Assembly (NCBI RefSeq): GCF_027625475.1
Contig: NZ_CP115174.1
Location: 3,566,501-3,630,500, forward strand
DNA length: 64,000 bases
Origin: Sphingomonas abietis
GTDB lineage: Bacteria > Pseudomonadota > Alphaproteobacteria > Sphingomonadales > Sphingomonadaceae
Reading direction: 5' to 3'
Shown here: positions 1-64,000 of the stretch, in pieces
Layout: every line of letters starts with the position of its first letter
Numbering within the stretch: the stretch's first letter is position 1
The notes under the pieces: model-generated
What the model was told of the DNA's origin: nothing
The model's database searches: none
The model's input: the letters and a program-made list of their open reading frames with translations, nothing else
Translations under genes and position numbers: made by a program

Positions 1-1719
1 GCGCGCGCGCGCGTCTTCCATGTGCGTCAGCCGAAATGCCAATGGATCTTCCCGGATCGACCGCGCGAGATCGTCTAGGGTACTCTCGATCGTGAAAATA
101 TTGAGGTGCGCTCCCAGAGATCGCAAAGCCGAGACGCGAACCGGCATCTCGGACACGAAATGGTAGCGTACGTCCATGTTCCTGAAGCTGTAGAGCGGAT
201 TGGCATTCCGGTCGCCGTCGCCCTCCGGCATCGGTATCGGCTTGGGGACTTGAGGCGCGAAACCGGGCACGATTTGCTGCGCTACCGCGTAGCCACCTGC
301 CTTTACTGGCCGCATGTTGTGCGAATTGCTCCAGACCTCATAATTCCAATAGGCGATCCTGCGATCAGCCCCCACCGCAGCATCGACCTTGGTGACCATG
401 CCGCATCCACAGGGTTCCCAGCCGAACTCCTGTTCCCGCATCCATTGCAGCCGGATGGGACGTCCCGGCAACGAGACGGCGAGCAGGCCCGCCTCGCCCG
501 TCACGTCATCCGCACCGTTCTGGCCATAACAACCAGACCCTGGGGAATGAATCACCCTGACCTTTTCAGGAGGCAGCCCGACCAACTCCGCTGTCGCGCG
601 GTGCATGTCGAACACACCCTGACTATGAGACCAGATCGTGAGCACGCCGTCCTTGAAGAGCGCTACCGCGCAAGATGGACCAATCGAGCCATGCACATAC
701 CAGGGGCGGCTGAAGACCCCCTGTGAGCGATGCACAGCCGGAGGCGCCTGGTCGCGCGTGTTCAACACCTGTATCTCGCGGTGGGCAAGCTTCTGAAGAC
801 GGCGGGGACCGTCATCGACAGGAAGATGCGGAAGAGTTCGCACATAATCAGAAGCTTGCGCCGCTCGCATAGCGCACACGGCCTGCCATTCGCCTTCGGC
901 TACCACGGCAGCAAAATCCCCATTCTGGTAGATGCTCACGACGCCAGGCATCTGGCGTGCTTCGTCGAGCTTGGGGCTAACCAACCGCGTTCCGTAGCTC
1001 GGCCCACGGATTACGCGTGCGTGGAGCATTCCTGGAAGACGCATATCTTGGACATAGGCCTCTTCACCGATGAGCTTGGCAGGAATATCAACTCGGGGAA
1101 GATTGCGCCCCATGGTTCGATATCTGGCGGGATCTCGGCGCGGGGCATTGGGGACGGCCTCGACATGCAATGAAATCCCGCTCGCAAGCGCCGCGTAACT
1201 CATCTGCCGTCCGCCAGCCGCTATCACATGACCCAGGCCATCGGTGTTGACTTGTTCGACTGGGATATCCCAAGCCTTTGCCGCCGACCGTTCCAGCAGC
1301 ATCCTGACGTTGGCGCCGGCATTCGCCAGCGCCGCGCCACCATCCTGCATCGAGTGGCTCCCTGCGGTCAGTCCCTCATCCGGCGTGAGGTCGGTATCTG
1401 CAGTGATGAATGTGACCTTGCCGGGTGGGAGGTCGAGCTCTTCGGAGACGACTTGCAGCAGCGCCGTTCTGATCCCCTGCCCCAGTTCTACCTTGCCGGA
1501 AAAGACGGTCGCTTGACCATCCGGACCGATATGAATCCACGAGTCCAGTTCGGGCGTTGATTTGAGATTCCCCGGAAGGTCAGGTCGTTTGACTGCCGAG
1601 GCCGCGCCCCCTTCCCCGCCGCCCGCCAACTGGCCGAGCGCTCTGGCTCCGAATGAGAATGACACGAGAAGGCCGCTTCCGGCCAAAATATCCCGACGAG
1701 TCAAGGCTGGAACGCTCAT
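1..1719 (-). CDS. Isoquinoline 1-oxidoreductase-type molybdopterin-binding large subunit (3' end off window)
   Basis: Catalytic large subunit of a xanthine-oxidase-family molybdenum hydroxylase that oxidises N-heterocycles or aldehydes. The reading frame begins with ATG at 1719, shares ATGA with the stop of the 2Fe-2S gene, and stays open to base 1, so about 573 residues are visible of a family usually 700-760 long. An N-terminal twin-arginine-like stretch (TRRDILAGSG) suggests export by Tat. Family-like segments include GKVELGQGIRTAL near the N-terminus, GQNGADDVTGEAG in the middle and SALRSLGAHLNIF near the visible end. With the neighbouring 2Fe-2S and cytochrome subunits it forms an IorAB-like enzyme feeding electrons to the respiratory chain. 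The exact substrate cannot be told. Confidence 0.88.
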   Translation of the reverse strand, partial: MSVPALTRRDILAGSGLLVSFSFGARALGQLAGGGEGGAASAVKRPDLPGNLKSTPELDSWIHIGPDGQATVFSGKVELGQGIRTALLQVVSEELDLPPGKVTFITADTDLTPDEGLTAGSHSMQDGGAALANAGANVRMLLERSAAKAWDIPVEQVNTDGLGHVIAAGGRQMSYAALASGISLHVEAVPNAPRRDPARYRTMGRNLPRVDIPAKLIGEEAYVQDMRLPGMLHARVIRGPSYGTRLVSPKLDEARQMPGVVSIYQNGDFAAVVAEGEWQAVCAMRAAQASDYVRTLPHLPVDDGPRRLQKLAHREIQVLNTRDQAPPAVHRSQGVFSRPWYVHGSIGPSCAVALFKDGVLTIWSHSQGVFDMHRATAELVGLPPEKVRVIHSPGSGCYGQNGADDVTGEAGLLAVSLPGRPIRLQWMREQEFGWEPCGCGMVTKVDAAVGADRRIAYWNYEVWSNSHNMRPVKAGGYAVAQQIVPGFAPQVPKPIPMPEGDGDRNANPLYSFRNMDVRYHFVSEMPVRVSALRSLGAHLNIFTIESTLDDLARSIREDPLAFRLTHMEDARAR

Positions 1720-2189
1720 GCGATGCTCCGATGGGATGTGCCGGACGCGCGCTTTATCGCCCGGATGATCCGCATGTGCGTTCCGCATCGACAAAGATTT
1801 GGCTGCATGTGGCGTCGAATTTGCTCGTCATCAGGCCGCGGGACTTTATCTAGCAGCGCTTGGGCGCGCATGATCATGCCTGCGATGCAATATCCACATT
1901 GAGCCGCCTGCTCGGCCAGGAAGGCTCGTTGAAGCGCATTCATATCTCCATGGGGGGCAAGACCTTCGACGGTCTTGATCTCTCGCCCTTCGACCGCCGC
2001 CACTGGCGTGATGCAAGAGAAGGTCGCCTTCCCGTCAATGTGAACGGTGCAGGCGCCACATTGGCCGAGCCCACAACCGTATTTCGCACCATTGAGGCCA
2101 AGATCGCCCCGCAGAACATAGAGCAACGGCGTTTCGGGGCTGGCTTGGACGCGGTGCTGCGCACCATTAACCGAGATGACTATGCTCAT
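1716..2189 (-). CDS. 2Fe-2S subunit of molybdenum hydroxylase (IorA/CoxS-like)
   Basis: Small iron-sulfur subunit, about 157 residues, carrying electrons from the molybdenum centre to the cytochrome. Eight cysteines lie in the two expected clusters: a plant-ferredoxin-type set (CGLGQCGAC, then a later C in FSCITP) and the C-terminal CGYC plus CRCG set. The start was set at the ATG at 2189 because the protein then opens with MSIVISVNG, as in the family, and because that ATG overlaps the cytochrome stop as ATGA; an in-frame start further up at 2243 would add 18 residues unlike the family. Middle gene of a three-gene translationally coupled operon. Confidence 0.93.
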   Translation of the reverse strand: MSIVISVNGAQHRVQASPETPLLYVLRGDLGLNGAKYGCGLGQCGACTVHIDGKATFSCITPVAAVEGREIKTVEGLAPHGDMNALQRAFLAEQAAQCGYCIAGMIMRAQALLDKVPRPDDEQIRRHMQPNLCRCGTHMRIIRAIKRASGTSHRSIA

Positions 2190-3490
2190 GGCTTGGCGCC
2201 TTCCTTCCGCAATTTTGCGATCTTTGGGGCGAGATCTGGCCACGGCGCCCGGTCCGTAAACCGCGCGCGCGCGTAGCCGAGAACTTGCCCGATCTGGTCG
2301 TCGTTCAATCCGCTGGCAAAGGAGGGCATCATCGGTCCCCGCCGCGCCACAGGGGGCTGAATTCCACCCAAAACGGCCTGCACGGCGCTTGTTGGATCAT
2401 CGTCTCGCAGACTCGAGGCGAGGCCGAGCCCCGGCCTTCCCTGGGCAAGCATTGGGGCGCCGCGCGCGTGGCATCCGACGCACGCTCCGGCAAAGAGCTG
2501 GTTGCCCTTAGGGAAAAGCTTCGCCGCACGCTCCGGTTGGTCGACTGCCTGAACGGTAAGCGGCCCTCCAGCGTTGCCCATCAAGGACGCGACATAGACC
2601 GCAATCGCGCGAATATCGGCGGGAGGAGCTTGGGAAAGGCTCTCGACCACCGGCCCCATTGGTCCAGCCGCCGCACTATGTTCAGGCGATATGCCCGTCC
2701 GCAGATACTGCTCAAGAGCAGCAACCGTCCAGCGGCGCGCCGCAGGGTTGCTTGCGTCGAGCGCCGGCGCACGCCACCCCTCTGCCAATCCGCCTGCATA
2801 GGCGCGCCCGCGAACCTCTCCACCGGCAAGATTGCGCGGACTGTGGCAGCCACCACAATGTCCAAGCCCTTCTACGAGATAGGCACCCCGATTCCACTCT
2901 GGCGACTTCGCCGCCTCAGTGGCAGTCGGACCTTCGTGAAGGAAAAGCAGTTTCCAGCCAGCGAGTAGCGGACGAAACCCAAGGGGAAATATCAATCGGT
3001 TCGCCGGAGCCGTTTGGCGGACCGGACGGCGGGTCATGAAGAAAGCATAGAGCGCGGTGAGATCATCATCACTGACGTGCGTGAAATGTTCATACGGCAG
3101 CGCTGGGTACAGGTGCTCCCCGCTTCGACTCACCCCTTCCTTCATCGCCCGTCGAAATGCGTCTTCCGACCAGCGCCCTATGCCAGTCTCCGGATCGGGG
3201 GTGATGTTGTTCGAGAACAGGGTTCCAAATGGTGTCTCAAGGGGGCGTGCCCCGGCGAACACCCGGCCGCCATCGGAAGTATGACAAACTGCGCAGTCCC
3301 CAAGACGAGCGAGCACTGCGCCCTTTACAACCAGAGCCCGGGGGAAACTCGCTGGCGCTGGCGGCGCGACCTCCGGAATTTCCGGCCGCCAAGCGAGCGC
3401 CAGAGCGAGTAGAATCGCGGCGACAGCCGCCACGATCCCCGGAACTACTATCCGCCTCCATTTTGTCGACAGGCGCATCACCATCCTCAC
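2186..3490 (-). CDS. Triheme membrane-anchored cytochrome c (electron acceptor of the molybdenum hydroxylase)
   Basis: A 434-residue periplasmic electron carrier. An N-terminal signal anchor (residues 13-34) precedes three CXXCH heme c sites: CAVCH (66-70), CGGCH (212-216) and CVGCH (337-341). This matches cytochrome subunits of alcohol and aldehyde dehydrogenases that pass electrons to the quinone pool or a terminal oxidase. It is the first gene of the operon, with an ATGA overlap into the 2Fe-2S gene. Together with the two downstream subunits it implies a periplasmic three-subunit hydroxylase. It diverges from the porin gene across a 166-base gap that should hold both promoters. Confidence 0.9.
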   Translation of the reverse strand: MRMVMRLSTKWRRIVVPGIVAAVAAILLALALAWRPEIPEVAPPAPASFPRALVVKGAVLARLGDCAVCHTSDGGRVFAGARPLETPFGTLFSNNITPDPETGIGRWSEDAFRRAMKEGVSRSGEHLYPALPYEHFTHVSDDDLTALYAFFMTRRPVRQTAPANRLIFPLGFRPLLAGWKLLFLHEGPTATEAAKSPEWNRGAYLVEGLGHCGGCHSPRNLAGGEVRGRAYAGGLAEGWRAPALDASNPAARRWTVAALEQYLRTGISPEHSAAAGPMGPVVESLSQAPPADIRAIAVYVASLMGNAGGPLTVQAVDQPERAAKLFPKGNQLFAGACVGCHARGAPMLAQGRPGLGLASSLRDDDPTSAVQAVLGGIQPPVARRGPMMPSFASGLNDDQIGQVLGYARARFTDRAPWPDLAPKIAKLRKEGAKP

Positions 3491-3656
3491 ACTTCACCGG
3501 CACAGGTGCCCGGTCATCCTCGCTTTCCGCTTCCGTGAAATGTTGCATCTGGTCAGCGTGCAGGCTTGGACAGAACGTGCACATTCGGTCGGGCGAACGG
3601 TCCGATCTGCACGGATCCGACAATAAGCGAGCGCCGCGATCTGAAAGGGTTGCTTT

Positions 3657-5045
3657 ATGCCAGGTCGGAACCAGCCTTTCCTCAAGCGATCGCCCCTTCT
3701 CGCGACAGCAGCCGTCGGGACGATATTGTGCGCCACGACGCCTGCACGCGCGCAAGACACCGACGTCAAAGCGCTTGCCGAACTCGTGCGCCAGCAGTCG
3801 CAGGAGATCGCCGACCTCAAAAGGCGCCTCGCTGCCCTTGAAGATGCGAAGCCGATGGCGTCCGCCGCAAATGCTGCGCCGACCATCGTCGCGACGACGT
3901 CGCCTGCCGAGGCCGTCCCAGGCATGGGCGCGGCGCCCGTGTTCAAGGCGGCGGGCGGCCAGGTCACCTTCCACCCGCGCGGTCGCATTCTGCTCGACTT
4001 CTCGGCGACGAGTGGCTCGAATGTCGCGGCCCGCAACTATGCCGCGACCGGGGCCAGAGCGATCCGTATCGGTGCCGACGGCACGGTCGGAGATCATTTT
4101 GCCTATCTGATGGAAGCCGATCTCTCAGGAGCCAACGCCCAGGTCCTGAACGCCTATGTGGCGTGGCGTTTCGATACGACCGGCAAGGTCCGCAAGGAAC
4201 TTCGCGTCGGCAACCTCTTTGCCGATCGCGGCGTGGAAGGCGCGACCGCGGTCGACGCCGTCCCGTTCATGCAGCGCAATCTGGTGGCCGACGCCGTTCT
4301 GCCACGCGCCGGCTTTTACGGCGTAGGTGTGCAGAGCCGTATCTCGGGAGACGATTGGCACGCCACGCTCTCGGTCACCGGCGATCCGCTCGACGCCAAT
4401 TCCTCGATGCGCGACAGCTGGACGGTCTCGGCCCGCGCGCATTGGGACGGCATCGGCGACGCGGATCGCTTCGTCCACCTCGGCGCATGGGGCTTTGCCG
4501 AGCGACTTGACCCGGGCGTCGACAGCCTGTCGCGCAGCCTCGACATCGGAGGCCGGCTGAACACGGCGCTCCGCATTCCGTCCGGCCCCCTTCTCGGCGC
4601 GCGCTCGTCCGAGGGCTTCGGCGGTGAACTTGGCGCGATCGCCGGCCCCTTCTGGGTGATGGGCGAGGCCGGCGAGCGTCGTTTCCAGATGCGCGACGGC
4701 AGCGATCCCGACGTTACCGCATGGAGCATCGGCGGTGGCTACACGATCTTCGGCGGCCGTGCGCCATATGATCGTCGATCGGGGAGCTTCATCCGCCCGC
4801 CGATCGCCAGGTCGGTACTGGCCGGCGGCGCCGGCGCGCTCGAGCTCGTCGGCCGGTACGAGAGGCTCGATTATGATCGCCTGATCGCCGCCGGCAGCGG
4901 CCGGGAAATCACGATCGGCGCCAACTGGTACCTCACCCAATACCTCAGACTGATGGGCAATCTCGTTTTCTGGCACATCGACGTGCCAGGCGCTCGCCCA
5001 GACGACGGCCATACCGGCACGATGCGCATGGAGCTCGTGTTCTGA
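3657..5045 (+). CDS. OprO/OprP-family outer-membrane porin
   Basis: Beta-barrel porin of 462 residues. A signal peptide ends near residue 32 (TTPARA before QD), followed by a short coiled coil (about residues 36-63, LVRQQSQEIADLKRRLAAL) typical of trimeric phosphate-selective-type porins. The barrel domain starts at QVTFHPRGRILLDF and the protein ends with an aromatic residue (ELVF), as expected for outer-membrane insertion. An AAAGGG Shine-Dalgarno lies 7 bases before the ATG. It sits 34 bases ahead of a fumarylacetoacetate-hydrolase-family gene, so it may import that enzyme's substrate; phosphate specificity should not be assumed from the family name. Confidence 0.85.
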   Translation: MPGRNQPFLKRSPLLATAAVGTILCATTPARAQDTDVKALAELVRQQSQEIADLKRRLAALEDAKPMASAANAAPTIVATTSPAEAVPGMGAAPVFKAAGGQVTFHPRGRILLDFSATSGSNVAARNYAATGARAIRIGADGTVGDHFAYLMEADLSGANAQVLNAYVAWRFDTTGKVRKELRVGNLFADRGVEGATAVDAVPFMQRNLVADAVLPRAGFYGVGVQSRISGDDWHATLSVTGDPLDANSSMRDSWTVSARAHWDGIGDADRFVHLGAWGFAERLDPGVDSLSRSLDIGGRLNTALRIPSGPLLGARSSEGFGGELGAIAGPFWVMGEAGERRFQMRDGSDPDVTAWSIGGGYTIFGGRAPYDRRSGSFIRPPIARSVLAGGAGALELVGRYERLDYDRLIAAGSGREITIGANWYLTQYLRLMGNLVFWHIDVPGARPDDGHTGTMRMELVF

Positions 5046-5079
5046 CCCCCTCGAACCGAAAACAGTGGAGCATAAGACG

Positions 5080-5928
5080 ATGAGGCTTGGACGCGTTGGA
5101 CCTAAGGGTCAGGAAACCCCGGTGCTGATCGATAGCGCGGGCAAGCCCCGCGATCTCAGCGGTATCACCAGCGATCTGACGGCGGAGGCGCTTGCCGAGG
5201 GCCTCCTCGATCGGCTGCGCGTCCTCGATCCCGAAAGCCTCCCGACTCTCGACCTGCCGGACGGTCGCTACGGTCCGTGCGTCGCCAATGTCGGAAAGAT
5301 CATCTGCGTCGGCCTGAACTATACGGACCACGCAGCCGAGGTCGGCTTGCCGCTCCCGGCCGAGCCCACGATTTTCATGAAGGGCTGTCGCCCGACGGGC
5401 GCAAACGATCCGGTCCGTCTCCCGCGGGACGCCGCCAAGGGCGACTGGGAGGTCGAACTCGGCATCGTGATCGGCAAGGGCGGAATGTATGTCAGCGAAG
5501 ACGCCGCCGATGAGCATATCGCGGGCTATTGCCTGTTCAACGACCTGACCGAGCGCTCCTTCCAGATGGAGCACGGCGGCCAGTGGACGAAGGGCAAGAG
5601 CTTCCCCGGCTTCGCGCTCATGGGGCCCTGGCTCGTCACGCGCGATGAACTTGGCGATCCGCAGGCGCTGGGTATCTGGCTCGAGGTCAACGGCCATCGC
5701 TACCAGGACGGCACCACGAGCAATCTCGTGTTCGGCGTGCGCCAGATCGTCAGCTACCTCTCGCAATTCTATGCCCTCGAACCGGGCGACCTGATCGTCA
5801 CCGGTACTCCGGCGGGCGTTGGCCTCGGCCACAAGCCCCCGGTCTTCCTCAAGCCGGGCGATACGATCCGGCTCGGTATCGATGGCCTCGGTGAACAGGA
5901 GCAGCAGGTCTTCGCCTGGGAGGGGTGA
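5080..5928 (+). CDS. Fumarylacetoacetate hydrolase family protein
   Basis: Cytosolic metal-dependent hydrolase or lyase of 282 residues acting on a beta-diketo acid or 2-keto-3-deoxy sugar acid. The divalent-metal ligands of the family are visible in DWEVELGIVIGK (E124, E126) and in LFNDLTER (aspartate near 155), and the late signature DLIVTGTPAGVG is present. The ATG at 5080 was preferred over an in-frame GTG at 5065 because GGAG sits 9 bases before it. Probably co-transcribed with the porin. The subgroup resembles ureidoglycolate lyase and didehydro-deoxy-rhamnonate hydrolases, but the substrate is unresolved. Confidence 0.85.
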   Translation: MRLGRVGPKGQETPVLIDSAGKPRDLSGITSDLTAEALAEGLLDRLRVLDPESLPTLDLPDGRYGPCVANVGKIICVGLNYTDHAAEVGLPLPAEPTIFMKGCRPTGANDPVRLPRDAAKGDWEVELGIVIGKGGMYVSEDAADEHIAGYCLFNDLTERSFQMEHGGQWTKGKSFPGFALMGPWLVTRDELGDPQALGIWLEVNGHRYQDGTTSNLVFGVRQIVSYLSQFYALEPGDLIVTGTPAGVGLGHKPPVFLKPGDTIRLGIDGLGEQEQQVFAWEG

Positions 5929-5935
5929 CAGCAAA

Positions 5936-5958
5936 AAGCCGGGGCACTGCCCCGGCTT
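5936..5958. terminator. Bidirectional hairpin terminator
   Basis: Perfect 9-base stem AAGCCGGGG/CCCCGGCTT around a 5-base loop, preceded by an A-run on the plus strand. It lies between two converging genes (FAH-family enzyme and AraC regulator) and can serve both. Confidence 0.8.
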
Positions 5959-6007
5959 CGTCCGATCCAGCGGGCAGAGCGCGGCTGGCGCCCTGCCCGT
6001 TCTCGTA

Positions 6008-6568
6008 TCAGGCGGTCCGCCAGTTGCGGCGCCATGCGAGCGGCGTCTCGTTGAGGACGCGGCGGAACAGGCGGGTGAGATGCGCTTGGTCGGTGAGACC
6101 GCACGCGCAGGCGATCTGGCTGAGCGTGTCGTTGGTATCGAGCATCAGGCGCTGGGCTCGCCGAATGCGCTGGCTGACGATGAACCCGTGCGGGGTCTCG
6201 CCCGTGCTGGCCTTGAATGCCCGGCAGAAGTGGCCCGGGCTCAGTTCCGCGACAATCGCCAGATCCTCAATCAGGATGGTGCCGTCGAGCTCTTCCTCGA
6301 CATAGGCGCGCACCCGCTTGAGCTGCCAGGGCGCTAGGCCTCCCTTCGTGAATTTCGTCGGCTCCGGCACCGACTGCGGCTCGACGATGTCGCGATCGAT
6401 GACGATCGCATCGGCGCTGCCGAGGAGCGTCGAAACCTCATCGAGGCAGCGGCGCGTGAAGCCGGGATCGACCTCAATCGAACGCCGCGCCTGCCCGAGC
6501 AGTTCGAGGAGATAGGGCGGCAGCGAATGCCCTGCGGTAGCGGGCTTCTCGATGGCGTTCAGCAGCAT
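6008..6568 (-). CDS. AraC-family transcriptional regulator
   Basis: A short regulator of 186 residues whose C-terminal half (about 90-184) is a complete AraC double helix-turn-helix: ILIEDLAIVAELSPGHFCRAF for the first and LSQIACACGLTDQAHLTRLF for the second, followed by the PLAWRR ending. The N-terminal part is too short for a normal cupin sensor domain. The start at 6568 has GGGGA 8 bases upstream; a longer in-frame start at 6655 lacks a site and adds unrelated sequence. A palindromic motif at 6670-6691 lies about 100 bases upstream. Its targets are unknown. Confidence 0.87.
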   Translation of the reverse strand: MLLNAIEKPATAGHSLPPYLLELLGQARRSIEVDPGFTRRCLDEVSTLLGSADAIVIDRDIVEPQSVPEPTKFTKGGLAPWQLKRVRAYVEEELDGTILIEDLAIVAELSPGHFCRAFKASTGETPHGFIVSQRIRRAQRLMLDTNDTLSQIACACGLTDQAHLTRLFRRVLNETPLAWRRNWRTA

Positions 6569-6669
6569 AGCGTGATCCCCAGCCGTGGATGATGGGATCA
6601 CTATCGAGAGGATTAACCGCGAAATGAATCCAACAGGGGTTGCGTCCACATCCAATCATGGGCCTGTCC

Positions 6670-6691
6670 ACCCCAACCGAAAGTTAGGGGT
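6670..6691. promoter_or_regulatory. Semi-palindromic operator-like motif upstream of the AraC gene
   Basis: Twenty-two bases with ACCCC/GGGGT outer arms around AACCGAAAGTTA. It resembles the repeated motif seen before dps, the lone receiver gene and the Old Yellow Enzyme gene. A binding-site role is inferred from recurrence and symmetry. Confidence 0.5.
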
Positions 6692-6717
6692 GCGCCGACA
6701 GGCACGGCGGGACAGCC

Positions 6718-7347
6718 TCAGATTTCGATGATTCCCCGCTTGGCGGCGATGGTCACGGCATGGGTCCGGTCAGCAGCGCCAAGCTTGGAGTATATGACTT
6801 TCATGTAGCCCTTGACCGTATCTTCAGAGAGACCAAGTCTGGCGCCGATCTGCTTGTTGGAGTTGCCGGCAGCCGCAAGCGTCAACACTTCCGATTCACG
6901 CCCCGACAGGACATCCTCGGCCAAGTGGAGAGCAATGCCCGTCGCGATCTCTGAAGTGAGATGCTTTCCGCCACTGTGGACGGACCGAATCGTGTCGAGC
7001 AACTCTTTGCGCATGCTGCTCTTGAGCAAATATCCAACGGCGCCGGCTCGCAGCGCACGCATTGCCTGGGCGTCGCCCGAATAGGTTGTCAGAACGATGA
7101 TGCGAGACGTGGGATAGACCTTGCGCAGCGTCTCGATCGCGGCAACGCCGCCCATGCCCGGCATCTGCAGGTCCATCAGGACGATGTCTGGATGGTGCTT
7201 CTGATAGAGTTCGATTGCCTGCTCGCCAGTTTCGGCTTCCGCCACGATCTCGAGATCACCCTGGGTTTCGATGACCGCACAAACCCCTTCCCGAAGCAAG
7301 GGGTGGTCGTCGACTACCATGATGCGGATCTGATCTGACTTGGCCAT
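6718..7347 (-). CDS. NarL/FixJ-type response regulator (receiver plus LuxR HTH)
   Basis: A 209-residue two-component regulator. The receiver domain (about 7-122) has the acidic pair VVDDH (12-13), phosphoacceptor D59 in VLMDLQMPG, the conserved T in VLTTYSG and K in LLKSS. The LuxR helix-turn-helix (about 140-205) contains LSGRESEVLTLAAAG and NKQIGARLGLSEDTVKGY. The start at 7347 gives the usual receiver N-terminus; an upstream in-frame start at 7473 is unlikely. HisKA_3-type kinases such as the propeller kinase at 13110-16172 normally pair with this class, so it is a plausible but unproven partner. Confidence 0.93.
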   Translation of the reverse strand: MAKSDQIRIMVVDDHPLLREGVCAVIETQGDLEIVAEAETGEQAIELYQKHHPDIVLMDLQMPGMGGVAAIETLRKVYPTSRIIVLTTYSGDAQAMRALRAGAVGYLLKSSMRKELLDTIRSVHSGGKHLTSEIATGIALHLAEDVLSGRESEVLTLAAAGNSNKQIGARLGLSEDTVKGYMKVIYSKLGAADRTHAVTIAAKRGIIEI

Positions 7348-7388
7348 CCAAACGAGCTTTCCACCGCCCGACTCAAAAGGGCGGATTT

Positions 7389-7991
7389 CTAATGTTCCCA
7401 AACAGTGGCGAAGGCTATGCGAAATTGCTCCGCCAGTCCCGCCGCTTCCACACTCGACGCGAGGAAGGTCCACCGCTCGAGCTTGCCTGGCTGGACTGCG
7501 ACGACGTCGGTGACGCCGCGCAGAATGGCCCTTGTGCTGGCGGCCGCGTCAAAGCGCGCGCTGCCTGTTTCGAGGCGCGCAGGCGCGAATACGACATGCG
7601 CGCCGCCGAGCCGCGACGCCTGATTGGCTGCGGCTCGGACCGCCCGCCGAGTGTGCGACGCGACGCTTCTGCCGGTTGGACCGAGCCCAAGCAGCATGAC
7701 GCTTTTGGGGACGATCGGTGGCGGCGGCGATGTCAGAAACAGGGTCTCGCCCCATCGGCTGGTGAAGATGCCGTCCGACCGAAGGCGCACGATAGCCCCC
7801 TGCATAGCCCGGTTCAGTCCGTCCACCGCAGCGACAAGCTCCGAGCCGATCGGCTTGCGTGAGCAGATTCCGACGATGGCGAGGTCTGCCTCGGTGGTCG
7901 AGAGATCACCGACGACGATGTCGATATCAACGTCGCCACATCGCCCAATCGGAAAGATCGAACCGGCCGCTGTCTGTCGGTCATCCGACAT
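7389..7991 (-). CDS. Stand-alone peptidase M17 (leucyl aminopeptidase) N-terminal-like domain protein
   Basis: A 200-residue protein that looks like only the N-terminal, macro-type domain of cytosolic leucyl aminopeptidases: a start like DIDIVVGDLS, then ADLAIVGI, a glycine-rich loop VMLLGLGPTG, and a following helix rich in A and R. The M17 catalytic C-terminal domain, with its metal ligands, is absent, and nothing in the neighbouring frames restores it. The ATG at 7991 has AGCGGGG close upstream and is preferred over a GTG at 8009. It lies 41 bases before the NarL regulator on the same strand, so the two may be co-transcribed. Without the catalytic half, a peptidase activity should not be assumed; ligand binding is more likely. 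Confidence 0.65.
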   Translation of the reverse strand: MSDDRQTAAGSIFPIGRCGDVDIDIVVGDLSTTEADLAIVGICSRKPIGSELVAAVDGLNRAMQGAIVRLRSDGIFTSRWGETLFLTSPPPPIVPKSVMLLGLGPTGRSVASHTRRAVRAAANQASRLGGAHVVFAPARLETGSARFDAAASTRAILRGVTDVVAVQPGKLERWTFLASSVEAAGLAEQFRIAFATVWEH

Positions 7992-8223
7992 TCGCGTACC
8001 CCGCTGCACCGCCGTTCCCGATCAACGCTCGTCTCCTTCAGGCGATGGCTCTCACACGGTGAAGAATACGCCATGGATCGCCGGTGCGCGTCTTGGACGG
8101 ACGTGACCCGTTCGCTTCAAAGCCGGAGATTTTTGCTTTCGGTCCCTCGCTGGGACGCTAGTTTCGGGAATGGACCTGTGTCGTGGCCCGAGCGAAGCCA
8201 CGACCGCAGCAGGAGAAGCACTT

Positions 8224-8532
8224 ATGTGGCAATGCACCCATGCAAATGCGGAGACCATTCGCTCCGTGACCCCAAGCGCGAAGGGCTGCGAGGAGTGTCT
8301 GAAGCAGGACGACTGGTGGGTGCATCTGCGGCTGTGCCGTGAATGCGGCCACGTCGGCTGTTGCGACGATTCCCCCAATCGCCATGCCCGCGCCCATCAT
8401 CAGGCCACGGGTCACCCGATTATCGAAGGGTACGACCCACCCGAGGGATGGGGCTGGTGCTTCATCGACGATGTAGAGGTCGATCTTCCGGATCAGACAC
8501 CACAGATCGGGCCGATTCCGCGCTTCTTCTGA
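8224..8532 (+). CDS. UBP-type zinc finger protein
   Basis: Small cytosolic protein of 102 residues made of one ZnF-UBP domain. Zinc ligands are visible as CTH near the start (C4, H6), CEEC (22-25), CREC (38-41), GCCDD, and histidines in NRHARAHH and GHP. In bacteria these proteins are common in alphaproteobacteria; since ubiquitin is absent, they may bind other C-terminal peptides. The start at 8224 has AGGAGA 9 bases upstream; an in-frame ATG at 8170 has no such site. Transcribed alone, ending before a shared hairpin. Confidence 0.88.
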   Translation: MWQCTHANAETIRSVTPSAKGCEECLKQDDWWVHLRLCRECGHVGCCDDSPNRHARAHHQATGHPIIEGYDPPEGWGWCFIDDVEVDLPDQTPQIGPIPRFF

Positions 8533-8576
8533 GCGAACAAACGAAACCTCCCCTCACCCGCCGAGCGACAAAAACA

Positions 8577-8610
8577 CCAGGGCCGCGATCCATTGGGATC
8601 GCGACCCTGG
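8577..8610. terminator. Hairpin terminator between converging genes
   Basis: Long inverted repeat, CCAGGG-CGCGATCC pairing with GGATCGCG-CCCTGG, with one mismatched base and a short loop, preceded by an A-rich run. It separates the zinc-finger gene (plus strand) from the alpha/beta hydrolase (minus strand). Confidence 0.78.
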
Positions 8611-8673
8611 GCTCTTGCGGAGAAGGGCAGCGGTTGGGGGTGCGGGCTGCCCTACAGGCGGGGGCGAGTCGTC

Positions 8674-9495
8674 TCAGCTCCGCAGGAACGCCAGCAGATC
8701 GGCGTTGTACCGATCCTTGTGCGTGAAGGTCAGCGCGTGCGGCGCGCCCTCGTAGACGAGGAATTGCGAGTGCGGGATCAGCTTGTGCGCGGCCGCGGCC
8801 GTCGGCGCGATCGGCACCACCTGATCAGCGTCGCCGTGGACGATCAGCGTCGGCATCGTGAAGGCCGCCATGTCGGGCCGGAAATCGCTCTCGGAGAAGG
8901 CACCGACGCAGTCATATGTGCCCTTGATGCCGCCCTGCAGCGCAATCTGAAGGGTTTGCTTGAACACGCCATCCGAGACGGCGCCGGGGTTCTTGTTGGT
9001 GCCGTAGAAGAGCGCGTTGAAGTCGTCGAGAAACTGCGGACGGTCGGCGAGCAGGCCAGCGCGGATGCCGTCGAAGATCTCCGGCGGGGCACCTTCGGGA
9101 TTGTCGTCTGCCTTGATGAAATAGGGGGTCACCGCCGACGTCAGACAGGCCTTGGCGACACGCGCGCCGTTGTACTTCGAGATGTAGCGCGCGACGTCTC
9201 CGCCGCCCATCGAGAAACCCACCAGCGTCACGTCCTCGACGTCGGCCGTCTCGAGGATCAGCGCGATGTCGTCCGCGAAGGTGTCATAGTCGTAGCCGTC
9301 CCAAGGCTGGCTCGACCGACCAAAACCGCGGCGGTCATGGCCAAGCACGCGGAAGCCGTTCATGCCGAAGAACATCATCTGCTGTTCCCACATGTCGGCG
9401 CTGAGCGGCCAGCCGTGGCTGAAAAAGATCGCCGGACCGGTGCCCCAGTCCTTGTAATAGATTTGCGCACCGTCCTTGGCAGTTACGTAGGGCAT
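8674..9495 (-). CDS. Alpha/beta hydrolase, non-heme chloroperoxidase/esterase type
   Basis: A 273-residue cytosolic hydrolase of the cofactor-free haloperoxidase group. The nucleophile elbow GFSMGGG puts the serine at residue 95, the acid lies in HGDADQVVP, and the histidine in GAPHALTFTHKDR near the C-terminus. HGWPLSADMW gives the oxyanion-hole region. GGAG stands 8 bases before the ATG. These enzymes act as esterases and, with peracid, as perhydrolases. The window holds two relatives, at 20665-21648 (exported) and 39942-40763 (nucleophile lost). Confidence 0.9.
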   Translation of the reverse strand: MPYVTAKDGAQIYYKDWGTGPAIFFSHGWPLSADMWEQQMMFFGMNGFRVLGHDRRGFGRSSQPWDGYDYDTFADDIALILETADVEDVTLVGFSMGGGDVARYISKYNGARVAKACLTSAVTPYFIKADDNPEGAPPEIFDGIRAGLLADRPQFLDDFNALFYGTNKNPGAVSDGVFKQTLQIALQGGIKGTYDCVGAFSESDFRPDMAAFTMPTLIVHGDADQVVPIAPTAAAAHKLIPHSQFLVYEGAPHALTFTHKDRYNADLLAFLRS

Positions 9496-9571
9496 TGTTA
9501 AGGTCTCCGCCGGTCGCGGACAGCGCGACCTTCCACCGATCTATTAGGGCCACGCTCCCCCGGGAGATTGT

Positions 9572-10240
9572 ATGGACGGCACTGAATTTGCGCGAACCGA
9601 ACCTCAAGACATGAGCATGACGTCAGCCTCTGAGCCGAGCGCGATGGTCGTCATCGTGGACGACGATCCACTGGTCCGCTCCTCGCTGGACAGCCTGTTC
9701 CGTTCGGTCGGGTACGCCACCCGCCTTTATGGGAGCGGCCGAGAAGCGCTCTCCGACGACTTCTCTGATACGGTGACCTGTGTTGTCACCGACGTTCGCA
9801 TGCCCGAGATTGGCGGCTTTGAGTTTCAGACAGCACTGAGTTCGCGCAGCGCCGAGATCCCGGTCATCTTCATGACGGGTCACGGCGATATCCCGATGAG
9901 TGTCCGGGCGATGAAGGCTGGCGCGGTCGACTTTTTGAGCAAGCCGTTCCGTGACCAGGACATGCTCGATGCTGTAGGTGCGGCAATGGAGCGTGCGCGC
10001 CAGCACCGTGAGACAAATCGGGGAAACGTCGAGGCGAAAACGCTCTACGAGACGCTGACGCCCCGAGAACGCGAAGTCATGGATGGCGTCGTGCGAGGCC
10101 TTCTCAACAAGCAGGTCGCCGGCGAACTTGGGATCGCGGAAATGACGGTAAAGCTGCATCGCCTGAGCCTGATGCGCAAGATGGGAGTGAAGACGGTTCC
10201 GGATCTGCTGCGCCTCTCCGATCTCATTAAGTCAGCGTAA
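9572..10240 (+). CDS. FixJ-type response regulator
   Basis: A 222-residue two-component regulator: receiver domain (about 25-140) with VDDDP, phosphoacceptor D74 in VVTDVRMPE, T in FMTGHGD and K in FLSKPF, then a LuxR helix-turn-helix (about 158-215, LTPREREVMDGVVRG, NKQVAGELGIAEMTVKLHR). GGGAG is 5 bases from the ATG at 9572; a later ATG at 9611 is possible. It heads a group with a lone receiver and a PAS kinase transcribed toward it, arranged like a FixLJ-type system. Confidence 0.92.
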   Translation: MDGTEFARTEPQDMSMTSASEPSAMVVIVDDDPLVRSSLDSLFRSVGYATRLYGSGREALSDDFSDTVTCVVTDVRMPEIGGFEFQTALSSRSAEIPVIFMTGHGDIPMSVRAMKAGAVDFLSKPFRDQDMLDAVGAAMERARQHRETNRGNVEAKTLYETLTPREREVMDGVVRGLLNKQVAGELGIAEMTVKLHRLSLMRKMGVKTVPDLLRLSDLIKSA

Positions 10241-10251
10241 CTACCGCTGAT

Positions 10252-10268
10252 CCTAAACCTTCGTTGGG
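10252..10268 (-). promoter_or_regulatory. Copy of the recurrent 17-base motif upstream of the lone receiver gene
   Basis: On the minus strand it reads CCCAACGAAGGTTTAGG, one base different from the copy at 47278-47294 before dps. It lies about 70 bases before the receiver gene start, in the gap after the FixJ-type gene. Confidence 0.55.
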
Positions 10269-10337
10269 GGTCGCCAACTTTGGCGCAATCAACTACCCCT
10301 TGTCACATGTCTATCATCTTTCCGGAGGAGCCGCCCT

Positions 10338-10721
10338 TTGGGCAACCGCCTTATCGCCGTTGTTGACGACGATCCGCTAGTCCGCTCGGCTACGACTAGC
10401 CTGCTCCGGTCCTTTGGGTACGATTGCTGCGCCTTCAGTTCGGCCGAAGAATTCCTGCAGGACGAAGAGTGCGATTATGCGTGTGTCGTGAGCGACATCC
10501 AGATGTCCGGCATGTCCGGCGTCGAGTTGGCGCATCTCCTCCATAAGCAGGCACCCCCGCCGCCGGTGATCTTGATCACCGCCTATCCCGAAGCCCGAGC
10601 CGCGCACGCCAAGAGTTCGGGTGTGGTGCTGGACCTGCTTGAGAAGCCGCTAGACGGCGACGCTCTCCTGGGCGCCGTCCGAGCGGCGATCGGCGATCCC
10701 GACGTCGAGGTCGACGCTTAG
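10338..10721 (+). CDS. Single-domain response regulator receiver
   Basis: A 127-residue receiver domain with no output domain: acidic cluster VDDDP, phosphoacceptor D53 in VVSDIQMSG, T in LITAYPE, and K in LLEKPLDG. It starts at TTG (10338), which is supported by GGAGGAG 7 bases upstream and by the position of the first beta strand. Proteins of this type relay phosphate or act as phosphate sinks. Its last 72 bases overlap, on the opposite strand, the C-terminal tail of the PAS kinase. A copy of the recurrent 17-base motif precedes it. Confidence 0.88.
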   Translation: MGNRLIAVVDDDPLVRSATTSLLRSFGYDCCAFSSAEEFLQDEECDYACVVSDIQMSGMSGVELAHLLHKQAPPPPVILITAYPEARAAHAKSSGVVLDLLEKPLDGDALLGAVRAAIGDPDVEVDA

Positions 10722-12293
10722 CGGCAGCATCACCTCGACCACGGCGCCGCCCTCTTCGGAATTGCGACGGGTGATCGCCCCCTCGTGGCGATCAACCGCC
10801 ATCTTTGCGATCGAGAGGCCAAGCCCCATTCCGTTGCGCTTGGTCGTGTAGAAGCTTCCGAAGACGTTACCGCTCTCCGAAACGTCCCAGCCCGGGCCGG
10901 AGTCCGTCACGGCGATATACGCCTGATCGCCTTTGCGATCGAGGGTCAGCGTCACGATCCTGCGCTCCGGAGGCGTGTTGACCATCGCCTGGATCGCATT
11001 GGTGATGAGGTTGATGAGGACCTGCTTCAGGAGGATGCGATCGCCTCTCACGGTCAGCGTGTCGTCGGTCTCGGGAAGGATGATCAGGCGGGCACCATGC
11101 TCGGCCGCCTCACGCCGCATCAGCGCCACCGTCGTCGCAATTAGCCCATCGAGCTCGATATCGCACAGTTCGATGCGCGCCTGGCCGACCAGCGCTCGCA
11201 CGCGCTGCATGACGGTGCGCGCGTGCTGAACTCCCATCGTCAGACCGGCCAATGCCTCCTTCGCCTCCATGAGGTTTGGCGGGTTTCGGCTCAGCCATCG
11301 GTTTGCCGCATCCGCATAGCTTTGGATCGCCGACATCGGCTGATTGAGTTCGTGGGCGATCGAGGCGGACATCGCAGCGACGGCACTCGTTCGCTGCGAC
11401 TCCGCAAGCTCCTCCCTCGTCCGCAAGATCTGGGTTTCGAGCGCGCGCCGGTGTGAGACGTCGAGGATCGAGCCGGGCACGCGATCGAGCGAAGCATCCG
11501 GCCCAAGTCCGAATGCAACGATGATCTGACGCGCCTCTCCGTTCAGCGGCATGACGATAGCCTCTGTCTGAAAAAGCGCGCGCCGCTCGTCGATCGCTAC
11601 AATGCATTCCGCGAAACTGTCGTCGGTTTCGGGCAGGAAGCCGCTCAGATGGCTGAAGAAGTCGTCCTTGTTGGTCACGCCCATCATGGTCAGCGCGGTG
11701 GCGTTCACGTCCGTGATCCGCACCGACCGTCGCATCTCGATCACGAACTCCGGGTGTTCGGCGACATAGCGGCGAATATCCGTTACGCCGCCATCGCGCA
11801 GACGCTGGAGTGCCGCGACAATAGGCGTGAAGTCATGCTCCCAGATCGCGATCGCCAAGGTGTCGAAAACGATCCGATATCGGCGGTCGCTTCGCTCGAC
11901 CGACGACTTGGCTGAGTGATTGCGGAGCAAAAGGATTGTCGCGACCAAAAGCACGGTGAGGCCGATGCCGAGATGCGCGAGCGCAAGCGGCGGCGCGCCA
12001 TAGCTCCTGAAGATCGAATACCCCAGCACGGCCAGCGCAGCGCAGACCGCAGACCAGACCAGGATGGACGTTCGCCGGTGCGGCCCACCGGCACTCGTAC
12101 CGATTAGAAGGACCAGGACATACAGGCTTGCGACTGCAAGATCATCGCGTGTGAACGCGTCCAGACTGAAGATCGCAGCAGCCAGCCCAGCAGCGAAAAT
12201 CCAGACGCCCGGCAGCCGTCCGGCGGCTGAGGGAGACGGGGCTTCTCCGCGCATGCGCCCGGATGGGCCTCGAAGGATCGCCTGCGAAAACAT
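10650..12293 (-). CDS. Membrane-anchored PAS sensor histidine kinase (FixL-like)
   Basis: A 547-residue sensor kinase. About four membrane segments occupy residues 31-123, a PAS-like region follows (about 135-285), then HisKA with the phosphorylated histidine H314 in SIAHELNQP, and a HATPase domain with the N box (INLITNAIQAM), G1 (DSGPGW) and G2 (GMGLGLS). Conventional for orthodox kinases that pair with FixJ-type regulators, so the neighbouring 9572-10240 regulator is the natural partner. A 20-residue tail after the ATPase core is encoded antisense to the end of the receiver gene. An inverted repeat lies 55 bases before the start. Confidence 0.92.
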   Translation of the reverse strand: MFSQAILRGPSGRMRGEAPSPSAAGRLPGVWIFAAGLAAAIFSLDAFTRDDLAVASLYVLVLLIGTSAGGPHRRTSILVWSAVCAALAVLGYSIFRSYGAPPLALAHLGIGLTVLLVATILLLRNHSAKSSVERSDRRYRIVFDTLAIAIWEHDFTPIVAALQRLRDGGVTDIRRYVAEHPEFVIEMRRSVRITDVNATALTMMGVTNKDDFFSHLSGFLPETDDSFAECIVAIDERRALFQTEAIVMPLNGEARQIIVAFGLGPDASLDRVPGSILDVSHRRALETQILRTREELAESQRTSAVAAMSASIAHELNQPMSAIQSYADAANRWLSRNPPNLMEAKEALAGLTMGVQHARTVMQRVRALVGQARIELCDIELDGLIATTVALMRREAAEHGARLIILPETDDTLTVRGDRILLKQVLINLITNAIQAMVNTPPERRIVTLTLDRKGDQAYIAVTDSGPGWDVSESGNVFGSFYTTKRNGMGLGLSIAKMAVDRHEGAITRRNSEEGGAVVEVMLPLSVDLDVGIADRRSDGAQESVAV

Positions 12294-12347
12294 GAGTCCA
12301 TTTTAGAGCTTTCTGGCACGCGAGCAGCCCCCCATAGCGTCGTCGCA

Positions 12348-12369
12348 CACCACCCGATCGGGGGTGTTG
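12348..12369. promoter_or_regulatory. Inverted repeat upstream of the PAS kinase
   Basis: CACCACCC and GGGTGTTG, 7 of 8 bases complementary, separated by 6 bases, about 55 bases before the kinase start. A possible operator; no matching copy was seen elsewhere in the window. Confidence 0.35.
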
Positions 12370-12436
12370 CAAATGCCACAATACTGAATTCTCTTGAGTT
12401 TCAGCCGCGCCCGAAAAACTCGACTTTAACTCCGGC

Positions 12437-13012
12437 TTAGGCGTCAGCTTCGTTCGGAACAGGGATGCCGAATCCATTGAGGGTCATCGATACGAAGCAA
12501 TAATGGCCCACCAGGTAGATCAGTTCGTTGGTGCCCGCCTGCCCGAACCGGGAGATCGCGAGCGCGTAGAGCGGGTCAGGTAATACCCCTCCGCGCAGGA
12601 GCGCCTTGGCGACATCATGGGCAACTGCCTCGTCGTCATCGAGATCGTCGGGCCGTTCACCGGCTGCCAGTGCGGCGAGACGCCGCTCCGACATGCCGTG
12701 CATGCTCGCAGCGACGGCGCCGTGGGCATAGGTCTCGTAGGCCGCGGCGAAATGGGCACCGGTCACGAGGATCGCGATCTGCCGTGGCCCGTCCGGTATC
12801 CGCCGAGCCTTTGTCATCGCCTGGGTAACGGTCCAGAAGGCTTGCCCAAGCTCCGGATCGTGCAGCCACGCATTCCACGGGCCAAGCATCGCTCCATCGG
12901 CCCGCGCCGTGACAAATGCGTTGTACTTGGCGGCCACACCCGCCCTCATCGCTTCGAACAGTGGGACTTGGTCGGCACTGAGATCGGCCGGGGTAATGGG
13001 AGGAAGGCGCAT
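12437..13012 (-). CDS. Carboxymuconolactone decarboxylase-family (AhpD-fold) protein
   Basis: An all-helical protein of 191 residues of the CMD/AhpD superfamily. The core helix pair around AHFAAAYETYAHGAVA carries glutamate and histidine as in carboxymuconolactone decarboxylase-like proteins, but the CXXC pair needed for peroxidase reductase activity in AhpD is absent. AAAGGA lies 8 bases before the ATG. The late segment ELIYLVGHYCFVSMTLNGF matches the usual C-terminal helix. It is probably a decarboxylase-like or stress protein; the substrate is not predictable. Confidence 0.82.
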   Translation of the reverse strand: MRLPPITPADLSADQVPLFEAMRAGVAAKYNAFVTARADGAMLGPWNAWLHDPELGQAFWTVTQAMTKARRIPDGPRQIAILVTGAHFAAAYETYAHGAVAASMHGMSERRLAALAAGERPDDLDDDEAVAHDVAKALLRGGVLPDPLYALAISRFGQAGTNELIYLVGHYCFVSMTLNGFGIPVPNEADA

Positions 13013-13109
13013 CGGGAAGTCCTTTCTCGCAGACGATAGGCTCCGCGGCAGCAGACCGAAATCGCATGTCTGCCGATTGCATCGCCCCCGTCCAACTCAT
13101 GGCCAGAAC

Positions 13110-16100
13110 TTACAAATCTCCTTCGATTCTCCGCTGCCAAGGCCACCAGGACCATGACCGATAGGCAATCCTTGCCGGCACCCGAACATGGACCAAGGTT
13201 CCTTTTTCCCGGCTGCTTTCGATCTTGAAGGTAGCCCCGAGGGCCTCTGCGCGCTCGCGCATACCTTGCAGCCCGAAATGCCCACCGCGACCTCCATTGG
13301 TGAGGATTGCGTGATCAATGCCGTCGCCATCGTCGCGGACAATGACATCGAGGGCACGGCGACCATGTCCGATTTCGACGCTCACCTGCCGCGCTCTGGC
13401 GTGTTGTCGCGCGTTGGACAGCGCTTCGCTGACAATAGCGACCAATTCGTCGATCACGGGACCGCAGATCGGACGCGGGGAGCCCGCAACGCGTACCACC
13501 ACCTCCTCAAATCCCAGCGCTTCGATGTGCTTCTCAAGCTCTCCTGGCGCTGATGCTCGCAAGTCGCGCACGCGCTCGCGGCTCTGGACGATGACATCGT
13601 CTCCGCGCTCAAGCGTCTTCTCGATCATGCCGCGCGCGCGTGAGTCGGCGGGGATCACCTCCGCGACCGCCTGGAAGCGCATCATCAAGCCCTGAAGCCC
13701 TTGGAGAAGCGTGTCGTGCAACTCACGGGCAATCCGTTCCCGCTCCTCGACGCGCGCCTCGACGCGCGCACGGATCCCCCTCGCTATGCTCCGGGTCCGC
13801 CACCTGACCAGTGCTACGAGGGAGAGGATGATCAAGAGTGCGAGAAGCGCCGCGAACCACCAGGTCTGATAAAAATGCGGGGAGATCGAGAACTCGACCG
13901 AGGCGCCATCCTTGTTCCAGACACCGTCGCCATTCGAGGCAATCACCTGAAACCGGTAGTGACCTGGAGACAAGTTGGCATAGTCGGCCTGCCGCCTACC
14001 GTTTGCATCGACCCAATCCTTATCGAAACCGATCAGTCGGTAGCGGAACCTGTTCGCTGCGGGATCGGTAAAGCTCAGCGCGGTAAATTCGATCGCAATT
14101 CGCAATGTGCCGGCCGGCAGGTTGGGCGATGGCCCGCCCAGTGGCACAGCGCGATCGTCGGCAAGGAGCGACCGAACTGCGACCGGCGGTGCAAGCACGT
14201 TCCGGTCGAGCCGCGTTGGGTCGACCCAGGCAAGCCCGCGGTTTGTCGCGAACCACACGCGTCCCGAAGCATCTTCGGCGACATCCGACATGTTGTAAGC
14301 ATCTGAACGCGCCTGCAGACCAAGATCGCGGCCGAAGATGAAAGCGGGTAGTTTTCGCGCCGGGTTGTCGAACGCCGCATTGAGATCAGCAGTGCTAATT
14401 TTTGCGATCCCCTGCGCGGTAATGATCCAGGTGCTCTTGTCGGGGCGAGGCAGGATGCCGCCAACGTTGACGAGGAACGGATGACGGCTGTCGTCGATGG
14501 TTTGAAACCGATGACCATCATATCTGGCGATGCCGTGTTCACCTCCGATGAGAAGTCCTCCCGGAATCGCGGTCACCGTCTTGATGAAACCGACAGGAAT
14601 GTTCCGCCCTTGCCATAGCGTTGACAACCGGCCGCCACGGAAGCGACGCAGGCCTTCCAGCGCGCGGTAGAAAATCAGATCTCCGGGGCCAAGGGATCGG
14701 ATCATCATCGGATGGGCACCGCCGGTAATAGGGCCAGAAGCCGGTGCTACTTTGCCGCCGCTGAGCACATAGAGATCGCGGGCCCCGACTACCCAGTCGC
14801 CATTCCCCATAGACGCGCAAGCAGGAGCGATACTCTTCGACGTTGGGTCGAAGATGGTGCGGGAAACGCTGCCATCCAATCCTACAACGTAAAGTCCGAA
14901 CGTCGTCGACATCAGGACGCGGCCACGCTCGTCGCCGCAGATTGTACCGGTAATACCGTCGAACGAGAACACCTGTCTCGCATGAGTCGAGGCCCCGGAA
15001 ATTCGATAGAGTCCGGTGACCGTTCCGACAGACAGCGCCTTTGAGGCCGGGTCGCGGACGAAGCCGGTCATCAGAGGCGGAACCGTCGCGTCAATGTGGA
15101 CCGCCACCGCAGATAAGCGGTCCAGTCCACCAGCGCTTCCCACCCAGATATTTCCTTCGCGATCCTCGAAGATGGAACTCGCGATCGGGCCGAGGATTCC
15201 AGGAAAAACCTCGACACCGGCTTCGGAAATATTCGCCTCAGCCGACCGTTTGAGAGCCGACGCGGTGACCCTGACCAGGCCCTTCTCGCTCGCAGTGATC
15301 CATAAAGATCCGTCCCGATCGAGAAGCACCTTGCGACCGATCACGGTTCCGCGAGCTGAAGGAATCATGATCTTGTGACCACTTCCATCGAGCCGGCGAA
15401 GGCCATCATCGTCGAGAATCCAAGCATTACCGTCGGAATCGCGCGAGAGAGCCGACTGCTGGCCGGCTTGCGCCGGCAGCTTGGAATAGGTTTTCGTTCG
15501 CGGGTCGATACTCAGGACCGTGTGGAAGAGTGACAACACAATCCTGCCGTTCGGTTCGGTCAGGATGTCGTGCGGCGCTTGCTGTGGCGCCGCCGTCTCA
15601 AGGTTGAGCCAATGCGAGCGTCCGTCCTTGAAGTACCGAAGCCGCTTTGTGGTCGCGCCCGGCGTCATCGCCCAAATCGCGCCGTCCGTCCCTTCCGCGA
15701 ACAGTTGGGCCGTCCCGCGCGGCGTCCCATCGTTCACACTGTGGAGCTTTCCGTTTCGATAGACGGCAAACCCTCCATAGTCGTAGCCGACCCAGAGATC
15801 GCCATTTCGGGCGGCAAGAAGCGCGGTTACCTGGAGTGAGCGCGCCGGATCTCGGTCGACAGGCTGGATCAGCTCGAACATGATTCCATCGAACCGATAG
15901 AGGCCGGTCGCTGTACCGAGCCAGATGAAGCCGTCGGCGGTCTGGGCGATAGCGAGGATATTCGCGGGAGCGCCATCGGCGATCGACCACTTGGCGTGAC
16001 GCAATTCGGAGATGGGCTGTGCTGGATCGAGCGCCCGCGCGGGTCCTCCGCAGCAGATGAGCAAGCTGACCGCGAACAGGGCAGCCACGCCATAACGCCA

Positions 16101-16172
16101 TCCAAAGGTCCTGAACGGAAATGGTCGAGACTGGTCCACAGGGCATCCTATCGCAGCTTCGCGAGAGGTCAC
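13110..16172 (-). CDS. Beta-propeller sensor histidine kinase (ligand-binding propeller, Y_Y_Y, HisKA_3)
   Basis: A 1020-residue hybrid-like sensor without its own receiver. An N-terminal signal or anchor (about 28-46) leads to a long periplasmic region of repeated propeller blades (WLGTATGLYRFDG, WVGYDYGGFAVYRNG, WVGSAGGLDRLS and more), then a Y_Y_Y domain (FRYRLIGFDKDW), a membrane segment (about 765-790), HisKA_3 with RIARELHDTLLQGLQG and a HATPase with DDGDGID and GLQGMRERA. Architecture matches sensors that detect oligosaccharides or other envelope ligands in other bacteria. It most likely phosphorylates a NarL-class regulator; the one at 6718-7347 is nearest. The start is uncertain by a few residues. 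Confidence 0.9.
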   Translation of the reverse strand: MTSREAAIGCPVDQSRPFPFRTFGWRYGVAALFAVSLLICCGGPARALDPAQPISELRHAKWSIADGAPANILAIAQTADGFIWLGTATGLYRFDGIMFELIQPVDRDPARSLQVTALLAARNGDLWVGYDYGGFAVYRNGKLHSVNDGTPRGTAQLFAEGTDGAIWAMTPGATTKRLRYFKDGRSHWLNLETAAPQQAPHDILTEPNGRIVLSLFHTVLSIDPRTKTYSKLPAQAGQQSALSRDSDGNAWILDDDGLRRLDGSGHKIMIPSARGTVIGRKVLLDRDGSLWITASEKGLVRVTASALKRSAEANISEAGVEVFPGILGPIASSIFEDREGNIWVGSAGGLDRLSAVAVHIDATVPPLMTGFVRDPASKALSVGTVTGLYRISGASTHARQVFSFDGITGTICGDERGRVLMSTTFGLYVVGLDGSVSRTIFDPTSKSIAPACASMGNGDWVVGARDLYVLSGGKVAPASGPITGGAHPMMIRSLGPGDLIFYRALEGLRRFRGGRLSTLWQGRNIPVGFIKTVTAIPGGLLIGGEHGIARYDGHRFQTIDDSRHPFLVNVGGILPRPDKSTWIITAQGIAKISTADLNAAFDNPARKLPAFIFGRDLGLQARSDAYNMSDVAEDASGRVWFATNRGLAWVDPTRLDRNVLAPPVAVRSLLADDRAVPLGGPSPNLPAGTLRIAIEFTALSFTDPAANRFRYRLIGFDKDWVDANGRRQADYANLSPGHYRFQVIASNGDGVWNKDGASVEFSISPHFYQTWWFAALLALLIILSLVALVRWRTRSIARGIRARVEARVEERERIARELHDTLLQGLQGLMMRFQAVAEVIPADSRARGMIEKTLERGDDVIVQSRERVRDLRASAPGELEKHIEALGFEEVVVRVAGSPRPICGPVIDELVAIVSEALSNARQHARARQVSVEIGHGRRALDVIVRDDGDGIDHAILTNGGRGGHFGLQGMRERAEALGATFKIESSREKGTLVHVRVPARIAYRSWSWWPWQRRIEGDL

Positions 16173-16217
16173 GGGGTTTTGGTCGGCGAAAGCGGCTCGC
16201 GTTGGCTTTTACTCACA

Positions 16218-17864
16218 CTAACCGATCCGCTCGAGATACCCGTGGATCGCCTGGATTACGACGGAGCCCTCCCCAACCCCGGATGCGACCCGTTTGACCG
16301 ACCCTGCTCGGACGTCGCCCACCGCGTAGATGCCCGCCGTCGCCGTCTCGTACGGCGATCCCAGCGGCTGTCCCTCTGCGTCACGCCCAGTGAGGACGAA
16401 GCCATTGTCGTCGAGCGCCAAGCAGTCGCGGAGCCAGTCCGTGTTGGGCTCGGCCCCGATCATCACGAAGAGCGCTCCGCACGGAATGCGGGTCGTCTCG
16501 CCGGTGCGGATATTGCGCCACTCAACCTCTTGCAGACCGGCGTCGCCCGCAACTGCCGAAACCTCGCTGTAGGTATGAAGCGTGATCCGGGGCGAGAGAT
16601 CGATCCGCTGAACCAGATAGTCGGACATGGTCGCGGCGAGCCCGTCCTTGCGAACAAGGATGTGGACGTGCCCGACATGCCGCGACAGGAAGACTGCCGC
16701 CTGTCCCGCGGAATTTCCGCCACCAACGACGACCACATTGCGGCCTTCGCACAGCTTCGCCTCCATCGCAGTCGCGGCATATTGGATGCCGGCGCCCTCA
16801 TAAGTCTCGTAACCAGGGACATCGAGCCGCCGGTACCGCGCACCGGTGGCGACAACGACGGAGGACGACCGCACCTTCTGACCGTCCTCAAGTTCGAGCA
16901 CGAACGGGTGCTTCGAACAGTCGAGCGAACTCACCATCCGCGATACCGCGATCCTGGCGCCGAACTTCTGCGCCTGGACCTGCGCACGTCCGGCTAGCGC
17001 CTGGCCGGAAATCCCCGTCGGGAAGCCGAGATAATTCTCGATGCGGCTGCTCGTCCCGGCCTGTCCACCCGGCGCCAGCGCCTCGATCACGACAGTCTTC
17101 AGACCCTCGGATGCCGCATAGGTGGCGGCCGCGAGCCCGGCCGGTCCAGCTCCGACGACCGCCACATCCCAGACATCGTCATCGGCAAAGCGGTCCGTGA
17201 GCCCCAGGCGATCGGCGAACTCCACGGTCGATGGATTGCGCAGAATGCTCCGGTCGGGCGTGATGACGGCCGGCAGATCCGCCAGCTCAAGCCCCAGCTC
17301 CTGTAGGAGGTCAATCGCGAGCGGGTCGGCGACCGTGTCGATGAGCTTCAGCGGGTACCCGTTGCGCGTCGCGAAGCGCTCGAGACGCAATGTGTCAGCG
17401 TTCGCCGCCGGGCCGATCAGCGTGATGCCGGCTTCGCCGTGATGGAGGAAGCCCATGCGGCGCAGGATGAAGGCGCGCATGATGATCTCGGCGATATCGG
17501 GCTCGCCCGAAAGCAGCCGCCGGAAGCTCTTCGCGGGCACGCGGATCACCCGTGCGGCGGTCAGCGCGCGGGCAGAAACGAGCAGCGCCCGCGCACTTAC
17601 ATGGTCGAGTTCGCCGCTGAACTGGCCATGTCGGTGGACGGTCAGAAGCCGCTCTTCGTCCTCGGCATTTCCGGCAAAGAAGATACCGACCTCACCTGTG
17701 ATGATCAGGAAGAAATCCGCGTCGCGTTCGCCGCGCGCGAACAGGGTCGTGCCGGCGGCGAGCTTCTCTTCCGTGCCATAATGTGCGGTGCGCTCGATCA
17801 TATCGGCCGAGAAGACCGGATAGATCTGCGCAGCCCGCGCATAGGGATCGTCACCCTCGACCAT
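16218..17864 (-). CDS. cNMP-binding domain fused to thioredoxin-reductase-like FAD oxidoreductase
   Basis: A 548-residue cytosolic fusion. Residues 1-140 are a cyclic-nucleotide-binding-type domain, 145-215 a short thioredoxin- or GST-like linker, and 230-545 a pyridine-nucleotide-disulfide-oxidoreductase fold with FAD motif GAGPAG (238-243), GGQAGTSSRIENYLG, an NADPH-binding motif GGGNSAGQAA (381-390) and the FAD tail IYAVGDVRAGSVKR. At the place of the thioredoxin reductase CXXC the sequence reads QYAA, so classic dithiol chemistry is not possible. The start at 17864 lies 5 bases after the dehalogenase-like gene's stop and begins at the cNMP domain; a longer frame to 18074 only overlaps the neighbour. 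Confidence 0.88.
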   Translation of the reverse strand: MVEGDDPYARAAQIYPVFSADMIERTAHYGTEEKLAAGTTLFARGERDADFFLIITGEVGIFFAGNAEDEERLLTVHRHGQFSGELDHVSARALLVSARALTAARVIRVPAKSFRRLLSGEPDIAEIIMRAFILRRMGFLHHGEAGITLIGPAANADTLRLERFATRNGYPLKLIDTVADPLAIDLLQELGLELADLPAVITPDRSILRNPSTVEFADRLGLTDRFADDDVWDVAVVGAGPAGLAAATYAASEGLKTVVIEALAPGGQAGTSSRIENYLGFPTGISGQALAGRAQVQAQKFGARIAVSRMVSSLDCSKHPFVLELEDGQKVRSSSVVVATGARYRRLDVPGYETYEGAGIQYAATAMEAKLCEGRNVVVVGGGNSAGQAAVFLSRHVGHVHILVRKDGLAATMSDYLVQRIDLSPRITLHTYSEVSAVAGDAGLQEVEWRNIRTGETTRIPCGALFVMIGAEPNTDWLRDCLALDDNGFVLTGRDAEGQPLGSPYETATAGIYAVGDVRAGSVKRVASGVGEGSVVIQAIHGYLERIG

Positions 17865-17869
17865 CGCGA

Positions 17870-18742
17870 TCAACCCGCCCTCCCGGTCCATCCCTGGAGG
17901 AATTCGAGGAGGAGCGCATTGACTGCCTCGGGCCGTTCCTCGTGCGGTAGGTGACCACAGCGATCGATCGGCACGGCGCGCAAATTCTCGGCCATCTCGC
18001 TCCAGACCTTGGGCATGTCGAACATCTCGCCGACCGCACCAAAGTTCGCGCCCCACAGCGCGAGCGTCGGGCACGCGATCTTGACGTCGGCGTCCTCAAG
18101 GTCCTGGGCCACGTCCTCGGCATTGGCGCGGTAGTCGGCCATCGCGCCGCGCACGGCTCCCGGTGCACGATAGGCGCGGACATAGGTGTCGAACGCCTCG
18201 CCGCTGATCGCGGCCGGGTCGTACGCCCAGTCGGAGAAGAACCAGCGCAACCACTGCTCCTCCTTGCCGGAGATCAGCGTCTCGGGGAGGTCGGGGATCA
18301 GATGGAAGAGGAAGAACCAATAGGCTTTGGCGATGCGCGCATCGAGGTCGCGGGCGACGATCCGGGTCGGAACATTGTCCATCACCACCAGCCGGTCGAC
18401 CCGATCGGGATAGTCCTTGGCAAAGCGGGTCGCGACGCGCGCGCCCCGGTCGTGTCCGACCAGCGCGATCTTGTTGATCCCGAGCTTGTCGAGCAGGGCT
18501 GCGAGATCGCGCGCCATGTTCCGCTTGTCGTAGCCCGACGCTGGCTTTTCGGTTTCGCCATAACCTCGCAGATCGGGGACGATCAGCCGGTAGAGTTCGC
18601 CCAGCACCGGGATCTGGTGGCGCCACGCGAAGTTCGTCTCGGGAAAGCCGTGCAGCAGCACGACCGGGGCGCCCTCGCCGGCGTCGATGAAATTCTGACG
18701 GATGCCGTTGGCGCGGATGGTATGGTTCTCCAGGCGGATCAT
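17870..18742 (-). CDS. Alpha/beta hydrolase, fluoroacetate-dehalogenase/epoxide-hydrolase type
   Basis: A 290-residue hydrolase with an aspartate nucleophile: the elbow reads GHDRG with D98, as in haloacetate dehalogenases and epoxide hydrolases rather than esterases. HGFPET gives the oxyanion region, and RCGHLPHEERPE carries the catalytic histidine. DLRGYGET is the usual dehalogenase-family loop. The ATG at 18742 overlaps the upstream stop as ATGA, so it is translationally coupled to the metallo-beta-lactamase-fold gene; an upstream in-frame ATG at 18781 is less likely. Confidence 0.9.
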   Translation of the reverse strand: MIRLENHTIRANGIRQNFIDAGEGAPVVLLHGFPETNFAWRHQIPVLGELYRLIVPDLRGYGETEKPASGYDKRNMARDLAALLDKLGINKIALVGHDRGARVATRFAKDYPDRVDRLVVMDNVPTRIVARDLDARIAKAYWFFLFHLIPDLPETLISGKEEQWLRWFFSDWAYDPAAISGEAFDTYVRAYRAPGAVRGAMADYRANAEDVAQDLEDADVKIACPTLALWGANFGAVGEMFDMPKVWSEMAENLRAVPIDRCGHLPHEERPEAVNALLLEFLQGWTGRAG

Positions 18743-19728
18743 GGCTGCGTCCTGTTGAGGGTGTAATTGAGGGGAACCCATTCGAAGCGATCAGCACCGG
18801 TGCGCCGAATGTGGCCGACACCCGGGAAGGAGATGTGGGCGCCTGCGACGAGCCACTTTTCCGAAGCAGCTTGCGCTATCAGCTTTTCTCGCGCCGCAAC
18901 GGCCATCGGCACGTTCCAGTCGTAGCGGATCGCCACATTGGGATCGGGAAACTGGACTGGCGCCATATGCACCGTGTCGCCCCAGAACAGCAGGCTCTGA
19001 CCGCCGTCCTGCAGCAGGTAGACGGTGTGGCCCGGGGTGTGGCCCGGAGCCGCTATCGGCGTCAGACCCGGCACCAGCGCCGCGCCTTCGTCGAAGAGCT
19101 TTACCCGTCCGCTCTGCTGATAAGGCAACACGACCTTCTGCACGGCCGGGAAGAAGGGCTTGAGCAGATCGTTGACCGTCGCCTGATTGCGATTGTCGAG
19201 CCAGAAGTCCGCTTCCTTGCGCGGGATGTGGATGATGGCCTTGGAGAAAACGGGTTGCCCGTCGAGCACCAGTCCGCCGGCATGGTCCTCGTGCAGGTGC
19301 GTGATGAACACGTCGTCGACCTGATCCGGCGTGTAGCCGGCCGCCGCTATCGCCCGCTTCAGACCACCGCCGTCCTTGCCGTAGAGATTGCCGGCGCCTG
19401 TATCGATAAGGACGAGCCGGCCATCCATGTTGACGAGAAAGGCGTTGATCATCCCTTCGTAGCGAAGCGGCAGGAAATCGTCCTTCAAGGTCGCGGCGAC
19501 CTGGTCCTCCGTAGCGCCGACCGCCACCTTGTCCGACGGAAAGGGGTGCGTCCCGTCGAGCAGCGCCGTCACCTCGAAGCGACCGACGAAGAACCTGAAA
19601 TAGCCCGGCGCCTGCCCGCCGACCTGGGCGGTCGAAGGCGCAGCAGAGGGAAGTGTCTGCTGAGCCATCGCGTGTGAGGCAAGGGCAAGCGCCAGGGGCG
19701 CCGCTGCGAAGAGGATCAGGGACCTCAT
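18739..19728 (-). CDS. Exported metallo-beta-lactamase-fold hydrolase
   Basis: A 329-residue periplasmic zinc hydrolase. A signal peptide ends after residue 22 (SHAMA before QQ). The zinc motif THLHEDHAGG supplies H144, H146, D148 and H149, with later histidines in IAAPGHTPGHTVYLL and the GDTVH segment. It resembles quorum-quenching lactonase-like and other broad MBL-fold enzymes rather than true beta-lactamases. Coupled by ATGA overlaps to the hydrolase before it and the dehalogenase-like gene after it. Confidence 0.9.
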   Translation of the reverse strand: MRSLILFAAAPLALALASHAMAQQTLPSAAPSTAQVGGQAPGYFRFFVGRFEVTALLDGTHPFPSDKVAVGATEDQVAATLKDDFLPLRYEGMINAFLVNMDGRLVLIDTGAGNLYGKDGGGLKRAIAAAGYTPDQVDDVFITHLHEDHAGGLVLDGQPVFSKAIIHIPRKEADFWLDNRNQATVNDLLKPFFPAVQKVVLPYQQSGRVKLFDEGAALVPGLTPIAAPGHTPGHTVYLLQDGGQSLLFWGDTVHMAPVQFPDPNVAIRYDWNVPMAVAAREKLIAQAASEKWLVAGAHISFPGVGHIRRTGADRFEWVPLNYTLNRTQP

Positions 19729-20528
19729 TTGCGTGCGGCGACCGAAGCGACCGCGTCCTCGATCACGGCGGCGACCTCCTTGGGGTGCGACAGCAGCGAG
19801 ACGTGGCTCGACTGCAGGACGGTGGTCTTCGCCTTCATCTGCGCGGCGAGATCACGCTCCATCTGTGGCGAGATCACGCGGTCATTCGCCGAGACGATGT
19901 ACCAAGAGGGCACGGTGCGCCACGCCGGCGCGGTGACCTTGTCGCCGAACGTGCTCGCGGCAAGCGGCCCCTGGGTCACGAAGAGCGTGCGCGCTTCCTC
20001 GCGCGGCAGATCGGCCGCGAAATTGTCGATCATCCCCTGCTCGGTCTGACGCAAGAAGCCCTTGCCGTCGTCCCATACGGTGCCGAGCGCGGGCGGCTTG
20101 GGATAGGCACCGACGAGATCGCCGCCGGTCTGCCCTTCCTTGTTGGCAAAGGCCGCCACATAGACCAGCGCCTTCACTTTCGGGTCGGTGCCCGCCTCGG
20201 TGATGACTGTCCCCGCCCAGCTATGGCCGACCAGCACGACCGGACCATTGACGTCGGCGAGGACGCGCTTGGTGGCCGCCACATCATCGGCGAGCGAGGT
20301 CAGCGGATTCTGCACGCCGAGCACGCGAATGCCCTTGGCCTGCAGCAGCGGGATGACCTTCGCCCAGCTCGAGCCATCGGCCCAGGCACCGTGAACGAGG
20401 ACGACGGTCGGCGCGCCGGTCTCGGCGGGCGCGTTGGTCGGCGCCGTCTGAGCGACCGAGGCCGAGCCGAGGAGTGCGAGCGGTGTGGTGGCGAGCGCGA
20501 AAGCGACGAGCGAGCGGGTGAGTTTCAT
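19725..20528 (-). CDS. Exported alpha/beta hydrolase
   Basis: A 267-residue hydrolase with a signal peptide ending near residue 26 (GSASVAQ). The nucleophile elbow GHSWAGTV places serine at 103; VLVHGAWADGSSW gives the oxyanion-hole loop; the histidine is likely in SSHVSLLSHPKEV near the C-terminus. This matches the family of small secreted esterase-like hydrolases annotated in many proteobacteria. AGGAAA lies 5 bases before the ATG at 20528. First gene of a chained set of four, running down to the cNMP-binding flavoprotein at 16218. Confidence 0.88.
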   Translation of the reverse strand: MKLTRSLVAFALATTPLALLGSASVAQTAPTNAPAETGAPTVVLVHGAWADGSSWAKVIPLLQAKGIRVLGVQNPLTSLADDVAATKRVLADVNGPVVLVGHSWAGTVITEAGTDPKVKALVYVAAFANKEGQTGGDLVGAYPKPPALGTVWDDGKGFLRQTEQGMIDNFAADLPREEARTLFVTQGPLAASTFGDKVTAPAWRTVPSWYIVSANDRVISPQMERDLAAQMKAKTTVLQSSHVSLLSHPKEVAAVIEDAVASVAARK

Positions 20529-20628
20529 GCGAGTTTCCTGTGATTTGCTTCTGAGCTTGGATGGCACCCGCCAGGTCAGCGCGATTGTCGAAACCGCGGA
20601 AGATTTGGATGGTGCGGTCATGGAAAAT

Positions 20629-20656
20629 GACCCGGCGCCGGGGCGGGCGCCGGGTC
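20629..20656 (-). terminator. Strong hairpin terminator
   Basis: Perfect 11-base stem (GACCCGGCGCC with GGCGCCGGGTC) with a 6-base loop, followed on the minus strand by ATTTT. It lies 8 bases after the Tat-exported hydrolase gene. Confidence 0.85.
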
Positions 20657-20664
20657 AGGCATGC

Positions 20665-21648
20665 TCAACCCTTGATGAAGGAGAGGATGTCGGGGTTGAG
20701 AACGTCGCCGTTGATCGTCAGCATGCCATGCGAAAGGCCCGGATAGATCTTCAGCTTGTTGTTCGGCAGCAGCTTCGCCTGGAGGAGCGAGGCGTCCTTG
20801 TAGGGGACGATCTGGTCATCATCGCCCTGCAGGACGAGCGTTGGCACCTTGATCGCCTTCAAGTCCTCGGTCTGGTCGGTTTCCGAGAAAGCCTTGATGC
20901 ATTCGTAGTGCGCCTGCGCACCGCCCATCATGCCCTGACGCCACCAATTCTGGCGTACGCCCTCGATCACCGACTTGCCCGGGCGGTTGAAGCCGTAGAA
21001 CGGGATCGGAACCTGCCAGTAGAAGTCGGCGCGGTTCGCGGCGAGCTGCGCGCGGAAGCCATCGAAGACCGAGCGCGGCAGGCCGCCGGGGTTGAACGCC
21101 GTCTGAACCATGATCGGGGGAACCGAGGCTACGAGCACGGCCTTGGCGACCTTACCGGCGCCGTAGCGCGCGACATAGCGCGCGACTTCGCCGCCGCCGG
21201 TCGAGTGTCCGATATGGATCGCATCCTGGAGGCCGAGCTTCTTCACCACGGCATCGACGTCGGCCGCATAGGTGTCCATGTCGTTGCCCTTCGCGGTCTG
21301 CGTCGAGCGACCATGGCCGCGCCGGTCCATTGCGATCACGCGATAGCCCTGCGACAGGAAGTAGAGCATCTGCCCATCCCAGTCGTCGGCGCTGAGCGGC
21401 CAGCCGTGATGGAAGAAGATCGGCTGCCCGCGACCCCAGTCCTTGTAGTAGAGACGCGTTCCGTCCGCCGCCGTTGCATAGCCATCGCCGGCCGGGCCGG
21501 ACGTCGGCGCCGCCGCGGGCGCGGCCTGCGCAACGTCCGACATCGTCGCGGTGAGTGCCGCGGCGCCGACGGTCAGGCCGGCCCCGGCAAGAATTCCACG
21601 ACGGGTGAAATCCCCGCCCTGACCGTCCGAACCGTCATGTTCACGCAT
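20665..21648 (-). CDS. Tat-exported alpha/beta hydrolase, chloroperoxidase type
   Basis: A 327-residue relative of the 8674-9495 hydrolase that carries a twin-arginine signal (FTRRGILAGAGLTVGAAAL, residues 14-32). The nucleophile elbow reads GHSTGGGE with serine at 149; the acid is in QGDDDQIVP and the histidine in GLSHGML near the end. Start set at 21648, with AAGGAG 7 bases upstream; the longer open frame is not supported. Monocistronic, ended by a strong hairpin. Likely a periplasmic esterase or perhydrolase. Confidence 0.9.
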   Translation of the reverse strand: MREHDGSDGQGGDFTRRGILAGAGLTVGAAALTATMSDVAQAAPAAAPTSGPAGDGYATAADGTRLYYKDWGRGQPIFFHHGWPLSADDWDGQMLYFLSQGYRVIAMDRRGHGRSTQTAKGNDMDTYAADVDAVVKKLGLQDAIHIGHSTGGGEVARYVARYGAGKVAKAVLVASVPPIMVQTAFNPGGLPRSVFDGFRAQLAANRADFYWQVPIPFYGFNRPGKSVIEGVRQNWWRQGMMGGAQAHYECIKAFSETDQTEDLKAIKVPTLVLQGDDDQIVPYKDASLLQAKLLPNNKLKIYPGLSHGMLTINGDVLNPDILSFIKG

Positions 21649-21767
21649 TGTCGTCTCCTTTTCGTGTTCGGAGACGATCTGCCGCCTTGCGGGGTCGCGC
21701 GATTGTCGAAGCGGGTGACGATTGGCACGAAACGAACGCGAAGCAGCGGGTGCCGACCTGCCGTCGT

Positions 21768-22353
21768 TCAATAAGGCGGCGCGACCGCCTCGTGCTGGCG
21801 GCGGGCGGCATCGGCCCACCAGCTGAGTTCCTCGGCCAAGCGATCGAAGCTGTGGTCGAGCGAGGCGCCGGCGGTCCGATCGGCTCGGCATTCTCGTCTA
21901 GCGCTGCGGTGACGGGACCGACCGCGAGCGTGCTCGGAATCACCACCATGCCCATCTCGGCCAATGTCGGGTGCCACGCAATTCGGCGCGGGCTCCGGCG
22001 AACCGTCCGGCGGAATAGGTGGCGAGCGCGGCCGGCCGCCAAAACCATTCTTCGAGGAAATGGTCGGTGAGGTTCTTGAGGCCAGGCTGGACGCCCCAAT
22101 TATACTCGCCCGCCACGAACAGAAATGCGTCGGCCGCAATGATCTTGTCCGCCAGCACGCGCATTGCTTCAGGCGCTGTATCGCCAGGATATTCCTTGTA
22201 CATCCGGTCGAGGATCGGCAGCCCGACCGCCTTGGCGTCGATCAGTTCGGTCTCGACACCGCGCGCCGTGAACTTGCGGACGCAGTAATCGGCCAGTCGG
22301 ATTCCAGCGCGGTCCGATCGGTATGAGCCATAGAGGACGAGCAGCTTACGCAT
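21768..22353 (-). pseudogene. NADPH-dependent FMN reductase, broken by two frameshifts
   Basis: The first 125 or so residues are a normal flavodoxin-fold FMN reductase (MRKLLVLYGSYRSDRAG, GEYNWGVQPGLKNLTDHF). At about 21964-21990 the frame runs into a stop after GARAELRG. The expected continuation (TLAEMGMVVIPSTLAVGPV) is found one frame over, and at about 21868-21880 the frame must change again to read the usual C-terminus (GASLDHSFDRLAEELSWW), which stops at 21768. Each change is explained by loss of a single base. Either the gene is dead or the consensus sequence has indel errors; the intact protein sequence on either side favours a recent event. GAGGAG precedes the start, 12 bases after the small acidic gene. 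Confidence 0.8.
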
Positions 22354-22365
22354 CGGCCGCGCTCC

Positions 22366-22482
22366 TCAATCGAACGTGTTCGAGGCCGGCGGATCGCTCG
22401 CGGGGAAGCTCTCTTCTTCCGCCTCGTCGATGTGCGCGTCGTCGTCGCGCTCGGTCTCTTCGTCGTCGGGTGGCATCAGCAT
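22366..22482 (-). CDS. Small acidic protein with SFPASDPP motif
   Basis: A 38-residue microprotein, about 40% D or E, ending in EESFPASDPPASNTFD. Short proteins with an SFPASDPP core recur in proteobacterial genomes and have no known role. AGAGGAG sits 7 bases before the ATG, and the stop is 12 bases before the FMN reductase start, so the pair is probably co-transcribed. Missed by length cut-offs in many annotations. Confidence 0.75.
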   Translation of the reverse strand: MLMPPDDEETERDDDAHIDEAEEESFPASDPPASNTFD

Positions 22483-22560
22483 GGTCGACTCCTCTGCGAG
22501 CGGACCAGCCTGGTCCTTTCGAGATTGCCAGTCTTGCACAGGACGAACGCGACCTGCACG

Positions 22561-22589
22561 AAAAGACCGGACAGTTACCTGCCCGGTCT
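22561..22589 (-). terminator. Hairpin terminator after the DoxX gene
   Basis: GACCGG and CCGGTC arms around a 12-base loop, followed on the minus strand by TTTT. It lies 24 bases beyond the DoxX stop. Confidence 0.7.
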
Positions 22590-22612
22590 GATCGATTGGA
22601 CGATGTCAGTCT

Positions 22613-23032
22613 TCAGCGACGGGCGTCGAGGCTCCAGGCGCCGCCGCCCAGCGCGATCACGTTGAGCAGACCACCAGCGATCGCGACGTTCTTAAAGAAA
22701 TGGATGAACTGGTTCTGGTCACCCAGCGCCGAGTGGAAGGCGAGCGCTGTTGCGATCGAGAACACGGCGAGGATGCTCGCAACCAGCCGGGTGCGATAGC
22801 CGAGAATCAGCGCAACGCCGCCGACCAATTCGACGAGGAGCGCGATCGCGAGACCGACCTGCGGAAGTGGCAGGCCAGCGGACTGGATGTAGCCAATCGT
22901 CGCAGCCGGAGCAGCGACCTTGGAAAGGCCGCTCAGGATGAAGATCGCGGCGATGCCGATGCGACCGATAAGCGGAAGCGCGGCGGCAGAGCTCGCCGCC
23001 GTAGTCGAAGCATTGTAGGGAACGGTTGCCAT
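22613..23032 (-). CDS. DoxX-family membrane protein
   Basis: A 139-residue inner-membrane protein with four predicted membrane segments (about 20-40, 58-78, 84-102, 115-133). The first has the usual DoxX opening LIGRIGIAAIFILSGLSK, and GNQ/F-type C-terminal features (DQNQFIHFFKNVAIAGGLL) are present. DoxX proteins partner with thiosulfate or thiol-redox proteins in some species. The start at 23032 was chosen because it opens directly on the membrane domain; the open frame extends far upstream without resemblance to the family. The paired gene across the divergent promoter is a small hypothetical protein. Confidence 0.88.
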   Translation of the reverse strand: MATVPYNASTTAASSAAALPLIGRIGIAAIFILSGLSKVAAPAATIGYIQSAGLPLPQVGLAIALLVELVGGVALILGYRTRLVASILAVFSIATALAFHSALGDQNQFIHFFKNVAIAGGLLNVIALGGGAWSLDARR

Positions 23033-23336
23033 TGAAAGTCTCCAATCGAAGGCGAACCATTGCTCGCCAGTGACGGCACAAATGGCGACATGTTCGACGT
23101 CACAACAGTGGAACAAAGTCCTCCGAACTGTTCGACGAAGTGGAAAAGCTGCCACGCGATGAGCCCCTGAAACGGACGGCGAATGCAACATAGGCGTCCA
23201 ATCATCGTCGGCTTCCTTCCGATAATATCTCCGCCAGCCACCCAACGTTCGAAAACGTCGAACAAGTTCGGGGACTTTATCCACCTGTTTCGAGACGCCT
23301 CGATCGTGATGGTGGAGCCACCAGCAGGAGGACATC
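23033..23336. other. 304-base divergent promoter region without genes
   Basis: Lies between the DoxX gene (minus) and the small hypothetical gene (plus). No coding or RNA gene is seen. It holds three copies of a 9-base word, listed separately, and should contain both promoters. Confidence 0.6.
23091..23264. repeat. Three copies of TGTTCGACG in a divergent promoter region
   Basis: Exact 9-base copies at 23091-23099 and 23129-23137 on the plus strand and at 23256-23264 in the opposite orientation. The first two are 38 bases apart. Such clustering in a 304-base promoter region suggests a regulator site, though this is inference. Confidence 0.4.
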
Positions 23337-23651
23337 ATGACCAGCAGTGCAACGCCCGATCTGAGCCAGAATGAATGGGCGGCCGTCGCCGTCGCGCTGA
23401 AGGATGCGAACGATTGCGGATGTGCGACCGAGCCTTTGCCGAGCGAGGCAGGCATCGTCCACCGCGCCTTCGGCGCGCTGTTCGGCGCTCGCGGCCGCAC
23501 GCCGCTTGCCGATCCCCGTCTCGAAGCGATCCGTCGCTTCGTCTGCGCGAGCTACCGCAAGCGCCAGCCCGCGAACGAGTTCGCCAAGCCGCTCGAGGAG
23601 CACGGCTTCAACAGCGCGCAGATCGAAGCAATGGGTCGCCTGGCGCGCTGA
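23337..23651 (+). CDS. Small conserved-looking hypothetical protein
   Basis: A 104-residue soluble protein of unknown function. An ideal AGGAGG stands 5 bases before the ATG. It has one CGC and a further lone cysteine (FVCASYRKR), and an arginine-rich basic C-terminal half (RRFVCASYRKRQPANEF, IEAMGRLAR) that could contact nucleic acid. Third-position GC fits a real gene. Divergent from DoxX with three repeats between them. Confidence 0.7.
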   Translation: MTSSATPDLSQNEWAAVAVALKDANDCGCATEPLPSEAGIVHRAFGALFGARGRTPLADPRLEAIRRFVCASYRKRQPANEFAKPLEEHGFNSAQIEAMGRLAR

Positions 23652-23780
23652 GCGCGAGGGCGTTCACGCGAGGATCGAACAAAAGCCGGCAAGGCCAGCC
23701 AAGCGTCGCGACGTTTGGCTAGGCACTATTGAGCGAAGATTGCGAGGCAGACGCCTCGCCCAGCTTGATGGACCCAGCCG

Positions 23781-25502
23781 ATGAACGCACCTGTAATCAC
23801 CCCCTCGAAGGCTGCATCTGGCGCCCTGCTGCGCCGCCTGAGCGACATCGTCGGGTCGCGCTTCCTCCTGACCGGCGAGCGCGAGACCCGGCGCTTCAGG
23901 ACAGGGTTCCGCTTCGGCTCGGGTGATGCGCTCGCGGTCGTCCAGCCCGGCAGCCTCGTCGAACTCTGGAGGGTCGCCAAGGCGTGCGCCGAGGCCGGCG
24001 TCATCGTCATCATGCAGGCTGCAAACACTGGCATCACGGGCGGCTCGACCCCCGACGGCAATGATTATGATCGCGACATCGTGATCGTGAGCACCACACG
24101 GCTCCACGGCATTCAGCTTATCCGTGGCGGCGCGCAGGTAATCTGCATGCCGGGCTCGCGCCTGTTCGAGCTTGAAGAGATCGTCGCGGCTGTCGGTCGC
24201 GAACCCCATTCCCGCATCGGCTCGTCCTGCATTGGCGCATCGATCGTCGGCGGGATCTGCAACAATTCCGGCGGCGCTCTCATTCACCGTGGCCCGGCTT
24301 ATACCGAGATGGCGCTGTACGCCCGCATCACCGGGGATGGCGCGATCGAGCTGATCAATCATCTCGGCGTCGACCTCGGCTATGATCCCGAGGCGATGCT
24401 GGCTCTGCTCGATGCAGGCTCGCTCGACGATGCGCGGATCGTCGATGATCCCTCGCGGGTCTGCTCCGATCACAGCTATCAGGATCACGTGCGCCAGGTC
24501 GACGCCGACACCCCTGCCCGCTTCAATAACGATCCCCGGCACCTCCACGAAGCAGCCGGCAGCGGCGGCCACGTGGTCGTCTTCGCGGTGCGGCTGGATA
24601 CTTTCCCGCTCGAGGACGGCGTGACCGATTTCTACATCGGCTCGAACGATCCGGCCGAGCTGACGGCGATACGCCGCACGATCCTGAGCGACTTCGCCTC
24701 GCTCCCGGTACAGGGCGAATATATCCACCGCTCCGCGTTTCGCCTAACCGAGCGCTACGGGAAGGACACCTTCCTCGCGATCCGCTACCTCGGCGCCAAG
24801 ACATTGCCCAAGCTCTTCGCCCTGAAGGGCCGGGTCGACGCCTTCTTCGGCCGCATCTCCTGGGCACCCAGAGACATCTCGGAAAAGGTGATGCAAGCCG
24901 CCGTCGCCTGGCTTCCCAACCATCTGCCCGAGCGAATGCGCGACTTTGACCGACGCTACGAGCATCACCTGATCCTGCGCATGGCGGGCGAAGGGGTAGA
25001 AGATGCGCGCAAGCTGCTGAAGAGCGTGTTCCCCACCGGCAGCGGCGACTTCTTCGAATGCACGAAGGATGAGGGCGAAAAAGCCTTTCTGCACCGGTTC
25101 GCGGTCGCCGGCGCCTCGATCCGCTACCGCGCGCTCCATCGCGAGATCGTCGACGACTTCGTCGCGCTCGACGTCGCGCTGCGCCGGAACGACGATGACT
25201 GGGATGAAAAGCTACCGCCGGAACTCGCCGATCGGATCACCGGGGTGAGCTATTGCGGTCACTTCTTCTGCCACGTTTTCCACCGGGACTATTTTCTGAG
25301 GAAAGGCGAGAATCCGGTCGCCTTCGAGCATGACATGCTCGTCTATCTCGACACGCGCGGCGCTGAATATCCAGCCGAACATAATGTCGGGCACCTGTAT
25401 CCGGCCAAGCCGCCGCTCCAGAAGCATTACCGCGACCTGGATCCGACCAACAGCCTGAACCCAGGCATCGGCCGAACCTCGAAACTGGCGAACTGGCAAT
25501 GA
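23781..25502 (+). CDS. dld: Quinone-dependent D-lactate dehydrogenase
   Basis: A 573-residue membrane-associated flavoprotein, the length of the E. coli enzyme (571). It oxidises D-lactate to pyruvate and reduces quinone. The FAD-binding PCMH domain is in residues 30-230 (LAVVQPGSLVELWRVAK, QAANTGITGGSTP, IGSSCIGASIVGGICNNSGG), followed by the large membrane-binding and cap domains specific to Dld. It is coupled by an ATGA overlap to a short-chain dehydrogenase. Together with the pyruvate oxidase downstream it suggests respiratory use of D-lactate through pyruvate to acetate. Confidence 0.93.
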   Translation: MNAPVITPSKAASGALLRRLSDIVGSRFLLTGERETRRFRTGFRFGSGDALAVVQPGSLVELWRVAKACAEAGVIVIMQAANTGITGGSTPDGNDYDRDIVIVSTTRLHGIQLIRGGAQVICMPGSRLFELEEIVAAVGREPHSRIGSSCIGASIVGGICNNSGGALIHRGPAYTEMALYARITGDGAIELINHLGVDLGYDPEAMLALLDAGSLDDARIVDDPSRVCSDHSYQDHVRQVDADTPARFNNDPRHLHEAAGSGGHVVVFAVRLDTFPLEDGVTDFYIGSNDPAELTAIRRTILSDFASLPVQGEYIHRSAFRLTERYGKDTFLAIRYLGAKTLPKLFALKGRVDAFFGRISWAPRDISEKVMQAAVAWLPNHLPERMRDFDRRYEHHLILRMAGEGVEDARKLLKSVFPTGSGDFFECTKDEGEKAFLHRFAVAGASIRYRALHREIVDDFVALDVALRRNDDDWDEKLPPELADRITGVSYCGHFFCHVFHRDYFLRKGENPVAFEHDMLVYLDTRGAEYPAEHNVGHLYPAKPPLQKHYRDLDPTNSLNPGIGRTSKLANWQ

Positions 25503-26332
25503 GCAGGATCTGGCTGATTACCGGCGTCAGCAAAGGGCTCGGCCGCGCCGTCGCCCAGGCGGCCCTCGAGGCGGGCGATATCGTCGTGGGGTCTCTCCGC
25601 CAAAGAAGCGAATGCGACGATTTCGAAGCAATCGCGCCCGGACGCGCCCATGCCCGTCTGCACGACGTGACCGAGCTCGGCGCCGCCGCTCCGTTGATCG
25701 AAAGCGTCGAGCGGGATGTTGGGCCGATCGATGTCCTGGTCAACAATGCGGGCTACGGTCACGAGGGCCTGTTCGAGGAGTCGTCGATCGACGACATGCG
25801 CCGGCAGTTCGAGGTCAACGTCTTCGGCGTCGCAGCGGTGACGAAAGCGGTTCTGCCGTTCATGCGCGCGCGCCGCGCCGGCCGCATCGTGAACATCACG
25901 TCGATGGCCGGCCTCGTCTCTTTTCCCGGACTCAGCCTCTACCACGCCAGCAAATATGCGCTCGAAGGCCTGTCGGAGAGCGTCGCCAAAGAAGTGCGTG
26001 GTTTCGGCATCTATGTGACCGCAGTCGAACCAGGCACTTTCCGCACGGAATGGGCGGGTGGCTCAATGATGCGCTCGCCGCGCGCCATCTCGGATTATGA
26101 CGCCTTCTTCGATCCTCAGCGCGCGCGACGTGCAGCGAATAGCGGCCACCAGATCGGCAATCCCGCGCAGCTCGGCGCAGCGATCCTGAAGCTAATCGCT
26201 GCCGAGAACCCGCCGCTCCACCTATTGCTGGGTTCGGACGCTCGGCAGCTCGTTGGCGAGAAACTCGCACAAATGCAGGCTGAGTTCGATGCATGGGAAA
26301 GCGTGACGCTCTCGACCGACTTCCCCGCCTGA
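25499..26332 (+). CDS. Short-chain dehydrogenase/reductase
   Basis: A 277-residue classical SDR: coenzyme motif TGVSKGLGR, NNAGYG, catalytic serine in ITSMAG and the YHASK motif (Y and K). The substrate loop after PGTFRTEWAGGS is long, as in oxidoreductases annotated as YusZ-like. The coenzyme motif is followed by no arginine in the typical NADP position, so preference is unresolved. Its start overlaps the dld stop as ATGA, so it is made with Dld; the carbonyl substrate is not known. Confidence 0.9.
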   Translation: MSRIWLITGVSKGLGRAVAQAALEAGDIVVGSLRQRSECDDFEAIAPGRAHARLHDVTELGAAAPLIESVERDVGPIDVLVNNAGYGHEGLFEESSIDDMRRQFEVNVFGVAAVTKAVLPFMRARRAGRIVNITSMAGLVSFPGLSLYHASKYALEGLSESVAKEVRGFGIYVTAVEPGTFRTEWAGGSMMRSPRAISDYDAFFDPQRARRAANSGHQIGNPAQLGAAILKLIAAENPPLHLLLGSDARQLVGEKLAQMQAEFDAWESVTLSTDFPA

Positions 26333-26350
26333 CAGAAGGCCCACGCCCGT

Positions 26351-27181
26351 TCATCGACTGATTTGCTGGACGGGTCCGCTTTGCTGCCGCCGCCACTCGG
26401 CGGGCCCTGCCCCGGTTTGTCTGCGGAACATCTGGCCGAAATGCGAGGGCGATTGAAATCCGACCGCGAGTGCGATCTCGATCACCGACATCCGCGTGTG
26501 CGCCAGATACTCCTTCGCTCGCCCGATGCGCAGCGTCTGCAGGCGCGACAGGATGGTTTCGCCCGAAATCTCTACGAACAACCTGGTGAGGTGGCGGCGC
26601 GAGATACGGAAATGGTCGGCCAGCACGTCGAGGTCCAGCGGTCGATCGAGATTGCCGTCGAGAAAGGCATGGATCTCGCGTACCAGGGCGGCCCCGTGAG
26701 CCTGTGTCGTCGAACGGCGCAACCTCGGCCGGCTCGCCGAAATTGCCAGACATTCGAATGCCAGCAGAGCATCGAGACGGCGAACCCGCTCCACGTCCAG
26801 GCTCGTCTCAGCGCCGATGGTCATTTCGTGCCGCGCCGCCATCAGATGCCCAAGCGTCGCCGAAGCGGTCCAGGCCCCCATCGGCGCCTCCTCGAGAAGC
26901 TGGGCGCGCTGTTTTCCGTTTCGGGCCACCGCGGCAACGGTATCGCTATGGAGGTAGATCGCGACGTGGCTCTGCGTCTCGGTGACGGAGATGCTGCTGT
27001 GCAGAGTGCCGGGAGGGACGATGAGGAACTGCCGGCCAACCAGTGCGGTCGCCCATCCCGCACGCTCATCGCGTACCTCGATCAGACCGCGGTCCGGGAT
27101 CATCACCATATAGTCGTCGTGCCGGTGCGCTGGCATCCGGTATCCGCTTGTCGAATTCTGCGCGCTGCGGGTGACCTGCAT
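26351..27181 (-). CDS. AraC-family transcriptional regulator with cupin sensor domain
   Basis: A 276-residue regulator. The N-terminal domain (about 15-150) is cupin-like (HRHDDYMVMIPDRGLIEVRD, LIVPPGTLHS), and the C-terminal pair of helix-turn-helices (about 175-270) contains DLDVLADHFRISRRHLTRLF and VIEIALAVGFQSPSHFGQMF. It converges with the short-chain dehydrogenase gene, 18 bases from its stop. Small-molecule sensing through the cupin domain is usual for the family; targets could be the adjacent dld operon, but no site could be assigned. Confidence 0.9.
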   Translation of the reverse strand: MQVTRSAQNSTSGYRMPAHRHDDYMVMIPDRGLIEVRDERAGWATALVGRQFLIVPPGTLHSSISVTETQSHVAIYLHSDTVAAVARNGKQRAQLLEEAPMGAWTASATLGHLMAARHEMTIGAETSLDVERVRRLDALLAFECLAISASRPRLRRSTTQAHGAALVREIHAFLDGNLDRPLDLDVLADHFRISRRHLTRLFVEISGETILSRLQTLRIGRAKEYLAHTRMSVIEIALAVGFQSPSHFGQMFRRQTGAGPAEWRRQQSGPVQQISR

Positions 27182-27277
27182 CCCGAACCCCTCGTGCCAT
27201 CATGGCCACGGTGAGGATGGTTCGTCATCTGCCGGGTTCCGTCAATCCCGATCGCGCCCTTTTCTCGGCAGGTTCGC

Positions 27278-28479
27278 TCAATCGTGAAGCGCGCGGGCGA
27301 CCGCTGCGAAGAAGGCGAAGTCATTGAGCTGCAGCCGCGCTTCGGAGGTCGGCTTCGATCGCGCGCTCAGAGCAACCACCACCAGATGCTCGCGCGGGTT
27401 CACATAGATATACTGGCCGAAGATCCCGATCGCGCAGAAGGCGTCCTTGTTGATCGGGTCCGACTGGTCCGGGATCCACCACATATAGCCATAATCGACC
27501 TGCTTCCCCCCGATCTGGTGGGGAGCGCCGGCTTGGGAGAACCAGTCATCGGGGACGATCCGCCTGCCAGCGACCATGCCCCCGCTCGCCGCGACCAACC
27601 CGAACCGGCCATAATCGCGAAGGGTGGCAGCAAGGCCGCCGCCGGCCAGCGTCATGCCGCCCGTGCTCTCGGTCCACCAGCTCGCGTCGCGTTTCATTCC
27701 CGCCGGCTTCCAGATCTTCTCCGCGAGATAGGTCGAAAGCGGCTTCTTGGTGGCGGCTTCGACCACCGCGCCAAGCACATAGGTCTCGCCCGTGCTGTAA
27801 TTCCAAACCGAACCGGGCGCGCCCGCCTTCGGCAGCGCGCGCATGAAATCGACGGCGGTCCCCGGTCGGAAGAGCATCTGCTGAGCAAGCAGCTTGCGAC
27901 GGTCGGACGACGGATCCGTATAGGTTTCGTCCCACCGCACACCCGAGCCATCATCAGCACGTCGCGGATCGACACCCCTTCGTACCCGCCGCCGCGAAAC
28001 GCCGGCACGTACTGCGTGATCGGATCATCGATGCTTTTCACATAACCATCTCGGACGGCCGCGCCCATCAAAGTCGATGTGATCGATTTCGCCATGGAGA
28101 AGCTCGACCAGCGCGTCGCCGGGCCGGTGCCGAGCTCATAATCCTCCAACACCGTACGGCCGTCCTTGAGCACGAGCAGGCCCGCGATGCGGTTGGTGGC
28201 GAGATAGTCGTGCAGGTCGAAGGTCCGGCCATGATCGATGAAGTGAATCGGTGGCAAGCTCCGGTCTGACGCCGCGAGCGCGGCAGGATGGCCGCTCGCC
28301 TTCACTTCGCCGTGCGGAAAGAGCGTCTCGACATGCGACAGGGTCGAGACGGCCAGATCGGGGTTCATCGCCCCGTCGAAGAGCTGCGGGAGGGACGCGA
28401 TGCGGGGGGCATCCGTCGCGGCGATCAGCATCGTCGCTCCAAGCAGCGGCGCGATCAGGCGGGTCATGCGGGTGGTCAT
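27278..28479 (-). pseudogene. Class C beta-lactamase-type serine hydrolase with a one-base frameshift
   Basis: The N-terminal half has a signal sequence (about residues 5-24), the SxxK nucleophile (SMAK) and GYEGVSIRDVLMMA. The frame then runs into non-family sequence, while the other half of the protein, SGVRWDETYTDPSSDRRKLL through the YST tyrosine motif and the end at 27278, is found one frame over. Loss of one base at about 27947 (MMA-S-GVRW) explains this completely, and both halves are otherwise intact. GGAGGG lies 8 bases before the ATG at 28479. Read as a broken gene or a sequencing indel; an intact copy would hydrolyse esters or peptides in the periplasm. Confidence 0.85.
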
Positions 28480-28780
28480 CGGAAGCCCTCCGAGTGTCGG
28501 CATTGATCCAGGCATTTCTCCGCGATCTTGAACGCAGCCCGCGTCCACACCGCGACTTGGGGCTGGCGATCATTCAACGGAAAATGCACATCGAGGTTAC
28601 GATCTGTGAGCGACTGCCGCGCTCTCGATCGGGACTCTCCTCGCGCGGAATCGAGCCATGGGCACTTAACCGAGTCCCGATCCCGATCGAATTTTGGCAC
28701 GACGACGACAGACAGCGATGGGTGGATCGACAGATAAGAACCGGCGAGAACCCGCACCGCCTGTCGAGGAGCGAAACGTT
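28480..28780. other. 301-base divergent intergenic region
   Basis: Lies between the broken serine hydrolase (minus) and the PhzF-like gene (plus). I see no gene, repeat or clear operator in it; short open frames here lack start sites and family resemblance. It must hold both promoters. Confidence 0.5.
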
Positions 28781-29686
28781 GTGAAAGCCATCCCGGAAAT
28801 CCATGTCGTCAGCGTGTTTGGGGCAGGCCCTGCCGGTGGCAACCCGGCCCCGATCATTCTTGATGCCGACGCTCTGCCGGATAGCGAGATGCAGGCGATC
28901 ACGCGCCAGTACGGTCACGAGGCCGGCTTCGTCTTGCAGGCGCAAGAGGGAAGCGGATGCGATCTCGCGTTGCGCTTCTGGGTGCCCAACCACGAGGTGG
29001 CGATGTGCGGCCATGCGACCGTTGGCGCGGTGTGGCTCCTCGACGCCCTGGGAAGGCTCCCGACATCTTCCCTCTCGATCTCCACGGCAAGCGGCATCGT
29101 CCGGGCGACCGTGACGCATGAAGGTTCGGCTGATCGCATCGTCCGCGTCTCCCAACCGGTCGGGGAGGTCCAGGAGATCGCCAACCCTGAATTCCTCGCG
29201 GAGGTTGGGTCGGTGCTTGGGTTGCAGGCGACTGACCTTGCATCCTTCCCGGTTCAGAACGCCCGCACGAGCCGCGTGAAGACGCTCATTCCAATGGCCG
29301 ATGAAGGCGTGCTCGATCGCCTCGCACCCGATTTTGCCCGCATGGAAGCGCTGTGCGATCGGGTCAATTCGACAGGGATGTACCCCTATGCCGTCGTCAA
29401 TCCGACGCTCCAGGTCTTCGCTGCGCGGCAGTTCCCCCGATCATCCGGCTATCCAGAAGACGCCGCGACCGGGATTGCGGCTGCAGCCCTAGCCTTCGGT
29501 CTCCTTGCCAACGGGCTCGTCGAGGCCTCCGACCGAGACATCGTCATCCGGCAGGGCTGGGCGATGGGGCGGCCCTCCGAGATCCGGGTCAACTTTGAGA
29601 TGAAGGATGGAGCGGTCTCGGCCTGCTGGATCGGCGGCAAGGTGACGCTGTCCGATCTCGCACCGGATCACGCTCATGATCGCTAA
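28781..29686 (+). CDS. PhzF-family isomerase/epimerase
   Basis: A 301-residue cytosolic protein with the double diaminopimelate-epimerase-like fold. The first-lobe signature is visible (VSVFGAGPAGGNPAPII), as is the catalytic-glutamate region (GHEAGFVL), plus MCGHATVGAVWLL, GMYPYAVVNP and the second-lobe EDAATGIAAAALA. GTG at 28781 is preceded by GAGGAG and begins directly at the first strand; an upstream ATG at 28694 would add 29 unlike residues. It overlaps the RidA-like gene by 11 bases. PhzF proteins outside phenazine clusters have unknown substrates. Confidence 0.88.
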   Translation: MKAIPEIHVVSVFGAGPAGGNPAPIILDADALPDSEMQAITRQYGHEAGFVLQAQEGSGCDLALRFWVPNHEVAMCGHATVGAVWLLDALGRLPTSSLSISTASGIVRATVTHEGSADRIVRVSQPVGEVQEIANPEFLAEVGSVLGLQATDLASFPVQNARTSRVKTLIPMADEGVLDRLAPDFARMEALCDRVNSTGMYPYAVVNPTLQVFAARQFPRSSGYPEDAATGIAAAALAFGLLANGLVEASDRDIVIRQGWAMGRPSEIRVNFEMKDGAVSACWIGGKVTLSDLAPDHAHDR

Positions 29687-30128
29687 GCACCTCGCCGCCC
29701 TTGGATGGGCGCTGCCTGACCCTCCAGAGCCGCGCGGCCTTTATTCGCCCATCCAGCAGCATGCCGGCCTCGTCTATGTCAGCGGGCAGCTGTCCAGATC
29801 CGCGGAAGGGATCATCCAGGGACCGGCCACGCCCGAGACTGATCCGACGACATATGCCGCCGCGGGCAAGGCCTGTCTCGCGCGTGCTCTGGCAGCGGTC
29901 CAGCAAAGCATCGATCTCGATTGTCTCGAGAGGCCTATCTTCCTGCGCGGCTATGTGTTCGCCTCAGCCAGCTTCACGCGCCATTCGGCGGTGCTGGACC
30001 ACGTATCCGGGCCACTCGCGCAGCTTTTTCCGGGCCTGCCGCCGCCTGCCCGCTCGGCGATCGGTGTCGCCAGTCTGCCCGACGGCGGACTCCTCGAGAT
30101 CGAAGTGATCTTCGCCCTGCGCACCTAG
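29676..30128 (+). CDS. RidA/YjgF-family protein
   Basis: A 150-residue trimer-forming protein that hydrolyses reactive enamines or imines. The family opening is visible (LYSPIQQHAGLVYVSGQL), as are the usual glycine, and RSAIGVASLPDGGLLEIEVIFA at the end, where arginine and glutamate form the active site. It overlaps the end of the PhzF gene by 11 bases, so the two are translated together; the link suggests removal of a reactive amine intermediate. Confidence 0.9.
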   Translation: MIAKHLAALGWALPDPPEPRGLYSPIQQHAGLVYVSGQLSRSAEGIIQGPATPETDPTTYAAAGKACLARALAAVQQSIDLDCLERPIFLRGYVFASASFTRHSAVLDHVSGPLAQLFPGLPPPARSAIGVASLPDGGLLEIEVIFALRT

Positions 30129-30144
30129 GCCCTGAGCACTCGTG

Positions 30145-30618
30145 CTATGCTGTCCGCAAGAGGTAGGTGTGGCTGCCCTTCAGGACGAGGTCACCATCCT
30201 GATTATGCACCGTAACATCGGTCTTCACTTCGCCGCGATCGCCCATCGGCGTGAGCGAGACGATTTCGAGCGCGGAATAGAGGGTGTCCCCTGCATGCAC
30301 TTCCTTGACGAACTTCGCCGAGAGTTCCGTAAACGCGATGAAGATCGATCCGAAATTGTGCGGAAGGAGCGTCGCGCCAGGGGCGGTAAAGGCGAGAACC
30401 TGAAGACCATGAACGACCGGAGCGGAATGGCCGAACCGCTTGGCGTATCCGACATCATAGTGAATTGGATGATTGTCGCAGGACACGGTCTGGAATGCCG
30501 AGGCGTGGGCGTCGGTGAGCGTCCGGCTCGGAGCGCGGAAGATCTCGCCGACCTTGAGCTCTGCGAAAAGGCGTTCCGGCACCACGTGCCAATCGGTGGG
30601 ATCGAACGCGAAGGTCAT
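30145..30618 (-). CDS. MaoC-family (R)-hydratase-like protein
   Basis: A 157-residue hot-dog-fold protein. The MaoC hydratase signature lies at FQTVSCDNHPIHYDVGYAK, with the catalytic aspartate and histidine, followed by VVHGLQVLAF. It probably hydrates enoyl-CoA or a related alkene. The start at 30618 has AAGGAA 7 bases upstream. A run of eight G residues at 30637-30644, 18 bases before the ATG, falls in the leader. The gene converges on the RidA gene and is followed by a short inverted repeat. Confidence 0.87.
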   Translation of the reverse strand: MTFAFDPTDWHVVPERLFAELKVGEIFRAPSRTLTDAHASAFQTVSCDNHPIHYDVGYAKRFGHSAPVVHGLQVLAFTAPGATLLPHNFGSIFIAFTELSAKFVKEVHAGDTLYSALEIVSLTPMGDRGEVKTDVTVHNQDGDLVLKGSHTYLLRTA

Positions 30619-30636
30619 CTCAGATTCCTTGTGTTT

Positions 30637-30644
30637 GGGGGGGG
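30637..30644 (-). repeat. Homopolymer of eight G/C in the MaoC leader
   Basis: Eight consecutive G on the plus strand, 18 bases before the MaoC start and just upstream of its Shine-Dalgarno. Runs of this length can vary in length by slippage and can also be misread, so any effect on expression is untested. Confidence 0.45.
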
Positions 30645-30703
30645 TATTTCCAGGCCCCTCGCGGCCACCATGTCTCGGCAACCGATTGGGCGAGCCCGCG
30701 CGC

Positions 30704-31330
30704 TCAGGCGGGGTGGATCATATCCCGGGCGTAATCGAGCCCGATCCCGTAGCCACCACCGTGATCGACCACGATACTGCGTGCAGCCTCATAGGTGTCG
30801 TGTCGGGTCCAATCGCGCTGCAGCTCCAGCAGAAATTGGAGCCAAGAGGTTAGCACGGCGCCGGCCTGCTCCATCCGGCGCAGCGCGGCGCTGTGGCTTT
30901 CCGGGGTCAGGCCCCCACAGGCGTCGGCGACCACCCGAACGGCATAGCCCTCGGCCAGGGCCGAGAGCACCGGAAAGCTGACACAGGCCTCGGTCAGCAG
31001 ACCGGCAACGACGATGGTCTTTCGTCCCGTGGCGACCAACGCGCCGCGCGCCGCCTCATCCTCCCAGACATTCATGTTCCGGCGCTCGATAGGCGTAAGG
31101 TCCGGCAACACCGCGCGCAATGGCGGCATGAGCGGACCGCTATAGACCTTGGACGCCGAGGTGCTGACGATCACCGGGACGTCGAAGGCGCGCGCCGTGC
31201 GGGCGAGCGCGATCGCATTGCTGCGCAGCTGCTGGCGGTCACCCGAACCGGTGGCGAAGGCCAATCCAGCCTGTTCGTCGACCAGGAGCACCACACAGTC
31301 GTCAGGAGTCAGAAGGTCAGTCGCGGTCAT
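30704..31330 (-). CDS. Isochorismatase-family cysteine hydrolase
   Basis: A 208-residue cysteine hydrolase. The triad is visible: D18 in VLLVDEQAG, K61 in STSASKVYSG and C116 in GLLTEACVSFP. It is similar in plan to the 33555-34214 protein, which lies in the next unit, so the two are probably paralogues with different substrates. It diverges from poxB across 311 bases. Confidence 0.9.
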   Translation of the reverse strand: MTATDLLTPDDCVVLLVDEQAGLAFATGSGDRQQLRSNAIALARTARAFDVPVIVSTSASKVYSGPLMPPLRAVLPDLTPIERRNMNVWEDEAARGALVATGRKTIVVAGLLTEACVSFPVLSALAEGYAVRVVADACGGLTPESHSAALRRMEQAGAVLTSWLQFLLELQRDWTRHDTYEAARSIVVDHGGGYGIGLDYARDMIHPA

Positions 31331-31641
31331 GGGCAGCTCTCTCTCGGTTCGAGGCCAAGCTACCCATCGCGCGCCTCCCCATCTTGTCGATTAGCCCGGT
31401 TTCTTGGACGGGCCAGACCTCCCCGCATTGCCCAAATCTTCCGAACGCCGGGCACCGTGATGCGATCATGACGCGATGGTCCGATTAGTATCGATCCTGT
31501 CCAAGCCGGGCGGGCGCTATCAGGGCTATGCGTCGTCCGGCTTTCAGCACGAACGGTCGAGATCCACAGCGAGGGAGATCGAGACCGTCGTTTGCGTGAG
31601 CCAGAGCGTTACCGCCCGATCGTTCGTGGAGAATCCAGCTA
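31331..31641. other. 311-base divergent promoter region
   Basis: Between an isochorismatase-family gene (minus) and poxB (plus). A 5-base inverted repeat (GCCCG, ten bases, CGGGC) lies at 31394-31413. GGAGA stands 9 bases before the poxB start. No other gene is seen. Confidence 0.5.
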
Positions 31642-33369
31642 ATGTCGAAACAGACCATCGCAGATCTCGTCGCAACCACGCTTGCCGATGCAGGCGTCGA
31701 GCGGATCTGGGGCGTTACCGGCGACAGCCTCAACGGGTTGAACGAGAGCCTCAGGCGCCTCGGCTCGATCCGCTGGATGATGACGCGCCACGAAGAGGTC
31801 GCGGCGTTCGCAGCCGGCGCAGAGGCGGGGCTCACCGGCAAGCTCGCGGTCTGCGCGGGCTCGTGCGGTCCGGGCAATCTCCATCTCATCAACGGCCTGT
31901 TCGACTGCCATCGCAACCATGTGCCGGTCCTCGCGATCGCAGCGCATATCCCCTCGTCGGAGATCGGCCTTGGCTATTTCCAGGAAACGCATCCCCAAGA
32001 GCTGTTTCGCGAGTGCAGCCATTTCGTCGAACTGGTGAGCAACCCAAAACAGATGCCCGAGGTTCTCCACCGCGCGATGCGCGCGGCGATCGGCAAGCAG
32101 GGCGTCGCCGTCGTCGTCATCCCCGGCGACATCGCCCTTGCCGAGGCGCCCGCCGGTGCATCCGCCACCTTCCCGGCACTCCAACCACCGCGCCTTCTTC
32201 CCAACGAAGCGGACATCGACCAGCTCGTCGAGTTGCTGGCCGGCTCCGAGGCGGTCGCCCTGCTCTGCGGCAGCGGCTGCGCTGGCGCGCATGACGAGGT
32301 CGTGGCGCTGGCGGATCGGCTCGGGGCGCCGGTCGTCCATGCATTGCGTGGCAAGGAACATGTCGAATGGGACAATCCCTTCGACGTCGGCATGACCGGG
32401 CTCATCGGCTTCTCGTCGGGCTATCAGGTCATGGAGAATTGCGACACGCTGCTGATGCTCGGCACTGACTTCCCCTATCGCAACTTCTACCCGAAGGACG
32501 CGAAGATCATCCAGGTCGACCGCGACCCGTCCCAGCTCGGCAAGCGTGCCGCGCTCACCCTCGGGATCGTCGGCGACGTGCGCGAGACGATTGGCGCGCT
32601 CCTGCCACGCCTCGAGCGGCGCGACGATCGTACCTTCCTGACGCGTGCTCTCGACCATTATGCCGACGCCAGGAAGGGTCTCGACGACCTCGCCACGGCT
32701 GACAAGCCGGGGCGTCCCGTCCATCCGCAATATATCGCGAAGCTGGTCAGCGATCTCGCGTCCGACGATGCGGTCATCACCGCCGATGTCGGTACGCCGA
32801 CTGTCTGGGCGGCGCGCTATCTCAAGATGACGGGCAAGCGGCGCCTGCTCTTCTCTGCCAACCATGGCTCGATGGCGAACGCCCTGCCCCAGGCCCTCGG
32901 TGCGCAGGCCGCCTTCCCTGACCGGCAGGTGATCTCGCTCTCGGGCGACGGCGGATTCGCGATGTCGATGGGCGACTTCCTGAGCCTCGCGCAGCTCAAC
33001 CTGCCGGTGAAGATCGTGCTGTTCGACAACGGGCTGCTCGGGTTCGTCGCAATGGAGCAGAAGGCCGGCGGCTATCTCGACGTCAACGTTCAGCTCCAGA
33101 ACCCGGACTTTGCCGCCATGGCGAATGCGTGCGGCGTGCTGGGTATACGGGTCGACGAATCAGATCAGGTCGAGCCGGCACTCACGAAGGCCTTCGCCCA
33201 TGACGGCCCCGCACTGGTCGATATCCGCACCGCGTCGCAGGAACTCGCCATGCCGCCGGCGATCAAGCTCGAACAGGCGAAGGGCTTCAGCCTCTACATG
33301 CTCAAGGCGATCATGAGCGGTCGAGGTGATGAAATCATCGAACTCGCGCGGACCAATTTGCGCCTCTGA
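31642..33369 (+). CDS. poxB: Pyruvate oxidase (quinone-dependent)
   Basis: A 575-residue peripheral-membrane flavoenzyme that decarboxylates pyruvate to acetate and CO2 and reduces ubiquinone; the E. coli enzyme has 572. Very strong family resemblance along the whole length, including [13 protein letters not shown], the thiamine glutamate in [14 protein letters not shown] (E51/E52), [34 protein letters not shown] and [15 protein letters not shown] in the membrane-binding tail. The tail, needed for lipid activation in PoxB, is present. It likely works with Dld in lactate oxidation under stationary or low-oxygen growth. Confidence 0.94.
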
Positions 33370-33554
33370 GATACCGCCGCCGGCGCGCGCGAGGGTCTGA
33401 CAAAAACCACCACCGAACGCATCACGTTCGTCCAAGACCCATCCGCCCCGGTCGATCAAAACACCCTCGAAACAACGGAAAGACCAACGCGGCGCCGGCA
33501 ACCACCCGGCGCCGCGAAGGTGAAACCCTTGCCTTCAATGAACGGGAGATCCGC

Positions 33555-34214
33555 ATGTCCATCACCGCCACCCCCACGCCCGGCAAGACGCTCATCTCGC
33601 CGACCGACCACACCCTCATCCTCATCGATTTCCAGTCGCAGATGTCGTTTGCGACCAAGTCGATCGACGCGACATTGCTGCGCAATAACGCGGCGCTGAT
33701 TTCGCACGCCGCCAAGATCTTCAACGTGCCGACGATCCTGACCACCGTCGCTGAAAAGTCCTTCTCGGGCCCGATGTTCTCCGAGATCACCGACGTGTTC
33801 CCGGGCCAGAAGCTGTTCGACCGCACGTCGATGAACACCTGGGAAGACGCGCCGGTGATCGAGGAGGTCAACCGCATCGGCAAGACCCGTGTCGTGCTCG
33901 CTGGCCTGTGGACCGGCGTCTGCATCGTCGGCCCGACGGCGTCGGCAATCGATCAGGGCTTCGAGGTCTATTTCATCGCCGACGCCTGTGGCGACGTGTC
34001 GGACGAGGCCCATGAGCGCGCCTGCCAGCGCATGATCCAGCTCGGCGCGATCCCGATGACCTCGCTCCAGTACATGCTCGAGCTGCAGCGCGACTGGGGC
34101 CGCACCGAAACTTACGACGTGGTCACCGGCACCGCGAAGAAGCTGGGCGGCGCCTATGGCCTCGGCATCACCTACGCCAAGACCATGTTTGGCGCGTCGG
34201 AAGGCGGGCACTGA
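33555..34214 (+). CDS. Isochorismatase-fold hydrolase (YcaC-like)
   Basis: A 219-residue cysteine hydrolase with the triad D25 (LILIDFQSQM), K68 (VAEKSFSG) and C123 (GLWTGVCIVG), and the YcaC-type C-terminal segment MLELQRDWGRTETYDVVTG. GGGAG stands before the ATG. First gene of a tightly packed run (XapX, amidohydrolase, VOC-like, DoxX, channel, DUF1275) with gaps of 4 bases or fewer up to the amidohydrolase. Confidence 0.9.
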   Translation: MSITATPTPGKTLISPTDHTLILIDFQSQMSFATKSIDATLLRNNAALISHAAKIFNVPTILTTVAEKSFSGPMFSEITDVFPGQKLFDRTSMNTWEDAPVIEEVNRIGKTRVVLAGLWTGVCIVGPTASAIDQGFEVYFIADACGDVSDEAHERACQRMIQLGAIPMTSLQYMLELQRDWGRTETYDVVTGTAKKLGGAYGLGITYAKTMFGASEGGH

Positions 34215-34218
34215 GGCC

Positions 34219-34473
34219 ATGCGACCGTACCTTATCTCGCTCGCCGCAGGCGTGCTTGTCGGCGTGATCTACGCCCTGATCAAGGTACGGTCGCCGGCAC
34301 CGCCGACGATCGCCCTGGTCGGACTTGCAGGCATCCTGATCGGTGAACAGGCCGTCCCGCTCATCAAGAGCTTCTGGGCGAGCAAGGACAAGGCGGCGGA
34401 GATCCACGCCGCCTGCACCAATCACGTCTTCGGCAAGCTGCCCGCCAATACCGATACGGACGCGGCGGCGTGA
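34219..34473 (+). CDS. XapX-domain (DUF1427) membrane protein
   Basis: An 84-residue protein with two predicted membrane segments (4-21 and 31-50: YLISLAAGVLVGVIYALIK and TIALVGLAGILIGEQAVPL) matching the XapX family. The start at 34219 opens directly on the first segment. Its stop shares bases with the GTG start of the amidohydrolase. The family sits beside xanthosine and other small-molecule genes, but no activity is established. Confidence 0.8.
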   Translation: MRPYLISLAAGVLVGVIYALIKVRSPAPPTIALVGLAGILIGEQAVPLIKSFWASKDKAAEIHAACTNHVFGKLPANTDTDAAA

Positions 34474-36407
34474 CGCTCAGCAGGCGCGACACTCTTCTCG
34501 GCGGCGCGGCGATCACGCTCGCGCCGCTTCTCTCCGGAAATGTGAAAGCGGCCATGACCACCACCGACCTGATCCTCGTCAACGCCAAGGTGACGACCCT
34601 CGATCGCGAAAACCCCGAGGCCGAAGCCGTCGCGATCCGCGATGGCAAGTTCCTCGCGGTGGGCAGCGAGAAGGACGCGCGCGCCGCCGCCGCCCCGAAT
34701 GCGATCGTGATCGATGCCAGGCACCGACGCCTGATCCCCGGCCTGATCGATAGCCACATGCACATCATCCGTGGCGGTCTGAACTACAACATGGAGCTGC
34801 GCTGGGACGGCGTGCCGAGCCTCGCCGAAGCGATGGCGATGCTCAAGCGTCAGGTCGACAACACCCCGGCGCCGCAATGGGTACGCGTCGTCGGCGGCTT
34901 CACTGAGCATCAGTTCGCTGAGAAGCGTCTGCCGACCATCGCCGAACTCAATGCGGTCGCGCCCGACACGCCGGTCTTCATCCTCCATCTTTACGATCGC
35001 GCGCTGCTCAACGCCGCCGCGCTACGCGTTGTCGGCTATACGAAGGACACGCCCAACCCGCCCGGCGGCGAGATCGTCCGCGATGCGGCCGGCAACCCCA
35101 CCGGGCTGCTGCTCGCCCAGCCGAACGCCACGATCCTCTATTCGACCCTGGCCAAGGGACCGAAGCTTCCGCCGGAATATCAGATCAATTCCACGCGCCA
35201 CTTCATGCGCGAGATGAACGGTCTCGGCGTCACCGGCGTGATCGATGCGGGCGGCGGCTTCCAGAATTATCCCGACGATTATCAGATCATCGAGAAGCTT
35301 CACCGCGACGATCAGCTTACGCTGCGGATCAGCTACAACCTCTTTACGCAGAAGCCGAAGGAAGAGCTGGCCGATTTTTCGGGCTGGGTGAAGCAAGTCA
35401 GCCCCGGCCAGGGCGACGACACCTATCGCCACAATGGTGCGGGCGAGATGCTGGTCTATTCGGCGGCCGACTTCGAGGATTTCCGCGTCGAGCGCCCCGA
35501 CATGCCGCCGAGCATGGAAGGCGATCTGGAGCCCGTCATCCGCCTGCTCGCCGAGCATCGCTGGCCGTGGCGCCTTCACGCCACCTATGATGAAACGATC
35601 GGCCGCGCGCTCGATGTTTACGAGAAGGTCAATCGCGACATCCCGCTCACCGGCATCCACTGGTTCTTCGACCATGCCGAGACGATCAGCGACCGCAACA
35701 TCGACCGCATCGCGGCCCTCGGAGGTGGCATCGCGGTCCAGCACCGCATGGCTTATCAGGGCGAATATTTCGTCGAGCGCTACGGCGCCCGCGCGGCGGA
35801 GCGCACGCCCCCGATCGCCAAGATGCTCGCCGCCGGCCTGCCGGTCGGTGCGGGCACCGATGCGACGCGCGTCGCATCCTACAATCCCTGGGTCTCGCTG
35901 AACTGGCTCGTCACGGGCAAGACTGTCGGCGGCCTTGGTCTCTACCCCGGCGCCAACCGGGTGAGCCGTGAAAAGGCGCTCCGGATGTGGACGCACGAGA
36001 ACACCTGGTTCTCGAACGAGATCGGCAAGAAAGGGCAAATCAAGGTCGGGCAGCTCGCCGATCTCGCATTGCTCTCCGGCGACTATTTCAGCGTTCCCGA
36101 AAGCGATATCCCACACCTGCGCTCCGTGCTGACGGTGCTGGGAGGCAGGGTCGTTTACGGCGAAGGCGACTTCGCGCCGCTTGCGCCCGAGTTGCCAAAA
36201 CCGATGCCCGACTGGTCGCCGGTCGCGACCTTCGGGGGCTACCATCGCACGCCCGAAGCCAGCGCCAAGCTCGCAAGCGCTTGTGGCTGCGCCAGCGCCT
36301 GCCAGGTTCACGGCCATGACCATGCGGCCGCCCTCGGTCGGTCTGTCCCCACGCGCGATGTCCAGACCTTCTGGGGCGCGTTGGGGTGCGGCTGCTGGGC
36401 GGTTTAA
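34470..36407 (+). CDS. Tat-exported amidohydrolase (YtcJ-like) with a cysteine/histidine-rich tail
   Basis: A 645-residue metal-dependent hydrolase, starting at GTG which overlaps the XapX stop. A twin-arginine leader (SRRDTLLGGAAITLAPLL) is followed by the amidohydrolase core with the DSHMHI metal site, HPRFHxx-like HRMAYQGEYF and GTDATR near the end. The YtcJ group acts on imides or N-acyl compounds. Unusually, the last 45 residues contain CGCASAC, HGHDH and CGCW, an apparent metal-binding tail absent from most relatives. Likely works in the periplasm with its neighbours. Confidence 0.88.
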   Translation: MTLSRRDTLLGGAAITLAPLLSGNVKAAMTTTDLILVNAKVTTLDRENPEAEAVAIRDGKFLAVGSEKDARAAAAPNAIVIDARHRRLIPGLIDSHMHIIRGGLNYNMELRWDGVPSLAEAMAMLKRQVDNTPAPQWVRVVGGFTEHQFAEKRLPTIAELNAVAPDTPVFILHLYDRALLNAAALRVVGYTKDTPNPPGGEIVRDAAGNPTGLLLAQPNATILYSTLAKGPKLPPEYQINSTRHFMREMNGLGVTGVIDAGGGFQNYPDDYQIIEKLHRDDQLTLRISYNLFTQKPKEELADFSGWVKQVSPGQGDDTYRHNGAGEMLVYSAADFEDFRVERPDMPPSMEGDLEPVIRLLAEHRWPWRLHATYDETIGRALDVYEKVNRDIPLTGIHWFFDHAETISDRNIDRIAALGGGIAVQHRMAYQGEYFVERYGARAAERTPPIAKMLAAGLPVGAGTDATRVASYNPWVSLNWLVTGKTVGGLGLYPGANRVSREKALRMWTHENTWFSNEIGKKGQIKVGQLADLALLSGDYFSVPESDIPHLRSVLTVLGGRVVYGEGDFAPLAPELPKPMPDWSPVATFGGYHRTPEASAKLASACGCASACQVHGHDHAAALGRSVPTRDVQTFWGALGCGCWAV

Positions 36408-36426
36408 GACGATCGGAGATACCAAG

Positions 36427-37323
36427 ATGAAGCGTTCAGCCCTGCTAATCGCCGCAGCCCTGCTCGGTGCTGCTCCCATCGCTCCCACCGCCGCCCGCGA
36501 GGCTGCGCCATCGGCTGACTATGCGGTCGGCGCGCAATACGACACGACCCACGTCTATGTGGCGCCTGAGGATTTCGACAAGTTCGTCGCGAGCCTCGTC
36601 GCGACCTTCGGTGGCACCACTTCGAAACAAGGTGTCTTCCAGGTCACCCCCACCGCGAGCCAGACCATGTCGCAGCTCGTGCTGACGCCGGTCGGCTCGC
36701 TTTCGGTGTTCGGCTTCAAGACGCCTATCCCCTACCCGTTCGGCGCCGAGCGCACGGGCTACCTTGTCACCGACATGGACGCTGCAACGACGTCGGCGGT
36801 GAAGAATGGCGCTGCGCGTCTGCTGATGACCTTCCCGGATCCGATCGGCCGTGACGTCGTCGTCCAGTGGCCGGGCGGCGTGAACATGCAGCTCTACTGG
36901 CACACGACCAAGCCCAACTATCCCGCGCTCGTCCACGTGCCCGAGAACCGCGTCTATCTCACCCCCGATGTCGCCGATGCCTTCATCAGGCACTGGACGG
37001 CCTTCGCGCACGCCAAGGTCACCCGCGACGTGCCTGGCGCCGCCGGTGCCGAGATCGGTCAGCCGGGCAAGACCTATCGCCGGATCGAGCTCAGCTCGGG
37101 CTACGGCAAGATGCTCGTGATCGTCTCGGACGGGCAGCTTCCGTGGCCCTATGGGCGCGATATGACTGGTTACGAGGTCGACGATCTGACGGCGACCCTT
37201 GCCAAGGCGCAGGCCGCCGGCGTCGAGACGCTCGTCCCCGCACACAGCGAAGGCGGTCGATCGTCGGCGCTGGTGCGCTTCCCCGGCGGCTACGTCGCCG
37301 AAATCCACAGCAACGCCGGCTGA
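36427..37323 (+). CDS. Exported glyoxalase/VOC-like protein
   Basis: A 298-residue periplasmic protein with a signal peptide ending near residue 23 (APTAARE). Two similar halves each carry a VOC-like pattern (TTHVYVAPEDFDKFV then ERTGYLVTDMDAATTSAVKNG; GYEVDDLTATLAKAQAAG then ALVRFPGGYVAEI), which suggests a two-module vicinal-oxygen-chelate fold. GGAGA lies 8 bases before the ATG. Ligand unknown; the location between a periplasmic amidohydrolase and a DoxX protein suggests a shared pathway. Confidence 0.72.
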   Translation: MKRSALLIAAALLGAAPIAPTAAREAAPSADYAVGAQYDTTHVYVAPEDFDKFVASLVATFGGTTSKQGVFQVTPTASQTMSQLVLTPVGSLSVFGFKTPIPYPFGAERTGYLVTDMDAATTSAVKNGAARLLMTFPDPIGRDVVVQWPGGVNMQLYWHTTKPNYPALVHVPENRVYLTPDVADAFIRHWTAFAHAKVTRDVPGAAGAEIGQPGKTYRRIELSSGYGKMLVIVSDGQLPWPYGRDMTGYEVDDLTATLAKAQAAGVETLVPAHSEGGRSSALVRFPGGYVAEIHSNAG

Positions 37324-37324
37324 C

Positions 37325-37765
37325 ATGCTCCGTCCCCTCGATCCCTCGCAGGAGCCCCGGTTCGTCGATGCCATCCTTGAATGGCGGCCAACCTGGTTCC
37401 TCGCCCGCCTAGCGCTCGTCGGTGCCTACCTGCTTGGCGGGGTGGTCAAGGCGAGCGATTGGAACGCGGCGGTGGCGGAGCAGGCGCATTTCGGCATGCA
37501 CCCGCCCGCCCTCTGGGCCGCGCTCACCATAGCCGTCGAGTTCATCGGGCCGATCCTCATTCTCTGGGGCAGGTTGGTATGGCTCGGCGCGGGCATGCTT
37601 GGCGTGTTCACGCTCCTAGCGGCGGTCACGGCCAACGCCTTTTGGGCCATGCCGGCGGGGCAGGATCGCTTCATGGCGACCAACGCCTTTTTCGAGCATA
37701 TCGGGCTGATCGGCGGGTTCGTGCTTGCGGCATTGGTTGCCGAGCTCGAGCGCCGGCGTGCGTAA
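37325..37765 (+). CDS. DoxX-family membrane protein
   Basis: A 146-residue inner-membrane protein with four predicted membrane segments (about 27-45, 65-82, 87-106, 120-138). It starts one base after the VOC-like gene's stop. Compared with the DoxX at 22613 it is more divergent, with a charged N-terminal stretch (DPSQEPRFVDAILEWR). Its stop overlaps the start of the channel gene by 8 bases. Confidence 0.82.
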   Translation: MLRPLDPSQEPRFVDAILEWRPTWFLARLALVGAYLLGGVVKASDWNAAVAEQAHFGMHPPALWAALTIAVEFIGPILILWGRLVWLGAGMLGVFTLLAAVTANAFWAMPAGQDRFMATNAFFEHIGLIGGFVLAALVAELERRRA

Positions 37766-39137
37766 GCTCGCCCTTGTCAGCCTTGTCCTCGCCACCCCCG
37801 CTTTCGCGCAGGACCGGGAGCCTTGGCAGCCGCCCACGCTGACCACCACTCGCTATGACGAGGACTGGTCGACGATGGCAGATCCGGCCGATCGCCCGGG
37901 CCGGTGGAGCGACAATCTCAAATATATCCCGATAGCCGATGATGCCTATGCGACCGTCGCGGCAGAGCTTCGGGTCCGCAACGAGAGCTATCGCAACAAC
38001 CTGTGGGGAGGCGCGGCGGCACCCAACGATGGCTATCAGTGGGTGCGTTTCGTACCGAGCGTCGACCTCCACGTCGGACGTGTCCGAGCCTTCATCCAGC
38101 CGATCGCCGCCTACGCAATTGGCGTTGCCCCATCACCGAGCCCGATAGACCAGACACGGGTCGACATGTTGCAGGCGTTCACGGACGTTCGCATCGGCGA
38201 AGCCGGTACGAACTCCCCCGATGGTTACGGCGTTACGCTCCGAGCCGGCCGCCAAATGATCAGCCTGGGCACCGAGCGGCTGGTGGGAACCCGCTACGGA
38301 CCGAACACGCCTCTCGCGTTCGACGGGTTCAGGGCGCTTGCTTCGCTCGATGGTGCGACGCTGAGCGTGTTCGCTGTTCGCCCAGTCCAGCCCGGACCGT
38401 CGAGCTTCGACGACCGCCGCTCTCGGACCAAGATGTTATGGGGCGTCTATCTGACCCGGCACGGGCTCGATCTCTACTATCTGGGCTTTCACAACGATCA
38501 GGCCCGCTTCGGCGGTGTCGTCGGGGATGAGGTGCGGCATAGTGTTGGCGCGCGCGTCTTCGGGAGCAAGAATGGCTGGCACTGGAATGCCGAGGGCATC
38601 TACCAGTTCGGCCACTTCACCGATCAGACCATTTCTGCCTGGACCATGGGAACCGAGTTCGGTCACAAGTTTCCGACCGCTCCCGGCGCCCCCGATGCGA
38701 CATTGCGCTTCAACATTGTAAGCGGAGATCGTCACGCCGGGGACAAGAGCCTCAACACGTTCAATGCGATGTTTCCGAAGGGCAAGTATTTCGGCGAGCT
38801 GTCGCCGATCGGCCCGTACAACATCGTTTCGCTGAACCCGAGGGTTGCCTTCACTGTCGCGAAGAACGTGTCGGCGAGCCTGGCGGGCATGGCCTATTGG
38901 CGCTTCTCCAAGGCCGACGGGATCTACGATATTCCGGGCAATCTCATTCGCGCCCCGGGGAGTGCTAACTCGCGATTCATTGGCAAAGAGGTCGAGGGCA
39001 CGCTCGCGTGGCAGGCGACACCCGACCTTGAACTTTCGACATCTCTCTCGCTGTTCAGTTCGGGCAGCTTCATCCGCCAGACCGGCCCTTCACGCACCAT
39101 CGGGATGCTGGGCCTCGAGGCCAATTTCCGGTTCTGA
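37758..39137 (+). CDS. Outer-membrane channel, alginate-export-domain type
   Basis: A 459-residue beta-barrel protein. The GTG at 37758 starts a short signal peptide ending at ATPAFA (before QD) and overlaps the DoxX stop. The barrel runs from about residue 50 to the terminal ANFRF, which ends in phenylalanine. The pattern of strands (SWxxGTEFGHKF, GEVEGTLAWQ and the like) resembles AlgE/alginate-export-family porins. In this gene context it likely imports a substrate for the periplasmic enzymes rather than exporting alginate. Confidence 0.8.
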   Translation: MRKLALVSLVLATPAFAQDREPWQPPTLTTTRYDEDWSTMADPADRPGRWSDNLKYIPIADDAYATVAAELRVRNESYRNNLWGGAAAPNDGYQWVRFVPSVDLHVGRVRAFIQPIAAYAIGVAPSPSPIDQTRVDMLQAFTDVRIGEAGTNSPDGYGVTLRAGRQMISLGTERLVGTRYGPNTPLAFDGFRALASLDGATLSVFAVRPVQPGPSSFDDRRSRTKMLWGVYLTRHGLDLYYLGFHNDQARFGGVVGDEVRHSVGARVFGSKNGWHWNAEGIYQFGHFTDQTISAWTMGTEFGHKFPTAPGAPDATLRFNIVSGDRHAGDKSLNTFNAMFPKGKYFGELSPIGPYNIVSLNPRVAFTVAKNVSASLAGMAYWRFSKADGIYDIPGNLIRAPGSANSRFIGKEVEGTLAWQATPDLELSTSLSLFSSGSFIRQTGPSRTIGMLGLEANFRF

Positions 39138-39147
39138 AGGAGCAATC

Positions 39148-39846
39148 ATGCCCACCCAGTCTCCCTCCCCGTCTCCGCTCCCGGCTCTGCTCCTGTTGCT
39201 CTCAGCGATCACCGGGCTCGTCGATGCCGCGAGCATTCTGGGCCTAGGCAAGGTCTTCACGGCCAACATGACCGGCAACGTCGTCTTCCTCGGCTTTGCA
39301 GCCGCAGGCACGCCCGGCTTCAAATGGTCCGCTTATGTCGTGGCCATACTGGCCTTCATGGCGGGAGCTCTGGTCGCCGGCCGCCTTGCACGCGGGCACA
39401 TCGGTCGGCCGATGAGCGCCTGGTTGATGCGTGCATCCCTCCTCGAGACCGCGCTGCTGTGGATCGCGGCCGCAATCGCGATCGGCCTTGAGATTTCAGA
39501 GCTTGGCGATGCGCGAACCTTCGCGATCATCGCCTTAACCGGCGTGGCGATGGGCTTTCGCAATGCGACGATCAGGCAACTGAAGGTGCCCGACCTCACC
39601 ACGACCGTGTTGACCCTGACCATCACTGGCCTCGCGGCAGACTCGTCAGCCGCCGGTGGCAGCAATCCGAACTGGCCACGCCGCGTCGCCGCCGTTGTCT
39701 CGATCTTCGTCGGAGCCGCGATCGGTGCATGGTTGGTGCATTTCTACGGTCTTGCCTCCGCACTCGCCGCCGCGGGCCTGGTGGGTCTGGCCGGGACGAT
39801 CGCATGGGGTCGGCACCCGACCGCCGCCACGCCCGTCGTTGGCTAG
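39148..39846 (+). CDS. YoaK/DUF1275-family membrane protein
   Basis: A 232-residue integral membrane protein with about six membrane segments. The family signature at the start is clear (LLSAITGLVDAASILGLGKVFTANMTGNVVFLG), as are GMAMGFRNATIRQL-like residues in segment four. AAGGAG stands 5 bases before the ATG. Function is unestablished; a transport role is suggested for the family. Last gene of the operon-like run that began at 33555. Confidence 0.88.
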   Translation: MPTQSPSPSPLPALLLLLSAITGLVDAASILGLGKVFTANMTGNVVFLGFAAAGTPGFKWSAYVVAILAFMAGALVAGRLARGHIGRPMSAWLMRASLLETALLWIAAAIAIGLEISELGDARTFAIIALTGVAMGFRNATIRQLKVPDLTTTVLTLTITGLAADSSAAGGSNPNWPRRVAAVVSIFVGAAIGAWLVHFYGLASALAAAGLVGLAGTIAWGRHPTAATPVVG

Positions 39847-39941
39847 TCCCCCTTTCGGGTGGAATTGTTCGACCCGATGGGGGCAGGCCCTTCGGATGCT
39901 CAGCGGCTAGGATGAAGTGACTCGCGGGTGGAGAATTTCGA

Positions 39942-40763
39942 ATGCCGATGCTGGAGGTCAGAGACGGGACCCGTCTGTATTACAAGGACTGGGGCAGCGG
40001 CACGCCGGTGGTCTTCGCGCATGGGTGGCCGCTCAACAGCGACATGTGGGAAAATCAGATGATGTTCCTGGCGTCGCAGGGCTACCGCGTCATAGCCCAC
40101 GACCGGCGCGGCTTCGGCCGCTCCGATCAGCCGTGGGACGGATACGACCACAACACCTTCGCCGACGATCTCTCCGAGCTGATCGCCCATCTCGACCTGC
40201 GTGACGTCACGCTGATCGGTTATGCCATGGGTGGCGGTGAGGTGACTCGCTATGTCGGGCGGCACGGCTCGGAGCGCATCTCGCGTGTCATTCTGATCGG
40301 CTCGACAACCCCGAAGCTCGGCCAGAGCGAAGACTATCCGCACGGCGTTCCCGAGGTCGTTTTCGACAACGTCCGCTCGGGCCTGCTTGCGGATCGCTCG
40401 GAATTCCTGCGCGGATTCGCGCGTCTGTTCTTCGCGACCGGCCAGGAGGGCAGCGATGTCTCCGAAGGAAGCCTTGCCCATATCCACCATATGGCGCTTC
40501 AGGGATCGCTGAAGGCGGGGCATGACGCGGTGACGGCCTGCGCCACAACCGACTATCGCGACGATATCGAGCGCTTCGACGTGCCGGTGCTGGTCATCCA
40601 CGGCGAGCACGACGCGTTCGTGCCGTTCAACGCGACGGCGCGCCAGGCGGCGGAGCTGTTTCCGGATGCGACGCTAAAGGTTTACGAGGGCGCCCCGCAC
40701 GGGATCCTCTTCACGCACAAAGACAGGCTGAACCAGGACATCCTGGAGTTCATTGCCGCCTGA
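39942..40763 (+). CDS. Alpha/beta hydrolase paralogue with alanine in place of the nucleophile serine
   Basis: A 273-residue chloroperoxidase-type alpha/beta hydrolase collinear with the 8674-9495 protein. The nucleophile elbow reads GYAMGGG, so residue 95 is alanine (codon GCC) instead of the serine found in the other copy. The acid (GEHDAFVPF) and histidine (GAPHGILFT) are intact, as is HGWPLNSDMW. A serine hydrolase reaction is not possible without another nucleophile, so the protein may be a binding or regulatory pseudoenzyme. It overlaps the histidine kinase by 11 bases, and so is likely expressed with it. Confidence 0.9.
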   Translation: MPMLEVRDGTRLYYKDWGSGTPVVFAHGWPLNSDMWENQMMFLASQGYRVIAHDRRGFGRSDQPWDGYDHNTFADDLSELIAHLDLRDVTLIGYAMGGGEVTRYVGRHGSERISRVILIGSTTPKLGQSEDYPHGVPEVVFDNVRSGLLADRSEFLRGFARLFFATGQEGSDVSEGSLAHIHHMALQGSLKAGHDAVTACATTDYRDDIERFDVPVLVIHGEHDAFVPFNATARQAAELFPDATLKVYEGAPHGILFTHKDRLNQDILEFIAA

Positions 40764-41967
40764 CAGGATCGTGACCGATATCGCAGACTATCCGGCTCCC
40801 ATGATCGAGGCGATGGAGCTCGCTCTCGGGCGTCTGGACGTGCGCGAGGGTCATGCCGTCATTGCGAAGCTTGCAGAGCCTGGTCTCTCAGGTGCCCGTC
40901 GCGAAAACCTGCAGCGCCAGTTGCTGACCACGGTCAAATTGGTGATGGGCAACCCGCGCGCGCTGGGGATCCTCGGGGTTGAGCCCCAGGCGCTTCCGGT
41001 GGCCTTGTCGGGTATCTGGCCGTTCGCACAGGCCGATCAACTACGCTGTGCGATCGAGGACACCCTCGGGACAGCTGGAAAGTTTCGAACGACGCTGAAC
41101 CTGCAGGCACCCGACGGTCGGGCGATCCATGCGACGTTCGTGGCCTGGACGGAAGCTGACGGTCGCGACGCAATTTCGTTCGGCCTCCTCGACATCACCG
41201 AGCAGATTTGCGTGCAGGATTCGCTGCTCCGCCTTCAGGCCGAGATGGCTCATTCGGACCGGCTGTCCACCCTCGGGGTGATGACCGCAACGATTGCGCA
41301 CGAAGTTCGCCAGCCTCTCGCGGCAATGATGACATCCGCGGAGGCCGGACTCCGGTGGCTCCATAAGACGCCGCCGGAACTCCGTCAGGTCGAAGACTGT
41401 CTCGAGACGATCGTGCTCGGTGCAACGAAAGCCAACGAAACCGTCGCAAAGCTCCGCGCGATGGCCTCGAACCGCGGTCAGGCGCGGGAGGTCTGCGACG
41501 TCAAAGTTCTGATCGAGGAGACGGCCGGGTTCCTGCGGCAGGAGCTGGCAAGCCGCCATGCGACATTGTCGCTCGACATTGCAGCCGACCTGCCGACCGT
41601 GATTGCCGACGGTGTTCAGGTGCGCCAGGTCCTGACCAATCTGATGGTCAATGCCGCGCAGGCCATGGCCGACGCGCAGTGCTGGAGCCGGGCGCTCAAG
41701 GTCCGCGCACGCGGTGACGAGACGTTCGTCATCATCGAGGTTGAGGACAGCGGTCCTGGTATCGCGTCGGCCGATCGGGAGAGATTGTTCGACGGCTTCT
41801 TCACGACCAAGGCGACGGGCCTCGGCCTGGGATTGCGGATCTGCCGCGCGATCATCGTCGATCATGGTGGGACGCTAGACCACCTATCCAAGGCGAGCGC
41901 GGGCTCGATCTTCCGCTTCACGCTGCCTATTCAGGACATCGTCGACGGGACCCATCAGGAGACTTGA
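40753..41967 (+). CDS. PAS sensor histidine kinase (soluble)
   Basis: A 404-residue cytosolic kinase with no membrane segment. A PAS-like domain occupies about 60-150, HisKA has H183 in TIAHEVRQP, and the HATPase has the N box (LMVNAAQAM), DSGPGI and TGLGLGL. The start is provisional: TTG at 40753 has GGAG four bases upstream and overlaps the hydrolase; ATG at 40801 has no ribosome site. Its partner regulator is not in the window's immediate neighbourhood. Three bases separate it from the OsmC gene. Confidence 0.88.
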   Translation: MPPDRIVTDIADYPAPMIEAMELALGRLDVREGHAVIAKLAEPGLSGARRENLQRQLLTTVKLVMGNPRALGILGVEPQALPVALSGIWPFAQADQLRCAIEDTLGTAGKFRTTLNLQAPDGRAIHATFVAWTEADGRDAISFGLLDITEQICVQDSLLRLQAEMAHSDRLSTLGVMTATIAHEVRQPLAAMMTSAEAGLRWLHKTPPELRQVEDCLETIVLGATKANETVAKLRAMASNRGQAREVCDVKVLIEETAGFLRQELASRHATLSLDIAADLPTVIADGVQVRQVLTNLMVNAAQAMADAQCWSRALKVRARGDETFVIIEVEDSGPGIASADRERLFDGFFTTKATGLGLGLRICRAIIVDHGGTLDHLSKASAGSIFRFTLPIQDIVDGTHQET

Positions 41968-41969
41968 GC

Positions 41970-42365
41970 ATGGCCAAAGCGACGGCCCATATCGGTGCGA
42001 CGGGCTATCAGGTCGAGATCGCCGCCGGCGGGCATGCGATCGTCGCGGACGAACCTGCCAGCCGAGGGGGCACTGGTGCAGGCCCGGCGCCCTACGATTT
42101 GCTGCTGGCGGCGCTCGGCGCCTGCACGGCAATCACGCTGCGCATGTATGCCGATCGCCACGACTGGCCGATCACCTCGCTCGATGTTGACCTGCGGATT
42201 GTTGCCTCAGCTGAAGGCAACCGCATCGCCCGCGTGCTGCACATCTCCGGCCCGGATGACGCGGCCAAGGCGAGAATGGCCGAGATCGCGGAGCGCACGC
42301 CCGTCACCCTCACGATCAAGAGCGGAATGGCGATCGACACCTCCCTTGCCGGAGTCGGCGCATGA
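41970..42365 (+). CDS. OsmC-family protein, one catalytic cysteine missing
   Basis: A 131-residue OsmC/Ohr-fold protein. The first peroxidase cysteine is present (LGACTAITLRMYA), but at the place of the second the sequence reads RTPVTLTIKSG with threonine, whereas the neighbour has DHCPVHRTL. Thiol peroxidase chemistry with both cysteines is therefore not possible. AGGAGA lies 7 bases before the ATG. Coupled by ATGA to the next OsmC gene. Confidence 0.9.
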   Translation: MAKATAHIGATGYQVEIAAGGHAIVADEPASRGGTGAGPAPYDLLLAALGACTAITLRMYADRHDWPITSLDVDLRIVASAEGNRIARVLHISGPDDAAKARMAEIAERTPVTLTIKSGMAIDTSLAGVGA

Positions 42366-42874
42366 ACGACGGGTCGCGCTGGGTTGACGGCGCCATCGCA
42401 AGGAATACCGGAGACGGGAAGTTTCAGGCCAGCATTAGAACGGCAGGCATCGAGATCCTCGCCGATGAGCCGCTCTCGGTCGGCGGCAACGGCTCTGGCC
42501 CCAGCCCGTATCAAATGCTGGCGGCGGCCTTGGCCGCATGCACTACGATGACCGTGAAGCTCTATGCCGAGCGCAAAGGCTGGCCTGTCACGCATGTCGA
42601 GACGAGCGTCGAGCACTCTCGACAGAACGATCTTGACCCGGCGGACTGTTTCACGCGTCGCATCGAGATCGAAGGTGAGATCGACACGCTTCAGAAGGCG
42701 CGCTTGATGGAGATCGCGGACCACTGCCCGGTCCATCGCACATTGACCGGAGGAGCGCGGGTGGAGACTTTGTCGGCGGATGCACCTTCACGGCCGATGT
42801 CAGCATCGGATCACGCGGTCGATATGGAAGCGTTGATTTCTGTCGGCCGTGGCTCGTTTGACTTTACCGAATGA
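42362..42874 (+). CDS. OsmC-family thiol peroxidase
   Basis: A 170-residue OsmC/Ohr-fold protein with both cysteines: LAACTTMTVKLYAERKG and ADHCPVHRTLTG. It likely reduces organic or fatty-acid hydroperoxides in the cytosol. It follows a one-cysteine paralogue by an ATGA overlap and overlaps the next gene by the same four bases, so the three are translated together. The extended C-terminal 30 residues (after GARVETLSAD) have no clear counterpart in short relatives. Confidence 0.9.
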   Translation: MNDGSRWVDGAIARNTGDGKFQASIRTAGIEILADEPLSVGGNGSGPSPYQMLAAALAACTTMTVKLYAERKGWPVTHVETSVEHSRQNDLDPADCFTRRIEIEGEIDTLQKARLMEIADHCPVHRTLTGGARVETLSADAPSRPMSASDHAVDMEALISVGRGSFDFTE

Positions 42875-43593
42875 CCCGGGCTGGAGACCCTGGGTTTGTC
42901 GGTAACAACGCTGGCGGCGATATGATGGAGAACGATCCGACGAGCGGCGAGGACGATACCGACGAATACTTCGTCATTCCTGAGGAGGCGGTGCAATACC
43001 TCCCGGCCGAGTGGCGCGATCAGATCCAGGCGATGGCGGCCGACGGGCGGGCCGTCCTCAAATCCGTCGACCGCGAGCTTTCGCAGCTTTCCCGCCTGTC
43101 ATTTGCCTCGATCACGTTGGTGACGCTCAAGCACATCAAGCGGCGCCTGACGGATTATCGGTTCGCGCCGACTATGGATTCGATCCTCGAAAACGAGATG
43201 CTCACCGGTGCCTTTGCCGTGACCTATGTCCGATTGCAGGAAGGTGGTGCAGGCAGCGGGTTTTCACGTGGCGCACTCCCGGAACATCTACGCCCATTCC
43301 ATGACGAAATTGTCGAACTGCGAAACAAGCGGTTCGCTCACAATGCAGGCCACCACACGGTGCATGAAGCGATGGAGATCGGGTTCGCCGAGCAGAGGTT
43401 CGAAGTTCACCTCGGCGCCGAGCTCCGCATTCAAATCGGCGGAGCTCCGGAGTGGCAGGAACTCGTGGATTTCGTCGACGGACTCATCGCCGACAGGATG
43501 GATAAGGTGATGGCCAAACTTGCGGAGAAGACCGGTCTAGAATGGACGCTGCCGAAAGGGCCGCCGCCTGAGGATATGCGACAACTGAATTAG
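42871..43593 (+). CDS. Hypothetical protein with HEPN-like RxxxxxH segment
   Basis: A 240-residue soluble protein of unknown function. Around residue 160 it reads HDEIVELRNKRFAHN, a pattern like the Rx4-6H motif of HEPN-fold proteins, preceded by predicted helices. The N-terminal 20 residues are acidic and low in order. The start overlaps the OsmC stop as ATGA; a later ATG near 42922 is possible. Co-translation with two OsmC proteins hints at a stress role; a nuclease activity is only inferred from the motif. Confidence 0.6.
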   Translation: MTRAGDPGFVGNNAGGDMMENDPTSGEDDTDEYFVIPEEAVQYLPAEWRDQIQAMAADGRAVLKSVDRELSQLSRLSFASITLVTLKHIKRRLTDYRFAPTMDSILENEMLTGAFAVTYVRLQEGGAGSGFSRGALPEHLRPFHDEIVELRNKRFAHNAGHHTVHEAMEIGFAEQRFEVHLGAELRIQIGGAPEWQELVDFVDGLIADRMDKVMAKLAEKTGLEWTLPKGPPPEDMRQLN

Positions 43594-44711
43594 TTCTCTG
43601 CGCTCTCAGGGATGTCGAAGAGATGCCGATACTGCCGCGGCTGCGACCGCAGATACTGGTCTGGAGCGTGGACATGCGCGCCGAGATGCGCGGCCGCGTG
43701 CCACGGCCAGCGCGCATCGTAAAGGATCGTGCGAGCGATCGCGATAAGGTCGGCGTCACCGGTGCCGACGATGGTCTCCGCCTGGTCGAAATCGGTGATC
43801 AGCCCGACAGCGACCACGGGCATCGAGACCTCCCGCTTGATCGCTCGCGCGAGCGGCACCTGATATCCTGGCCCTACCGGGATATTCTGCCGATGATCCA
43901 AACCGCCGCTGGAGACGTGGATCGCTGAGCACCCGCGTTTTTCGAGCTCACGCGCGAATTCGACGGCCTGATCGATGGTCCATCCACCTTCCACCCAGTC
44001 CGTGCCTGAAATCCGCATCGAGACAGGCCGCTCGGCCGGAAAAGCGGCTCGGACGATCTCGAACAGTTCGAGCGGAAACCGCATCCGGTTTTCGAGCGAG
44101 CCGCCATACGCGTCGTCGCGCCGGTTCGAGAGCGGCGAAAGAAATTGATGGATCAGATAGCCGTGCCCCCCGTGAAGCTGCACCAGATCCAGTCCGAGTT
44201 CGCCGGCGCGTTTGGCAGCCGCGCCGAAAGCCTCGCGAATGCGTGCAAGACCAGCCTCGTCGAGCGCCATGGGAGCGTGACTATGCGCGCCGAAGGGAAT
44301 GGCGGAGGGAGCGACCGTCTGCCAACCATTCGCCATGTCCGGTGAAATCTGGTGGCCGCCCTCCCAGGGCCTTGCGACGGACGCCTTGCGTCCTGCGTGG
44401 GCGAGCTGGACGCCGATTGGCATGTCGGACCACTTGCGGACGCTTTGAAGAACCGCGGCCATCGCAGCCTGCGTTTCAGCATCCCACAGACCGACATCGG
44501 CGTAGCTAATTCGCCCCTCAGGCAGGACGGCGGTCGCTTCGATGGTCAGCAACCCTGCGCCTGAAAGAGCTAGATGGCCGAGATGGATGAGGTGCCAATC
44601 GTTCATCCGCCCATCGGTCGCCGAATATTGGCACATCGGTGCAATAACGATGCGGTTCGGAAGGGTCAGATCGCCGATCGTCAGCGGCTCGAACAGCTTC
44701 GGGTGGCTCAT
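43590..44711 (-). CDS. Old Yellow Enzyme, YqjM type
   Basis: A 373-residue FMN-dependent ene-reductase. The YqjM-class signature IAPMCQYSA gives the redox-tuning cysteine C27, with the active-site HAGRKAS and GGHGYLIHQFLSPLSNRR. It reduces activated alkenes, quinones or nitro compounds with NAD(P)H. Its stop overlaps, on the opposite strand, that of the HEPN-like gene. A perfect palindrome (44770-44786), one of the recurrent motif variants, lies 58 bases before its start. Confidence 0.92.
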   Translation of the reverse strand: MSHPKLFEPLTIGDLTLPNRIVIAPMCQYSATDGRMNDWHLIHLGHLALSGAGLLTIEATAVLPEGRISYADVGLWDAETQAAMAAVLQSVRKWSDMPIGVQLAHAGRKASVARPWEGGHQISPDMANGWQTVAPSAIPFGAHSHAPMALDEAGLARIREAFGAAAKRAGELGLDLVQLHGGHGYLIHQFLSPLSNRRDDAYGGSLENRMRFPLELFEIVRAAFPAERPVSMRISGTDWVEGGWTIDQAVEFARELEKRGCSAIHVSSGGLDHRQNIPVGPGYQVPLARAIKREVSMPVVAVGLITDFDQAETIVGTGDADLIAIARTILYDARWPWHAAAHLGAHVHAPDQYLRSQPRQYRHLFDIPESAEN

Positions 44712-44769
44712 GGTCGAGGCTTCCTATCAACCTTTTCATCAGGATACGGCGCACGACGGCTCACGGCCA

Positions 44770-44786
44770 CCCAACCGATGGTTGGG
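44770..44786. promoter_or_regulatory. Perfect 7-3-7 palindrome upstream of the Old Yellow Enzyme gene
   Basis: CCCAACC-GAT-GGTTGGG, 58 bases before the start on the minus strand. It resembles the motif at 6670-6691 in 16 of 19 aligned bases and is a candidate operator. Part of the set of six described under findings. Confidence 0.55.
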
Positions 44787-44793
44787 GTGCGTC

Positions 44794-45393
44794 TCACGCC
44801 TTCGATCGATTCAACGCCCTGACGATCCGCCGGTCGGGCACCAGCCAGAGCAGGATGACGACGATATAGAGGACGAGCGCGAACCAGCGGCTCACATAAG
44901 CCAGCGGGACAGCGACAACGTAAAGCGCGATGCTACCCACTCCCTTCCAGTCGCTTCCGATCGCCTGCGCGACGGGCGAGTCCGGCCCGTTGCAGGCGAT
45001 GATCGACCGCTCGGTCAGCGCGTATCCGACCGACGCCAGACCGAGGACGATTCCGTAGGCGGCGGTCGCGCCGGGTGCAAAGCCGCTGTCGTCGAGCCAG
45101 CGAATGACGAACGGCACGAGACTCAGCCAGAACAGCAGGAAGAGGTTCGCCCAAAGCACGCGGCCGTCGATCCGTTCCGTTGCGTGCAGCATGTGGTGAT
45201 GGTTGTTCCAATAGAGGCCCACGTTCACGAAGCTCAGCAGATAGGCTAGCAGGACGGGCGCGCTCGACGCGAGATCGCGCAGGTCGCCGCCTTGCGGCAC
45301 CCTCAACTCGAGCACCATGATCGTGATGATGATCGCGACGACGCCATCGGTGAAGGCCTCGAGCCGGCCCGTGTTCATGCCGCGCACCCTCAT
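44794..45393 (-). CDS. TMEM175/DUF1211-family channel-like protein
   Basis: A 199-residue membrane protein with six predicted segments. The first carries the family signature (MNTGRLEAFTDGVVAIIITIMVLELRVP), where the FSD of animal and bacterial potassium channels reads FTD. The start at 45393 overlaps the LysR stop as ATGA; a start at 45378 (MNTGRLEAF) is equally sound. Bacterial members form potassium-permeable tetramers; whether this one conducts is not known. Confidence 0.85.
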   Translation of the reverse strand: MRVRGMNTGRLEAFTDGVVAIIITIMVLELRVPQGGDLRDLASSAPVLLAYLLSFVNVGLYWNNHHHMLHATERIDGRVLWANLFLLFWLSLVPFVIRWLDDSGFAPGATAAYGIVLGLASVGYALTERSIIACNGPDSPVAQAIGSDWKGVGSIALYVVAVPLAYVSRWFALVLYIVVILLWLVPDRRIVRALNRSKA

Positions 45394-46319
45394 AGGTCTG
45401 CCGCTCCGGCGAGATCGACATCCCCTCTCGCCCGCTCGACGAGTTCGTTCAGCAGCCAGGTCGCGGCCGGCCCCGGAGGCCGATCTCGGCGCCAGATCCC
45501 GGCGAACCGATACATCCCGCCGGGATCATCCGGCATGATGAGGCGCTTGAGCGTGCCGGCGATAAGGTCGCTCTCGATCAGGGGCAGCGGCATGTTTCCC
45601 CAGCCGATACCCTCGCGGAGCAACTGATGCTTGGCCCCGAGATCGGCGAGCCTCCACGTGCGGGGACTGAGAACCGCGAAGTCGCGGCCATCGGTCAGCG
45701 GCGAGCGATCGGTGAGGACGAGCTGGACGTGGTCCCGCCCTGCCCCGGACGGAATCTTCTCATAGCATGCGAGCGGGTGATCCGGCGCGGCGACGGGCAC
45801 CATGGGGACGCTTCCGGCCGCTACAGACGCGATGCCGTCGATTCCGACCGCGAGCGGTCCGGACAGGCCAATGACAGCGCGCCCATCAAGCACATGCGCT
45901 GCCACCGCGCCTAGCGCTTCGACGTGCAGCCGCAGGGTCACGGTCGGATAGGTTGCGGCGAAGGCGCGAAGGACTTCGCCCAGCCGCCGCGCCGGCAGCA
46001 TGACATCGACCGCGAAATTCACTTCGGCCTCAAGGCCATCCATCAGCCCTTTGACCTTGGCCTTCAGCCCATCAATGCCGCTCGCGACGGTGCGCGCTTC
46101 GGCAAGCACCGCCCTCCCCGCCTCCGTGAGCTTCGGCCGCCGCGTGCCTTCGCGCTCGAACAGGATCACGCCGAGCTGCGCTTCGAGGTTGGCGATGCCG
46201 TAGCTGATTACCGAAACCGCACGGTTGAGGCGGCGACCTGCAGACGCGAAGCTGCCTTCGTCCACGACTGCGAGGAAGATGCGCAATTGATCGAAAGTCG
46301 GAGTGCCGGGGTCGCTCAT
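45390..46319 (-). CDS. LysR-family transcriptional regulator
   Basis: A 309-residue regulator. The winged helix-turn-helix (about 6-65) reads FDQLRIFLAVVDEGSFASAGRR then ISYGIANLEAQLGVILFER, and residues 90-290 form the usual effector-binding domain. It diverges from the pirin gene and shares its promoter region, the classic arrangement for a LysR regulator and its target. An inverted repeat in the gap (46348-46369) fits a LysR box. Coupled to a TMEM175-like gene by ATGA. Confidence 0.92.
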   Translation of the reverse strand: MSDPGTPTFDQLRIFLAVVDEGSFASAGRRLNRAVSVISYGIANLEAQLGVILFEREGTRRPKLTEAGRAVLAEARTVASGIDGLKAKVKGLMDGLEAEVNFAVDVMLPARRLGEVLRAFAATYPTVTLRLHVEALGAVAAHVLDGRAVIGLSGPLAVGIDGIASVAAGSVPMVPVAAPDHPLACYEKIPSGAGRDHVQLVLTDRSPLTDGRDFAVLSPRTWRLADLGAKHQLLREGIGWGNMPLPLIESDLIAGTLKRLIMPDDPGGMYRFAGIWRRDRPPGPAATWLLNELVERARGDVDLAGAADL

Positions 46320-46347
46320 TTCAACTTGCTCGAACGTTTTCTGATAT

Positions 46348-46369
46348 CTTATCCGGCTGATGCGATAAG
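46348..46369. promoter_or_regulatory. Candidate LysR-type operator
   Basis: CTTATC, ten bases, GATAAG: a perfect 6-base inverted repeat in the 109-base gap between the LysR gene and pirin, as expected for a LysR box. It is unlike any other site in the window. Confidence 0.6.
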
Positions 46370-46428
46370 CAGCGCTCGCCTACATCGTCTTCATCGGCCG
46401 ACACAGTAGTCGGCCAGGGAGACGACCC

Positions 46429-47130
46429 ATGATCGAACTTCGGCCTTTCAATAGCCTCGGTGGCGCGAACCATGGCTGGCTCGACGCCAAGCACCATTTC
46501 TCCTTCGCCAATTACTACGATCCCCAGCGCACCAACTGGGGCAGCCTGCGCGTCTGGAACGACGACACGATCGCCCCCCAGAGCGGCTTTCCGCCGCATC
46601 CGCATCGGGACATGGAGATCATCACCTATGTGCGCGAAGGCGCGATCACCCATCAGGACAATCTCGGTAATCTCGGTCGCACGGAGGCTGGCGACGTCCA
46701 GGTGATGTCGGCCGGCACCGGGATTGCCCATGCCGAGTATAACAAGGAGGACACCACCACCAAGATCTTCCAGATCTGGATTCAGCCGACCCAGACCGGG
46801 GAGAAGCCCAGCTGGGGCGCCCGGCCCTTCCCGAAGGGCGATCGCTCGGGTCAGTTCGTGGTGCTCGCCTCCGGCTTTGCCAACGACAACGACGCCTTGC
46901 CGATCCGCACCGACGCCCGCGTCGTCGGCGCCACGCTCAAGGCTGGCGAGACCGCTGAGTATCACTTCGACGAGGATCGGTTCGGGTACCTCGTTCCGGC
47001 GACCGGCTCGGTCGAGATTGACGGACTGCGCGTCAATGCACGCGACGGCGCGGCAATCCGGGATCAGTCCGTGATCCGCGTCACGGCTGTCGAGGACAGC
47101 GAACTGGTGCTGGTCGACGCCGCCGCCTGA
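46429..47130 (+). CDS. Pirin-family protein (YhhW-like)
   Basis: A 233-residue bicupin. Metal ligands are at H57 and H59 (PPHPHRDMEI), H101 and E103 (GIAHAEY), the pattern of quercetinase-active pirins. The C-terminal cupin is complete (GYLVPATGSVEIDGLRV). GGGAG precedes the ATG. Divergent from a LysR gene likely to control it, and closed by a strong terminator. Confidence 0.93.
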   Translation: MIELRPFNSLGGANHGWLDAKHHFSFANYYDPQRTNWGSLRVWNDDTIAPQSGFPPHPHRDMEIITYVREGAITHQDNLGNLGRTEAGDVQVMSAGTGIAHAEYNKEDTTTKIFQIWIQPTQTGEKPSWGARPFPKGDRSGQFVVLASGFANDNDALPIRTDARVVGATLKAGETAEYHFDEDRFGYLVPATGSVEIDGLRVNARDGAAIRDQSVIRVTAVEDSELVLVDAAA

Positions 47131-47152
47131 TCGCCACGATAAAGCGCAACTT

Positions 47153-47178
47153 GGGACCGGGCCCATGGGCTCGGTCCC
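47153..47178 (+). terminator. Rho-independent terminator after pirin
   Basis: GGGACCG-GGCC paired with GGC-CGGTCCC around CAT, followed by TT. It lies 22 bases after the pirin stop. Confidence 0.82.
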
Positions 47179-47277
47179 TTTGCGTATCACCGATGCAGGC
47201 TGTCCGTTTCGCAATGGCCTTCCTCGTCACCACGCCTTTCGGAAGCGATAGTGAAGCCTTGGTGGCATCGTAGGAAT

Positions 47278-47294
47278 CCCAACGAAGGTTTGGG
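47278..47294 (+). promoter_or_regulatory. Recurrent motif, copy 1 before dps
   Basis: CCCAACGAAGGTTTGGG, 169 bases before the dps start. It differs by one base from the copies at 10252-10268 and 47355-47371 when read on the matching strand. Confidence 0.6.
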
Positions 47295-47331
47295 CTGCGA
47301 TCACACCTCTCGCTCAACAGAATGCAGAGAT

Positions 47332-47348
47332 CCCCAAACCTCGGTTGT
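47332..47348 (-). promoter_or_regulatory. Recurrent motif, variant copy 2 before dps
   Basis: On the minus strand it reads ACAACCGAGGTTTGGGG, with the extra central C also seen at 6670-6691. Confidence 0.5.
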
Positions 47349-47354
47349 GCAGCC

Positions 47355-47371
47355 CCCGAACCTTCGTTGGG
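47355..47371 (-). promoter_or_regulatory. Recurrent motif, copy 3 before dps
   Basis: On the minus strand it reads CCCAACGAAGGTTCGGG, one base different from copy 1, and in inverted orientation to it with 60 bases between. It lies 92 bases before the dps start. Confidence 0.6.
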
Positions 47372-47462
47372 CTGCAAGCCCAAATCCTGCCCCGCTACCA
47401 TCTCGCTGAACCCGGCCATCGTGCCGCCAGCACCCGGCCGCGCCGGAAGAAGGGAATAAGAG

Positions 47463-47966
47463 ATGGACCATGTGATCGACCGCCCGAGCGGTATGACGGA
47501 CCTCCCCGAAGAGGCCACTCGCGACATCGGTGCGGCGCTGCGCGCGCTGCTTGCAGACGTGTTCGCGCTCTACGTGAAGACCAAGAACTTCCATTGGCAC
47601 ATGAGCGGCGCGCACTTCCGCGATTATCATCTCCTCCTCGACGAACAGAGCAGCCAGATCTTCGCTATGACCGATCCGATCGCCGAACGCTCGCGCAAGA
47701 TCGGCGGCGCTGCCATCACGTCGATTGGCGACATCGCCCGCCTGCAGCGCATCGCTGACAATGACGCCAAATATGTCGATCCGCTGGACATGCTGGCTGA
47801 GCTTCGCGACGATAACGTGCAGGTGATTTCGGCGATGCGCAGCGTCCACGCCGTCTGCGACGAGTATCACGACGTCGCGACAGCGAGTCTTCTCGAAAAC
47901 TGGATCGACGAGAGCGAGCGCCGAGCGTGGTTCCTGCATCAGTCGTTCCATCGTCCGGGACGCTGA
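47463..47966 (+). CDS. dps: Dps-family ferroxidase
   Basis: A 167-residue ferritin-like dodecamer protein that stores iron and shields DNA during oxidative stress. The ferroxidase site spans two segments: KTKNFHWHMSGAHFRDYHLLLDEQ (histidines 44 and 46 region) and MTDPIAERSRKIGG (D71, E75). A C-terminal helix with arginine-rich end is short. Three motif copies upstream suggest control by a stress-responsive regulator. Ends before a small gene after 82 bases. Confidence 0.92.
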   Translation: MDHVIDRPSGMTDLPEEATRDIGAALRALLADVFALYVKTKNFHWHMSGAHFRDYHLLLDEQSSQIFAMTDPIAERSRKIGGAAITSIGDIARLQRIADNDAKYVDPLDMLAELRDDNVQVISAMRSVHAVCDEYHDVATASLLENWIDESERRAWFLHQSFHRPGR

Positions 47967-48048
47967 ATGCCGCCGGCGCATGGCGCGCCGAACAGGATGA
48001 CGGGGGACTTCGAGAGACCACGGCGGGGCAGCACGGAGAATGATCGCA

Positions 48049-48249
48049 ATGACCACGCAGCTCACCAGCCACCTTGAGGCCCCCGCTCCCCGCTCCCTAG
48101 AGCCGGGAGCAACGCTCGCGCTGATCGAGCGATATTGCTTCGATCGCGGCCACGAGGTTCCCCGACTCCAACTCACAGAGTTCGGTGGCAATGTCTCGTT
48201 GAGCGCAGTCGCGCCCGACGGATGCCACTTCTCTTTCTCGATCGAATGA
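48049..48249 (+). CDS. Small hypothetical protein
   Basis: A 66-residue protein of unknown function with a plausible beta-rich C-terminal half (VSLSAVAPDGCHFSFSIE). GGAG lies 10 bases before the ATG at 48049; an upstream ATG at 48040 is too close to that site. Length and spacing suggest a real gene downstream of dps. Confidence 0.6.
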   Translation: MTTQLTSHLEAPAPRSLEPGATLALIERYCFDRGHEVPRLQLTEFGGNVSLSAVAPDGCHFSFSIE

Positions 48250-48343
48250 TCGCAGGATTGCGGATCGATCGTTGTTCGCTGCTGAATAGCTCGGACAAGG
48301 CTGGCATTGGCTGAGGTTAGGTGCTCCGCGCCAAACTCGGTGC

Positions 48344-48613
48344 CTACCGAGCGGTTTTCGCGTTCCGGATCTGCCGGACGATGCCGTTGTAGGCGGCGTG
48401 CAGTCCCTGGCTGCGGCCGATCTCATGCTCGGAGCCGGCGGCATCCCAGAAGGCGATGAGCCATTCATCGGGGCAGCGGCTGCGCAAGACCCACAGCGCC
48501 AGCGCCACGCCGCGTGTTTGCACCTTGGCTTTTTGTCCGGCCGCTTCCCGCAGGACGTCGAGCGCGCGTTCAATCGTGCCGGTGGCCCGCGCTCCGGCCT
48601 CAGTGGAAGTCAT
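48344..48613 (-). CDS. Hypothetical protein downstream of and overlapping dnaE2
   Basis: An 89-residue basic helical protein of unknown function (middle: [32 protein letters not shown]). It starts inside the end of dnaE2 with a 14-base overlap, so it is translated with the imu operon and probably SOS-regulated. It carries one cysteine and no known domain. Worth noting as a possible accessory factor of the mutasome. Confidence 0.65.
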
Positions 48614-51600
48614 GGCTGCGGATACGCACCAGTTCTTCCTGCTCCTGCGCGCTGCCGAAGGGCGGCGAGGCGAGCGTGCGGCCACGCGGAAAAGCCGGGT
48701 CACGCGGGTCCGGCCCGCCGCCATGCGATGCACCATCGCCGCGCCCGGGTGTGACGGCAAAATCCATCCGGCCGATCGATCGCAGCATGGGATCATGGTC
48801 GATGATGCGGTCGCAGATGATGTGGATGACCTCCCCTTCCTTCTGGAGGCGACCGCGCATGGCTATCATGGATGCGGACATGATCTGGCGACGATAGACC
48901 TCGAACTTGTCAGGCCAGAGAATGCCTTGAGCCACGCCGGTTTCGTCCTCGATCGTCACGAAAAGGACGCCCTTGGCGGAGCCAGGGCGCTGGCGCACCA
49001 AAATGACCCCGGCGACCTCGACGTTGCGCCCATCCCGGATCGTGGCGAGATCTGCGCAGCGTACGATACGCATGGCGTCCAGCTCGGACCGCAGGAATTG
49101 GAGCGGATGGCCGCGCAGTGAAAGCTGGAGCGCGCGATAATCCTCGACGACCTCGCGGCCCGCCGTCATCGCGCGGAGCGCCACGTCGGGTTCGAGCCCT
49201 TCGGGCGAGAAGCCGCCCGCGCGCGCATCGGCGGCAGCGAATAATGGCAGGGGCGCGTCGCCGAGCCCTTTCACCTTCCATAACCCCTGACGGCGATTCT
49301 CGGCGATGCAGTGAAAGGCGTCGGCCTCAGTGAGCCGCTCGATCGCGGCGCGTGGTACGCCCGCGCGACGCCAGACCTCTTCGACGCTGTCATAGGGTGT
49401 CGGCCCGCGCGCCGCGACGATGGCAGCGCCATGGACATTGGCAAGGCCCCGCGCCTGACGGAAGCCGAGCCGTACGGCCATATGGCGACCGCGCGCGTGC
49501 TCCAGCGTGCAGTCCCAATGGCTATGGTTGACCGAGACGGGGCGGATTTCGACGCCGTGATTGCGGGCGTCGCGGACGATCTGGGCGGGCGCGTAGAAGC
49601 CCATTGGCTGCGCGTTGAGGAGCGCCGCGCAAAAGACGTCGGGATGATGGTATTTCATCCAGCACGACGCATAGGCGATCTTGGCGAAAGAAGCGGCATG
49701 GCTCTCGGGGAAGCCGTAAGAGCCGAAACCCTCGATCTGCTTGAAGGTGCGTTCGGCGAAGTCCTTGGGATAGCCGCGCGCAACCATGCCGCCGACCAGC
49801 TTGTCGTAGAAGTGGCTGACTCCGCCGGTTAGCTTGAACGTCGCCATGGCGCGGCGCAGTTGGTCGGCCTCGACGGCGGTGAAGCCGGCGCCGACAATCG
49901 CCACCTTCATCGCCTGCTCCTGAAAGAGCGGCACGCCGAGCGTCTTTTCCAAAACGGCGCGCAGCTCGGGCCGGGGATATTCGGGTTTCTCCTTGCCCTC
50001 GCGGCGACGAAGATACGGATGCACCATATCGCCCTGGATCGGCCCAGGCCGCACGATCGCCACCTCGATGACGAGATCATAGAACTCCTTGGGCTTCATG
50101 CGCGGGAGCATCGACATCTGCGCCCGGCTCTCGATCTGGAAGGTGCCGAGCGTATCGGCGCGCTGGATCATGCCATAGACGTCGGGGTCGTCGTCCTGCA
50201 GGTCCGCCATGCTGACGCGGATGCCCTTGTCTTGCTCCAGCAGGGTGAAGGCGCGGTTCATGCAGCCGAGCATTCCCAGGCCGAGCACGTCGACCTTCAT
50301 GAATTTCAGCGCGTCGATATCATCTTTATCCCACTCGATAATCTGGCGGTCTTCCATGCGCGCCGGCTCGATCGGCACGAGATCGTCGAGTCGGTCCTGA
50401 GTGAGCACAAATCCGCCAGGATGCTGGGAAAGATGGCGCGGCGTGCCGATAAGCTGGCGAGCCAGTTCCAGCGTCAGCTTCAGCCGGTGATCCTCGGCAT
50501 TGAGGTTGAGGCTTTCGATCTGCTCCTGCGGGATGCCGTCCATCGACCAGCCCCAGACGAGGCCAGTCAGCATCTTGGTGAGATCGCGCGGCAGACCAAG
50601 CGCCTTGCCAACTTCGGCGACGGCACCGCGCGTGCGGTAGCGTGTGACGACGGCGGTCAGCGCCGAGCGGTCACGCCCGTATGTATTGTAAATCCACTGA
50701 ATGATCTCCTCGCGTCGCTCATGCTCGAAATCGACATCGATATCGGGTGGCTCGCGGCGCTCGCCCGATACGAACCGCTCGAACAGCAGCTCGTGCTGGA
50801 TCGGATCGATCGAGGTGATGCCCAGCAGATAGCAGACGCAGCTATTGGCAGCCGATCCGCGCCCCTGGCAGAGGATGCCACGCCGACGGCTCTCGGCGAC
50901 GATCGCGTTGACCGTCAGGAAATAGGGCGCGTAGCCAAGCTGGTCGATCAGACCCAGCTCATGGTCGATCTGCTCGCGATAACGGGCGGGAATGCCATCA
51001 GGGAATTTGGCGGCGGCTGCATCCTCAGTGAGCGCGGCGAGCGCCTGTTGCGCGGTCCGCCCCGCCATGACCTGCTCATAAGGATATTGGTATTGGATCT
51101 CGCCAAGGTCGAAGGTGCATTGGCGCGCGATGTCGGCGCTCGCCTGGATCGCGTCGGGAAAGTCGCGGAAGCGCCGCTCCATCTCATCGGGTGATTTCAG
51201 GTTGCGGTCCATGAAGCGCTCGCGGCGGAAGCCCAGCGCATCGATGGTGCATTTCTCGCGGATCGCGCTGACCACGTCCTGAAGCGGTCGCCGCTCGGCG
51301 CTGTGATAGAGAATATCGCCGGTCGCGACGCTGCGCACGCCGGCACCCCGCGCGGTCGCGTCGAGCCGGTGCAGTCGTTCGGCGTCGTCGGGCCGCCGGC
51401 GCAGTGCAAGTGCGCAATAGCCGCGTTGGCCAAACACGCCGCGCAGCTCGCGCAGATCGGCGATCGTCCGATCGTCAGGCATGTCGGGTACGAGGATCGC
51501 GACCATGTCATCGGCATGGGCCGCGACATCGCTCCATTCGAGGATGCACTTGCCCTTGCCGCCGCGCGCCTTGCCGATCGATAGCATCCGGGTGAGGCGC

Positions 51601-51860
51601 GACCAGGCGGTGCGGGTTCGCGGGTAGAGCAGCAATGTGCGGCCGTCGGTCAGGTCCAGCCGGGAGCCCGGAATCATCCGCACGCCCGTCGTCTTCTGGC
51701 CATCCCAGCCGCGCACGACACCGGCGACCGTATTCCAGTCGGCGAGGCCCATCGCCTCATGACCGAGCAGAGCGGCGGCGGCGAAGAGCTCCTCGGGCGA
51801 CGACGCGCCGCGCAGAAACGAAAAGTGGCTTGCGACCTGAAGTTCGACGTAGGTCGCCAT
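48600..51860 (-). CDS. dnaE2: Error-prone DNA polymerase III alpha subunit DnaE2
   Basis: A 1086-residue C-family polymerase (E. coli DnaE 1160; DnaE2 group 1050-1100). The PHP domain opens the protein ([22 protein letters not shown]), and the catalytic aspartates lie in [15 protein letters not shown] with the palm context [16 protein letters not shown]. The C-terminal OB-fold is present. DnaE2 carries out translesion synthesis and needs ImuA and ImuB. The start at 51860 overlaps the imuB stop as TGATG. Confidence 0.95.
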
Positions 51861-53671
51861 CAACCGAACATCCCGTGCATGTACCAGCTGAGGTCGCCAG
51901 TCGGAGCATCGACGCCGTCGCCGCGCCGGAACAGCCAGAAGCGCTGGCCGCCCTCCGCCTCAACGCGGAAATAGTCGCGCACAGCCCACATCTCCTGCGC
52001 GTTCCGCCACCATTCGCCGTGAATGCGCTCGGGGCCGTCACCGGCGACGACGCGAAAATCCTGCCGGCGCCAGGTGAAGCGACGAGGCGGATGGTCGGGC
52101 AGCAGCGCGACGACATTGGACAGCGGCTCGGGGCGCCTGAGGAGCCGCGCCGGCCGCTTCCATCCCGGCCAGCCCGAGGGCGTGGCAAGTGGCGGCAGGC
52201 GGCGCATCGCGCGTTCGGGCACGTCGCTCTCTTGGGACGATACGCGAAACAGCGCTGACCCGCCGGCGCGGCTGCTGAGTTGGTCGACCAGCGGCGCGAG
52301 GTCGCGCGTCTTGCGCGAAGTTTCGAGCAGCGCGCCTGCGGCCTCGGCGCCGAGCGGCTCGGACAAGGGCACGGCGAGGTGCATCGCCTCAATGCCGAGG
52401 CCGGGATCGAGCCCCTCCATCCGGAGTCCGAACATGCGCTTGAGATGCCGGGCGTCGCGCGTCGCGCGAGAGGCGCCGACAGCGAGGCGCTGCGCCTCTC
52501 CATCGACGCGATCGGCAGTGAGCTGCACGGCACGCGCGCCAAGGCCGCGGGTTTGCAACAGTGCGACGAGGTCATCGACAAGATCGTCGATGACCTGCGC
52601 GATGCTCTCCGGCGTGCCGATCGGCTCAAGCAGGCGGCGGGTCACGCGCGGCGCATCGATGGGCACCACCGGAATGATTGGTTCGGCGAGGCTGCCGCGC
52701 GCCTGATCAAGGCGATCGACGCTGCGCATGCCGAGACGCCGTGCGAGCGGTCCACGGGGCATCGGATAGAGGTCAGCGATGCGCTCGAGCCCGAACCGCG
52801 CGGCCGCAATCAGCGCGTCGGAATCGAGGCGGAGCGCGGCGAGCGGCAGATCGGCAATCGCCTGTGCCTCCTGACCAGGGTCGAGCAACGTAATGGTGTC
52901 GCTTCCGAACCGGGCAAGCGCATGGGCGGCACCCGGCGTACCGGCGATCGCGATGCGCGCGGTCAGGCCGAGCCGTTTCAGGAAGGCGAGCAGGCGCCGG
53001 CAGAAGCGCGCCTCGCCGCCGAACAGATGAGTGGTGCCAGTGAGATCGAACCACAATCCGTCCGGGCCGGTCACGCTGGCGGACGGCGTCCATTGCCGGG
53101 CGGCGTGCAAAGCAAGGCGGTCGAGCAGCGCGCGATCGGCATCGGGCTCGGCATCCCGGACATCGAGATCGGCGACTAGCGCGCGAGCATGGGCGGCCGC
53201 CATTCCGGGCCGCAACCCGAGGTTGAAGGCCGCGGGACAGGCAGCGGTGATGATGTCGCGCTGGCCCGTCCGGATGATGAGCACGGTCGGGCGGCCCCAT
53301 AAGGTGGCCCAGCCCGGCGGGGCGGCAACGGGCGGAGCACCGCCGTCGTCGGGCCGCATCGCCCGGAACGGATGTTCGGCATGCTCGCTGCGCCGCCCCA
53401 TCTCGCGCATGGTCGGGCGCTGATGGGCGGGAAGCGCATCGATCTCGATCTGGGATGGTCGGCGTCCAACGGTCTCGTCGCGTGCCCACCGCGCGCCGGG
53501 ACGCCATCCCCCTCCGCGCGGAACCGAACAGGCGCCAGGATCATCGTCGATCGGCGGCGCGAACCGTGGCGCGACCGCGTAGCCGGCGTCAGGCGGCTTG
53601 GCTGAGCGCTCGTTCCGTCGCAGCCGCTCGATCGGCAGTTGCGGCAGGAAGAGCGAGGCGACCCGTGGCAT
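51860..53671 (-). CDS. imuB: DNA polymerase Y-family mutasome protein ImuB
   Basis: A 603-residue inactive Y-family polymerase that brings DnaE2 to the sliding clamp. The palm begins at [15 protein letters not shown], and the middle has typical [20 protein letters not shown]. The two catalytic acidic residues of active Y polymerases are not evident, as expected for ImuB. GGAGG lies 6 bases before ATG at 53671. It overlaps the imuA end by 83 bases and dnaE2 by one base. Confidence 0.93.
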
Positions 53672-54365
53672 CGCACGCCTCCAGTTCGAGGGAAAAGGGA
53701 TTGCCGCTGCGCTGACGGACCAACTCGACAAGCCAGCGCGGTCGGCCGACGCCAGCCCAAGGTAGCCGCTCCGATGGCACGCACCCGATTCGCCACCGCG
53801 TCATCGCAGCTGACGGCACGGCGAGCGGGCAACGCCCGCGCACTCGGTGGCGGCGGTAGAGAAGCATCGGTGTCTGACCATCGGCCGCTGCGAGCTGCAA
53901 TCGCCGCGTCGCGGTCATGTCGGCGGCCTTCACCTCCGCGATCACGCACGCCAGCGAGCCGTCCCGCAAGGCATCCTCGGCCATAGCCAGCACCTCGATG
54001 TCCTTGCGACCTTGGCCGTAGAGAATCTTGTCGGGCCCGAGGCCGACCTGTTCGATGCCAGGCGCGTAGAGATCGAAAGCGGTGACGGCCCAGAGCATCG
54101 TATGGCCGGGCTGCTCGGCAAAGCGAGCGGCGATGCCGGCGAGAAACAGGGTGGCGGCTGCGTCATCGCTCAGCGTCTCGGACGCGGCCGCGATTTCGTG
54201 AAGGCCAGCGGTGTCGAGACCGCGATCGGCAAGCCGGCTATCGAGTGCGGGCAGCGCGAACGCCAGCGCCGGCCCCCGCAACGCGGTGGCCAGTGCCACT
54301 TGCGCGCGGAGCGCAGAAAGCTGTTCGGCGCGAGGCCGTTCGTTCAAGGCAGGCGGTGTCAGCAC
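53589..54365 (-). CDS. imuA: Mutasome protein ImuA (RecA/SulA-like)
   Basis: A 258-residue RecA-fold-like protein that inhibits or loads the mutasome. The family segments LHEIAAASETLSDDAAATLFLAG, PILYGQGRKDIEVLAMAEDAL and VRGRCPLAVPSAAMTRWRIG are visible. It starts at GTG (54365), 21 bases after a LexA box, and ends 83 bases inside imuB. First gene of the operon imuA-imuB-dnaE2. Confidence 0.92.
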   Translation of the reverse strand: MLTPPALNERPRAEQLSALRAQVALATALRGPALAFALPALDSRLADRGLDTAGLHEIAAASETLSDDAAATLFLAGIAARFAEQPGHTMLWAVTAFDLYAPGIEQVGLGPDKILYGQGRKDIEVLAMAEDALRDGSLACVIAEVKAADMTATRRLQLAAADGQTPMLLYRRHRVRGRCPLAVPSAAMTRWRIGCVPSERLPWAGVGRPRWLVELVRQRSGNPFSLELEACDATGRLALPAATADRAAATERALSQAA

Positions 54366-54385
54366 AGATCATCATCGACTCGTTC

Positions 54386-54400
54386 GTTCTATATATGTTC
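54386..54400 (-). promoter_or_regulatory. LexA box before imuA
   Basis: GTTC-N7-GTTC (spacer TATATAT) on the plus strand, 21 bases before the imuA start. This is the alphaproteobacterial SOS operator form. A match this exact directly before the mutasome operon is strong support. Confidence 0.9.
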
Positions 54401-54493
54401 CGTTGAGTCGGAAGATTCGTCAAGGTCGCGAATCGCTTTGCTAGCGGGCCAACTCCGTTCGGATCGCTACCGAGTGCGGCAGGCATCCCTGCA

Positions 54494-55111
54494 TCAAAGC
54501 ATCGTCGCCTCGGGCATCGGGGGGAAAATTCGGGTTACCGGGAGACTGCCCTTGGGGAGAACGCCGAGTATCTCTTCAGCGGGAACCGACGGATCGAGCC
54601 AGTCCGCCCACTGAGCACGGTTCAGCGGAATGATTTGTCGGGAGTGGTAGGGCGCAACGTCCTCGCCCGGCTCCATCGTCAGCATCGTGAAGGCCTCGCC
54701 AACCTCGGGATGGGAACGCCAGATACCGGCGATGCAGAACCACCGATGGTTCTTGAGGGTGAACAAGTATTTGGTCTTGCGCTTCTGGCCAGGCTGTATG
54801 GGTTCCCCAAACTCATAGAAGCCGTCGGCCAAGATAAGGCAGCGATGCGAGGTGAACCCGCGGCCTTCTGACCGGAAGTTATAGACCGGCTTTCGGTTAT
54901 TGCCTGGCCAGCTCCATCGTCGGTTCACCAGTTCACCGACACCTCGCCTGCCTTCTACGCCGCGGACGATCGGGGCCGTGTCCGTCATTTTGATGTCGGC
55001 GCGGGGCTCGACGTTGGGAATGCCTTCCGGCGTCTCTATGTTGATTTCGAGGTCATCGAAATCCTCCATGATCGAGGCGATCTCCACCTCTAGACGATAG
55101 TCATTGCACAT
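54494..55111 (-). CDS. SRAP/YedK-type abasic-site shielding protein
   Basis: A 205-residue HMCES/YedK-fold protein. Cys2 after the initiator methionine forms the thiazolidine crosslink to an abasic site in single-stranded DNA, the asparagine is in YNFRSE, glutamate in LADGFYEFG and histidine in APYHSRQIIP. All four are present, so it should be active. A LexA box lies 39 to 53 bases before the start. Divergent from a degenerate paralogue and next to the mutasome operon: consistent with SOS repair of abasic lesions. Confidence 0.93.
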   Translation of the reverse strand: MCNDYRLEVEIASIMEDFDDLEINIETPEGIPNVEPRADIKMTDTAPIVRGVEGRRGVGELVNRRWSWPGNNRKPVYNFRSEGRGFTSHRCLILADGFYEFGEPIQPGQKRKTKYLFTLKNHRWFCIAGIWRSHPEVGEAFTMLTMEPGEDVAPYHSRQIIPLNRAQWADWLDPSVPAEEILGVLPKGSLPVTRIFPPMPEATML

Positions 55112-55149
55112 GAGGTGGTCTGCCTTCCAACATCTTGCGACTCGCTTTC

Positions 55150-55164
55150 GTTCACATTATGTTC
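55150..55164. promoter_or_regulatory. LexA box between the two SRAP genes
   Basis: GTTC-N7-GTTC with spacer ACATTAT. It is placed correctly before the SRAP gene on the minus strand and overlaps the probable start of the divergent paralogue. Confidence 0.85.
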
Positions 55165-55692
55165 TTATCCGTGAGCGCAACCGCAACCCCTTTCGACACG
55201 AACGCTCCCGATGGGAGTGTGCGACCGATCATACGATACAAGCCCGATGAACCGGGCAAGAAAGAGATAGTAGGCGCGCGCTGGGGATCGAACCCACGCT
55301 TTTCGGCTGGAATCGAGTATCGGTTCGTCCGGTCGGAAGGAAAGACTTTTCCCGCCTATCGCTGCCTTATGCCAGCGTCCGAGTTTCACATGACCGTTGG
55401 CGATCGCCGTTACAGGGTAACGCTGGAAGACGGGAATTTCTTCTATCTCGCCGGGGTTTGGGAGCCGGCAATGGCGGGATGGCCGCTGGCTTTCCGGATC
55501 ATCACGGTCGCCGCCAATCCGGAGGTCGCGCGTTATCAGGAGCGCCATGGCGCGATCATTCATCGTCGTCAGGTTATGAGCTGGCTCGACGCGACGGTGC
55601 CGGAAGGCGATCTGCTGGTGACGCCGCCGGCGCATCTGTTCCTCGTCGAGGAGATCGACGGCGCGCCCGTCCAGAAGGTATTGGCGCTCTGA
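55159..55692 (+). CDS. SRAP-like protein lacking the catalytic residues
   Basis: A 177-residue relative of SRAP/YedK. The middle is recognisable (YRFVRSEGKTFPAYRCLMPASEFHM, FFYLAGVWEPA, RHGAIIHRR) but Cys2 is absent, the asparagine of YNFRSE is replaced, and the glutamate of FYEF is methionine or shifted. It is probably a pseudoenzyme that may still bind DNA. The start is uncertain: ATG at 55159 or GTG at 55171, both next to the LexA box. Followed at once by a small gene and alkB. Confidence 0.75.
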   Translation: MFLSVSATATPFDTNAPDGSVRPIIRYKPDEPGKKEIVGARWGSNPRFSAGIEYRFVRSEGKTFPAYRCLMPASEFHMTVGDRRYRVTLEDGNFFYLAGVWEPAMAGWPLAFRIITVAANPEVARYQERHGAIIHRRQVMSWLDATVPEGDLLVTPPAHLFLVEEIDGAPVQKVLAL

Positions 55693-55693
55693 A

Positions 55694-55930
55694 ATGAACG
55701 CGGGAACGGATATCGTAGCGGCATTGGTAGAGCTTCCGGCACCCACCCAGGCCGATCGGGCAGCTGCGCTCGCGCGCTGGCGGACGGAGCACGAAGTGGC
55801 CGACACGGATGATTCAGCCTTGACCGAAGCGGCGCGCCTGACGCGGGTGTTCGTCACCGAGTGCGGCCCAGCGTTCGACCCAGTGGCTTTCGGCGAAATG
55901 GTCGAGTTCATCGAAGAACTGCCCTTTTAG
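55694..55930 (+). CDS. Small acidic hypothetical protein between SRAP-like gene and alkB
   Basis: A 78-residue acidic protein (ends EMVEFIEELPF) with no known domain. It begins one base after the SRAP-like stop and ends 4 bases before the alkB start, so it belongs to the same SOS-linked operon. Confidence 0.65.
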   Translation: MNAGTDIVAALVELPAPTQADRAAALARWRTEHEVADTDDSALTEAARLTRVFVTECGPAFDPVAFGEMVEFIEELPF

Positions 55931-55934
55931 CACC

Positions 55935-56507
55935 GTGCTGGACCTATTCAACGCGCCGCTGCTGCCGGGCTTGGCATCGTTTCCTGAGATCGTGAGTGAT
56001 GACGAGGAACGTGGGCTGATCTCGGCGATCGACGCGATCGAGCTATCGCCGTTTCGGTTCCAGGGCTGGACCGGCAAACGAGTGACGGCATCATTCGGGT
56101 GGAATTACGATTTCGACACGCATCGGGTCGACCGTGCGGCCCCGATCCCGCCCTGGTTGCAGCCGGTTCGTGAACGCCTCGCGAGATGTGCAGGGTTAGA
56201 CCCGCGCGAGCTAATTCAGGCGCTGATGATCCGCTACGATAAAGGCGCTGGTATAAACTGGCACCGTGATCGCCCGATCTATGAGCATGTCGTTGGGCTC
56301 TCGCTTGGAGCGCCGGCAGACATGCGATTCAGGCGCCAGCGCCCGGACGGCAAATATGATCGGGTGTCGCTCCCGCTTGCTCCTCGGGCCGCCTATCACA
56401 TGTCAGGGGAAGCCCGGCACGAATGGCAGCACAGCATAAACGAGATGGATCGCACACGCTGGTCGATCACTTTCCGCTCACCATCATCGCTTTGGCCGCG
56501 AGACTAA
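55935..56507 (+). CDS. alkB: Alpha-ketoglutarate-dependent dioxygenase AlkB
   Basis: A 190-residue Fe(II) dioxygenase that removes alkyl groups from DNA bases. Iron ligands H110 and D112 (NWHRDRP) and H166 (EWQHSIN) are present, as is the ketoglutarate-binding R175 and R181 in RTRWSITFR. It starts at GTG (55935), 4 bases after the small acidic gene. The E. coli ada/alkB regulatory gene is not seen here; LexA control through the shared operon is possible. Confidence 0.92.
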   Translation: MLDLFNAPLLPGLASFPEIVSDDEERGLISAIDAIELSPFRFQGWTGKRVTASFGWNYDFDTHRVDRAAPIPPWLQPVRERLARCAGLDPRELIQALMIRYDKGAGINWHRDRPIYEHVVGLSLGAPADMRFRRQRPDGKYDRVSLPLAPRAAYHMSGEARHEWQHSINEMDRTRWSITFRSPSSLWPRD

Positions 56508-56758
56508 AATCAGAAGGCAGCAATTGGGACGAAGCCGACGGTCCGAATCTTTCCGCCAAACGGCGGTTTCCGACAGGAGTCGACGTTCGCGCACTGAGCC
56601 ATTGAAGATCCATCCGCCTGCTTGCTGTTAACGGCATGACCCAGAAGCAGTCGTCGAGAGTCCACCGCCCGCCCCAACTCTGGACACTCATCAGTCGGTG
56701 TTACACCCGCATATAAGCGCAGACGACTGGCCTCGCGGATCTGAAACATCGACATCGA
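56508..56758. other. 251-base convergent spacer before the defence island
   Basis: Lies between alkB (plus) and the helicase (minus). A small hairpin with CCGCC/GGCGG followed by TTT (56553-56566) could terminate alkB. No gene is supported. Confidence 0.4.
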
Positions 56759-58576
56759 TCAGGTTGTCCCCGCTTCAGCCATGCGCTGCTCGAGTTCGTT
56801 GAGGAATGGCGAGCGGCCGCGGTACATTCGCCCGCGCGGGGTATCGACGAACCCCGAATAAAGCATGTGAACCTCGTCGCGCGCGCGCGTCAGACCGACG
56901 TAGAAAAGTCGCCGGCTTTCCCGCAGCTTGGTAGGCGACTCGTTCAGCCACGGCAAACTGCCGAGATCGAGACCAACCATGATCACCACGTCGTACTCGC
57001 ATCCCTTCGCCGAGTGCAGGGTGAGCAGATTCAGGTGTAGCGGCGAGCCGTCGCGGCCTCCCAAGCTAGCCATGTCTAACTCGGCCAGCGCGCCCCCTAC
57101 TGCCAGCGCCTCCGTCATGCGGTCGACCTGCTCGCGTTGATCGGCGAGGCCCGGCTCCGTAGCCATCAGCGCGTCTAACAAGCCGGCACGCATCGCTGCC
57201 ACGAACCCGCGGGCGGGCGCCTCGTCATCTCTCAACGACCAGAGCAAGGCGGTCAGGCGCCGAGCCTCTTCCCGCGCCTGCTGGTCGCGGACGCGCGTGC
57301 GCCGGAAGCCATGCCAACGGTCAAGAAGCCCGCGCAGCTGCGGTCGGGCCTCGCGCCAGCCACCCGCGCACCAGGCAGCGCAATCCTCGATCCAGCTGGT
57401 GAGCGCGACCTTGCGATAAGGCGCGGCGGTGTCAATGCGCACATAATCGTAGCCGGCGGCGGTCGCGGCATCGGCCACGATGTTACCCGCGCGAAAGTCC
57501 TTGTAGAGGACGGCGATGTCGCCGAGGCTCCGCCCCGGCTTCGAGGCGAGCGCGACGGGAATGATCTCCGCGACAGCGTGCGCGGCTTGTCCTTCGAGAC
57601 CGCCATCGCAAGGCACGAAGGCAATCACCGCCTGTCGCGCCTGATCGCTTGCCTGGTAGCCGCGCGTTTCGCCGAGCGCCATCTCAGAGGCGCTGACGAT
57701 CCGCGCGGCCGAACGATAGTTGAGCTGAAGCTGCACGCGCTCGACGTCGCCTCGTTCGGCCAGGTCCGTGAGCAATCCGCCATCGGCGCCGGTGAATCCG
57801 TATATCGATTGGTCCGGGTCGCCGACTGCGAAGAGCCGCACATCACCTTCAAACGCAAGCCGACGTACGATCCGGTCGAGAGCGACACCGAGATCCTGAT
57901 ATTCGTCTACGGCGAGTACGGGAAACTTGGCCTGCACCAATGGCAAGACCCAGTCATGCTCGGCGATCAACTGCTGACCGAAGACGATCAGGTCGTCGAA
58001 GTCGATTAGACCGGTGCGGCGCAGCTCCGCCTCGTAGGCCACCGTCCACGCCGCGAGTTCTGCCTCGGCCTCCCAATCGTCGGCGGTGCGGTCGAGCACC
58101 GAGCGACGGTGTCGTCCGAGATCGATTGACTTCCAAGGGTGATTGACGCCGAATAGCCGGTCTCCCGAGCGCTTGAAAAGCGCCTCGCTCTGGCGCTGCG
58201 TCGCCATCGTGAGCGGGAACGGCAGCGGCAGGTCGGCGAGCCGGCCATAGGGCATGAGCAGATGACGCAGGCAGAAGCCGTGGACCGTGCCGATGAAGAG
58301 ATTGGACGCTTCGCGCAGCCCGAGCCCCTCCAACCGGCGGGTCAACTCGCGCGCGCACTCCTGACTGTAGGTGATGCAAGCGGCTCCGCGCGGGGCTCGA
58401 ACGTCTTCCGCCAGGATGCGCGCGAGCTTCAGGACGAGCGTCTTCGTCTTGCCGCTCCCCGGGCCGGCGAGCACGACGCAGTGGCCGGTCGAGTCGTAAG
58501 CCGCGAGTTGGCCGGGATTGCCGGCGAGATCGGCCGCTTGGCCGAGATAGGCTGCGCTGATGCTACGCGACGGCAT
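56759..58576 (-). CDS. UvrD-like superfamily 1 helicase, GajB-like
   Basis: A 605-residue DNA helicase. Walker A is AGPGSGKTKT (37-46), motif II VLAVDEYQDLG, motif III GDPDQSIYGFTGADG, motif V LTLHSAKGCEYDVVIM and motif VI FYVGLTRARDEVHML, all complete. The start at 58576 overlaps the OLD gene's stop by 14 bases, so translation is coupled. This OLD-then-UvrD order is that of Gabija (GajA-GajB), although the E. coli-type GajB is near 490 residues and this one is longer. Confidence 0.85.
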   Translation of the reverse strand: MPSRSISAAYLGQAADLAGNPGQLAAYDSTGHCVVLAGPGSGKTKTLVLKLARILAEDVRAPRGAACITYSQECARELTRRLEGLGLREASNLFIGTVHGFCLRHLLMPYGRLADLPLPFPLTMATQRQSEALFKRSGDRLFGVNHPWKSIDLGRHRRSVLDRTADDWEAEAELAAWTVAYEAELRRTGLIDFDDLIVFGQQLIAEHDWVLPLVQAKFPVLAVDEYQDLGVALDRIVRRLAFEGDVRLFAVGDPDQSIYGFTGADGGLLTDLAERGDVERVQLQLNYRSAARIVSASEMALGETRGYQASDQARQAVIAFVPCDGGLEGQAAHAVAEIIPVALASKPGRSLGDIAVLYKDFRAGNIVADAATAAGYDYVRIDTAAPYRKVALTSWIEDCAAWCAGGWREARPQLRGLLDRWHGFRRTRVRDQQAREEARRLTALLWSLRDDEAPARGFVAAMRAGLLDALMATEPGLADQREQVDRMTEALAVGGALAELDMASLGGRDGSPLHLNLLTLHSAKGCEYDVVIMVGLDLGSLPWLNESPTKLRESRRLFYVGLTRARDEVHMLYSGFVDTPRGRMYRGRSPFLNELEQRMAEAGTT

Positions 58577-60344
58577 CGCGGATGTGCTCCAGCGCACGGC
58601 GGATATAGTCAGGACAGGCGGCGGCAGTGACTCGAGGAGCTAAGGCCTGAGCGAAGCGGCCCTTGCCGATCCGCTCGATGTAGCCGAGCAGCCGATCGGG
58701 CTCCAGCGTGGCCGGATCATCGATCCAACCTTGGATCCGAGTTCTCGCCGCCTGAACAAGCGAAAGCTCGCGTAGGATCACCCGCTGCATCCGCTGTGCG
58801 AGCCCGCCTCGCCACAGTTCGAGCTCGAGCGTGTCGCCGTTGACGAAGTACCCGAACGGCTCAGCGTGCTCGATCACTTCGTCGGCGCCCATCGCCTCGA
58901 AGTCGACGTCCTCGTCGACAATTTCGAGGACGCTGATCAGGCGCCGTCGGACAAACGGTGGATGCGGCCCGTTCGGATCGCGGTCGGTTATGATGACGTG
59001 CGGGATAGAGAGACCCCGCGATCCCAGCAGCTTGACATAGGGGGTGAAGTTGGTGCCGGCCACCGAGCAGACCGTGATGCCCAGCATGTCGAGCGGCATG
59101 TCGAGCGCCTCTGCGAAAGCCGGGACGAGGAAGCGCTCCGCGTCGCCTTCAACGAGGATGACGCCGCGAGCGAAAAAGATTTCGCCGCGGCTCACGTCAA
59201 TGTAGCGTTGCAGATCGCCTTCATCGCGCGTGGTAAGCGGTGCGGCGGCGGTGGACACTCCGACCGTGGCTCCCGCTGTGGGGTCATGACGCAGCAGGAC
59301 TACGGAGCGGATCGGAGTCACGCTGGCGATGTGCGGTGAATGGGTCGTGAGGATCGTCGTGAGCGGCGGCTCATCCTCGTCGCCGTCCGTCCCCTCAAGG
59401 AAGTAGCGGTAGACCAGGCGCTGGACGTGCGGGTGGAGATGCGCCTCGGGCTCCTCGATGGCGAAGAAGGTGTGGTCTCGCTCACCGTCAGCGACCAAGC
59501 GGTCGAGTTCGAGGCTCTTCAGCGCGAGAAAGACCAAATTGGCGGTGCCGAGGCTCGCGTCCGCGATGCCGCGAGTAGTATTGTCGATAAGAAGGCGCAG
59601 GCTCCGCAAGAGCGCATCCAGCCGCGTCGGTGCCAGTCCAAGCGTGACAGGTGTCGCGTGCTGCGCGCCGGCGATCGCGATCAGGCGGTCGCTAATTCGG
59701 GTAGCCGTTGCGACCACCTCGGCCCGCCCGACAAGCTCCGTCTGGGCGGCGTTCACCTGTTCCTGTATTTCGGACCGCGCCTCCTCGTCCAACGAGGTGG
59801 CCAGTTCCTCGATCAACGGCCGCAGCGGCGAGTGGCGCCAGTTCGACAGATCCTTCTCGGCGTCGCGAAGTGCGACTTGAACATCGAGCGGCAGCATACG
59901 GCGTAGCGACGCGCCGATCACCATGTCAGGGTCGTCGCCGCCGAAGATCACGTACTCGTAATCGGCGAGACCCTCGGGATCACCTTCGAGCCCAGCCTTC
60001 GGCTGAAAACGGTAGGTCAGCCGGGCAAGCATCGGCGGACCGGGATCGACAATGCAATCATTGAGATGCGCCATCAGGCGCGGATCGTCGGTGAAGTCGG
60101 TAAGCTCGACCGATACTTCCACGGTGGCGCCGAGCTTCTCTTCCCCGAGGCCGTCCCAGAACTGATCCAAGCCGAGTTGGCGATCCCGCTCCGACAAGGC
60201 AGGATCGAGGATGAGTTGGATCGCTCGCAGGAAGTTGCTCTTACCCACCTTATTCTCGCCAACCACGACGATGCTCTCGCCGGTCTGGACGTCGAGGTTC
60301 GAGAAGTTGGCGAAGTTGACGATGCGAACCCTTGATATTCTCAC
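58563..60344 (-). CDS. OLD-family ATPase/TOPRIM nuclease, GajA-like
   Basis: A 593-residue protein (GajA about 580). Residues 1-370 are an ABC-type ATPase: Walker A GENKVGKSN (29-37), LGTANLVFLAL signature-like, Walker B FFAIEEPEAHLHP (296-306) and TTHSPHIA. The TOPRIM domain follows with glutamate 399 in ILVEGDAERF and aspartates 454 and 456 in ITDRDPNG. It starts at GTG (60344). GajA is a sequence-specific DNA-nicking enzyme inhibited by nucleotides; here it is followed by a helicase and preceded by nuclease and Argonaute genes. Confidence 0.88.
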   Translation of the reverse strand: MRISRVRIVNFANFSNLDVQTGESIVVVGENKVGKSNFLRAIQLILDPALSERDRQLGLDQFWDGLGEEKLGATVEVSVELTDFTDDPRLMAHLNDCIVDPGPPMLARLTYRFQPKAGLEGDPEGLADYEYVIFGGDDPDMVIGASLRRMLPLDVQVALRDAEKDLSNWRHSPLRPLIEELATSLDEEARSEIQEQVNAAQTELVGRAEVVATATRISDRLIAIAGAQHATPVTLGLAPTRLDALLRSLRLLIDNTTRGIADASLGTANLVFLALKSLELDRLVADGERDHTFFAIEEPEAHLHPHVQRLVYRYFLEGTDGDEDEPPLTTILTTHSPHIASVTPIRSVVLLRHDPTAGATVGVSTAAAPLTTRDEGDLQRYIDVSRGEIFFARGVILVEGDAERFLVPAFAEALDMPLDMLGITVCSVAGTNFTPYVKLLGSRGLSIPHVIITDRDPNGPHPPFVRRRLISVLEIVDEDVDFEAMGADEVIEHAEPFGYFVNGDTLELELWRGGLAQRMQRVILRELSLVQAARTRIQGWIDDPATLEPDRLLGYIERIGKGRFAQALAPRVTAAACPDYIRRALEHIRDAVA

Positions 60345-60346
60345 GT

Positions 60347-60553
60347 TCAGCGTTCCCGTTTCTGTCTGATCGCGCGGTCGGTCGCGGTTTCGCCGACGCT
60401 AGCATCATCTTCACGATAAGCGGAGCCGCCACGCACCTCGCTTGCGAGTGGCTGAACATCGCCAGTCCGATCAAGCGGGTCGGAAACAAGCGTGCTCGAT
60501 ATGATCAGCTGAGCCGACGACAGCCCGCAGAGAGGCGCCCCAGGAGGCGGCAT
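60347..60553 (-). CDS. Possible small protein filling the gap between nuclease and OLD genes
   Basis: A 68-residue open frame beginning 6 bases after the nuclease stop and ending two bases before the GTG start of the OLD gene. That tight fit favours a real gene. Against it, the ATG has no Shine-Dalgarno and the sequence has no domain. If not coding, the 215-base gap could hold a promoter for the OLD-helicase pair. Confidence 0.3.
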   Translation of the reverse strand: MPPPGAPLCGLSSAQLIISSTLVSDPLDRTGDVQPLASEVRGGSAYREDDASVGETATDRAIRQKRER

Positions 60554-60559
60554 TTAGGC

Positions 60560-61822
60560 TCATCGCGCCGTCATACGAGCCTCGTCGGAGCGCGGTGGCA
60601 GACTGCTCGGGCGCCGCACGAAGACGACGTCGATGATGCGGGTGTCGTGCCGCCTGAGCGCATCGCGCAGGCTGTCCCATCGCTCGGGCTGGGAGCTGTC
60701 AGCATCGTCATAAATATAGGCGACCATGCGGCTCCACTCCTCCGGCCGCTCGAAATATCGAACGCAGTCTTCGCGAATTTCGGTTTCGATCTTGGCCGCC
60801 TCGGCCCAGTTGCGCACGACCTTCGCCTCGATGACGAGCTTCAGGTCGCGAATGCCGAAGTCGATGCGCGGCTGCACTAGGCCGGTCGACGCTGTGTAGC
60901 GCTCGTCGCAGAGCGACGCCCCGAAGCGGGGATAGAGGATTGCGTACAGGAAGGCCTGAACATGCGCCTCGCGGTCGATGAGCCAGCGCGCGCCCCGCCG
61001 TCGTGCGCCGTCCTCCTCCCAAGGCCAGCGCTTGAGCGCCCCTTGCGTCGCGCGCAGGATTGTTACGACCTCGTCGACCGTGGGGACAAGCGATACCGCC
61101 GCCTCCCCCGAGAGCACAGCAAGTCCCACCGACCAGGCGGCGGCGCGCTCGAGCTCGCCTGCGACCGGTGCGGTCCGGCGCAGGAGCTCGGTCATCGTCG
61201 CGATGCGCTGGTCGTCGGACGGTACCGGCGAGAGGGTCGCGGCAAGCGGCCAGACCCGGCGGAGAGCAAGTTCGAGCGCCTGCGCATCGGCGTCGCCACC
61301 TGGAGCGGCCGCCTTGAGGCGCCCGCGCCCGTCCATCAAGTCTGCAGCGAGCAGCCGAGCGCGGCCGGTCCAGTGGGGTGGCCCGGACCAGGCGTCCGCG
61401 TAGGCTGCAAGCCAGGTCCGCGCGTCCCGCGCGTCAGCGACATCGCCGATTCTGTGGAGGCCGTCGGCGATGCCGAGAAGCGCAATGTCGTCGGCCAGGA
61501 TCTGGCCGGTTACGGCGCCGGGCCGTCCACGCAGGCGGGCAATCTCGCCAAGGAAAGCCGCAGCATACCTGGCGGCCGTCGCATCGTCGCTGAAGGCAAG
61601 GACGTAGCCGGCATGCGCGATCGCCGGGACGCCGCCGTAGCGCGCCGCCTCGAGGGCGTCCGCGATCGACGCGGCGGGAAGCGTCCAGTCGGTCGCGACG
61701 TCGCCGGCCCGATGCAGCCGGCCAGCAAAGCCGAGCGCCGAGGGCGCGGCGTCCTGCGCCGAAAACGCGATCGTGCGGCGAAGCTCCTCTAGGCGATCCG
61801 CCAGCAAGGCTTGCGGAGTCAC
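60560..61822 (-). CDS. PD-(D/E)XK-like nuclease linked to Argonaute
   Basis: A 420-residue protein. The C-terminal third has a restriction-endonuclease pattern: glutamate 285 in DREAHVQAFLYAIL, aspartate 321 in QPRIDFGIRDLK, then glutamate 332 and lysine 334 in LVIEAKVVRNW. The N-terminal 280 residues are alpha-helical and alanine-rich with no recognised domain. The start is set at GTG 61822, which overlaps the Argonaute stop as GTGA; an open frame to 61876 is less likely. Likely effector nuclease of the Argonaute, by context. Confidence 0.75.
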   Translation of the reverse strand: MTPQALLADRLEELRRTIAFSAQDAAPSALGFAGRLHRAGDVATDWTLPAASIADALEAARYGGVPAIAHAGYVLAFSDDATAARYAAAFLGEIARLRGRPGAVTGQILADDIALLGIADGLHRIGDVADARDARTWLAAYADAWSGPPHWTGRARLLAADLMDGRGRLKAAAPGGDADAQALELALRRVWPLAATLSPVPSDDQRIATMTELLRRTAPVAGELERAAAWSVGLAVLSGEAAVSLVPTVDEVVTILRATQGALKRWPWEEDGARRRGARWLIDREAHVQAFLYAILYPRFGASLCDERYTASTGLVQPRIDFGIRDLKLVIEAKVVRNWAEAAKIETEIREDCVRYFERPEEWSRMVAYIYDDADSSQPERWDSLRDALRRHDTRIIDVVFVRRPSSLPPRSDEARMTAR

Positions 61823-64000
61823 AGGAACCACATTGAACCGCGCAGTCGCTCGGATGCCAACACGGCGCTGTTCCACCCCGGTACCGGCTTAAGGTTTGCG
61901 AGCGAGGCCGCGATCAACCGCGAATAGAGAATCGTGATCGGCTCGTGCGACGGGAAGAAGCTCCGCCACGAGAGGTAGGAGAAATGGAAGATCTGCCGGG
62001 CGAGATAGGTGATGTCCGTGAAGTCGGAATCCGGGTGGAGGTCGATCAGAAGTGGCACGGGAAGGCCCTGCTGATCCGTCTTCACCTCGTCGACCCCGAT
62101 AAGCTGCAGCAGGGCGGCTCGTGGCCCGAGCTGGAGACATCGCCCGCGCGTGGGCGCGCCGGCGCCCTTCAGGCGACGGTCACCCCGCCCCGCCCAATAA
62201 TCCTTGCCGCGCTGGGACGGGTCGAACTGCAGATATTCGTGGTGCTGCGAGATGTTGACGAAGGCGAACTTCACCGCGTGTTGATCAGCGATCAGCTCGC
62301 GGACCACCGCCTTCACCGCATCGATCTCGGTGTTCTTCAGCGGCTTGAAGACATGGAAGACTAGACGGACGGTCTCGCCGGGCTGCCAATTATTCTGCTC
62401 GCGGACATAGGCGATGCTGCTGCGCAACCGCTCGATCAACGCGTCGGCATATTGGTCGAACTCGACTTCCCTGGTCTGACCCCAAACCAGATAACGGCCA
62501 TCGCCCTGAAAGACTGTGGTCAGGCCGACATAGCGATCGCGGACGCCGAACCGGCCCTCGCGTGTCTCGGCATAGCCGAGCCCGATGACCAGCTCATGCG
62601 TCGCCGGCCCGCGCATGGACATGACGAAGGGCAGCCCGTCGAGCTTTGCATAGGCCTGTAGCGCCAAGCCATTTAGCGTATAAGCGAGTCCGGCCTCGTC
62701 GTTTTCAATGGTCTCGAGACGGACGCCCTGGACGGGTACGCCGGCGGTCATGAACCGCGCTTTCGAGATTAAGTAGGGATTGCTTGGCGCTGGCAGGTCG
62801 CGATGGGCCTGTCGGGTCTGGACGAGCGCAAGGTCGGGGGCCGCCGGCAGGCGTCCCAGCAGTCGCTGGATGGCTTTCTCATACGCATCGACCGACGAAT
62901 CCGCCGCCGCTTCGAACTCGAATTGCACGCGGGCGAGACGGAATTTTCCCACGAGTCCACCCTGGAAGGGATTGACCTTGGGGTTGGGGCGCCCGCTGAC
63001 GATCTCGCGCCAGACGTCATCCGGAAAGCCATCGCGTAGCGCGCGCGCCAGCTCGTCGGCACTGCCTTCCTTACCCTTTTCGCAGATCACGGCGACCAAC
63101 GGGGCGTTACGAGCATGCTGCATATATTTGTACGGACCGAAGGTCTTAACGCCAATATCGGGCGACCGGTTTGTCTGGCTACCCTGCGCGCCGAACAGGA
63201 ATGTCGGGCGCGATGTCTCGATCGTGTCGGGAAAGAGCGGGTCGCCGGCACCGAGCAGCGTTCCGACATGGATTATGAGCCCATCGGGCAGATGCAGGTC
63301 CTTGGCGAATTTGTCGCGGACGCCTTCAAGGGTCCGCCGAATATGATCGAGCTTCTGGGCGCCAGACCAATATTCCCGGCGCCGCTTGGCCAAGCCGGTC
63401 AAGATGCGGTGGGCCGCGCGGTCATATTGGTGGTGCACGAGGGCTTCGAGATATTCCTGGCGCGGCTCAAGAAGCACATGCTTAGCCGCGACGCTATCGT
63501 CGCCGCTGGGATCAGCCAGCCGGAGGATCCCGCTCTCGACCCCGATGACGCGACCTAGCGTTTCTAGGCGTGGTCGCATACCATCCTCGATCGGCGCATG
63601 GCGGCAGACCCACCGCCCTATCAGGTCGAAGCGCGCATCGATCAGTGCGTCACCGGCGATCGCGAGCTCGTTGGATGTGTCGACGTCAAGGAGAAGCGCG
63701 AGGAAGGCTGGGGCGGCGGCGCCCCGCGTCTGGAGGACGCGGGTATCGAAGCTGTGGCGCACGAGCACATCGAGACCCTCGACGGGCTCGAGATTACGCT
63801 CTCGGATCGCGGCCGACAGCAAGGCCGCCTTGCGATTGCCCCAGCATTGCAGCGGGCGCACGGGGCGGAGGATGGTGCGGGTGGCGCGCAGCCATTCGAG
63901 GAGCAGATGCTGGACGACCTTGCCCAGCAGGAGAAGATGCTCGTCGACCCGCGCGACCTGTGTTTCGCCGAGTGGCACGACGTCGGGCACTACAGCGACG
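61819..64000 (-). CDS. Long prokaryotic Argonaute (start beyond window)
   Basis: At least 723 residues (counted here from an internal GTG at 63990; the frame remains open to the edge, so the true start may lie outside). The MID domain has ETSRPTFLFGAQGSQT, FGPYKYMQHARNAPLVAVICE, then the 5'-phosphate pocket NPYLISKARFM...GVPVQ and YAKLDG (Y406, K410, Q421, K449). The PIWI fold runs from ATHELVIGLGYAE to ILYSRLIA and the C-terminal MWFL. Of the catalytic DEDX tetrad, the first aspartate position reads glycine (GLGYAE) and the third reads histidine in VFHVFKP, so slicing is not expected. A long-B-type pAgo by these features. Confidence 0.85.
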   Translation of the reverse strand, partial: VAVVPDVVPLGETQVARVDEHLLLLGKVVQHLLLEWLRATRTILRPVRPLQCWGNRKAALLSAAIRERNLEPVEGLDVLVRHSFDTRVLQTRGAAAPAFLALLLDVDTSNELAIAGDALIDARFDLIGRWVCRHAPIEDGMRPRLETLGRVIGVESGILRLADPSGDDSVAAKHVLLEPRQEYLEALVHHQYDRAAHRILTGLAKRRREYWSGAQKLDHIRRTLEGVRDKFAKDLHLPDGLIIHVGTLLGAGDPLFPDTIETSRPTFLFGAQGSQTNRSPDIGVKTFGPYKYMQHARNAPLVAVICEKGKEGSADELARALRDGFPDDVWREIVSGRPNPKVNPFQGGLVGKFRLARVQFEFEAAADSSVDAYEKAIQRLLGRLPAAPDLALVQTRQAHRDLPAPSNPYLISKARFMTAGVPVQGVRLETIENDEAGLAYTLNGLALQAYAKLDGLPFVMSMRGPATHELVIGLGYAETREGRFGVRDRYVGLTTVFQGDGRYLVWGQTREVEFDQYADALIERLRSSIAYVREQNNWQPGETVRLVFHVFKPLKNTEIDAVKAVVRELIADQHAVKFAFVNISQHHEYLQFDPSQRGKDYWAGRGDRRLKGAGAPTRGRCLQLGPRAALLQLIGVDEVKTDQQGLPVPLLIDLHPDSDFTDITYLARQIFHFSYLSWRSFFPSHEPITILYSRLIAASLANLKPVPGWNSAVLASERLRGSMWFL

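Follow-up and report, generated by a model that had tools for sequence, protein, structure and literature searches.

A likely tandem of two known defence systems, BPAN and Gabija, in a four-gene block found at two Sphingomonas sites

The window analysed here is a stretch of 64,000 nucleotides of Sphingomonas abietis DNA, at the end of which four genes lie head to tail on the minus strand. A sequence-only reading had already described this run, and all four open reading frames were recovered where it had placed them. The genes and the related features are as follows.

61819..64000, minus strand, stop at 61819: predicted long-B Argonaute (open reading frame list; PADLOC and PDB matches)
60560..61822, minus strand: predicted bAgaN-type pAgo-associated nuclease, 420 aa, with a helical N-terminal domain and a PD-(D/E)XK domain
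60345..60559, strandless: spacer between the two gene pairs, 215 nt
58563..60344, minus strand: predicted GajA, ABC-type ATPase and TOPRIM nuclease (class 2 OLD), 593 aa
56759..58597, minus strand: predicted GajB, UvrD-family helicase, 612 aa
56525..64000 and on to about 64540 beyond the window, minus strand: putative transferable block, 94.7% DNA identity to a copy at another site
61200..62950, minus strand: tract in which the two copies diverge more strongly (from a sliding comparison with an estimate of the breakpoint)

The full Argonaute open reading frame encodes 799 aa and begins with a GTG at L004:12218 (L004 being the Sphingomonas abietis locus), which would be window coordinate 64218 and thus past the window end. 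The Argonaute stop and the nuclease start share a GTGA, so the coupling of the two genes that had been read from the sequence is indeed present. The genes gajA and gajB overlap by at most 35 nt, a figure that varies with the start chosen for the helicase.

The Argonaute had been called catalytically dead, a description which the alignments and structural matches bear out. The part of the protein inside the window scores 695 bits against the PADLOC model pAgo_II. In the PDB, it matches the EcAgo chain of entry 23wq (E 9.9e-85, the profile match covering positions 17-793 of 793) as well as chains that we take to be RsAgo (E about 5e-86). At the position of G-x-D, presumably the canonical PIWI slicer motif, the aligned Sphingomonas abietis protein carries G-L-G, the first position of the tetrad being the only one that was read confidently. 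In the MID domain, Y482, K486, Q497 and K525 are invariant in 43 sequences and also in 9 diverse Argonautes. By alignment, the residues of the YK...Q...K pocket for the guide 5′-phosphate are present, the Q and K positions being, we assume, part of that pocket. According to Ryazansky 2018, YK is typical for long-B Argonautes and the DEDX tetrad is absent from all long-B pAgos (PMC6299218). The protein thus appears to be a full-length long-B Argonaute devoid of the DEDX tetrad.

The nuclease is recognised by Pfam DpnII-MboI (81.5 bits) and by PADLOC Aga_Helical-REase (213 bits). It also matches EcbAgaN of PDB 23wq with an E of 4.3e-12, within a segment limited to residues 248-378. D321, E332 and K334 are invariant in 17 sequences and align with the motif region of EcbAgaN, whose active-site motif is D-ExK (PMC10620215); by this alignment the active site of the nuclease is intact. 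The predicted model has a pLDDT of 82.8, with REase-like chains among the matches of its C-terminus.

Entry 23wq holds both EcAgo and EcbAgaN, and the BPAN system has been described experimentally as one of abortive infection: in EcBPAN, RNA-guided DNA recognition leads to activation, and genomic DNA is degraded (PMC10620215). This favours the earlier suggestion that the nuclease is the effector of the Argonaute. We therefore assign the two genes to a putative BPAN pair that matches EcAgo and EcbAgaN. As in the described system, the Argonaute gene lies upstream of the nuclease gene and overlaps it, here as an og_15/bAgaN nuclease in the same operon. The Argonaute is of full-length long-B type with no slicer motif; the nuclease combines a helical N-terminus with a PD-(D/E)XK C-terminus bearing D...E-x-K. 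Both proteins match 23wq chains, and the PADLOC combination of pAgo_II and Aga_Helical-REase is that of Class II. On the other hand, the Sphingomonas abietis sequences are distant from EcBPAN. Moreover, Gabija lies downstream here, whereas the main text of PMC10620215 does not contain the word "Gabija".

The second pair was at first called Gabija-like. The kinship stands, but the wording was too cautious, as the two genes appear to form a complete Gabija with GajA and GajB. The first protein scores 760.9 bits against PADLOC GajA PDLC00070 over residues 1-592 of 593, with AAA_15 and OLD-like_TOPRIM above the Pfam cut-off. The helicase scores 782 bits against the GajB model PDLC00108 (residues 167-610) and 768 bits against PDLC00117 (residues 14-608), its UvrD N and C domains exceed the Pfam cut-off, and its PDB matches include UvrD/PcrA and GajB entries. 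An ABC-type ATPase with TOPRIM is thus encoded beside a UvrD-family GajB; as in Gabija, the ATPase gene is followed by the overlapping helicase gene, the models are matched over nearly their full length, and GajA, class 2 OLD and GajB structures are all among the matches. Two features differ: the pair sits behind BPAN, and the best solved structure for GajA is a class 2 OLD fragment, 6njv, which ranks above the GajA entries (class 2 OLD fragments at E 1.3e-93 and 2.1e-80, GajA entries at about 2e-11). We take 6njv to be the class 2 OLD from Xanthomonas.

With PADLOC scores of 213-782 bits and Pfam in agreement, the gene identities lie far above chance. The readable active-site motifs of the four genes look intact in the alignments, the Argonaute slicer excepted.

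The same four genes were found at a second Sphingomonas site, which is new here. Positions 4525-12540 of L004 align to positions 17685-9679 of L007, a locus of Sphingomonas lycopersici MMSM20, over 8018 columns with 94.7% DNA identity. This 8.0-kb segment holds the four genes and short flanks, and it lies at a different site; the similarity extends only about 235 nt beyond gajB on one side and 320 nt ahead of the Argonaute gene on the other, and the rest of L004 (flanks of 4.5 kb and 7.5 kb) gave no alignment to L007 at E 1e-5. A block of such identity at a different site, between flanks that do not align, suggests that the four genes move as one block, in this one case. The genes have equal lengths in both copies and dN/dS values of 0.075-0.153, and they therefore show signs of purifying selection.

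In the spacer, 202 of 216 aligned columns are identical to the Sphingomonas lycopersici copy. Consensus scans of 60345-60559 gave no promoter- or terminator-like site, a result that carries no weight in Sphingomonas abietis, and the spacer had no Rfam match.

The first scan for BPAN used two short peptide patterns, and its sample was the best 80 of 89 relatives. Of 29 Argonaute-nuclease loci, 6, from 5 independent lineages, carry a Gabija-type pair no more than 10 kb away, the pair of L023 lying only partly inside the locus; this co-occurrence is suggestive but small. The order and strand seen here recur in two of the 29 (L007 and L018), and in L018, from a Phyllobacteriaceae MAG, Gabija belongs to another subfamily. 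Elsewhere, Gabija is adjacent but upstream (L020) or convergent (L025), or lies at a distance (L067 and L023). The Argonautes of the latter two are 98% identical to each other, and their Gabijas match different models. The remaining 23 loci have no Gabija-type pair in the DNA examined, contig ends cutting 10 of the 29, and none of six plasmid records with the nuclease has a Gabija pair nearby.

Of the 29 BPAN loci, 5 have PF20469 (OLD/TOPRIM) at a distance of up to 10 kb, compared with 2 of 62 HsdR/PglZ places (p 0.03 in a one-sided Fisher test); when the range is extended to about 12 kb, the count is 7 of 29 (p 0.004), including L023 and L082, the contig of the latter being inferred from position. 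These Fisher values are descriptive, as the control is loose: taxa and contig sizes are unmatched, related loci enter the count individually, and of its two positives one falls below the family cut-off. This excess over the control runs counter to two merely neighbouring systems, as does the order in L018, which would be unexpected if adjacency were meaningless.

In 346 genomes of the order, the GajA model was found in 11, nine of which have no pAgo_II match beside GajA; in G083 and G001, Gabija is likewise present with no pAgo_II match. A full Argonaute occurs in three of the 346, and one of these has no Gabija within 20 kb: G349, from the genus of the Sphingomonas lycopersici assembly, carries a full Argonaute-nuclease pair with no GajA or GajB profile match over that distance. 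In one protein collection, GajA relatives made up 5574 of 7999 scored candidates (E 0.001), with 47 for the Argonaute and 16 for the nuclease; the 120 GajA relatives listed are 77-97% identical. Metagenomic relatives of the Argonaute show 73-96% identity.

The sequence-only reading had offered two possibilities: a second system beside the Argonaute pair, or a single system of four components. It had named separation of the two pairs in most genomes as evidence against the latter, and this is largely what the loci and genomes examined show. The four genes do not occur together in most genomes with the first two (29 BPAN loci, 6 plasmid records), and we rejected the composite as the default for this reason, even though the transfer of the block in one case is what such a system would be expected to display.

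We consider it quite likely that two complete and separately known systems, BPAN and then Gabija, form one mobile tandem defence cassette. Each gene can be assigned to its own known family by PADLOC, Pfam and the PDB, and the two systems also occur apart; they look like recurring neighbours rather than one new machine. From family knowledge, the Argonaute would load short 5′-phosphorylated RNAs and pair with single-stranded invader DNA. This would switch on the nuclease, which would degrade cellular DNA, so that the invaded cell dies. Gabija would attack invading phage DNA independently. We infer that the two may be kept together by complementary targets, plasmids for one and injected linear phage DNA for the other, and by joint transfer.

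A less probable but still plausible explanation is that the pairs came together by chance in a defence island, linked neither by function nor by selection except in that islands are good landing sites. Defence genes are known to cluster, as in PMC10121019 and PMC12629846. As in an island, unrelated systems adjoin in a variable chromosomal region, and BPAN neighbours elsewhere match varied PADLOC families at one locus each: HamB, AbiEii, RmrA, SoFic, DrmMI or type IIG, PDC-S02, PDC-S28, SspA/DndA and a type II methyltransferase. However, just two systems are present here, in a compact block at two sites; similarity to Sphingomonas lycopersici is confined to that block and does not continue into a longer island, and the equal lengths and low dN/dS also speak against chance. 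So does the recurrence of Gabija, the sole defence type to recur among the neighbours scanned (37 hand-picked genes at 23 of the 29 loci, E 1e-30, a threshold at which weaker defence genes are missed).

Functional coupling of the four genes is possible, though we regard it as unlikely. DNase action by BPAN would produce DNA ends and disturb nucleotide pools, which would license Gabija to complete the destruction of invader or host, and adjacency would be selected. Gabija acts on linear DNA without RecBCD (PMC12407980) and is released by nucleotide depletion (PMC8136825), triggers that could arise from a DNase. The block at two chromosomal sites, the recurrence of Gabija alone, its adjacency in L020 and L025 and proximity in L067 and L023, and the exchange of Gabija models beside near-identical Argonautes or in the same order (L018) are consistent with coupling. 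Against it stand the many loci, plasmid records and GajA genomes in which the pairs are apart, the varying order and strand in other lineages, and the 215-nt gap between pairs whose own genes overlap. We would give similarly low odds to its fuller form, in which the RNA-guided Argonaute and its DNase are a sequence-aware trigger for Gabija, in a unit assembled at least twice, with different Gabijas in unrelated lineages, and spreading as one mobile module.

A reading of the OLD and helicase genes not as Gabija but as additional subunits of the Argonaute system is highly improbable, given 761 and 782 bits to the GajA and GajB models, the far greater number of GajA relatives in the protein collection, and the 9 of 11 GajA genomes with no adjacent pAgo_II match.

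Literature searches that paired Argonaute with Gabija gave, in titles and abstract starts, no description of a BPAN-Gabija tandem. A functional tandem would offer a natural example in which two DNA-targeting defences with different mechanisms are transferred and selected jointly, and Gabija would be predicted to respond to the action of the Argonaute-activated nuclease. Even otherwise, the Sphingomonas lycopersici copy points to a compact mobile cassette with two systems. The block also offers a clean four-gene construct for tests of defence synergy in laboratory strains.

Some linkage is favoured by two observations, the single transferable block and the different Gabija subfamilies beside BPAN. 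As to the setting, the region beside a tRNA-Ala gene is absent from the six genus relatives examined. An island bounded by a direct tRNA repeat was considered and rejected: the window holds no tRNA 3′-end repeat, and neither the window nor the 100 kb on either side contains an integrase-family gene. These scans thus gave no sign of an integrative element.

Between the two copies, dS is 0.22-0.23 for the Argonaute and nuclease genes and 0.09-0.11 for gajA and gajB. We dropped the idea that the Gabija pair is the younger one, since the best single breakpoint, 61187 (support 61270-61123), falls within the nuclease gene and off the Gabija boundary. The sliding comparison shows a tract inside the Argonaute-nuclease pair, at about 62950-61200, where divergence is about 8-13% per 250 nt vs. 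mostly 1-5% elsewhere in the genes. The tract covers the half of the Argonaute that contains PIWI and, in the nuclease, the helical part; divergence is low in the N-terminal half of the Argonaute and in the C-terminal part of the nuclease.

The four genes are carried by a single-contig genome of 4.43 Mb and, as the sequence-only reading had claimed, run head to tail on the minus strand in the order Argonaute, nuclease, OLD/TOPRIM ATPase (gajA) and UvrD helicase (gajB). The Argonaute stop and the nuclease start indeed share the sequence GTGA, gajA and gajB overlap by at most 35 nt, and a 215-nt spacer lies between the two pairs. The full Argonaute ORF encodes 799 aa, with its start codon outside the window.

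Model and structure searches identified each gene. The PADLOC models scored 695 bits (pAgo_II), 213 bits (Aga_Helical-REase), 761 bits (GajA) and 782 bits (GajB). In PDB sequence searches the Argonaute matched EcAgo of 23wq (E 9.9e-85) and, at E about 5e-86, chains 5awh and 6d8a, labelled 'uncharacterized' in PDB, which we take to be RsAgo. Nuclease residues 248-378 matched EcbAgaN of 23wq (E 4.3e-12). GajA matched class 2 OLD fragments (E 1.3e-93 and 2.1e-80) and GajA entries (about 2e-11), while the helicase matches were UvrD/PcrA and GajB entries. Nuclease residues D321, E332 and K334 did not vary across 17 sequences, nor did Argonaute Y482, K486, Q497 and K525 across 43. The translations also contain the Walker and TOPRIM motifs of GajA (GENKVGKSN, LVEGDAE, TDRDP) and the helicase motifs of GajB (GPGSGKT, VDEYQDL). 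The alignment, read against the canonical catalytic motif, places a glycine at the first catalytic aspartate of the Argonaute, so the protein is predicted to be catalytically dead, as previously suggested. Each half, the long-B Argonaute with its bAgaN-type nuclease (BPAN) and the Gabija pair, adds a further member to a system already known.

Comparison with Sphingomonas lycopersici MMSM20 (locus L007) indicates that the Argonaute, nuclease, gajA and gajB are one block that moves. The alignment covers 8018 columns at 94.7% identity and takes in the four genes plus about 320 nt of upstream and 235 nt of downstream sequence. The rest of the compared 20 kb of S. abietis (flanks of 4.5 kb and 7.5 kb) gave no alignment to the 22.4 kb of L007. 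All four gene lengths are identical in both genomes, with dN/dS values of 0.075, 0.153, 0.119 and 0.092. Divergence between the copies reaches about 8–13% at window 61200-62950, against mostly 1–5% elsewhere in the genes. This tract spans the Argonaute-nuclease junction, covering the PIWI half of the former and the helical part of the latter, and its simplest explanation would be that homologous exchange brought in another allele. The S. lycopersici block lies between a two-component system and, at its opposite end, sigma-FecR-TonB genes together with a nucleotidyltransferase/HEPN gene. The protein with nucleotidyltransferase and HEPN domains (L007:7045-8022) is possibly toxin-antitoxin related.

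In S. abietis, a tRNA gene stands beside the block, upstream of the Argonaute (coordinates in L004, the retrieved genomic stretch that spans it):

L004:12891-12966, tRNA-Ala(GGC), just past the window end (equivalent to window coordinates 64891-64966)

The tRNA-side match starts at the tRNA 3′ end in nine other genomes of the genus (two are split, with one piece starting there). This end is a synteny breakpoint against 6/6 retrieved relatives of the genus, so the right part of the window is probably a variable region at tRNA-Ala. No part of window 40001-64888 was found in the 12–15 kb beyond the tRNA in the 6 relatives, except for one 402-nt match (68%) in one genome. No integrase was found near the tRNA and no repeat within the window. 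Adjoining the block, window 48600-56507 presumably encodes an SOS mutagenesis-like set (DnaE2/ImuC, ImuB, ImuA), two SRAP-like proteins and one AlkB-like protein.

A pattern scan based on the Argonaute alignment over an 84,980-species collection gave 89 relatives. Among the best 80 of these 89 loci, 29 (28 genomes) had a nuclease profile match, 10 of them cut by contig ends. A neighbourhood search of the kind proposed by the sequence-only reading gave a Gabija-type pair at up to 10 kb in 6 of these 29 BPAN loci, and none in the retrieved DNA of the other 23.

Gabija-related neighbours of BPAN loci
L007, S. lycopersici: same block as S. abietis
L018:1-7621, Phyllobacteriaceae MAG: Argonaute (cut by contig end), nuclease, GajA, GajB; order and strand as in the window
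L020, Prauserella: Gabija-type pair upstream of BPAN, same strand, weaker model matches
L025, Phytohabitans: convergent Gabija-type pair, weak model matches
L067, Methylobacterium MAG: Gabija about 5 kb off, opposite strand (PDLC00070, 778 bits)
L023, Xanthobacter: GajB within the locus; about 11 kb lie between the TOPRIM and the Argonaute
L075:7700-9664, Lentzea pudingi: OLD/TOPRIM-type ATPase adjoining the BPAN pair, no helicase partner found
L021: NERD-UvrD protein, not Gabija

In the Phyllobacteriaceae MAG the spacer between the pairs is 136 nt and the Gabija belongs to another subfamily (PDLC00090, 803 bits; PDLC00103, 721 bits), its GajA being 25% identical to that of the window. The Argonautes of L067 and L023 are 98% identical and count as one BPAN lineage, hence five independent BPAN lineages with Gabija. 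Their neighbouring Gabijas match different PADLOC models, which would fit two separate gains of Gabija close to a single BPAN. Both Argonautes also share a gene pair directly upstream (L023:7712-9928, L067:7456-9672). Its products, of 453 and 285 aa, are 93% and 95% identical between the two loci; the pair had no PADLOC match at 1e-30 in L023 and may be an additional part of that BPAN branch. At L080, left out of the count, a Gabija-like pair adjoins an Argonaute without a nuclease match. A scan at E 1e-30 of another 37 genes neighbouring 23 of the BPAN loci placed each other defence family in a single locus.

As a loose control, we used 115 genomes of the class. PF20469 (OLD TOPRIM) is present in 17 of them, above the cut-off in 14, and is located within 10 kb of 2/55 HSDR_N places and 0/7 PglZ places. 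The domain is present in 12/28 BPAN genomes and within 10 kb of 5/29 BPAN loci (L007, L018, L020, L067, and the helicase-less L075). The difference from the 2/62 control places (one-sided Fisher p 0.03) is a hint that PF20469 is commoner near BPAN, since the two sets are unlike in taxa and contig quality.

Viewed from the Gabija side, the GajA model (E 1e-60) matched 11 of 346 genomes of the order, and an Argonaute stood beside GajA in two of these, S. abietis and G539, which carries the block of the S. lycopersici assembly. Three of the 346 exceeded 700 bits for pAgo_II. The third, G349, has both Argonaute and nuclease, with no GajA or GajB profile match in 20 kb. In a separate family sample the nuclease was found in 1/149 genomes, S. 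abietis itself. The protein collection held 16 relatives of the nuclease, 47 of the Argonaute and, among 7999 scored candidates, 5574 of GajA.

According to PMC10620215, BPAN senses DNA by means of RNA guides and unleashes a collateral DNase. Gabija acts on linear DNA left unhandled by RecBCD according to a preprint (PMC12407980), which argues against nucleotide depletion, the releasing signal in PMC8136825. By analogy with these families, the Argonaute would sense DNA with an RNA guide and trigger collateral DNase activity, and Gabija would act on linear DNA without RecBCD handling or upon nucleotide depletion. The simplest reading is that the two are independent layers with complementary targets, transferred together. 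A coupling of the two by way of DNA ends or nucleotide depletion is conceivable, though not directly supported. We regard the tandem as a neat mobile combination whose recurrence is hinted at, rather than as a system of a new kind. The titles and abstract openings of the literature searched for Argonaute with Gabija held no description of such a block, the words Gabija, UvrD and helicase are all absent from the main text of Song 2023 (PMC10620215), and Ryazansky 2018 (PMC6299218) reports UvrD/P-loop proteins near pAgos in general.

Six plasmid records also match the nuclease, with several loci fragmentary, and their retrieved stretches contain no Gabija pair. One weak GajA-profile match (35.8 bits), in L106, is annotated as an ATP-binding protein and lies next to RloB. 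On two Roseomonas plasmids (L108 and L109), the annotated Argonaute genes are split or shortened beside insertion sequences, with nuclease matches nearby; these BPAN loci are apparently decaying.
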